This document shows, one piece after another, positions 1 to 28,165 of a stretch of DNA of 28,165 nt. Position numbers and translations under genes: made by a program. The notes beneath the pieces are model-generated. The model saw only the letters and a program-made list of their open reading frames with translations. It was not told where the DNA came from and ran no database searches. Within the stretch, counting starts at the first letter, position 1, and every line of letters begins with the position of its first letter. The DNA lies in the IMG/VR virus record IMGVR_UViG_3300044610_000130, positions 1 through 28,165 of that record. One strand, written 5' to 3'. Source of the DNA: a virus.

Positions 1-324
1 TTCAATCCTTAATTCGCCCGCCTCCCGATAATTCGGGTTAACTACAAAAAGTGATGCCTCTTTGTTTTTAATCCACATGTTCTTTGTGGAGGTATTCGGA
101 ACATCAAGATTATTAGTCGCATTGTACAGCCCTTCATGCTCATCTAACAACCGCTTTTCATGTCGGGCTATAAACCGCCTGAACCCTCGTACTATCGGGT
201 CTTCATCCCTTTTTGCGGTTGTGTTTAAGATTTTCTCTACTATCTTCGAATGCCCCATGCCTTGCCGTAGCAATTCGGCTATCTGAGCGTCGTATTGATA
301 ATAGTCTATTGGTTTATGTGACAT
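1..324 (-). CDS. Unidentified phage protein, N-terminal part only (cut by window edge)
   Basis: An open frame runs from an ATG at 324 to the left end of the window without a stop, giving 108 residues of a longer protein. It starts 9 bases after the stop of the metallopeptidase gene, so it belongs to the same transcript. The N-terminus (MSHKPIDYYQYDAQIAELL) contains a charged helical stretch around residues 13-32 that could be part of a helix-turn-helix (LLRQGMGHSKIVEKIL), followed by a basic helix and a segment WIKNKEASLFVVNPNY. Some Bacteroidetes phage proteins with a downstream phosphoesterase domain have a similar N-terminal layout, but the catalytic part would lie outside the window, so I give no function. 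The gene itself is well supported by its length and operon position. Confidence 0.7.
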   Translation of the reverse strand, partial: MSHKPIDYYQYDAQIAELLRQGMGHSKIVEKILNTTAKRDEDPIVRGFRRFIARHEKRLLDEHEGLYNATNNLDVPNTSTKNMWIKNKEASLFVVNPNYREAGELRIE

Positions 325-333
325 AGGGTAATT

Positions 334-585
334 TTACCGACCTCCGTTATCTTTTGTCCTCTCATATCCGTTATCAATTAAAAATTTCGCCATTTCATTT
401 CCAATCATTTCGACCTGGGCCTCATCAAGATACGGCTGTAAATAATGCGTGTATTCGTGAATCAATGTGTTAAGCAGTTCTTCGCCTTCAAGTCTGCTAT
501 CAATTTCAATTTTGTTTTCGGGGGTGTAAAAATACCCCCTTGCATATCGTAACTTTTTGTATTCGACTTTTACTTTTTTGGGCAT
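334..585 (-). CDS. Mini zinc metallopeptidase-like protein (HEXXH)
   Basis: This 83-aa protein carries a clear zincin signature: LIHEYTHYLQ at residues 41-50, with H43 and H47 as likely zinc ligands and E44 as the catalytic glutamate. The following acidic helix (DEAQVEMIGNEMAKFL, residues 54-69) offers E55, E59 or E64 as a third ligand, much as in ImmA/IrrE and SprT-like minimal metallopeptidases. The protein is almost entirely this core plus a short N-terminal beta-rich part, so it is a stand-alone catalytic unit with no signal peptide and should act in the cytoplasm. It lies downstream of the lysis terminator, separate from the structural operon. Its substrate is unknown; repressor cleavage or a host-takeover role are guesses. 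The motif is convincing, the activity is inferred. Confidence 0.75.
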   Translation of the reverse strand: MPKKVKVEYKKLRYARGYFYTPENKIEIDSRLEGEELLNTLIHEYTHYLQPYLDEAQVEMIGNEMAKFLIDNGYERTKDNGGR

Positions 586-616
586 GACATTTGTTTATGT
601 GGTGATAAATAACAAA

Positions 617-638
617 CCCCGACTTAGACAAGTCAGGG
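617..638 (-). terminator. Terminator after the lysis genes
   Basis: The arms GACTT and AAGTC flank a 4-base loop, and C/G runs extend the stem outside a single bulged or mismatched base. On the minus strand the hairpin is followed by the T-rich TTTGTTATTT, and on the plus strand by TTCTTTTT, so it may work in both directions. It sits about 50 bases after the endolysin stop, where a late-operon terminator is expected. Confidence 0.6.
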
Positions 639-689
639 CGTTCTTTTTAAACCTACCTATGCTAAAAGTTTTATGCAACTGCATTATTT

Positions 690-1253
690 TTATTTTAGAC
701 CATTGAAAAAAGCCTGAGCATAACCGGCAATTAATACGTCCTTATCCCGCCCGTTGATGATCTTCCGGGCGTTTATCCAATCGGTTTTTGTTGGGGTGAA
801 ATATTGTGATAGTTTCCGGCCTGTAAACCATCCATGAATCATACCTTCAAACATGATATCGGTTGCAATTTGTAAATCACAAGCCAATTCAGGATTGTTC
901 AGCAAATCAATACCCAATTTTTTACCCGCTTTCTGATAGTTCTCATACCATGTTAGCTGAACGAAGCCACGTCCGTAGTATAATTGGTCGGGCGTTGTGT
1001 ACGGCTTTCGGTCCATTCGGATCTTGCTGCCATAAGGACGGCCTTTGCCTTTGCCAAATTCAACAATTGGCTGCATCGTTTTTGCGGTTTCATGGAATAC
1101 CGTAGCCAAACAATACGCCAGTCCCTTAATGCCTATGTGAGAATACTTTTGTTCGTATTCATCAATTATAGCATCAATGCCCTGAATCTGCTTTGCGGTA
1201 TACTTTACAAACAGTGGCCTTACGGTATCGAATAATCTTTTTCGGTCAATCAT
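690..1253 (-). CDS. Endolysin, glycoside hydrolase family 19 (chitinase-like muramidase)
   Basis: This 187-aa protein has GH19 hallmarks: the catalytic-acid motif TVFHETAKTMQP (E55) and the substrate-groove motif YYGRGFVQLTWYENY near residues 92-106, followed by the usual helical C-terminus. GH19 enzymes in phages cleave the sugar backbone of peptidoglycan and serve as endolysins. There is no signal peptide or membrane anchor, so release through a holin is expected, and two holin-like genes lie just upstream. No separate wall-binding domain is visible. The ATG at 1253 overlaps the stop of the preceding 69-aa gene by 4 bases (ATGA), which indicates translational coupling. A terminator follows, so this is the last gene of the late transcript. 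Confidence 0.9.
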   Translation of the reverse strand: MIDRKRLFDTVRPLFVKYTAKQIQGIDAIIDEYEQKYSHIGIKGLAYCLATVFHETAKTMQPIVEFGKGKGRPYGSKIRMDRKPYTTPDQLYYGRGFVQLTWYENYQKAGKKLGIDLLNNPELACDLQIATDIMFEGMIHGWFTGRKLSQYFTPTKTDWINARKIINGRDKDVLIAGYAQAFFNGLK

Positions 1254-1459
1254 AAATATACTTTAGTTGTTGGTCCGCCCTGTTCAATTCCGATATGTTC
1301 AAAAAATATTCCGGCTATGGTTAGTTCATCTTTGAATAGAATCGCATCCGCTACTGAGGTCGATACGGTTACTGATTTCGGATTGTTGCAGTCATAGTGA
1401 AGATGATAGCTAATTCCTAAACCTGATAGTATTGTTGTAATGCGTTGGATGGGTGTCAT
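1250..1459 (-). CDS. Small unknown protein in the lysis cassette
   Basis: This 69-aa protein begins MTPIQRITTILSGLGI and has an alternating polar/hydrophobic pattern without an obvious membrane segment. It overlaps the upstream holin-like gene by 4 bases (ATGA at 1456-1459) and the downstream endolysin by 4 bases (1250-1253), so all three are translationally coupled. The location suggests an accessory lysis or lysis-timing role, but no motif supports a particular function. It does not look like a spanin: there is no lipobox and no N-terminal transmembrane helix. Confidence 0.75.
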   Translation of the reverse strand: MTPIQRITTILSGLGISYHLHYDCNNPKSVTVSTSVADAILFKDELTIAGIFFEHIGIEQGGPTTKVYL

Positions 1460-1623
1460 CGTGCTTCGTTTTCAGTTGTTTTATCAGGAATCAAACGCCC
1501 TAACGTCGTAAACAGACTCCAACTTTTCGAGGTTGGAACTAAGCGGATAATGACTTCATAAACCGCAATTGCAGCCGTTGTAATTGGCTCCCAATGATCC
1601 TGAATTAATTGAATGATGTGCAT
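1456..1623 (-). CDS. Small holin-like membrane protein
   Basis: This 55-aa protein (MHIIQLIQDHWEPITTAAIAV start) has one hydrophobic segment at about residues 14-30 (ITTAAIAVYEVIIRLVP) followed by a polar basic tail (PTSKSWS onward). Proteins of this shape, with an EVIIRLVPT-like motif, are common immediately before endolysins in Bacteroidetes phages and are generally taken to be holins or holin-associated proteins. The start is the ATG at 1623, 12 bases after the stop of the coiled-coil membrane protein. The stop overlaps the next gene by 4 bases. The hydrophobic stretch is weak for a full transmembrane helix because it contains E and R, so the holin assignment rests largely on position and pattern. 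Confidence 0.7.
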   Translation of the reverse strand: MHIIQLIQDHWEPITTAAIAVYEVIIRLVPTSKSWSLFTTLGRLIPDKTTENEAR

Positions 1624-1635
1624 GATTTATAATTT

Positions 1636-2001
1636 TTAAGCGTTATTTAATTTCAATTTTGAAACTGCCTTATTCATGGCGTTTTTTAGTTCGGTGTTAT
1701 CAGTTACGGCTTTCTCGAGAAACGGCATCAATACATCGAACGCTGAACGTATCTCAATCATTTGCGTTTGTATCTCCTCAAGTTGACCCATGACTAACTT
1801 AAACTCCTTCTGCAGTTCATTGTATTGTGTCATTATTTCATCACGTCCCAATTTAGCCACTTCTTCTTTTTTTAGCTTAATCTTTCCGTCCGTTTCCGTT
1901 TTCTTTTTCGCAAGGTCAATCCATGCCCTAACCGCTGCCCCGATTAGTAAGCATATCGTCGTAATCCAACCCCCGTATTCCTTAATTTCGTCAGCTGCCA
2001 T
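1636..2001 (-). CDS. Membrane-anchored coiled-coil protein, holin-like
   Basis: This 121-aa protein has one N-terminal hydrophobic segment (WITTICLLIGAAVRAWI, residues 12-28), then a long charged helix rich in K, E and Q (about residues 30-85, LKKEEVAKLGRDEIM, YNELQKEFKLVMGQLEEIQ) that should form a coiled coil, and a helical tail. The layout matches phage holin or holin-like proteins with a cytoplasmic coiled coil; an i-spanin-like role is also possible. It is the first gene of the lysis block, next to a second membrane protein and the endolysin. The ATG at 2001 is preceded by an A/T-rich leader with no Shine-Dalgarno site, normal for this window. Confidence 0.75.
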   Translation of the reverse strand: MAADEIKEYGGWITTICLLIGAAVRAWIDLAKKKTETDGKIKLKKEEVAKLGRDEIMTQYNELQKEFKLVMGQLEEIQTQMIEIRSAFDVLMPFLEKAVTDNTELKNAMNKAVSKLKLNNA

Positions 2002-2011
2002 GAGATTATTT

Positions 2012-2323
2012 TTAAGCTGTTGTAATTAAACCCAAAATATCATCTGCCAAGTCTTTCGTTTTTGTTTGTCCGTGAGCTGTTCCGTTTACTTTAATTACGT
2101 TATCTTTTGTAAGGATAGGCGATTTGCGCCCTTCATGGGAAACGATTTGAAAGTAAGGTGCAACTTGTGCATCACCCGCAGCGTAATAAATTATCGGGTC
2201 ATGATATTGCGAAAAAGAATAATTTTCAGGTGGTGTGCTTACTCCTAATGCAGTACATTCGGTAATGATGATTGATACATCAGTATTGCCGTGCGCGGTC
2301 GAGTCGATGTTGTAATAAGTCAT
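2012..2323 (-). CDS. Small tail-fibre-region protein, unknown
   Basis: This 103-aa protein starts MTYYNIDSTAHGNTDVS and ends with an alanine tail after LADDILGLITTA. It is polar and probably mostly beta-structured, with two TAHG tetrapeptides (residues 9-12 and 88-91). It has no signal peptide or membrane helix. It lies between the fibre-repeat protein and the lysis block, so it is either a virion fibre-tip component or a fibre-assembly accessory. I do not recognise the family. Confidence 0.7.
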   Translation of the reverse strand: MTYYNIDSTAHGNTDVSIIITECTALGVSTPPENYSFSQYHDPIIYYAAGDAQVAPYFQIVSHEGRKSPILTKDNVIKVNGTAHGQTKTKDLADDILGLITTA

Positions 2324-2353
2324 GATTTTTATTTTTTAGTTTATAATTAATTT

Positions 2354-2545
2354 TTATTTCCAAATTCCTGAAACTTTTATTTTCGGAGTTGATTGCTTCC
2401 AAGTCCCTGATACCTTAATCCACGTTATCGCCTGCTTCCATACGCCCGATACCTTAATCCACATTAGATTACCAACGGGCAATGCCACCAATGGCATTTG
2501 ATTAATCTCGATTGTCGCGCCGTCAAATAACCTCCTGCTTGCCAT
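2354..2545 (-). CDS. Small protein with three tandem SGxWK repeats
   Basis: This 63-aa protein ends in three near-identical units with a 13-residue period: WIKVSGVWKQ (29-38), WIKVSGTWKQ (42-51) and KIKVSGIWK (55-63). Such IKVSGxWK repeats occur in phage minor tail and fibre proteins and in secreted bacterial proteins, where they are thought to form small beta hairpins in surface-exposed structures. The repeat is also visible in the DNA, so copy number could change by slippage or recombination. The gene begins 2 bases after the stop of the preceding fibre paralogue. The first 28 residues hold no recognised domain. A virion-surface role is inferred from context. Confidence 0.8.
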   Translation of the reverse strand: MASRRLFDGATIEINQMPLVALPVGNLMWIKVSGVWKQAITWIKVSGTWKQSTPKIKVSGIWK

Positions 2546-2547
2546 GC

Positions 2548-3354
2548 CTAAACTTCATTTAAGATTATATTGCCTGATAAGGACTGCACCCCGCTTTGAA
2601 TGAGCATCAAAGTTAAGCAAGCGTCGGGATTTATCTCTGCAAACTGCCCGATAACGCCACCCGTTGAAACCATATCTAAATCTGAACGCCCTGTGAATGA
2701 TTCCATTGATAACACGGCTAACGGCTTGAACAGGCATACACCGATTGCAGTACCTCCTATTGATGCTGCAAGATTAATTGAATCAACTGACTTAACGCCC
2801 GTATCACCTATGGCCAATGGGATAGGTATTATAGCCCCTGTCTCACGGAAGCCCGTACTTCCTATTGCCGTTGCCGTTGATGTTTGGCCTGATGTGCCTG
2901 CCTGATTCGTATAACCGACGGTAAATGTAGTTGCAGTTGACCCGACCGTGTTTTGGATGTAAACACCTGCCATAACACCAACCCCACTTGTATATCTTGT
3001 CAATGCTGCCGTTGGTAGGTTAGTCGTTTGTGAACCTGTTATGGATGAATTAATACCGCCTTGTAAGTTAAGCAAGTCAACCAACACGACACTCAAACCC
3101 GATGCGCCAACTGCTGCTAACCGCGCTCCAAGCAATTGCAAGCTACCTGACCCGATTAATGGCAATGGCCCAATGGCTTCATCACTTGACTTGTCCAATG
3201 CAACGGGCGTTGTTCTTGTTGGTGGTGCTATTACAAAACCTCTCCAAGCAGCGGATAACCTTCCTGCACGACCAACCGAAGTATTCATTACAAAGTCTGC
3301 GCTTCTGTTGTCGCTTAACTTATTAATATATTCGTCAAAATCTGTTATTGCCAT
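2548..3354 (-). CDS. Virion surface/fibre protein, paralogue 2
   Basis: This 268-aa protein is a diverged copy of the preceding gene (3354..4202). Shared landmarks in the same order are the N-terminal MAITDxxxxIN, an ALTRxTxGxG segment, the core YTNQAGT, FRE, the motif IPLAxGDTGxxSVxSxxL and an LxLMxI near the C-terminus. The composition (G, A, S, T rich, few charges) fits a beta-rich fibre or decoration protein; YTNQAGT-type sequences occur in minor tail proteins of many phages. Stop and start of the pair overlap in TAATG, so they are co-translated. Divergence between copies suggests two receptor-binding or surface proteins with different specificity. No enzymatic motif is visible. Confidence 0.8.
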   Translation of the reverse strand: MAITDFDEYINKLSDNRSADFVMNTSVGRAGRLSAAWRGFVIAPPTRTTPVALDKSSDEAIGPLPLIGSGSLQLLGARLAAVGASGLSVVLVDLLNLQGGINSSITGSQTTNLPTAALTRYTSGVGVMAGVYIQNTVGSTATTFTVGYTNQAGTSGQTSTATAIGSTGFRETGAIIPIPLAIGDTGVKSVDSINLAASIGGTAIGVCLFKPLAVLSMESFTGRSDLDMVSTGGVIGQFAEINPDACLTLMLIQSGVQSLSGNIILNEV

Positions 3355-4202
3355 TATTTTTCTATTGTTCCAAGTGAGCCAAAAAATTCAACGGCGGTTC
3401 CGACGTTAGGTATGTACATCAATGCCAAGCAAGCGTTGTCATCAATTACAGGTATGCCGGGAAGTCCTGTTGTGTAATCTCTCCATCCCATTAATCCGCT
3501 ACCGGCAACTGGAATCCAAGCTAACGGTTGTGCGATGGTTATACCGAAATTCCCTGCCGTTCCCGTTGTCGCACTTAACTGAACGCTCTGTACAGATTGA
3601 ATGCCCGTGTCACCTGCTGCAAGTGGTATTCGTTGCATCCTCGTTACCTCACGGAAGTTAGTACCTCCGATGTTCATAGTTGATGTCCTTGAATCTGTGC
3701 CTGCCTGATTAGTGTAAGTCATTGTCAGGGTTGTGCTTGTTGTTCCGATAATTGTATATATCTCATAAAAAGCTATATTACCCGCCCCGCCTGTATTTCG
3801 TGTTAATGCAGGACTGGCTGGTGAACCTTGAACGGTTTGGGATGTAGTTAGCGTTGCATTTAACCCGCCAATGTGTAGCAGCCTATCATACAGAAGATAA
3901 ACACCTGATACTGTTGGTGCAATGCTTGCGCCAATTAGGTGTTTATCCCGCCCTCCTGTTGGTGCTGTGAATGGTATTGCCCCATTCGTTGCAAGCGTTG
4001 GAATTGCAGCCGTTGTAGGCACTGCGCCTGCTGCGGGCATACCATCATAAATCCACATTGAAGTCCCACGCCCTGCTATGGGTGCTGTTACTGCTGCACC
4101 TGCCGTTCGGGGCACCTTATGAAAAAATAAATTTTCGGGCGTTCCTGAATTGCCCCCCGATTGTCGATTGATTAAATCTGATAAATCTGTTATTGCTGCC
4201 AT
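3354..4202 (-). CDS. Virion surface/fibre protein, paralogue 1
   Basis: This 282-aa protein starts MAAITDLSDLINRQSGG and is low in charge and rich in G, T and A. Its middle and C-terminal halves share a series of motifs with the next gene: TSQT, ALTRNTGGAGN, MTYTNQAGT, FREV, RIPLAAGDTGIQSVQSVQL and LALMYI. It resembles beta-structured minor tail, fibre or decoration proteins rather than an enzyme. The start overlaps the end of the 68-aa gene by 13 bases and the stop overlaps the start of paralogue 2 (TAATG). The tight tandem arrangement points to gene duplication followed by divergence. Confidence 0.8.
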   Translation of the reverse strand: MAAITDLSDLINRQSGGNSGTPENLFFHKVPRTAGAAVTAPIAGRGTSMWIYDGMPAAGAVPTTAAIPTLATNGAIPFTAPTGGRDKHLIGASIAPTVSGVYLLYDRLLHIGGLNATLTTSQTVQGSPASPALTRNTGGAGNIAFYEIYTIIGTTSTTLTMTYTNQAGTDSRTSTMNIGGTNFREVTRMQRIPLAAGDTGIQSVQSVQLSATTGTAGNFGITIAQPLAWIPVAGSGLMGWRDYTTGLPGIPVIDDNACLALMYIPNVGTAVEFFGSLGTIEK

Positions 4203-4396
4203 GTTATTCCGTTTTCAATCGCATGGGCTCTTGCCTCTACGATTAGTTTTGCTAAATTGTCCAAGTTAACGCCTGATTGATAAATCAATCCGCCTACTTG
4301 TGGTAATATCTCATAGTTATTGTTTGAAACCATCAAGGCCCAATCACCTGTATCTGATAGGTAAGTTATGGATTCTGTTTGTTTAGTTATTATCAT
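4190..4396 (-). CDS. Small unknown protein between fibre genes
   Basis: This 68-aa protein (MIITKQTESITYLSDTGDW start) has an N-terminal beta-type half and a C-terminal helix (NLAKLIVEARAHAIENGI). It begins 3 bases after the stop of the fibre gene and overlaps the next gene by 13 bases. Size and position suggest a fibre-assembly helper or a small structural protein, but I do not recognise a family. The coding call is supported by the packed operon and the good ATG start. Confidence 0.7.
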   Translation of the reverse strand: MIITKQTESITYLSDTGDWALMVSNNNYEILPQVGGLIYQSGVNLDNLAKLIVEARAHAIENGITWQQ

Positions 4397-4399
4397 TGT

Positions 4400-5422
4400 T
4401 TATGTGTATTGAAGGTAAATATCACCATCTGAACCGCCCGTTGGTGCTGCCGTCCCTGATGTTATTGATTTCTGTTTGCCGTTAAATGTATTCCAATCAG
4501 TTGAAGTTAAGTACCCACTGTTAGCAGTTGCAGCAGCGCCCAATTTCGTTTCAATGGATGTTTTAGTTTCATCACCCGTATTAGTTCCTGATGTATTATT
4601 TACAACGGTTTGTTGAGCGTCAGTAATGTATCTCTTATCTGTCGAATCTGCTATGTCTGCTGTCGTAGCGTCTGCACCCGCACTAACCAAACCTTTTGCA
4701 TCATAAGTGATTTTTGTTTTAGTAGCCCCTGTTATCGCAGCGTTTGAAGTAACCTTACCATCAAGGCCTGTTTTAAGTAGATTGACGGTTGGATATTTGG
4801 TTGTGGAGTTATTAATCGTCGTATCTTCTTTATTGGCTACATCTTCAGGAGTGTAAGCTAAGGCATTCTGCTTTGAATTAAACGTACTCCAATCGGTACT
4901 GCTTAACTTCCCTGTATTAGCTGCTGATGCAACGGGTAAGTTAAATTGATGCGTAGAACCTGAACTGTTTACATTGAAGTCAGTGCCCGTTGTGCCTGTG
5001 TTAATGCTTTGACTTGCACCTGTTAACCCATTCATTGAGGCTATGCCTGTGATGCTTCCGCCAAACTGATTAGCTAACCCCCAACCCGTTTCTTTGCTAT
5101 ATTCCAGCGTTTCATCAGGAGCAATGGTCACCTTCACAATTACATAGTTATTTGCGCTTACGTTTTTGCGTATGATTACCGTCTTCGATGTTGTATCTGA
5201 ATTATAAATTGTGAGGTTAGTTACCTGAATTGTCTTTGACGACCCCGCTGCGGGCGTTATATCTACTGCGGTTGCGTTATTAGTAGAACCGTTAATTGAT
5301 ACCTGCGGTAATTCCATTCCGTTTTCCGAGACAACATGATAAGAGCAAACGAATGTCAGCTGCGATGTTGTGACCGAAGCGGTTAAAAGTATTTGTAGTT
5401 TTTCAGGATTTTGCAAGTACAT
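4400..5422 (-). CDS. Tail fibre protein with STDWxTFNxKQ repeats
   Basis: This 340-aa protein has an N-terminal beta domain (to about residue 110) with a VxNLTIYNSDTTSKTVIIRK segment, then a repetitive fibre shaft. The signature GxLSSTDWSTFNSKQ (about residues 171-185) recurs as GYLTSTDWNTFNGKQ near residue 310; this unit is widespread in tail fibres of phages and prophages of Bacteroidetes and other groups. Between them lies PTVNLLKTGLDGK, a GATKTKITYDAKGLV segment and a TDKRYITDAQ block, typical of trimeric fibre shafts. The C-terminus ends in APTGGSDGDIYLQYT, a short G/D-rich tip. It probably binds or presents receptor-recognition surfaces. The ATG at 5422 lies just after the stop of the 169-aa gene. 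Confidence 0.85.
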   Translation of the reverse strand: MYLQNPEKLQILLTASVTTSQLTFVCSYHVVSENGMELPQVSINGSTNNATAVDITPAAGSSKTIQVTNLTIYNSDTTSKTVIIRKNVSANNYVIVKVTIAPDETLEYSKETGWGLANQFGGSITGIASMNGLTGASQSINTGTTGTDFNVNSSGSTHQFNLPVASAANTGKLSSTDWSTFNSKQNALAYTPEDVANKEDTTINNSTTKYPTVNLLKTGLDGKVTSNAAITGATKTKITYDAKGLVSAGADATTADIADSTDKRYITDAQQTVVNNTSGTNTGDETKTSIETKLGAAATANSGYLTSTDWNTFNGKQKSITSGTAAPTGGSDGDIYLQYT

Positions 5423-5423
5423 A

Positions 5424-5933
5424 TTATGATGCGTTTATAGCCATTATTTTACGCATAGCCGATGCGTTTAACTTCCAAACCGAACCGCTACCGGAAACGG
5501 TTATATCGCCTTTGTTGCCGTCTGATACGCCACCGCCTCCGGATGGAGTTGTTGCCGTCCTTATCGCATTTAGCGTATCCTCATAGCTATCACTTACCAG
5601 AATTACATCACTTCTATACATTGTCAATACGGCCCCGCTTCCTGATTCCTCAACCCGCTTAACATGATGACAATTCACGAAAATATCAGTATAGGAAGCA
5701 TGACCAAACTCGTAGAACCCTCCGTCTGACATCGCTGTTTTAAAATCTGCATAGGTTGTGTCATCAACTAATACCTCCGCATCATTAGGCATGGCCTCCA
5801 ATGCCCTGACCTGATTCGTTTGAGTTCGATCGAATGCCAATATAGTTGAACCCGCTTCACCTTCACGGGCATACGTAATGAACTCACTACTTATAGCGTA
5901 CTCAACTGAATTTATGGTAAATGTGGCAATCAT
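5424..5933 (-). CDS. Fibre-associated structural protein with GDITVSGSG tail
   Basis: This 169-aa protein has an N-terminal globular part (residues 1-128, starting MIATFTINSVEYAIS), a glycine-rich hinge (TPSGGGGVSDGNKGD) and a C-terminal fibre-like stretch DITVSGSGSVWKLNASAM. The DGxKGDITVSGSGxxW motif is frequent in phage tail-fibre proteins, often near the transition into a trimeric shaft. The gene overlaps the tail-tip gene by TAATG and leads directly into the fibre gene, so the product may be the adaptor or first segment of the fibre. No catalytic motif is seen. Confidence 0.75.
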   Translation of the reverse strand: MIATFTINSVEYAISSEFITYAREGEAGSTILAFDRTQTNQVRALEAMPNDAEVLVDDTTYADFKTAMSDGGFYEFGHASYTDIFVNCHHVKRVEESGSGAVLTMYRSDVILVSDSYEDTLNAIRTATTPSGGGGVSDGNKGDITVSGSGSVWKLNASAMRKIMAINAS

Positions 5934-7621
5934 TAGTCTGTCGTAATTGTTACGGTTGTTTCTAATGTGCCTCTGATTAGCGTCATGCCTTCTGATTGTG
6001 CAGGAGGCGCCGCTGGGCTTTGCGAATCCAAAGCGTATGAACTGCCTGCTATAACGGTTCCGTTTTGGTTTGCGGTGTAAAGATAACGTAAAATTTGATT
6101 TACCGCAATTGTAGTCAACTTATTACCACTAACATCAAACGAAATGGCCTGTGTGGTGTATAACCAAATGTTATCCCGAATTGATTTAAGGTTCTTATTT
6201 GTCAATATAAAACCCGTCATTGATGGAGGCAAATCACCACCGATGTAAACAAATACGTCCTCAGATGGTGTGAAGTCAATATCTTCAGCATCACTTACAT
6301 AAATGCGGGCTGTGTATCTCTTTTGGCTCGAATACGACTTTGAAGGCGTTACGGTTCCTGAATATGCGGTTAAATTTACCTGCGTTCCATCACCCCAAAC
6401 GACGGCATAGTTTTTAGAGGCCACGCTGATTAGGTCGAATGATAGTGTATTATCCGTACCGACTACATTAACACCGACTTCGATGCAATACGGCAATACA
6501 TTAGCCGCTGTAAGTTGGTAAGTGCCTGATATTGTCTCTCCGCTTGCTTTGCTATAATATAAATATCCGTCATCCGCAACGGAAAAGAACCCATCAAGAT
6601 TAACGATATTGCGATGTACTAAGTTATTGAGATAATCCACAAAGTTAGCAGCCCCTGTGAACCCCTGTTCCATTATTACCGATGAACCGCCTAATGTGAT
6701 TGTCTTAACATAGAATTGGCTTGTAGTAGGTAGCTGTGCAATGCTTATGGATTGTATGTCATCAATCACCACGCTATCATCATTGTATCTCTCACGCATG
6801 GTTAGGGTATAGTCACACAATGGATTCTCCTTCACTCTTTCAGACTCTATTTTGCCGTTTTCAGGTCTGGTTAAGTAAATGCCATCTATTTGAAACGTAT
6901 CACAAATAGTAGCCCTGTTTAGCTTATCTGCAATCCATTCAGGGGCCTTGTGTAGATGAATCTGAAAAGACCTGTGAACCTTACCGCTAATCATTTCAAG
7001 GTTATGCGGTTGGTCCTCATAAACGTGATAATCTGCGTCGGGTGTCATATCGCCTATAAAACCATGCACACGCAAAAGGAAGTTCATGCCGTTGTTATAC
7101 TTCACGTTCTGTGAGTTATACGAATTGCTGTACTTAATCAGCATTGAGCGTTCATGTACTTGCTTTATGTGTATAGGCTCACTAATGGCAAACACATCCG
7201 CCCCGCCTTGAATGTGCTGAATCTGAATGAAATAAACCCCTTCGGGTATTGTTGCGCATCCAATAAAGCATTCATATACTTTAAGCCCTGCAAATGTCCC
7301 CGTTATCTGGCTATGTACTTGCGTTGCATAAGTCCTACCTTCGCAGTCCAACAAACGAACAACATAGTTTGCACTTGTTGTATCACTTCCTGACCATTGG
7401 AATTTAATAACGTCTGATTGTTGATATGGCTGCAGGTAATATTCTTGATCAATCCAATCTCTGAGCATTCGTGATAGGAAGTCTGAATCAAATTGTTTGT
7501 TTTGCCATGATGGGTTAAATACCCCCAACAATATAGAACCTGTTGAGGTATTATAGGTGATGTCGGATTGCAGGAAGAACCTCACTGCGTTTACCTTCGG
7601 AAATTCAAATATATTTGCCAT
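5933..7621 (-). CDS. Tail-tip protein with C-terminal BspA/LRR-like region
   Basis: This 562-aa protein follows the Dit-like gene and lies upstream of the fibres, as expected for a distal tail-tip protein. Residues 1-200 look like a beta-rich structural domain. Near residues 400-440 is VVWGDGT followed by KSYSSQKRYTARIYV, the WGDGT...Y...YxxxI pattern that precedes BspA-type leucine-rich repeats in Bacteroidetes proteins. The next segment (MTGFILTNKNLKSI, AISFDVSGNKLTTIAVNQIL) looks like one or two degenerate leucine-rich repeats. Such a domain suggests host-surface contact. The start at 7621 follows the previous stop by one base. The structural role is inferred from position; the WGDGT/LRR resemblance is read directly. 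Confidence 0.75.
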   Translation of the reverse strand: MANIFEFPKVNAVRFFLQSDITYNTSTGSILLGVFNPSWQNKQFDSDFLSRMLRDWIDQEYYLQPYQQSDVIKFQWSGSDTTSANYVVRLLDCEGRTYATQVHSQITGTFAGLKVYECFIGCATIPEGVYFIQIQHIQGGADVFAISEPIHIKQVHERSMLIKYSNSYNSQNVKYNNGMNFLLRVHGFIGDMTPDADYHVYEDQPHNLEMISGKVHRSFQIHLHKAPEWIADKLNRATICDTFQIDGIYLTRPENGKIESERVKENPLCDYTLTMRERYNDDSVVIDDIQSISIAQLPTTSQFYVKTITLGGSSVIMEQGFTGAANFVDYLNNLVHRNIVNLDGFFSVADDGYLYYSKASGETISGTYQLTAANVLPYCIEVGVNVVGTDNTLSFDLISVASKNYAVVWGDGTQVNLTAYSGTVTPSKSYSSQKRYTARIYVSDAEDIDFTPSEDVFVYIGGDLPPSMTGFILTNKNLKSIRDNIWLYTTQAISFDVSGNKLTTIAVNQILRYLYTANQNGTVIAGSSYALDSQSPAAPPAQSEGMTLIRGTLETTVTITTD

Positions 7622-7622
7622 G

Positions 7623-9881
7623 TTAGTTTACTAAGTTTGAAAAGTCTGTGTCTGCCATTGCTATGAGTTCAAATTTGCCGGGTTGTAATTCTGCAACCTT
7701 TTCGCTCATCTGCAAAATAAAGCCATAATAAGAAGTTCCTAACCATCTGAACGCAACAAACCCATAAGGATCGGTTGTAATAATGGACAACAAATTTGCG
7801 GGCGTTTTGGCCGTAACCTTAAACAGAAACGGCGCAAAATATGCCGTTGATGCTGCTGCTAAATCATTAATCGTTTCATTTACGCCTTCATCATATACGG
7901 TAGGGGTAGCCCCTTCGCTTACTATCATTCGCACATTGCCTGCGGTATTCTTACCCGTTGTGATTAGCTTCAATTCTTCGCCACCTTGATGGAACAATAT
8001 GGACCGCAAAAAACGCCCGTTTCTGTACATCATGCGCTTCGGTTGGAAGAAAATATTAAAGGCCTTGTCCTCATTTGAATATGTGCCGTTTACGTCTAAA
8101 AATAGATTTTGTATCTCAAAAAAAGAAGCCCCTGCCGTTGCGTTTATTGGTGTTCGGTATAGGTTATAATAATTAGTTGTTACCCCATTCAGGTCAAACG
8201 TGCCAGCGACGGCGTCCGCGTCAACATCAAGAAAAAACGGGTCATTGTCGCTGTCTGCGTCGGCCTGCTGTTTGTCGGTTAGGTTTGCAATAGTCATTGC
8301 AATTCCGAACATATCTGCCCGAATCTCACTCACCATGTCACGGGTTGCGATTATCTTTTGCATTGGTGAAGAAAATTCAGAGGTCACATTAAATTCTTCT
8401 TTACCATTGATTTCATCATAAACATTATTCGGGCTGCCTATCTTCAGTGTACTAAAGTTCAATTCCTTTAACGGCTCTACTTCCAATGTAGCGACTTCGC
8501 CTAAGTCAATTATTTGTGTAGTGTTATCATAGGCCGTTTCTTTTTCATCTATGATTAATTCATCGGCTGTTTTATCGTACTTCAAACACAAGTCCAAATG
8601 ATAGTTCAATGCCTTGTATGCCTTGTTAAATGATAGCTTAAGTTGTGAATTTTCAAGCCTTCTAAGCGCATCCCCTGACGTTATATGAATGCGCCTATAT
8701 GTCGTATCTAATACATTAACATCTGCGGTAGTTGGGCCTGAATTCGTCATCTTATCCATTAGCTGCTCAATGACCCGACCCGCAGGGATTACAGGAACGT
8801 ATGTATCAGGCACAAAGTTTTGGAATTGCGCTTCTAATTCAAGTGAGTAGATATGAAATTTTGCGGAATTTGTATAAAAGAAAGTAAGCCATAAGCATTC
8901 ATTCGGTCCTAATGCATAAACATAATCGAAATCTATCGTTTCCGTTCCATTTGCAGCCGCTGCGTAAGTTATGCCGTCAGCTAATGCATGGTTTTGAAGT
9001 ATTGTTCCTGTTCCAAATGCTGCCCTCAATGTCCTTAACCTACATTGAGCCGAAGCGCCTGTACCTGCAATGGTAGCAATGACCAATTTGCCCTTTATTC
9101 GTATATCATAACTCCCCGTTGTGCTTGTGTTTCTCAGGTAGTACTTATCTGCCATTGAAAGTGATATAACAGTACTCGCGGCCTGTTGAAAACATTGCGA
9201 AAACGTACCGATGAAATCGTTACCCTTGTTAAATATATCGCCTCTGTTATATCCCTCAGTAATGAAAGGCAATAATGTAGGCATATTGATTCCATTGGCT
9301 TGGTCAAACAATGGAGTACTTGAATCATCCTGTGGCTGCTCAATGCCTGTGAATTTCATATAGCACCACATAGGAGGTCTGCCATCAATCTTAACCCATA
9401 CTACATCATCATTGGTTTCAACTGGCAATTCATAATCATTGCTTTCGGTTGCCTGAAACTTAGTCATAAACCCACCGTCACGCATTGAGCATTGGCAATC
9501 GTTTTCAAAGTCTGTAAATGTTGCGAAATCGAATTCACCAGAATAAAAAGCGGCATAGGTGTAATCGGATTCGTTTAGCTTTTCGATGTACAATTCAAGT
9601 TGCGCCTCCGTTCCTTGTGCATAGAACTTTTGCCTTAAAATCTTTCTTGCATCTCTTTCGAATCTTAATGGATTGGCATAGGTCGTGAAGATTCCATGAT
9701 ATTCAAATCCACGCTTCCACATGACCTCCTTATCCGACCATCCATCGGGCGCATATTGTATCGGATTAACGGGCGTACCCGATGCAGTTACTACGATTGT
9801 TCCTGATGAATTAACCGAATAGTAATCATAGTTAGTGCCATTGTATGAACGTAGATAATATTTGAAGGCGTTAGGCTGCAT
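7623..9881 (-). CDS. Large distal tail protein (Dit/Tal-like)
   Basis: This 752-aa protein starts immediately after the tape-measure stop, the standard place for the distal tail and tail-associated protein. The first 200 residues are beta-rich with a conserved-looking KEVMWKRGFEYHGIFTTYANPL segment and a cysteine cluster DCQCSM near residue 130. Middle and C-terminal parts are typical structural sequence, with TTYRRIHITSGDALRRLE at about residues 390-410. It would form the tail tip ring/hub linking the tail tube to fibres. There is no peptidase or hydrolase motif I can recognise, so I do not claim a lytic domain. Two or more functions may be merged in one chain, given the length. Confidence 0.75.
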   Translation of the reverse strand: MQPNAFKYYLRSYNGTNYDYYSVNSSGTIVVTASGTPVNPIQYAPDGWSDKEVMWKRGFEYHGIFTTYANPLRFERDARKILRQKFYAQGTEAQLELYIEKLNESDYTYAAFYSGEFDFATFTDFENDCQCSMRDGGFMTKFQATESNDYELPVETNDDVVWVKIDGRPPMWCYMKFTGIEQPQDDSSTPLFDQANGINMPTLLPFITEGYNRGDIFNKGNDFIGTFSQCFQQAASTVISLSMADKYYLRNTSTTGSYDIRIKGKLVIATIAGTGASAQCRLRTLRAAFGTGTILQNHALADGITYAAAANGTETIDFDYVYALGPNECLWLTFFYTNSAKFHIYSLELEAQFQNFVPDTYVPVIPAGRVIEQLMDKMTNSGPTTADVNVLDTTYRRIHITSGDALRRLENSQLKLSFNKAYKALNYHLDLCLKYDKTADELIIDEKETAYDNTTQIIDLGEVATLEVEPLKELNFSTLKIGSPNNVYDEINGKEEFNVTSEFSSPMQKIIATRDMVSEIRADMFGIAMTIANLTDKQQADADSDNDPFFLDVDADAVAGTFDLNGVTTNYYNLYRTPINATAGASFFEIQNLFLDVNGTYSNEDKAFNIFFQPKRMMYRNGRFLRSILFHQGGEELKLITTGKNTAGNVRMIVSEGATPTVYDEGVNETINDLAAASTAYFAPFLFKVTAKTPANLLSIITTDPYGFVAFRWLGTSYYGFILQMSEKVAELQPGKFELIAMADTDFSNLVN

Positions 9882-12353
9882 TTATTTCACGTATTTTTTA
9901 GTCCAATTATCAAATTCGGAATTGTTGTTTATCACGACTGACATTTTCTTATCTTCTAATACCCTTCTTAGCTTTCTGTTTTCCTCTAATGTTTGCTCAA
10001 ATATTTCCACCATCACATCCCCGTACTGCTGCGAAGTTACCGCCCCGCCTTGTCCTAACTTTATCATTGTAGCCTGTTCGACTGATTTCATTAGTTCATC
10101 ATTCGGGATAACCTTTGAGCCTTTAGGTAGATTTATGATTGATTCCGTTGCAGGGGTTAGGTATTTCTTGCCTGATGGCTCAATGACTAATTCCTGACCT
10201 CTTTCCGATACAACTGCCAACCCGCCCGGCGCTGAATTAGTACCCTTTGCGAATTGTGGCAATGGAGCTGCAGCAGCTCTTGCTAAATTGGCCAATCCGA
10301 TTGCACCTGTAAATGCTGCCATTGCATAGCTTGCAGGCGGTGGAAATGACTTCAATGCGTTCACAACCGCTACTGCTGTTGATGTAATGATGTTAGCTAT
10401 ATCCGCCGCTTTGTCCGCCCTTGCTTTCTTCCGTGCTGCTGCTATCCTATCCCTATCAATCCGTTTACGTTGCGCCTCCGTTTGTGCTTCTAACCTACGT
10501 TTATCTATCTCCTGTTGTGCTTTGGATTTACCGCTTAACTCAATCGCTTTTAATTCTTTATCATATGATGCAGTTAGGGCTTTATCTCGGTTTTCAATAT
10601 TTGCTATCTCTGAATCATACATAGCCCCTGCAATCGTTGACCATATCTGGGCAGACATTTGCACAAGTTCTGCAAGGGTTTCTAATCGTTTTACCTGTTT
10701 TTCGTATCGTTCTTGGTCTGCTTTATCAATGCTATCAAAGAAAGTTTTTTGGTCACGCTCCCATTGGCTGATTAAATCTAATTCTTGGTCGTATGCCGCC
10801 TTATTTCGTGTGTATTTTTCCTTTGCGGCCTTCTCCATTCGGGCGTATAAATCAGCGTCCGCCTTTTCGCTCATTTCGCGCCATTCGCGGTCTAATTGGT
10901 TCAAGTCCATGAATTGTTGCTCGAAATCAAATCCTGAATCCTCTGTTTGCCCAGCTGATGATTGCCCCGTCCGCCCGCCTCCGGTTGTACGTCCGCCTCC
11001 TGCACCCGGCGGCGTTTTCTTAAACCCCATTGCCTGCGAAATGGTTAGCGAATCCTGCAGGAATTTCTTAGCTATATCTTCAAGTTTTTTACCCTCTTCC
11101 TGAATACCGCCAACCATCTCGTTTACATTGTCAACCGCTGACTCTGCCATGCTTTTGCCGTCACCAGATGCCAAATGTTTAATATCCTCAATAAACCCCC
11201 CATATTTTCCCTTTTCAGGGTCTATTTTTTCAAGCTCTTTTAGCCTTGTTTTTTCCGCTTCAACTGCCTTTTTTGCGGCCTCTTCAAGTGCAACATGGGC
11301 AGCAGCGCGCAATAATATCATCCGCAAATACTGCTCTGAATTAGCTACCAATTCACGTTCCGCTTCGTCCAAATCTTTGACAAAGCCCGTTGTTTTACCG
11401 ATGGTTTCGTTATAAAATTTAACGGTTTCTTCCTTATCGGCAAAGCCTTTTTTCGCTAAATCTATTCGGGTGCGTAATTCTGTTACGTTGGTTAATGCAT
11501 TTTTAAAGTCCGTTGAATTATATGCAGATTGTAAAGCATCCCCAGCTGTTTTGATATCCTCAGCTGCTTCGTTTGCTGCCTTCCCGGTGTCGAATATTTT
11601 GTCAGCAAATATCGTAATCAACCCAATGGCAATGGTAAATAAATTTGGGAAAGACAATATGCTGCCTGCGAAAATCTTTAGTGCTTGTGATGTACTCCCT
11701 GTTTCAATCCGTACCGCTTTGAATTGGTCAATAAGTATCGGTAAGTTATTGGATATACCTAAAATACCCGTTTGAACTGAATAAGTAAACGCCGGCATTT
11801 CACGCAGCACCTGACTTAGTGAATTAGTTGCCGTTGCATAATTACCTACATTGCGCTGGAATCTGCCTGTATTTGAATCCAATGTTTTTAAGGCCGTATC
11901 AACAAGATTGATTCGTTTTGCCAATTCCGCGCCCATTGGTGACTTTCTCAATGCCTCAGACATATTATCCCATTGACCCCTGAGCCTGATAAGTTGGGCG
12001 TTCATCTGCTTAACACTACCTTCAGTCGCAATCATCTCCTTTGCTGCGTTTTTGTTGGCCCGTGTGTTTTCTTCAATCTGAACCTTTAACAATGCCAACT
12101 CCTTCCCCTGTTCAGAATTCGTAAAAACTAACTGTCTTTGTGCCGCTTCTAACTTAGCCGTTTCCGATGCGGCCCGTTTTATCGTATCCGTTACCTCTTT
12201 TATCTTTTCAGACCCTTGTAATGCCGCATTGAACAACTTAACCGCATTTGCATTGCCCTCAAATCGTTTGAGCAATTCAGATAGGCCTTTGTCCATCTTT
12301 GCGACTTGGTCAAACGCCTCCTTACTGATTATATCATCAATCCTTTCCGCCAT
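9882..12353 (-). CDS. Tail tape measure protein
   Basis: This 823-aa protein has the tape-measure layout: a long charged helical N-terminus (about 1-200), hydrophobic segments near residues 225-255 (ILSFPNLFTIAIGLITIF) and 665-710 (ANIITSTAVAVVNAL, AAFTGAIGLANLARAA), long K/E/A-rich coiled-coil stretches between, and a C-terminal signature QFAKGTNSAPGGLAVVSERG with ELVIEPSGKKYLTPA and a final helical tail. That signature is characteristic of siphophage tape measures. At roughly 0.15 nm per residue the tail would be about 120 nm long. The start overlaps the small membrane protein by 17 bases. Presence of a tape measure and absence of a sheath gene indicate a long non-contractile tail. Confidence 0.92.
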   Translation of the reverse strand: MAERIDDIISKEAFDQVAKMDKGLSELLKRFEGNANAVKLFNAALQGSEKIKEVTDTIKRAASETAKLEAAQRQLVFTNSEQGKELALLKVQIEENTRANKNAAKEMIATEGSVKQMNAQLIRLRGQWDNMSEALRKSPMGAELAKRINLVDTALKTLDSNTGRFQRNVGNYATATNSLSQVLREMPAFTYSVQTGILGISNNLPILIDQFKAVRIETGSTSQALKIFAGSILSFPNLFTIAIGLITIFADKIFDTGKAANEAAEDIKTAGDALQSAYNSTDFKNALTNVTELRTRIDLAKKGFADKEETVKFYNETIGKTTGFVKDLDEAERELVANSEQYLRMILLRAAAHVALEEAAKKAVEAEKTRLKELEKIDPEKGKYGGFIEDIKHLASGDGKSMAESAVDNVNEMVGGIQEEGKKLEDIAKKFLQDSLTISQAMGFKKTPPGAGGGRTTGGGRTGQSSAGQTEDSGFDFEQQFMDLNQLDREWREMSEKADADLYARMEKAAKEKYTRNKAAYDQELDLISQWERDQKTFFDSIDKADQERYEKQVKRLETLAELVQMSAQIWSTIAGAMYDSEIANIENRDKALTASYDKELKAIELSGKSKAQQEIDKRRLEAQTEAQRKRIDRDRIAAARKKARADKAADIANIITSTAVAVVNALKSFPPPASYAMAAFTGAIGLANLARAAAAPLPQFAKGTNSAPGGLAVVSERGQELVIEPSGKKYLTPATESIINLPKGSKVIPNDELMKSVEQATMIKLGQGGAVTSQQYGDVMVEIFEQTLEENRKLRRVLEDKKMSVVINNNSEFDNWTKKYVK

Positions 12354-12534
12354 GTCGCTTGTTTAATTCGTTTTCAATATCTTGTTTCACTTGGCTTAGT
12401 ACCTCATCAGAATGAACCTTATACCACATATCAAGATTGGCCTTTTGAAGCAAACGCCTAATTGCCATCATAAGTAGAACGCCTATGACAATCCCTATGA
12501 CAATCCCGATTAAAATATATATAATACTACCCAT
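12337..12534 (-). CDS. Small one-TM protein upstream of the tape measure
   Basis: This 65-aa protein has an N-terminal transmembrane helix, residues 3-25 (SIIYILIGIVIGIVIGVLL), then a basic juxtamembrane stretch (RRLLQKA) and a charged C-terminal helix (DEVLSQVKQDIENELNKR). A short N-out or N-in anchored protein here is unusual for a tail-assembly block; it could insert in the host membrane during infection or packaging, or act in exclusion. It overlaps the preceding gene by 8 bases and the tape measure by 17 bases. No family recognised. Confidence 0.75.
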   Translation of the reverse strand: MGSIIYILIGIVIGIVIGVLLMMAIRRLLQKANLDMWYKVHSDEVLSQVKQDIENELNKRHGGKD

Positions 12535-13162
12535 GTTGTATTTTTTTTAATTGTGCTTCACAATATGCCTTGTACCGATTGATATAAATGCAGTATTGCA
12601 ACAATGATAAATCCTTTTCGGAAATGTTGAACTTGAAGGCTTCGCTCATATCTACCAATGAGCCAATAAAATATTCCCTTGTATAACCACTACTCTTTTC
12701 ACCGTCCGATTTGTTTACTGATTCAAATTCCAAAATCAGTTTTTCTAACTTCCTAAAATCGTACTTATAATTCGCTACAAAAATACGTAAAACCTCATTT
12801 ACATTCGAATAATTATATGGCTTTTTTGGTAGATTGTACCCGAATTTATACAACTGTTCATATAACCCCTCTGTTGGGTATAGCTTGAAGGTTTCAATGA
12901 TACATTCAGCACTTACGACCCTGTTTTGTGAGATAGCTATTTCCTTGATTTGCCGAATATGCCTAAGCAAATCCTTACCCCCAACGGCTTCGATATATTG
13001 CTCATAAATGGCCTCAAATGCCGTTGCTGTTTCTTCGTTTGTTGGCTTACCTGATATGATTAGCCCCTTGTAGTCATTGTCGCAGATGCAGTCAATGAAT
13101 ACGGATAAAGGAACGTCATTAATGCGGTGTAATAATTTCGTACCGCTCGATTCCTCTCTCAA
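12527..13162 (-). CDS. Probable tail-assembly chaperone-like protein; start uncertain
   Basis: The coding part I trust begins at about NDVPLSVFIDCICD and runs 198 residues to the stop at 12527. It is a mostly helical protein with FEAIYEQYIEAVGGKDLL and LLQYCIYINRYKAYCEAQL. No ATG, GTG or TTG occurs in frame near that point. The nearest standard start is a TTG at 13162 (211 aa), deep inside the 74-aa gene. An ATT at 13123 touches that gene's stop codon (ATTAA), and a +1 or -2 frameshift from the 74-aa frame is also possible. Upstream ATGs (13273 and others) would give an implausible N-terminus overlapping the 74-aa gene. Location just before the tape measure fits the G/T tail-assembly chaperone slot. 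Confidence 0.7.
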   Translation of the reverse strand: MREESSGTKLLHRINDVPLSVFIDCICDNDYKGLIISGKPTNEETATAFEAIYEQYIEAVGGKDLLRHIRQIKEIAISQNRVVSAECIIETFKLYPTEGLYEQLYKFGYNLPKKPYNYSNVNEVLRIFVANYKYDFRKLEKLILEFESVNKSDGEKSSGYTREYFIGSLVDMSEAFKFNISEKDLSLLQYCIYINRYKAYCEAQLKKIQHG

Positions 13163-13343
13163 TGGTTGTTTGGAGTTCAGCAGCCCTAAACTTACCATCC
13201 TCTTCATCGTAATAAATGGCATAGTTAATACCTGAATCCATCGCGCGCTGTTTGGTTGTGTTATAGATTGCATCGTATTGTTGGTTTAATAGCTGCTTTT
13301 TTAGCCTACATGGTATGCAGCCCGGATCAAGTAACTGAGTCAT
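13119..13343 (-). CDS. Small unknown tail-region protein (possible chaperone partner)
   Basis: This 74-aa protein starts MTQLLDPGCIPCRLKKQLL, with a CxxC pair at residues 9-12, then a helix (LLNQQYDAIYNTTKQRA) and a short beta segment (INYAIYYDEEDGKF). It overlaps the upstream gene by ATGA (13340-13343). Its last 14 codons overlap the frame of the next gene even if that gene starts at the TTG. This recalls the G and GT pair of tail-assembly chaperones in lambda and relatives, where one frame is extended by programmed frameshifting; here the shift would be +1 or -2 and no classic slippery heptamer is apparent. Confidence 0.7.
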   Translation of the reverse strand: MTQLLDPGCIPCRLKKQLLNQQYDAIYNTTKQRAMDSGINYAIYYDEEDGKFRAAELQTTIERGIERYEIITPH

Positions 13344-13777
13344 AATCCTGTTTCTTTTTTGATGTAGGTCACAAGGCCCGGATTGATTATTTCGTACTTA
13401 ACATCCTCCTTATTATCCGTTGTAAGGCCAAATATTGTAGCCCCGTATTTCTTCTTCAAATCAGGGGTTTTGCTATCAGTTGAAGTGATTTCATACATAT
13501 TTTTACTCTGTATGTTCAACTTCATTGAATTCTGAAACCCGCCCTTATCGTAAAGGTCTGGATTGCCATAACCGGGCGATGGGTTCCGTTTGTTTTTCTT
13601 TGCTGCGTATGCCGCTGAAGCATACTTCTTTAGCCGTTTCTTCTCCTTATCAAAACCATCCATCAACTGCTCTCGGTTCTTATCTATGATGTCCTCTTTG
13701 CGTTCAGATACAATGCTAATTGCTGCCCGTTTGACATCTATTTTAGACCATCGGCGTTTTAGTTCTTGTATAGTCAT
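13340..13777 (-). CDS. Tail completion/minor tail protein (HK97 gp10-like), tentative
   Basis: Reading from the ATG at 13777 (MTIQELKRRWSKIDVKRAA) gives 145 residues. A GTG at 13804 would add 9, but the ATG is the more natural start. The protein has a basic N-terminal half with long helices (KNREQLMDGFDKEKKRLKKY) and a C-terminal part with DKGGFQNSMKL, DSKTPDLKKKYGATIFGLT, a pattern of small siphophage tail-completion proteins of the HK97 gp10 type (GxF...S, L...YG..IFGLT). The gene sits between the major tail protein and the tape measure rather than in the head-tail joining block, slightly off the standard order. The identification is tentative. Confidence 0.7.
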   Translation of the reverse strand: MTIQELKRRWSKIDVKRAAISIVSERKEDIIDKNREQLMDGFDKEKKRLKKYASAAYAAKKNKRNPSPGYGNPDLYDKGGFQNSMKLNIQSKNMYEITSTDSKTPDLKKKYGATIFGLTTDNKEDVKYEIINPGLVTYIKKETGL

Positions 13778-13819
13778 AGGGTTAAAATAGTAGGGGCATT
13801 TCACCCCTACATTTGTTTT

Positions 13820-14296
13820 TTATTCCATGTTCAAGACCTGAGCCTCAACACGTGTAGATTGTGTGCCTGTTCCGACACAAGCAATACGCAAATACATAAC
13901 CCTACCCCAATTTGATAATACTGTTGGAGTTGGATTTAATGACCAGATGAAATAAGCAGGAGCAGCGGATGTAACCTGTAAGGTATCGCATTGAATACCT
14001 GTTTGTCCGGCTGTGCCATAGAAATTAACCCAATTCGTTCCATCCAATGAACCCTGTAAGATTGCCTTAAATGTGGATGTACCTGAAATGTTGGTTGTTT
14101 TCAATGATACACGATAACGTCCGCTTTGGTTTGATTTAATGGCTGCCAATTGAGATGTCAAATATGTAGTACCTGCATTCGTTACGGTGTCAAAATATGT
14201 ATCTGAGCCGTAAAGATATGGCAATTGTGCATTTGCTTTTTGGTTGCAAGCCGTGAAGCATAACAGGGCGATAATTGCGAAAAGGAATTTTCTCAT
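13820..14296 (-). CDS. Secreted lipoprotein inside the tail operon
   Basis: This 158-aa protein begins MRKFLFAIIALLCFTACNQK, a textbook lipoprotein signal: basic n-region, hydrophobic core, lipobox FTAC with C17 as lipidation site. Mature residues are CNQKANAQ, then a beta-rich domain (SLDGTNWVNFYGTA, YFIWSLNPTP, VMYLRIACVGTGTQSTRVEAQVL). The domain resembles the small beta-sandwich modules in Bacteroidetes surface proteins. A lipoprotein among tail genes is odd: virions do not need export, so it probably acts at the host envelope, for example in superinfection exclusion by receptor blocking as T5 Llp does. That role is inference. The upstream leader is A-rich. The lipobox and the operon position are directly visible. 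Confidence 0.85.
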   Translation of the reverse strand: MRKFLFAIIALLCFTACNQKANAQLPYLYGSDTYFDTVTNAGTTYLTSQLAAIKSNQSGRYRVSLKTTNISGTSTFKAILQGSLDGTNWVNFYGTAGQTGIQCDTLQVTSAAPAYFIWSLNPTPTVLSNWGRVMYLRIACVGTGTQSTRVEAQVLNME

Positions 14297-14314
14297 TTTT
14301 GTTTTTGTTTTTTG

Positions 14315-14494
14315 TTATTGATTTTTTTCTTCTTTTGGTTCCGCCTTAACAGGATGGGTTTTGTCCCAAAGCAAATCCAATGTTTGAGAAGCAACCCCGT
14401 CATTTGCGGGGTGCTTCATAAACTTATCTTTGCTTTTGAACGTAGCAACCCAATCGAGATTGAAGGATACTTTGTCTATTCTGATTGTTTCCAT
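14315..14494 (-). CDS. Small unknown protein after the major tail protein
   Basis: This 59-aa protein starts METIRIDKVSFNLDWVATF from an ATG 3 bases after the major tail protein's stop, and ends KAEPKEEKNQ. A central basic stretch KSKDKFMKHPAN precedes a helix (VASQTLDLLWDK). It fits the slot of small tail-assembly factors found between tail tube and tape measure genes. It was read directly from the strand and is too short for a 60-residue ORF cut-off. Family unknown. Confidence 0.7.
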   Translation of the reverse strand: METIRIDKVSFNLDWVATFKSKDKFMKHPANDGVASQTLDLLWDKTHPVKAEPKEEKNQ

Positions 14495-14497
14495 ACG

Positions 14498-15469
14498 TTA
14501 TGATCTTGGTGTGGTAATTGATGTTCCTGCATGACCTAATACGCCCGCTGTTACTAAATCCGATACGTCACCAATGGTAATCTTGATAAGCATTCCCGCT
14601 GTTGCAGGATAGTCTGTATCCGCTGCATCCAATTGGACGTTGAACGTCTTGGTACCTGCTGCATAGGTTACGGATGTAACGGTGATTGCATTACCTGTTG
14701 CCACGTTCTGAGCGCTGTACAATGATGCCGTTGCTAATTCAGTTGAATAAGTATCAGCAAGATTTGTAGCCCCGCAGCCGTCATTGATTTGCAACTTAAC
14801 CAAACCGCCCGCCGTCATTGCAGTGTGGACAACGATTTCAGTATCTATCAATGAATTCAATTCATACAACAGATTCACGGATTTGTCAAATGAAACGATA
14901 CCCCATGAGTTGTTGAACTCATCAGGATTCTGCATTGCAAAGGTGACGTAAAACTTAGAATCAGCTGCACCGGTATTGAGTTTGAAGTTTGGCACGTCAA
15001 TCATTTCCAATGTGAAGCCCTTGAACTTATTGTCAGCGGTTTTAACGCCTAATAATACGTTGTTTTGGGTGTCCACATAGATAACATCGAACAAATCCTG
15101 TTTGTTATCCAATGAACTGATTTTTTGATGCAAACAAGCACCGCCTTTGATGTACTCGAATGTGTACGAATATTTACCATTTCGGATTTTACGATTACCT
15201 CCGTAAGGTGTGGCCTCATAAACCCCCTCAGATGATTTATCTTCCATACCAACGAATGTCTTAATGAGTTGGAAGCGGTCCGCTTGCACGTCCTCCGCTA
15301 ACCCGTCCTGAACATTTGTAAGCATATCGGATATTTGAGCCGTTGAAAACTCATAACCTCTCGGTACAAGTAAAACGCCTTCGATAAGTCCGGGCGTGTA
15401 GTGGCATGAAGTGAATCCGGTATTGGATACACTCGCTATGCAGCTAAACGCATTTAATGAATTTGGCAT
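14498..15469 (-). CDS. Probable major tail tube protein
   Basis: This 323-aa protein starts MPNSLNAFSCIASVSNTGF. It is mostly beta with an insertion (GLAEDVQADRFQLIKTF) near residue 60 and a VYEATPYGGNRKIRNGKYSYTF segment, resembling tail tube proteins of Bacteroidetes phages. The last 90 residues (ATASLYSAQNVATGN onward, with AGTKTFNVQLDAADTDYPA) form a probable Ig-like surface domain, as often fused to tail tubes. It is the first abundant-looking gene after the connector/tail-completion block and precedes the tape measure module. I see no sheath or baseplate-type gene, consistent with a siphovirus. Family assignment is by position and fold pattern. Confidence 0.7.
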   Translation of the reverse strand: MPNSLNAFSCIASVSNTGFTSCHYTPGLIEGVLLVPRGYEFSTAQISDMLTNVQDGLAEDVQADRFQLIKTFVGMEDKSSEGVYEATPYGGNRKIRNGKYSYTFEYIKGGACLHQKISSLDNKQDLFDVIYVDTQNNVLLGVKTADNKFKGFTLEMIDVPNFKLNTGAADSKFYVTFAMQNPDEFNNSWGIVSFDKSVNLLYELNSLIDTEIVVHTAMTAGGLVKLQINDGCGATNLADTYSTELATASLYSAQNVATGNAITVTSVTYAAGTKTFNVQLDAADTDYPATAGMLIKITIGDVSDLVTAGVLGHAGTSITTPRS

Positions 15470-15480
15470 AATTTTTTATT

Positions 15481-16650
15481 TTAATTGATTGTGTAAATGA
15501 TTGTTGAATTAATTGTTCTGTTTGAAACTCTTATTTTTTGTTTGTACGACTGAAAGCTACCTGAACGGCTTGCGATGTACTCATTATCTACGTCAAGTGA
15601 TTTGATTAGCCCGTTTATTACATGAGAATAACCCGGATCAACGTCATTATTGGCTAAGTAATCAAACGCGGTTAGGTTGTACTCCGTTGACTGCACATTG
15701 CTAATGGCTGTGAACTTAGGAACCGATAATGTTATCGGGTTTAATTCAAAGCTGTTCGACATTGCAGCCACCACCTTACCTGATTGAACCTTGAACCAAA
15801 AGCCCAAACGTGTGCCGGGTATAACCCCGTCATCAAGCTTGACATATCCGACATACTCGCCATCTGCATACGCAGATACGCTGAACGTATAAGGTTGGCC
15901 AACATAGGCCGTTACATCGGTTGCAAACACGCCATTGCCCTTATCAAGAAAATAATAAAAGATAGGAGCTATATTGCCCACATCAATCAGTTCACCTTCA
16001 AACTCGATTGTAATCTCATCGCCTGAATACGTTACATCAATGCTTGTAACTGCTGAGTAAAACAACAACTGAGGCAATGACGGCACAACCCATGATTGAA
16101 GCGTACACATATTTGGCAATACAGATAACTCAAGGTCTTTAATCCAAATGCCATCCACTACATCGGGCAGGATATACGCTATCTTGCCCCCACCTGATTC
16201 TTCACCCATGTGTAAGTCATCAACCTTTACATGAGGAACGCCCCTGCTATGATACTTCCTGAAGTAATTACTTGATTCAACAACGGCCATAAATTCCGCG
16301 TAAATCGGGTAAAGAATAGGTAAGTAGTTTTGCGTGTAACGGTCCTCACTATACATTGAGTTCTCACTCTCGGTGCATATCAAGAAGGTAAGCGATACAT
16401 CAAGCGAATCCTTCCCGCTTACTTTTCTTTCATCAAAGGAATAAATCAGGGCTATGAGCGGGTATTTAACTTCCTTATTCCCTTCTGATTTATCTTTCGA
16501 TGCAAGACGTTGGCGGATGTGATTATAAGAGCCATACAAAAACTGAACATCACGCCCTAATTCAGTGCGAAGATTTGCGCTGACATCCGATACTATCTTT
16601 TCAAATAGCGATGGAATAGAAACAGGTAATTGTTCGTATGTATGTGCCAT
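15481..16650 (-). CDS. Tail completion/neck protein with Ig-like C-terminus
   Basis: This 389-aa protein begins MAHTYEQLPVSIPSLFEKIV. The first 170 residues look like a tail terminator/completion domain (KYPLIALIYSFDERK, VSLTFLICTESE). The middle has TSIDVTYSGDEITIEFEGEL and AYVGQPYTFSVSAYADGEYVG, which look like a beta-sandwich module. It overlaps the upstream connector gene by TAATG at 16650, so the two are coupled. The order connector, this protein, tail tube matches the standard neck region. I do not recognise a named family and the role is inferred from synteny. Confidence 0.7.
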   Translation of the reverse strand: MAHTYEQLPVSIPSLFEKIVSDVSANLRTELGRDVQFLYGSYNHIRQRLASKDKSEGNKEVKYPLIALIYSFDERKVSGKDSLDVSLTFLICTESENSMYSEDRYTQNYLPILYPIYAEFMAVVESSNYFRKYHSRGVPHVKVDDLHMGEESGGGKIAYILPDVVDGIWIKDLELSVLPNMCTLQSWVVPSLPQLLFYSAVTSIDVTYSGDEITIEFEGELIDVGNIAPIFYYFLDKGNGVFATDVTAYVGQPYTFSVSAYADGEYVGYVKLDDGVIPGTRLGFWFKVQSGKVVAAMSNSFELNPITLSVPKFTAISNVQSTEYNLTAFDYLANNDVDPGYSHVINGLIKSLDVDNEYIASRSGSFQSYKQKIRVSNRTINSTIIYTIN

Positions 16651-17201
16651 TATATACCGATGTTGTTTTGTTTGATAAAGAACCTTTCGGGCTGATTGCC
16701 TGTAAATCCTGCGTAATCGGGATAGTCCGCCTTGTTTTGATAAATAAAATCATCAAGAATTCTATTTAGTTCCACCATGCGATTCCATGCCCTTACGGAT
16801 GTCTTTACGATGCTTACAGGTGTCGCATTTTCAGGAAGTTGGCGTATAACACCAACCCCTGAGTTGTGCGATTTTAATCCAGTTAGAATCTTCGTAAAAA
16901 CATAGTTAGCTATCGGGCTTTCTTTTTCCGAATTAGCTAACCCCCGCCACTTATTCAATAACCCATTTGAGTCGGTGAATTCAGCACCCTTCCAGATGTC
17001 ATACCAAATGCCAGACGTAGGGTTTGATGCAATGGCAGCGGTTAAGTCCTTTGCCATTTTATACCCTAAGAAGTCAACAAGGTAGTTATCTTCATGGATA
17101 GCCGTCATCTCGATGTAGTACTGCCCCTCAGACTTTGAATCGTCTGTGTTTGGCAGTATGTTATCACCAACAAAATATGAGTTATCGATTATCGTAGCCA
17201 T
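16650..17201 (-). CDS. Head-tail connector (adaptor-like) protein
   Basis: This 183-aa protein starts MATIIDNSYFVGDNILPN. It is mostly helical with a segment LVDFLGYKMAKDLTAAIA and WNRMVELNRILDDFIYQ near the C-terminus. Helical proteins of this length, directly after the capsid, are typical head-tail adaptor (gp6-like) proteins in Bacteroidetes phages. It is separated from the capsid gene only by the 59-aa gene. The stop overlaps the start of the tail completion gene (TAATG). Confidence 0.7.
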   Translation of the reverse strand: MATIIDNSYFVGDNILPNTDDSKSEGQYYIEMTAIHEDNYLVDFLGYKMAKDLTAAIASNPTSGIWYDIWKGAEFTDSNGLLNKWRGLANSEKESPIANYVFTKILTGLKSHNSGVGVIRQLPENATPVSIVKTSVRAWNRMVELNRILDDFIYQNKADYPDYAGFTGNQPERFFIKQNNIGI

Positions 17202-17207
17202 ACGGAT

Positions 17208-17387
17208 TTACTTTTTTACATGACCTTTTGCAATCAAGGTATCAGCAGTTTCAGCGTTAAGAGTGTATTTTTTACCCTCTTTGTATTTATCCTTTTTGCC
17301 TGTTCCTATTACGATAACAAAGCCTTTAGGTGCTTGTACTGCTTCTTCCTGTTTTGCGGGTTCTTGTGTGTGTGTTGCTTTCGCCAT
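17208..17387 (-). CDS. Small conserved-looking protein after the capsid
   Basis: This 59-aa protein starts MAKATHTQEPAKQEEAVQ with a disordered E/Q/A-rich N-terminus and then a compact basic domain (FVIVIGTGKKDKYKEGKKY, LNAETADTLIAKGHVKK). The C-terminal part, EGKKYTLNAETADTLIAKGHVK, matches the short domain seen in many phages between capsid and connector, with the pattern GxxYxLxxxxAxxLIxxGxV. It probably is a small head-tail joining or capsid-associated protein. It was read directly from the strand, with an ATG at 17387 11 bases after the capsid stop. Confidence 0.75.
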   Translation of the reverse strand: MAKATHTQEPAKQEEAVQAPKGFVIVIGTGKKDKYKEGKKYTLNAETADTLIAKGHVKK

Positions 17388-17398
17388 ACTATTTAAGA

Positions 17399-18625
17399 TT
17401 AAGGAGTTTCAAGTGCTGCAATAGCGTTTGTGATGTTTGAAGCGTAAACAATAGCTGCTTTGTCGTTCTCTTTCACATAGTGAACAGCACGCATTTCACC
17501 TAAGATGGTAACTTGGTTTTTAGTGAAGTTATCGCTGTTCAAACCGACGCTGATATTGAACTCTTCACGAATACCCAATGTACATTTAGATGGGTCAAGG
17601 ATGTAGGCTTCATTAGCAGTTACGCCGTTGTTTTCTACAACCAACAGACCGGCAGAGGTCATCAACCCGCCCGGAACATCGGTAGCATAACGACCGTTTT
17701 TGTCTTTCACCATGCGAAGCAAAGCAACGTCATTCGGGTTCATCAATGCAACCGTTGCGTTATAGTTTGATTTAGCAACCTGAGCCTTTGCAGTCACAAG
17801 GAAGTCAAAGATATTGGCGTTCTCAATCAGATCAGTAAATCCGGTTGTTGCATAAGCAGTTGCGTATGTTTCAATACCTTTCAAGTTCGGGCTTGTACCG
17901 CTACCTGTTAAGATTTGCGAATCCAATTCTAATTCAACCAATTCGCGTAATTCATCATTGATGATTGACTGCAAGTATGGCAAATCAGCAAGGGCCTGTT
18001 TTGTAACGGTTACATAAGAAGCAACGGTTTCAACAGGTAACTTACGCTCCACCAAATTGAAATCGGATTGTGACTTAGCATTACCTTCGGTCTGCATACC
18101 TGCACCACCTTCAGGGGTTGCTTTGTCAAACCAGCTGATATATTGGTCTGCAATCGGACGGGTACGGATTAATTGGCGCAAGAACGGCGCACGACGGGCA
18201 AATTGGCCCACATTCGGATCCCATGAAGAAATCCCTACAAAGCCGCCTGAGTAGTTAGATGAACTCATGTTAGCCACGTCCTTGTTTACGATTGACATCT
18301 CAACCGATTGACCGGGCTTCCAATTCTTCAATTGCTCGATGTGCTGACCTAATTGTTTGCTTACTTGGTCCGAAAATGTTGGTTCTTTGTAGTCACGTTG
18401 TTTCATGGCCTGCAATTCTTCGATTGCAATACCTTGAGCCTTCAACGTGTCTGTTAAAGAGTCCTGAACGGCTTTAGTTTCCGTTTTGATTGATTCGGTT
18501 AATGCTTCCACCTTTGAAGCAAATTCTTGATTGTTTATCATCCCGTTTAATTTATCGGTGACAAACTTTTGTGCCTGACCTGTGATTTCTGAAATCAGGG
18601 CTTTTTCTTGTTCGTTAAATTCCAT
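17399..18625 (-). CDS. Major capsid protein, HK97 fold
   Basis: This 408-aa protein has the HK97-fold layout. A charged coiled-coil delta/scaffold region lies at residues 1-75 (MEFNEQEKALISEITG, VEALTESIKTETKAV, LKAQGIAIEELQAM). The mature part starts near 110-125 (NMSSSNYSGGFVGIS). The core includes RRAPFLRQLI, ERKLPVETVASYVTVTKQALADLP and LVELELDSQILTGSGTSPNLKGI, the last a typical HK97-family motif (LDxQLLxGxGTxxxLxGI). The C-terminal P-domain contains VALMNPNDVALLRMVKDKNG and GEMRAVHYVKENDKAAIV. The prohead protease encoded just upstream should remove the delta domain. Portal, protease, capsid order is canonical. Confidence 0.92.
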   Translation of the reverse strand: MEFNEQEKALISEITGQAQKFVTDKLNGMINNQEFASKVEALTESIKTETKAVQDSLTDTLKAQGIAIEELQAMKQRDYKEPTFSDQVSKQLGQHIEQLKNWKPGQSVEMSIVNKDVANMSSSNYSGGFVGISSWDPNVGQFARRAPFLRQLIRTRPIADQYISWFDKATPEGGAGMQTEGNAKSQSDFNLVERKLPVETVASYVTVTKQALADLPYLQSIINDELRELVELELDSQILTGSGTSPNLKGIETYATAYATTGFTDLIENANIFDFLVTAKAQVAKSNYNATVALMNPNDVALLRMVKDKNGRYATDVPGGLMTSAGLLVVENNGVTANEAYILDPSKCTLGIREEFNISVGLNSDNFTKNQVTILGEMRAVHYVKENDKAAIVYASNITNAIAALETP

Positions 18626-18638
18626 TTGTTTGTGATTT

Positions 18639-19472
18639 TTAATAGTTAAAAAAATTGTGCTTCACGAGCTTTGAATAGTCCACCTGATTGGCAGTTGCCG
18701 GATCGGGGTTGTCTGAATTGTCATCAACGGATTCAGGATATGTTATAGGGGTTGCATCGTTGCTACCAAATAGCACCATACTACCCTCTTTAATTATTTT
18801 TGCCTCTTCTATGCCCCACAAATACCCCGCTTCATCAACGGCTTCTTTGTTTACGATGTCTGGGTAAACTGAATCGAAGTATAGTTTATTTTCAGCGTAT
18901 TCCTTATCGTTTGAATTGATACCTAAACGCAGTTTAACGTATTGCATCCTTACGCTGTTTTGTATCGGGCGCTTCTGTTCAATGATTTCCTTTGCGATTG
19001 GGTTTACTATCTTATCCAACTCGATTTCATAAACCAGCGCCTCAGTTGTTCCAGCGTAGTTCTTACCCAAAAACGCCCATGAAACAACCTTAACCATCGG
19101 CTTCACATCCGTAGGCCATGCGATTATACTTGTTGTCTTTAGTTCATGGTCCATGACGTAGAACAACTTACCATCCTGCTCATTAACTGACTTAGACCAA
19201 ATGCCGGGCCTATGAACGTCACCATGAGAATCATAGTAATTGATGGTATTGATTACGGGATAAACCGCAGTTGATTTCATCGGGAACGGTTGCCCCTTTT
19301 GGCTTACGGCGTCCTTCATCAATTCAAATGGCGCAAACTGACCTTTACTTTTCGATTCGTATATTGCTGCCTTTTTTATCGCTATCAACTTCGGTTCGTT
19401 GGCCTTCAATTCCTTGAATAGTTCCGCCTTGTTTGTGAAGGTTTTGTTCAGTTCCGGTATAAATATTTTCAT
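18639..19472 (-). CDS. Prohead maturation protease (S78/HK97 type)
   Basis: This 277-aa protein lies between portal and capsid, the standard protease slot. Residues 75-110 read NTINYYDSHGDVHRPGIWSK then YVMDHEL, with H109 a likely catalytic histidine, and residues 170-178 read IQNSVRMQY, where S173 fits the catalytic serine. The region between (KVVSWAFLGKNYAGTTEALVYE) corresponds to the usual beta-rich core. The DxxGDxxxxGxW...H pattern is characteristic of HK97-type prohead proteases. The N-terminal 70 residues, a K/E-rich stretch, may guide incorporation into the prohead. The start at 19472 is 26 bases after the portal stop; an alternative frame here (19554..19345) is judged a shadow. Confidence 0.82.
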   Translation of the reverse strand: MKIFIPELNKTFTNKAELFKELKANEPKLIAIKKAAIYESKSKGQFAPFELMKDAVSQKGQPFPMKSTAVYPVINTINYYDSHGDVHRPGIWSKSVNEQDGKLFYVMDHELKTTSIIAWPTDVKPMVKVVSWAFLGKNYAGTTEALVYEIELDKIVNPIAKEIIEQKRPIQNSVRMQYVKLRLGINSNDKEYAENKLYFDSVYPDIVNKEAVDEAGYLWGIEEAKIIKEGSMVLFGSNDATPITYPESVDDNSDNPDPATANQVDYSKLVKHNFFNY

Positions 19473-19498
19473 CTTGCTTTAGTATTTCTTTTTCAAGT

Positions 19499-20830
19499 TT
19501 AGCTCTCTTCAGGCGTATCACCCTCTCCGCTTCCTGTTTGGTTAGTATTTTCATAAATTTCGCTCATTTGATACTTGTATCGGTTGCCGTCGGTGATAGG
19601 CTTTTGCCCTATCATTTCCAACATCTGATTGAATGTAATTGCATTCAGATTGAACTGCATTTCAGCGGCTTCGGTGATGGCTTTTATTCCTTTGCCCTTC
19701 TCCTCATTGCTTTCTTGCATTACTTCTAAATGGTCATAGGTTTTTTTAATCAGCACCTTCGAAGTATCCACTTTAAGCAATTCCATCAACTGCATACAAT
19801 ACGATTCAGCCATAGGTATAACCGTATCTTGATACAATGATTTCCACGCTGTGTTCTGATTGTTGAAAGTACTTCCTTCAAGTTGCAACAAGTCTTTCGG
19901 GTAGCCTAACCCCGTTGCAATGTCAAACGTGGCACGTTTATAGGTTTCATTTAGCCCTAATTCAGTTGCATTGAATGACATTGACTGCCATTGAAGGGCT
20001 GCGTCTGTGATGATGATTTGACTTTGATCCGGTTGGAATCCGTATGCATTTTTGAAGTCACGTTGTATTTCATCCCTTGCCTCAGTACTCATTGGCTCCC
20101 TATCAAGTTCACCCGCTGCGGTGTTTGCCAATATACCTCTCGGACCTCTATGCGTCATCATTTCGTTTTCCGCATTGTAGTACGAAATCAGAATTGATAT
20201 TGGCTTGCTTAGTGGGCCCAATGGTGATTCAGGTAAATAAAAGTTATCGGTCGGTAATGTATTGGCCGTAAAGAAATACACCTTATCAGGATTGATAACG
20301 GTATCAAATTGCCCGTATTTAAACGTGAACCTATCAATCCAATCGCTGTTCTTCCTTACGTTATACGGATTCTTTCGGTCATCAATGACAATATCGCAAA
20401 ACTGAGGAGGAAGTACCCACATCTCAGTCGGTGGAAATCCAATAGGCCCCTTGAAGATAACAGGGCAATACCCATAAGCGCGGGTATAACCTACGACTTG
20501 TGCTTCGAATTGCGCCTGTGTTTGTAGCGTGTTTGGTTTCTTGATGATGCCTTCGATGTCGGTATAGGCACCGCGCACAGCTTTACCCGATTGCGGATTA
20601 ACCACTTCGGTAATGCCATTGCCAAACGCTTCGACTTCTTTATTGATGATTGTGGATACAACAGGGCATTCCTTCAATGCTTTTAGCACTCCATCCGGTG
20701 TGCCTGATTTCTCCCATTTGATAGCACCGTTTAACCAAAAGAATTCATAAGGCTTTGATATATCAATGACCCTATTTTGCTGCTTTACAGCATCTTTCTT
20801 TTTGAACAGATTTGAAAAAAAATTAGCCAA
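19499..20830 (-). CDS. Portal protein, start codon TTG inside a hairpin
   Basis: This 443-aa protein is a phage portal (HK97/SPP1-type): N-terminal SKPYEFFWLNGAIKWEK, a central YNAENEMMTHRGPRGILAN segment, then the clip/wing region QPDQSQIIITDAALQWQSM, ATFDIATGLGYPKDLLQLEGSTFNNQNTAWKSLYQ and the crown/C-terminal EEKGKGIKAITEAAEMQFNLN. The portal forms the dodecameric DNA gate at one capsid vertex. The first residue is encoded by TTG (20830-20828), with no in-frame ATG nearby. That TTG is paired in the 3' arm of a hairpin at 20826-20857, followed by a U8 tract inside codons 3-6, so translation may be controlled. The Com-like gene ends 52 bases upstream of this start. Confidence 0.92.
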   Translation of the reverse strand: MANFFSNLFKKKDAVKQQNRVIDISKPYEFFWLNGAIKWEKSGTPDGVLKALKECPVVSTIINKEVEAFGNGITEVVNPQSGKAVRGAYTDIEGIIKKPNTLQTQAQFEAQVVGYTRAYGYCPVIFKGPIGFPPTEMWVLPPQFCDIVIDDRKNPYNVRKNSDWIDRFTFKYGQFDTVINPDKVYFFTANTLPTDNFYLPESPLGPLSKPISILISYYNAENEMMTHRGPRGILANTAAGELDREPMSTEARDEIQRDFKNAYGFQPDQSQIIITDAALQWQSMSFNATELGLNETYKRATFDIATGLGYPKDLLQLEGSTFNNQNTAWKSLYQDTVIPMAESYCMQLMELLKVDTSKVLIKKTYDHLEVMQESNEEKGKGIKAITEAAEMQFNLNAITFNQMLEMIGQKPITDGNRYKYQMSEIYENTNQTGSGEGDTPEES

Positions 20831-20857
20831 TATCCACTTGTTTAAATGGTTATTGGC
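20826..20857 (-). promoter_or_regulatory. Hairpin covering the portal start codon (candidate translational switch/attenuator)
   Basis: In minus-strand RNA the arms GCCAAUA and UAUUGGC pair perfectly (7 bp). An A-A mismatch and 3 more pairs (CCA/UGG) extend the stem over a 10-base loop. The 3' arm contains the portal UUG start. Immediately after it come UAA and eight U residues, so the element also has the shape of an intrinsic terminator. It lies 25 bases after the Com-like gene's stop. In phage Mu, Com opens a start-codon hairpin of mom; here the same arrangement faces the portal. Structure seen directly, regulation inferred. Confidence 0.6.
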
Positions 20858-20882
20858 TTCTAAATACTGAGCCTTGTTTTTA

Positions 20883-21059
20883 TCAATATGTTTTGTTTGT
20901 GTACCCCTTGCAGGACTTACACCTTATACTGATTTTAGTGCCTTTAGCAAATTTACCCTTCATAAGCAATTTATCACAGACTTTGCCTTTTAGTTTGCCT
21001 TCTGTGATAGTTTGCTTACATCGGATTTCATCCAATACAGCATTTCCGCTATTAGTCAC
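20883..21059 (-). CDS. Com-like zinc-ribbon RNA-binding protein (candidate)
   Basis: Reading from GTG at 21059 gives 58 residues (MTNSGNAVLDEIRCKQ start); a TTG at 21035 gives a 50-residue form starting MDEIRCKQ, closer to Mu Com. It contains four cysteines: C14, then C28 in KGKVCDKLLMKGK, and C47/C50 in ISIRCKSCKGYTN. The pattern IRC...CxKLLxKG...IxIRCxxCK matches Mu Com (IRCxxCNKLLFK...IEIRCPRCK), except that 13 residues separate the first cysteine pair instead of 2. Com is a zinc-binding translational activator. The gene follows the 83-aa ORF in the same frame, 9 bases after its stop. It sits directly before the portal gene and its hairpin. Too short for a 60-residue cut-off. Confidence 0.75.
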   Translation of the reverse strand: MTNSGNAVLDEIRCKQTITEGKLKGKVCDKLLMKGKFAKGTKISIRCKSCKGYTNKTY

Positions 21060-21068
21060 GCTGTAAAA

Positions 21069-21320
21069 TTAAACAATGTTTTTTGAATTATGCAAATTTT
21101 TTATAAATGTTATTTTCATAAAGTGTCCGTTGTCCGAATATTTGATTTGGTAAATGCCCGAATAAGTTGTAAGCGCCCAATGTTTAACCTTTTCATTGCA
21201 CACCAATAAGACATCACATTCATTGCCAATGCCTGACTGCTCAAACTCATGCAACTTTGCCCATACCTTATCACGGGCATATTGCTCATAAAACAAAGAC
21301 CTGGCAGTACCTATTTGCAT
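21069..21320 (-). CDS. Unknown small protein
   Basis: From the ATG at 21320 this gives 83 residues (MQIGTARSLFYEQYARDKVW). A TTG at 21365 would add 15 residues but lies far inside the lipoprotein gene. The sequence has an N-terminal helix, then a beta-rich half (ECDVLLVCNEKVKHWALTTY, GIYQIKYSDNGHF). It overlaps the end of the lipoprotein gene by 10 bases and is followed in the same frame by the Com-like ORF. No motif suggests a function. It may be a moron, since such genes often lie between terminase and portal. Confidence 0.6.
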   Translation of the reverse strand: MQIGTARSLFYEQYARDKVWAKLHEFEQSGIGNECDVLLVCNEKVKHWALTTYSGIYQIKYSDNGHFMKITFIKNLHNSKNIV

Positions 21321-21538
21321 TCTGGGTAAATCATTATACGGTTCAAATTGGTATCTATCTTCCAAAATATAGGAGTTAGATTGTATTGTGCTAATTCAGA
21401 TGCATTGAACCGCTTTTGTTCGGTGATAACCTGTCCATCCTTAACATTCTTACAGGTGTACTTATCGCCTCTTGTGCATGATAGCAGCCCGATTGCCATT
21501 ATTGTTATCAAGTATTTCATAATGCAAATATACATCAT
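21311..21538 (-). CDS. Small lipoprotein after the large terminase
   Basis: The ATG at 21538 overlaps the terminase stop (ATGA). A second ATG at 21520 gives the better signal peptide, MKYLITIMAIGLLSCTRGDK, with lipobox LLSC and C15 as lipidation site. The mature part is about 55 residues with two further cysteines (YTCKNVK and PECK). A minimal lipoprotein in the packaging operon suggests an envelope role (exclusion of other phages, or a spanin-like part), not a virion role. Its function is unknown. With the 158-aa lipoprotein downstream it makes two in this late region. Confidence 0.75.
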   Translation of the reverse strand: MMYICIMKYLITIMAIGLLSCTRGDKYTCKNVKDGQVITEQKRFNASELAQYNLTPIFWKIDTNLNRIMIYPECK

Positions 21539-22701
21539 TTTCTATTTCTGTATGAAAATATCGCATATCTAAGCGCATCCATAGCATGATTAAATGCGTC
21601 CATTGGTTTGTTTGTCGGTTGTCCATCCACTTCGATAAACCTGTATTTCTTTTCCTCCTCAGCTATGTTCTTCGATGACCTTGTGTAAGCTATGCGCTTT
21701 TGTTTAACGTGTAGAATACCCGGCATGATCTCTTTCTTTTCGGCCATCACCGCTGATACCTTTAAACGCCTGAGTTGTAGCACATATTCTTTGTCGTGGT
21801 CGCAGTACATGACCTGCCCAGACTTGTAGCCGTTCTCTGTTGCGTGTTCCTGAATAGCTGCCGGGCTTAGTCCCGTAATGTAGGCGCATTCATGTACGAT
21901 ATAATCCCACTCCATGCCCGGCTTCATTACATAGACCTTAACAAGTGCCGTCGGGTCATTGGTGTATCCGAAGTCACAACCCCAAATGACATTGGACACG
22001 TCCTCCGTCTTAACCGAATCCACTACCCCGAAATGATAAACCGCACCCGACAAACGGCCCGTTAAGCCTCTGGCATAAACCTTCCATAGTTCAGGGTCTT
22101 GTATGCGCTCGATTGAATCCCTAATATCCTGAGGTAAGTATGAATTATGAACGTGCCATGACCTAAGCACCTTAACTGATGGGTATTCGGTTTTGTTCTC
22201 GATAATGCGTTCATGTACCCAAAACCGAAATGAAGGGTTGTAGTCTAAGTAGGTCCTTACATAGGTCCTCATGTTGGCTTCAAAAAAAAGCATGTAATCC
22301 ACCCTTGTAGCTTCATTTAAGTACAAGATATGCCTCTTACCTCCTTTGGCTTGTTCAGCGTTCTCAAATGATTTAAACTCTATGATTGTTCCGTTCTTGA
22401 ATGTATAGACGCGGTCCGATTTGTTGAAGTCCTTGACGCTTCGTTTAACCAATGGATTATTCGCCACAAGTTCGGCCATGATACGCATTGTGTCTTCTTT
22501 TAATTTCGGGACCGTATTACTAACCACCGTTATAACGTAGTTAGGTGCTGCCATTGCAATCGTCACAAGGACTTGCATAATGCAATAAGACTTACCTGAA
22601 GATGTACCGCCTTGATTAATTACTATTCGCTCTGGGGCAAATAGATTTGCGTAATAAAGCGGATCGGGTTGTTTAACAAATGGGCTATGTAGTTGCTCCA
22701 T
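21535..22701 (-). CDS. terL: Terminase large subunit (ATPase and nuclease)
   Basis: From the ATG at 22701 this gives 388 residues (the longer frame to 22722 uses a TTG). ATPase motifs are Walker A GGTSSGKS (31-38) and Walker B-type ILYLNEA (125-131). The nuclease domain holds the RNase H-like acidic residues D243 in WGCDFGYTND, D301 in YCDHDKEY and D375 in NHAMDALRYA. It matches the Terminase_3/6 family of large subunits, the motor that packages DNA and cuts concatemers. It overlaps the small subunit by 17 bases. The sequence is complete at both ends. Combined with the portal and capsid downstream it fixes the packaging module. Confidence 0.95.
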   Translation of the reverse strand: MEQLHSPFVKQPDPLYYANLFAPERIVINQGGTSSGKSYCIMQVLVTIAMAAPNYVITVVSNTVPKLKEDTMRIMAELVANNPLVKRSVKDFNKSDRVYTFKNGTIIEFKSFENAEQAKGGKRHILYLNEATRVDYMLFFEANMRTYVRTYLDYNPSFRFWVHERIIENKTEYPSVKVLRSWHVHNSYLPQDIRDSIERIQDPELWKVYARGLTGRLSGAVYHFGVVDSVKTEDVSNVIWGCDFGYTNDPTALVKVYVMKPGMEWDYIVHECAYITGLSPAAIQEHATENGYKSGQVMYCDHDKEYVLQLRRLKVSAVMAEKKEIMPGILHVKQKRIAYTRSSKNIAEEEKKYRFIEVDGQPTNKPMDAFNHAMDALRYAIFSYRNRK

Positions 22702-23044
22702 CCGTATTATTTGGGAACTCAAGTTTTAATCCAACGGGAGCAATGATGTTAAGTTGTGCAACGTCTTTGCCTTCGCTGTCGGTGTTGGCAACGGGCGTCA
22801 CCACCTTACCATAAGCGCGGTCTAAAAGCAATTCGGCTGCTTTAATATCACCATCCAATGCCCGTTTCTTAACCGCTTCCAATATCTGCTCAGCGGTTTG
22901 TATCCCGTTCTTATCTTCGGTGGACATTATTTTTTTCATCAATTCTTTTAATGCTGGGATTTCTTTAGGCCGTCCGTTCGGGTTTCCTGATTGGCCTTTT
23001 TTGAACGGCGTCCCTTTACCGACTACGTTTTGTGGGTTTGGCAT
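22685..23044 (-). CDS. terS: Terminase small subunit (DUF5681-like)
   Basis: This 119-aa protein begins MPNPQNVVGKGTPFKKGQSG and contains PNGRPKEIPALKELMKK. The FKKGQSGNPxGRPK segment defines the DUF5681 family, which in many phages lies just before the large terminase. The next helices (AEQILEAVKKRALDGDIKAAELLLDRAYGK) fit the oligomerising DNA-binding part. The ATG at 23044 is preceded by two direct repeats and a Bacteroidetes-type promoter (23086-23115). It overlaps terL by 17 bases. Confidence 0.82.
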   Translation of the reverse strand: MPNPQNVVGKGTPFKKGQSGNPNGRPKEIPALKELMKKIMSTEDKNGIQTAEQILEAVKKRALDGDIKAAELLLDRAYGKVVTPVANTDSEGKDVAQLNIIAPVGLKLEFPNNTDGATT

Positions 23045-23048
23045 AAAT

Positions 23049-23068
23049 GGACTGTTTTAGGACTGTTT
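23049..23068 (-). repeat. Two direct repeats in the terS leader
   Basis: GGACTGTTT occurs at 23049-23057 and 23060-23068 (AAACAGTCC on the transcribed strand), 11 bases apart, between the promoter and the terS start. One helical turn spacing suggests a protein-binding site, possibly the cos/pac region recognised by terminase or a leader operator. No direct evidence. Confidence 0.45.
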
Positions 23069-23085
23069 CACTTTGAAATACAAAG

Positions 23086-23115
23086 CAAAGATAAACTATA
23101 TTTCTCAAAACCAAA
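23086..23115 (-). promoter_or_regulatory. Bacteroidetes-type promoter for terS-terL
   Basis: On the minus strand TTTG (23115-23112) is followed after 18 bases by TATCTTTG (23093-23086), matching the Bacteroidetes consensus TTTG-N18-20-TAnnTTTG. Transcription would begin about 35-40 bases before the terS ATG. It lies right after the terminator hairpin, so it restarts transcription for packaging and head genes. Confidence 0.65.
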
Positions 23116-23118
23116 CAA

Positions 23119-23134
23119 GCCCCTAAAAAGGGGC
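23119..23134 (-). terminator. Intrinsic terminator ending the small-gene cassette
   Basis: GCCCCT and AGGGGC form a 6-bp perfect GC-rich stem over an AAAA (UUUU) loop. In the minus-strand transcript it is followed by TTGTTTGGTTTT. The terS promoter starts within this T-rich tail, so the two elements are packed back to back. Confidence 0.65.
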
Positions 23135-23185
23135 CTGCTTAGAAAATGATAAAACAACAATTGAAAATGGATTTGGCAAAGGTAA

Positions 23186-23344
23186 TTAATAAATCCAAAT
23201 AATACAAATCAAATCTAATACCATTGCGATATAGATTAGGTAATTGATTGCAAGATAATACTTTCGCTTCATCTTCTTTTCATTGTGTTCGATTACCGGA
23301 ACGGCTGCGAAAAGTAGCAGCAGGATTGTTAGGAGGAGTTTCAT
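23186..23344 (-). CDS. Small two-TM membrane protein
   Basis: This 52-aa protein is read from ATG at 23344: MKLLLTILLLLFAAVPVIEH is a first hydrophobic helix (residues 2-18), then NEKKMKRK is a basic loop, and a second helix YLIYIAMVLDLICIIWIY runs to the end. It is a hairpin-type membrane protein, perhaps holin- or exclusion-like. It lies between a 120-aa unknown gene and the terminator, so it is the last gene of the cassette. Its first helix could also be a signal peptide. It was read directly; too short for a 60-residue cut-off. Confidence 0.7.
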   Translation of the reverse strand: MKLLLTILLLLFAAVPVIEHNEKKMKRKYYLAINYLIYIAMVLDLICIIWIY

Positions 23345-23409
23345 GTGATTATTGTTTGTTTATTGGTTTTAACTTCGCTTCGCAGGTTGGGAGGTTTTGG
23401 TTGGTTCAT
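23341..23409 (-). CDS. Possible 22-residue ORF coupled to the membrane protein
   Basis: ATG at 23409 opens MNQPKPPNLRSEVKTNKQTI and the stop (TGA at 23341) overlaps the start of the next gene in an ATGA arrangement. That coupling is the only support; the peptide is basic and has no motif. It may be a leader peptide or chance. Confidence 0.3.
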   Translation of the reverse strand: MNQPKPPNLRSEVKTNKQTIIT

Positions 23410-23464
23410 ACTTTTACTTTTTAGCGTTATCAATTTTGATTGGAATGGGGGTTAATGAATTGCT

Positions 23465-23827
23465 TTATACTTTTACTAAATCATCAAAATTCAACCAATG
23501 CAACCAACTTATGCTTTTTCTACTATCATTAGTACCGCATACTCGCACCAGTTTTCTTCTTTTCTTAATGGTATGTGCTTTTACAAAATATTCTTTCCAT
23601 TTATAAATACCACCTATAACGGGAGTTATTACCATTTTTTCAGCATAAATGCCTTCACTTAATTCTGTTAGCTTGTTCCTTGCTCCAACACTATCAGCAC
23701 CCAAATATTCTTCAATCATATCACTCTCTAACCACCAACCGTCACTTCTATGATACCAAATTTTTGGGTTATTAAACCCTATTTGTTCTGCATACTTTTC
23801 AAGTCTCTTTGCTGAGTTTTTTGTCAT
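23465..23827 (-). CDS. Unknown protein in the accessory cassette
   Basis: This 120-aa protein starts MTKNSAKRLEKYAEQIGF and contains WYHRSDGWWLESDMIEEYLG, a KLTELSEGIYAEKMV segment and a basic C-terminal part (KAHTIKKRRKLVRVCG). A winged-helix-like fold is possible from the alternation of helix and beta strands, but I recognise no family. It overlaps the upstream gene by ATGA, so the two are coupled. Position between a promoter and a terminator suggests an accessory (moron) gene. Confidence 0.7.
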   Translation of the reverse strand: MTKNSAKRLEKYAEQIGFNNPKIWYHRSDGWWLESDMIEEYLGADSVGARNKLTELSEGIYAEKMVITPVIGGIYKWKEYFVKAHTIKKRRKLVRVCGTNDSRKSISWLHWLNFDDLVKV

Positions 23828-24141
23828 CTTATACCAAATGGAGCCAAAGCCTGTTGAAAAATAGGGTGCATTGGTGATGATGTTTTTTGCTCATCTTGTG
23901 CATTCATAAATGAAGCCATTGCGGTTGCAGATGTATCATAGTTAGAAGTGGAGGTTTTCGCCTCCAACTTCTTTTTCTTGTCTAAAAACTTTGCCCAAAG
24001 TTTTAAGAGTGTTTTGTTGTCCTCTCCGAACTCTGCATCAAGTTTTCTAAGCTCGTCCATTGCATATTCAAGGTCTGCAATGTCTGTGCAGTTACTTACT
24101 TTCAAGTAAGGGTTGCTGGTGATTTTTTCTGTTAGTGTCAT
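23824..24141 (-). CDS. Unknown helical protein, first gene of the accessory cassette
   Basis: This 105-aa protein starts MTLTEKITSNPYLKVSNCTD. It is helical, with DLEYAMDELRKLDAEFGED and KLWAKFLDKKKKLEAK, followed by a S/T-rich flexible region and a short C-terminal segment (HPIFQQALAPFGIR). A promoter with an internal palindrome lies 23-54 bases upstream of the ATG, making this the first gene of its own transcript. The next gene overlaps by ATGA. No family recognised. Confidence 0.7.
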   Translation of the reverse strand: MTLTEKITSNPYLKVSNCTDIADLEYAMDELRKLDAEFGEDNKTLLKLWAKFLDKKKKLEAKTSTSNYDTSATAMASFMNAQDEQKTSSPMHPIFQQALAPFGIR

Positions 24142-24163
24142 TGTTTTATCGTTTTTGATAGTT

Positions 24164-24195
24164 CAAAGGTAATTCGTATATTTCATATACACAAA
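24164..24195 (-). promoter_or_regulatory. Bacteroidetes-type promoter with palindrome in the spacer
   Basis: On the minus strand TTTG (24195-24192) and TACCTTTG (24171-24164) are 20 bases apart, matching TTTG-N18-20-TAnnTTTG. The spacer contains a dyad at 24176-24190, arms GTATAT and ATATAC around a 3-base centre: an operator-like site between the two promoter boxes. The promoter reads into the 105-aa gene. Confidence 0.65.
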
Positions 24196-24202
24196 TTTAT
24201 TT

Positions 24203-25036
24203 TCAAAATTCTTTTAAAATATTTTGCGTCACCAAATACATATCTTCGAATGATCGGACGGTGTGGTATATCCCGCCACCGTCACGAACCCATTGCATGA
24301 AGTCCTGTTGGCTTTTGAGGTGCTTCTCATTCCGTTGCTTAGTTTCGATATAAACGGCCCGACCCTTGTACATCCCATGCAGGTCGGCAAAGCCCTTGTT
24401 TGTACTTGGGATGAAGCCAACACCGACCCGATACTTACCTTCTGATGATATGCGCTTCAGTACATTCCCGGTATAATACTGCCAAACCGCTTGGCATAAA
24501 GCATTAAAGTTATTTGTATTAAATGCCTTCTTTGATACGCCCGGTATTCGTTCCACCAATGTAGGTACCCCGTTTTCATCTGCTTTGTAAATATCCTGCC
24601 GTTTTTTGATGACTTTTTTAGTCATCAGCGGGAATGATTTCTTGAAGAATCCGTCCTTCATTTGTTGCTTTCTGCGCTCATTATAGAGGGCTTCGAATTC
24701 GGATTGGGTGATTAGGTTTATATCAGATTTGTACTGTTTTTTATCAGGTATTTCGCAATACTCTTTATATTGTTTTGTGTGCTCATATAAGGAGTCAATT
24801 TTAATCTTTTTATATATTTCAATCCATTCGCTTAAGTTAACAACAATGGTTTTAAATATCTCTATCCTATAACTTTGTGAATTATCATTTATTCCCTTTA
24901 GCATTCCAGATAACCACTTTTTTGGTTCACCTCCTGAAATTCTATAATCATCAAATAATTCCCGCAAATAAGGTACGACTGTTTCAATCGTGAATGACTC
25001 GTTTTTTAACAGCTCAATGGCTTTTTTTATACTCAT
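24203..25036 (-). CDS. VRR-NUC-type nuclease (PD-(D/E)XK)
   Basis: From the ATG at 25036 this gives 277 residues; the longer frame to 25135 uses TTG and would cover part of the repeat region. The last 65 residues are a VRR-NUC domain: GFADLHGMYKGRAVYIETK, with D218, E231 and K233 as the PD-(D/E)XK catalytic set, then KSQQDFMQWVRDGGGIYHTVR, containing the family's Q and the hydrophobic/GG motif. VRR-NUC nucleases act on branched or single-stranded DNA structures. The first 210 residues are helical and unrecognised. Location after the primase/helicase suggests recombination or Holliday junction processing during replication. Confidence 0.88.
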   Translation of the reverse strand: MSIKKAIELLKNESFTIETVVPYLRELFDDYRISGGEPKKWLSGMLKGINDNSQSYRIEIFKTIVVNLSEWIEIYKKIKIDSLYEHTKQYKEYCEIPDKKQYKSDINLITQSEFEALYNERRKQQMKDGFFKKSFPLMTKKVIKKRQDIYKADENGVPTLVERIPGVSKKAFNTNNFNALCQAVWQYYTGNVLKRISSEGKYRVGVGFIPSTNKGFADLHGMYKGRAVYIETKQRNEKHLKSQQDFMQWVRDGGGIYHTVRSFEDMYLVTQNILKEF

Positions 25037-25054
25037 ATTATGATTTTTTATAAC

Positions 25055-25306
25055 TTTACACTTTTTTGACAAATTTGACAAAAATTTGACAACAAGAATG
25101 CCCTGTTTATAGGCGTTTCGGGCGAAAAGTGTCAAATTTTGACAAATTTTACATTTTTTATTTTTTTGACATTTTTATTTACTCTTAATTATATATTTTC
25201 CAATTTGTAAACTTGACAAATCTTTTCTAACTTATTGATTTTCAACGCTTTACATATTATCGCATTTTACACTTTTGACAAATTTGACATTTTTACATTT
25301 TGTCAA
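25055..25306. repeat. AT-rich region with TTGACA repeats (candidate origin or operator array)
   Basis: The hexamer TTGACA occurs on the plus strand at 25066, 25075, 25086, 25139, 25166, 25213, 25275 and 25284, and inverted (TGTCAA) at 25130 and 25301. Spacings of 9 and 11 bases occur in three places. A longer block, TTACACTTTT...GACAAATTTGACA, is present almost unchanged at both ends (about 25057-25080 and 25268-25289). The region between 25037 and 25292 contains no gene. Iteron-like arrays in AT-rich DNA next to a primase gene are typical of origins; a regulatory cluster is the alternative. Confidence 0.6.
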
Positions 25307-27581
25307 GTTCTTTTTTCCAATTGTAAACCGTTTGTCGGCTTACCTCAAGTTGTGAGGCTACCGAGGCCGTTTTTATCTTCGGATTTTTGCGGTACATAGC
25401 TTCAAATATTTCAAACGGAGTTCGGCCTTGATTGCTTTTCGATACCTCTTTTATTTGGGCTTCATCCCGACTTGTTGACCTTATCTTTCGTGACATGGAC
25501 GTGAAGTACTCCGCTAACCTTTCAGCCCCTAAAACGGCTTGTTTTGACACCTCCCTGATATTTACATCCGTTTCAGTAACGGAGGCGTTCAGGAAGTGCA
25601 GCAGAAGCGAAAAACGTGGGATATAAGATTTCATCTTAGGTAACCCGCTTTTAGCGTATTCGTTTATCTCGTCGCTGTTCTGTTGATAGGTAATCTTATT
25701 AAATATCCGTATCCACTCCCGTTTTGCCTCCTGTGACCAATTACAAAGCATCGGGACCACTTCGCCTTCTAAGTCAAATTCTACCATCTTATCACGGACT
25801 GTTTCGTACATAGATACAACAGACTCCTCATACCATTGAACGGTTACGGGATCAATTTCATTTTCATTGTATTCATCTACCCGTAACTCCGGAAACGTGA
25901 GCAGCATCCTATCGACAAACCCGTTTTCTTTGTTTTCTTCGGTGTACATCGAAGCCAATACACCCGGCTGTATTCCACCCAGTACCGGGATAATGGGCAA
26001 ATCCACAAAAGCAGACTTAGCCATTTTTCGATTAAACGCCACCGACTTACCACTCCATGTACTTAACCAGAACTCCAAATCAGAACCCGCCCTATATTTG
26101 TTCATGTCCTTAAACCACCCGTTTAATTCATCCTTAAACACCCCAACCGATACCTTTGATTCACCATGTAATTCAACCAGCGCCTCCAAAGTGATGTCAT
26201 TTGCAATGAATTGGGATTTGGTAGGTTCTTTAGCCTCCTCTGTGTATTGCTTTTCATCTTTGGTTAGCTTGCTGTATTCCTCAAACTTTTTTAAGGCTTT
26301 GATATACCGCTTAACCTCCCGGCTGTTTTGTTTCAATAACGGGAATATAATACTATCTATACTTGGTGTCTTACCAATTCCCGCCTGACCGACTACTGAT
26401 ATCCAAACCGTTGCTATCTCACTCCATCCTGTCTTTACTTTAATTCGCATGCTATTACCCACAATAACCGATAACATCCAAAGCATTGAAGCGCCCATGT
26501 AGTCAAAGCTATGGTTAAGATACTTGTTGCATTGTATCATGTATTCCTGAATTGGTGCCGGAAATACATCCAACGGAAAAGCCACCTCGCTTATATCTTC
26601 GATTTCGGTTTTTAATTCAGGTACTTTTATCTCTTTAGTACGGCTCCCGAATCCGTCCTTGTATAGCTGTGATGCCGACCTTGAGAAATCCCCGTTATGG
26701 TGCTTGTATGCGTATGCGCTGAATGGGCTGATTAGTTTCTCATGTGGGTAAATGGTTCCGGTGCTGAACAGATACATACAGCCGGAATTCTTATAAACAT
26801 ATCCGCTATGCGGACTTGTTGCACCATGTCTGCGGATAATGTATTTGTCGCTCAGTTGCCTAACAATATCGAAATCAGGCCCAATGATGTCGAAGATATC
26901 GGTCTTATCATTGAAGTCCTGCCACGGGGTTACGTCTGATTTCTCATATTGTTTTATCGGGCGCTCGGTTTCAATCGGTCTGCTTTCATCAACGTAATTA
27001 AACGTGGCACAAATGTTCCATAGTATCTCTCTATCCTGTTTGGTGATTTCCTGCACATCATTATACCCCAATTGGCTTATTTGATTGTCGTATATGAAAA
27101 CATACCCACCTACACCTCTGGATTCAATAACGGCTTCGGTGTGGCCTTTGAGCTTTGCTATCTTGGTATTCCCCGCTACGAATTCACATCGGTATAGGAT
27201 ATGATAACCCTGATTACGGGTTTTGACCACAACAAACTTTCGGTCGAAGTCATCAATGTTATCTGTAAGGTATGCGTATAGCTCCTGCCAAAAGGCCTGC
27301 TGTTCAGGGAGTGAGTTAAACACCTTCAAGTCAACGTCTATGACCTCAAGGCCATTGAACCCGCATACAAGCCCGACTCCAACGGTCGCTTGCATTTCTT
27401 CGCCGTCTTTCTTAATGTAGCCGCCTGCGTATTGGTATTGTTTTTCAAACGCTGCTTTCTCAAGTGGTTTGTTTTGGCATGGCTTCCATGCATAGTTAGG
27501 GCGTTTATTTTCGCCAACCGTTATAAGGCTATACCCGCAGTCAAAAAGCCTATAACATCGGTCTAATGTTGGTTTATTCAT
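25293..27581 (-). CDS. Primase-polymerase/helicase fusion (AEP + DUF3987) with C-terminal HTH
   Basis: This 762-aa protein has an N-terminal archaeo-eukaryotic primase-polymerase domain: motif I LEVIDVDLKVF (D82/D84), motif II QGYHILYR (H127) and motif III AVIESRGVGG. A middle region (HGATSPHSGYVYK, LFSTGTIYPHEK) links to a DUF3987 P-loop helicase: Walker A VGQAGIGKTPSID (residues 398-409), Walker B-type VFKDELNGWF (481-490) and WLSTWSGKS. The last 40 residues carry a helix-turn-helix (KTASVASQLEVSRQTVYNWK). Primer synthesis and unwinding in one chain replace separate phage helicase and primase. No DNA polymerase gene is in the window. The stop lies at the edge of the TTGACA repeat region, which the HTH might bind. 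Confidence 0.9.
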   Translation of the reverse strand: MNKPTLDRCYRLFDCGYSLITVGENKRPNYAWKPCQNKPLEKAAFEKQYQYAGGYIKKDGEEMQATVGVGLVCGFNGLEVIDVDLKVFNSLPEQQAFWQELYAYLTDNIDDFDRKFVVVKTRNQGYHILYRCEFVAGNTKIAKLKGHTEAVIESRGVGGYVFIYDNQISQLGYNDVQEITKQDREILWNICATFNYVDESRPIETERPIKQYEKSDVTPWQDFNDKTDIFDIIGPDFDIVRQLSDKYIIRRHGATSPHSGYVYKNSGCMYLFSTGTIYPHEKLISPFSAYAYKHHNGDFSRSASQLYKDGFGSRTKEIKVPELKTEIEDISEVAFPLDVFPAPIQEYMIQCNKYLNHSFDYMGASMLWMLSVIVGNSMRIKVKTGWSEIATVWISVVGQAGIGKTPSIDSIIFPLLKQNSREVKRYIKALKKFEEYSKLTKDEKQYTEEAKEPTKSQFIANDITLEALVELHGESKVSVGVFKDELNGWFKDMNKYRAGSDLEFWLSTWSGKSVAFNRKMAKSAFVDLPIIPVLGGIQPGVLASMYTEENKENGFVDRMLLTFPELRVDEYNENEIDPVTVQWYEESVVSMYETVRDKMVEFDLEGEVVPMLCNWSQEAKREWIRIFNKITYQQNSDEINEYAKSGLPKMKSYIPRFSLLLHFLNASVTETDVNIREVSKQAVLGAERLAEYFTSMSRKIRSTSRDEAQIKEVSKSNQGRTPFEIFEAMYRKNPKIKTASVASQLEVSRQTVYNWKKELDKM

Positions 27582-27604
27582 TACTATAAAACTAAATGCC
27601 CGAC

Positions 27605-27652
27605 TTACATGGTGATGGGCTGTATGTCATACAGGTTCATGCAGTCGAGCAT
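27605..27652 (-). CDS. Possible 15-residue mini-ORF
   Basis: ATG at 27652 reads MLDCMNLYDIQPITM then stop, 24 bases before the primase start. The peptide echoes part of the 54-aa protein just upstream (RIDCKYKGRNLYDLTD), so it may be a leftover of a duplication or a leader peptide. Weak support. Confidence 0.25.
   Translation of the reverse strand: MLDCMNLYDIQPITM
27620..27634. promoter_or_regulatory. 15-bp palindrome upstream of the primase (operator candidate)
   Basis: CTGTATG and CATACAG form a perfect 7-bp inverted repeat around one T. It sits 39 bases before the primase ATG, inside a gap without a firm gene. A single half-site CATACAG recurs near 27819. Repressor binding is possible but only the symmetry is observed. 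Confidence 0.45.
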
Positions 27653-27705
27653 TCAGATTAAATGTCGTTTGGAATCATTCGCCATCACACGAATTAATTG
27701 AAGTG

Positions 27706-27870
27706 CTAAGATAGGAATTCTTCAGGAATATTATTCATCAAATGTTTTAATTCCTTTGGAACCAGAATTATCCTAAAGTGTCTGATATACCACATGACAA
27801 AGGCCGTATCTGTTAAGTCATACAGATTGCGCCCCTTGTACTTGCAGTCGATTCGTATAATGTGTTGCAT
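27706..27870 (-). CDS. Small unknown protein
   Basis: This 54-aa protein starts MQHIIRIDCKYKGRNLYD, with helix VMWYIRHFRIILVPKEL and a short C-terminal segment (NNIPEEFLS). The ATG overlaps the stop of the SSB-like gene (TAATG), so the two are coupled and it is probably a real replication-operon protein. It has no recognised domain; the mixed hydrophobic and basic helix could be a protein-protein interface. It was read directly from the strand. Confidence 0.7.
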   Translation of the reverse strand: MQHIIRIDCKYKGRNLYDLTDTAFVMWYIRHFRIILVPKELKHLMNNIPEEFLS

Positions 27871-28165
27871 TAGAATGGCAGGTCGTTTTCAATGGGTGCT
27901 TGTGCCGGCTGTTGTGCTGGTCGTTGCACTTGTTGCACTTGTTGCACTTGTTGCACTTGTTGCATCGGCTGCGTTTGCTGCTCACTTGCACCGCTTAATA
28001 TGTCAACCTTCCAAGCATCGAGTGAAGAAAAGTATTTAACCTCCCCACTTGGCGAAGTCCATGCCCGCCCCTTAAGGTTAAAGTGAACCCGCACCCGGTC
28101 ACCTGTTTTGATCTTGTCTGCCAATTCGGTTTTGGCGTTTGCAAGTTGGAACTCATGCAGGTTTG
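27870..28165 (-). CDS. DUF3127 SSB-like protein, N-terminus outside the window
   Basis: The frame is open to the right window edge, giving 97 residues of a longer protein; a TTG at 28124 is internal and not the true start. The visible part reads GDRVRVHFNLKGRAWTSPSG then KYFSSLDAWKVDIL, the C-terminal half of the DUF3127 OB-fold domain found in Bacteroidetes and their phages and considered SSB-like. A Q-rich linker (QQVQQVQQVQQVQ) follows, and the chain ends in IENDLPF, which resembles the acidic C-terminal tip DDDIPF by which SSB recruits partners. It probably coats single-stranded DNA during replication. It heads the early operon with the primase/helicase. Confidence 0.85.
   Translation of the reverse strand, partial: NLHEFQLANAKTELADKIKTGDRVRVHFNLKGRAWTSPSGEVKYFSSLDAWKVDILSGASEQQTQPMQQVQQVQQVQQVQRPAQQPAQAPIENDLPF
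27924..27959. repeat. Four 9-bp tandem repeats in the SSB-like linker
   Basis: TTGCACTTG is repeated four times perfectly, with a partial fifth copy after it. It encodes the QVQ-type linker of the DUF3127 protein, in frame. Copy number could change by slippage without breaking the gene. Confidence 0.8.

Follow-up and report, generated by a model that had tools for sequence, protein, structure and literature searches.

Organization of the late gene block

The window, by which we mean the whole stretch of DNA that was analysed, is a 28,165-base virus record whose late genes lie on the minus strand, in the order DUF5681 gene, terminase large subunit, two small ORFs, com-like ORF, portal, a further ORF and HK97-type capsid (Table 1). 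Those relatives of the portal that come from named records are mostly Bacteroidota phages or prophages. Just upstream of the first late gene, a strong hairpin is followed by a promoter-like site, TATCTTTG (23157-23086, minus strand). Between the terminase gene and com, a small ORF (21311-21538, minus strand) is lipoprotein-like (MKYLITIMAIGLLSC...), and a TATATTTG site stands at 21525-21532, just before its likely start.

Table 1. Features of the window around the com-like gene and the portal start
Feature	Coordinates	Strand	Evidence
First late gene, a DUF5681 protein occupying the place of the terminase small subunit	22685..23044	-	E 1.8e-16 and position
Terminase large subunit, upstream of portal within the late block	21535..22722	-	Profile matches
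com-like gene, 58-aa zinc ribbon, GTG start	20883..21059	-	Profile homology, cysteine pattern
Possible competing mini-hairpin, GGCU(11-nt loop)AGCC	20855..20873	-	Weak for the window (shuffle p 0.034), better supported among relatives
RNA hairpin of 8+6 bp and one A.A mismatch, dG -15.5 kcal/mol	20825..20858	-	Folding, sister contigs, covariation in distant relatives
U8 tract, codons 3-6 of portal, two nucleotides past the stem	20815..20822	-	Read from the sequence
Portal gene, TTG start, 443 aa, presumed regulated gene	19499..20830	-	Pfam Phage_portal E 1e-21; phrog_12 from residue 1

The initial annotation had described a short Com-like ORF with four cysteines before the portal gene, a hairpin whose 3' arm contains the portal TTG, and eight U residues after that hairpin. 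All of these are present, with the TTG at 20830-20828. The hairpin, AGCCAAUA-A-CCAUUU-AAAC-AAGUGG-A-UAUUGGCU (20858-20825), likewise lies near the end of the ORF, but its dimensions had to be corrected, since it begins 24 nt after the com stop rather than 25 and comprises 8+6 bp rather than 7+3. Because an in-frame TAA is found a few codons upstream in most sister contigs, TTG is the only ATG, GTG or TTG at which the portal could start, and a portal ORF beginning further upstream was ruled out. A promoter between the hairpin and the portal gene was also discarded, there being no TAnnTTTG and no room for one.

The predicted fold withstood randomization: the 121-nt leader region folds better than 200/200 dinucleotide shuffles (z -3.57). 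The pairs are kept in the window and 15 sister contigs, where two sites vary, one in the loop and one changing a U-A pair to U-G. The 58-nt stretch that runs from the com stop to the end of the hairpin is almost entirely non-coding, yet with three variable sites it ties for the lowest variability along 1.66 kb. The U8 tract reads UUUUUUCU in two sister contigs (L013, L014). Measured against the terminator pattern, the window's U8 comes after AA and its stem is A/U-rich, and a consensus terminator scan did not list it; Rfam gave no match in the window.

The window ORF reads as a divergent Com homologue

The four cysteines of the window protein, Cys14, Cys28, Cys47 and Cys50 (C-x13-C ... C-x2-C), are the putative zinc ligands of two knuckles and are invariant in an alignment of 30 sequences. 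The 13-residue spacing of its first knuckle is 11 residues longer than C-x2-C; the Com of L142 has an intermediate C-x3-C spacing, and that of L141 carries a long first-knuckle insertion similar to the window's. An alternative in-frame TTG at 21035 would yield a protein beginning MDEIRC, nearer to the start position of the relatives.

The proposed membership in the Com family was borne out by a profile of relatives and not by the Pfam model. The window protein falls below the PF10122 cut-off and gives no hit to that model; L075, L083, L101 and Mu Com pass the cut-off, and 10/30 aligned family members hit the model. It is not recognised by NCBIfam, and it matches PHROG gpCom (phrog_13819) at E 0.005. 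A direct search of phage records returned no match for the Com proteins of the window and L168, and a weak one for that of L085. A non-circular profile was built from the relatives, with both the window clade and Mu left out. This profile finds Mu Com at E 2.1e-10 and the window ORF at E 1.6e-6, the next best ORF of the window scoring 0.1. A fairly confident AlphaFold2 model of the 58-aa protein contains four strands (mean pLDDT 83); a Foldseek search of this model against the PDB gave no useful match, which says little at 58 residues. Judged by its sequence, with weak direct and strong indirect support, the window ORF is a divergent Com homologue, and a putative zinc- and RNA-binding role can be assigned to its product as for the Com family.

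A covarying hairpin accompanies com in distant phages

Distant loci were found through portal alignments, their portals being about 30% identical to the window's. Many of these loci carry com ORFs upstream of the portal gene, usually adjacent to it, and small four-cysteine proteins are encoded at the position of the window com. Altogether, a com gene and a folding RNA element before portal are found in the window phage and in about 30 related or distant Bacteroidota phages.

We compared 24 non-redundant com-adjacent loci with 70 other ORFs of the same loci as a control. A hairpin of dG <= -12 is present at the portal start in 22/24 com-adjacent loci versus 16% of control ORFs (Fisher 2.5e-11), and one of dG <= -20 in 79% versus 0%. 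Two com-adjacent loci, L070 and L101, nevertheless have no hairpin.

The arms of the hairpin covary in the relatives that carry com, with double compensatory changes in 7/7 core pairs. The proportion of stem cells that are paired is 94.8%, compared to 76.9% after shuffling and 26-56% when the stem partner is slid, a slide of one base being sufficient to destroy pairing; 0/500 shuffles reach the observed value, although, the loci being related, shuffle p-values overstate independence and should be taken as strong rather than literal. RNAalifold, run on the same alignment, reports double changes in 10/12 pairs. G-U pairs are used in the stem, and UUCG or GNRA loops close it in L067, L148, L159 and L168, which together point to recognition as RNA rather than DNA. 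A search with the exact pattern of the element returned 9 matches among 2.9 million viral contigs, and 5/5 of those examined have the arrangement com-element-portal.

The claim that the hairpin hides the start codon stands for the clade of the window, the only one in which the start codon lies within the stem. Elsewhere, the portal ATG is found about 10-20 nt 3' of the stem, and the reading that the hairpin always conceals the start was dropped.

The U tract points to probable attenuation

The initial annotation had also considered the U tract as a sign of an alternative role in attenuation, and this feature proved to be a conserved part of the element: a U tract (at least 5 U in 8) is present in 20/24 Com-linked relatives. 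Positions -14 to -1 are 59% U and 17% A, while the corresponding figures ahead of the other genes in these loci are 25% U and 45% A. The conserved U tract and the U-rich leader argue for intrinsic termination, that is attenuation, and the hairpin probably acts as an attenuator, either in addition to blocking translation or in place of it. Against attenuation as the sole level of control stand the tight spacing to the start codon, the window start codon lying in the stem, and five loci (L159, L168, L169, L171 and L179) that retain the hairpin although their U tract is poor. Attenuation and blocking of the start site therefore likely operate together, in proportions that would differ between clades.

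A Com-type motif and a possible competing helix at the base of about half of the hairpins

In SELEX, a Mu-like Com selected 5'-CC(N)2-3GAG-3' in a hairpin loop, with GA accessible, and in Mu the Com site adjoins and partly overlaps the inhibitory hairpin that holds the mom GUG (PMC6483171). CC(N)2-3GAG stands at the base of the hairpin in 12/24 Com-linked elements (2.2 expected), and 14/24 can form a competing 4-bp hairpin that uses the 5' arm of the large stem as its own 3' arm (2.4 expected), both by criteria that were set after seeing examples. Each of the two features occurs in 0/13 other terminator-like hairpins, a control set from which L087, L088 and L116 were left out. Broader tests of the competing helix and the motif are weaker (14/18 versus 5.5 expected, with a covariation score reached by 3/500 shuffles). 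In L087, L088 and L116, CC(N)2-3GAG is found at the foot of a terminator-like pre-portal hairpin, with no adjacent Com detected.

The canonical CC(N)2-3GAG is absent from the window copy, in which the AGCC at 20858-20855 would serve both as 3' arm of the possible mini-hairpin and as 5' arm of the main one. The Mu-like circuit that had been suggested for this locus is thus reflected in the com gene beside a covarying hairpin at the portal start and in the Mu Com motif of half the relatives, but not in a motif of the window itself. Folding predictions indicate that the mini-hairpin forms first in the nascent RNA, and that the main stem is favoured over the mini-hairpin state by 6-14 kcal/mol. 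A protein would therefore be needed to hold the mini-hairpin, and Com would have to act co-transcriptionally or as a chaperone.

The element usually follows com when the next gene changes

Some loci separate the two possible partners of the hairpin. Five loci (L064, L075, L158, L177 and L182) have a small ORF separating com from portal, and in each of them the hairpin directly follows com and precedes this ORF; L080 and L161 have a strong hairpin after com too. In four of these loci (L075, L158, L177 and L182), the ORF between the element and portal is membrane-like and about 78 aa long.

As a partial hold-out, Com was sought in the whole genomes of two bacterial families. The three best short-ORF matches (L205, L206 and L207) have a hairpin directly after com, the Com of L205 being the same as that of L172; two weaker short-ORF matches (L230 and L231) have no hairpin directly after com. 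On the reverse strand of L207, com and the hairpin are followed not by portal but by a gene of the Acb2/Tad1-hairpin (anti-CBASS) type (Pfam E 6.5e-14), which implies that the target is not always portal. The element thus usually follows com rather than portal as such. The exception is L141, in which the hairpin is at portal and com about 500 nt upstream.

A proposed RNA switch and its alternatives

We hypothesize that com, the spacer and the hairpin form a cis-acting RNA switch that is run by an RNA-binding protein and placed before the head genes, a reading that we consider probable, if well short of secure. The sequence evidence that supports it comprises Com homology, synteny, the covarying hairpin and the U tract, together with, in the relatives, the Com-type motif and the competing helix. 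By default, the transcript of terS, terL and com would fold the large hairpin, which would stop RNA polymerase at the U tract and/or bar ribosomes from initiating at the gene that follows; in the window, the portal start codon would itself be paired. Com, once accumulated, would bind the small hairpin that is first to form as the RNA emerges, with a C-G pair closing its C(N)2-3GA loop. Since the two hairpins share a sequence, as 3' arm of the small and 5' arm of the large one, the large hairpin could not form, and portal and the downstream head genes would be expressed. Binding by Com, the level of control (attenuation, translation or both) and the working of the window's divergent copy are what we infer from these features, and activation as the sign of control is borrowed by analogy from Mu. 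Because the layout repeats the Com/mom switch of Mu, these phages probably use it to time head-protein production.

A simpler explanation would have the hairpin act as a constitutive, leaky terminator that ends the terminase-com transcript and fixes the ratio of head-gene expression, with Com doing something else. The locking of the U tract to the stem in 20/24 loci, the unusually U-rich leader and the terminators that Com-less phages also carry before portal all favour this explanation. It gives no reason to expect a Com-type motif and a competing helix at the base of the stem, both absent from the 13 other hairpins, nor an element that stays with com when the next gene changes, nor the five loci that keep the hairpin despite a poor U tract, and we regard it as unlikely. 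The position of the hairpin between two functional blocks would also suit an RNA processing or stability element that parts the terminase mRNA from the head mRNA, and strong stems can block exonucleases; with Com unrelated, however, the motif, the competing helix and the tight spacing to the next start codon are left unexplained, which makes this account very improbable.

Com could conversely bind the leader as a repressor or autoregulator, stabilising the hairpin and limiting head-gene expression. While com would precede its presumed site on a shared transcript, an order known from autoregulated operons, the motif belongs to the helix with which the large hairpin is incompatible, and Com of Mu is an activator (PMC6483171), so that we give repression little credence. 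An inverted repeat directly before a gene might even be a DNA operator for a dimeric regulator. This we find scarcely credible given the G-U pairs of the stem, the UUCG and GNRA loops, the strand-specific U tract, and a sequence that varies while its pairing stays.

Relation to known systems

The proposed switch resembles Mu com-mom in several respects. In both, a small four-cysteine Com is encoded just upstream; in the window, a putative inhibitory hairpin lies at the start of the gene after com, and its stem, like that of Mu, contains a non-ATG start codon (PMC6483171); in relatives of the window, although not in the window itself, which lacks the canonical motif, a small CC(N)2-3GAG hairpin adjoins the inhibitory one. 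The differences concern the target, a DNA-modification gene in Mu and here portal, a small pre-portal gene or, once, an Acb2-like gene, as well as the conserved U tract after the hairpin, the Com site sharing an arm with the inhibitory hairpin, and the Bacteroidota hosts. Furthermore, com ends before the element here, whereas in Mu it overlaps the target gene.

Protein-dependent antitermination attenuators such as ANTAR (EutV; PMC3369931) are alike in that an RNA-binding protein holds a small hairpin that excludes the terminator stem. They differ in the family of the protein, which here is a Com-type zinc ribbon encoded immediately upstream, with antitermination being putative. The Com of KS5 also adjoins its presumed target; there, it is a translational regulator beside an N-4/N-6 DNA methylase, a DNA-modification neighbour, and here the neighbours are virion genes (PMC3091744).

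The literature that we found treats Com in connection with mom and, going by annotation, as the neighbour of a DNA-methylase gene, and our search of the open-access PMC literature returned no description of Com controlling a portal gene. The control of late genes in Bacteroidota phages is poorly understood. The link between Com and a covarying RNA element, found ahead of virion genes in many phages, suggests a general device for late-gene timing. Com-type zinc ribbons could then constitute a widespread class of phage RNA switches that time Bacteroidota head genes by catching a mini-hairpin in the nascent RNA, so that no attenuating or start-blocking hairpin forms, with Mu com-mom as one specialised use; we offer this tentatively and, if only slightly, would sooner doubt than assert it. 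Dozens of natural Com-RNA pairs are now available for working out how Com recognizes RNA, the structure of a Com-RNA complex not having been solved at the time of PMC6483171, and the element is short enough for reporter work.

Structured leaders in related phages

Com-less phages can also carry terminator-like hairpins before portal. A search for Com in the whole records of 50 mostly Com-less relatives gave a single weak match, interrupted by a stop. The Polaribacter phages Freya and Danklef (L030 3592-3809, L031 1130-1344) carry both a terminator (CGCTTC..GAAGCG-T7) and a promoter-like TATATTTG site upstream of portal; lacking Com, this leader was not counted as the same element. In Leeuwenhoekiella phage Arctus_1 (L048 2756-2953), a small cysteine-rich protein that Pfam does not recognise is encoded between terminase and portal.

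A further group of Com-less portal relatives (L044, L046, L047, L091-L093, L096 and L098-L104), several of them from human gut records, has a structured leader of its own. Rfam gave no match in six related Com-less loci, L044, L046 and L047 included. In these three, a small hairpin around a GTGTGAAGYTRCAC-like sequence lies about 50 nt upstream and is followed by a terminator-like hairpin directly before the portal start.
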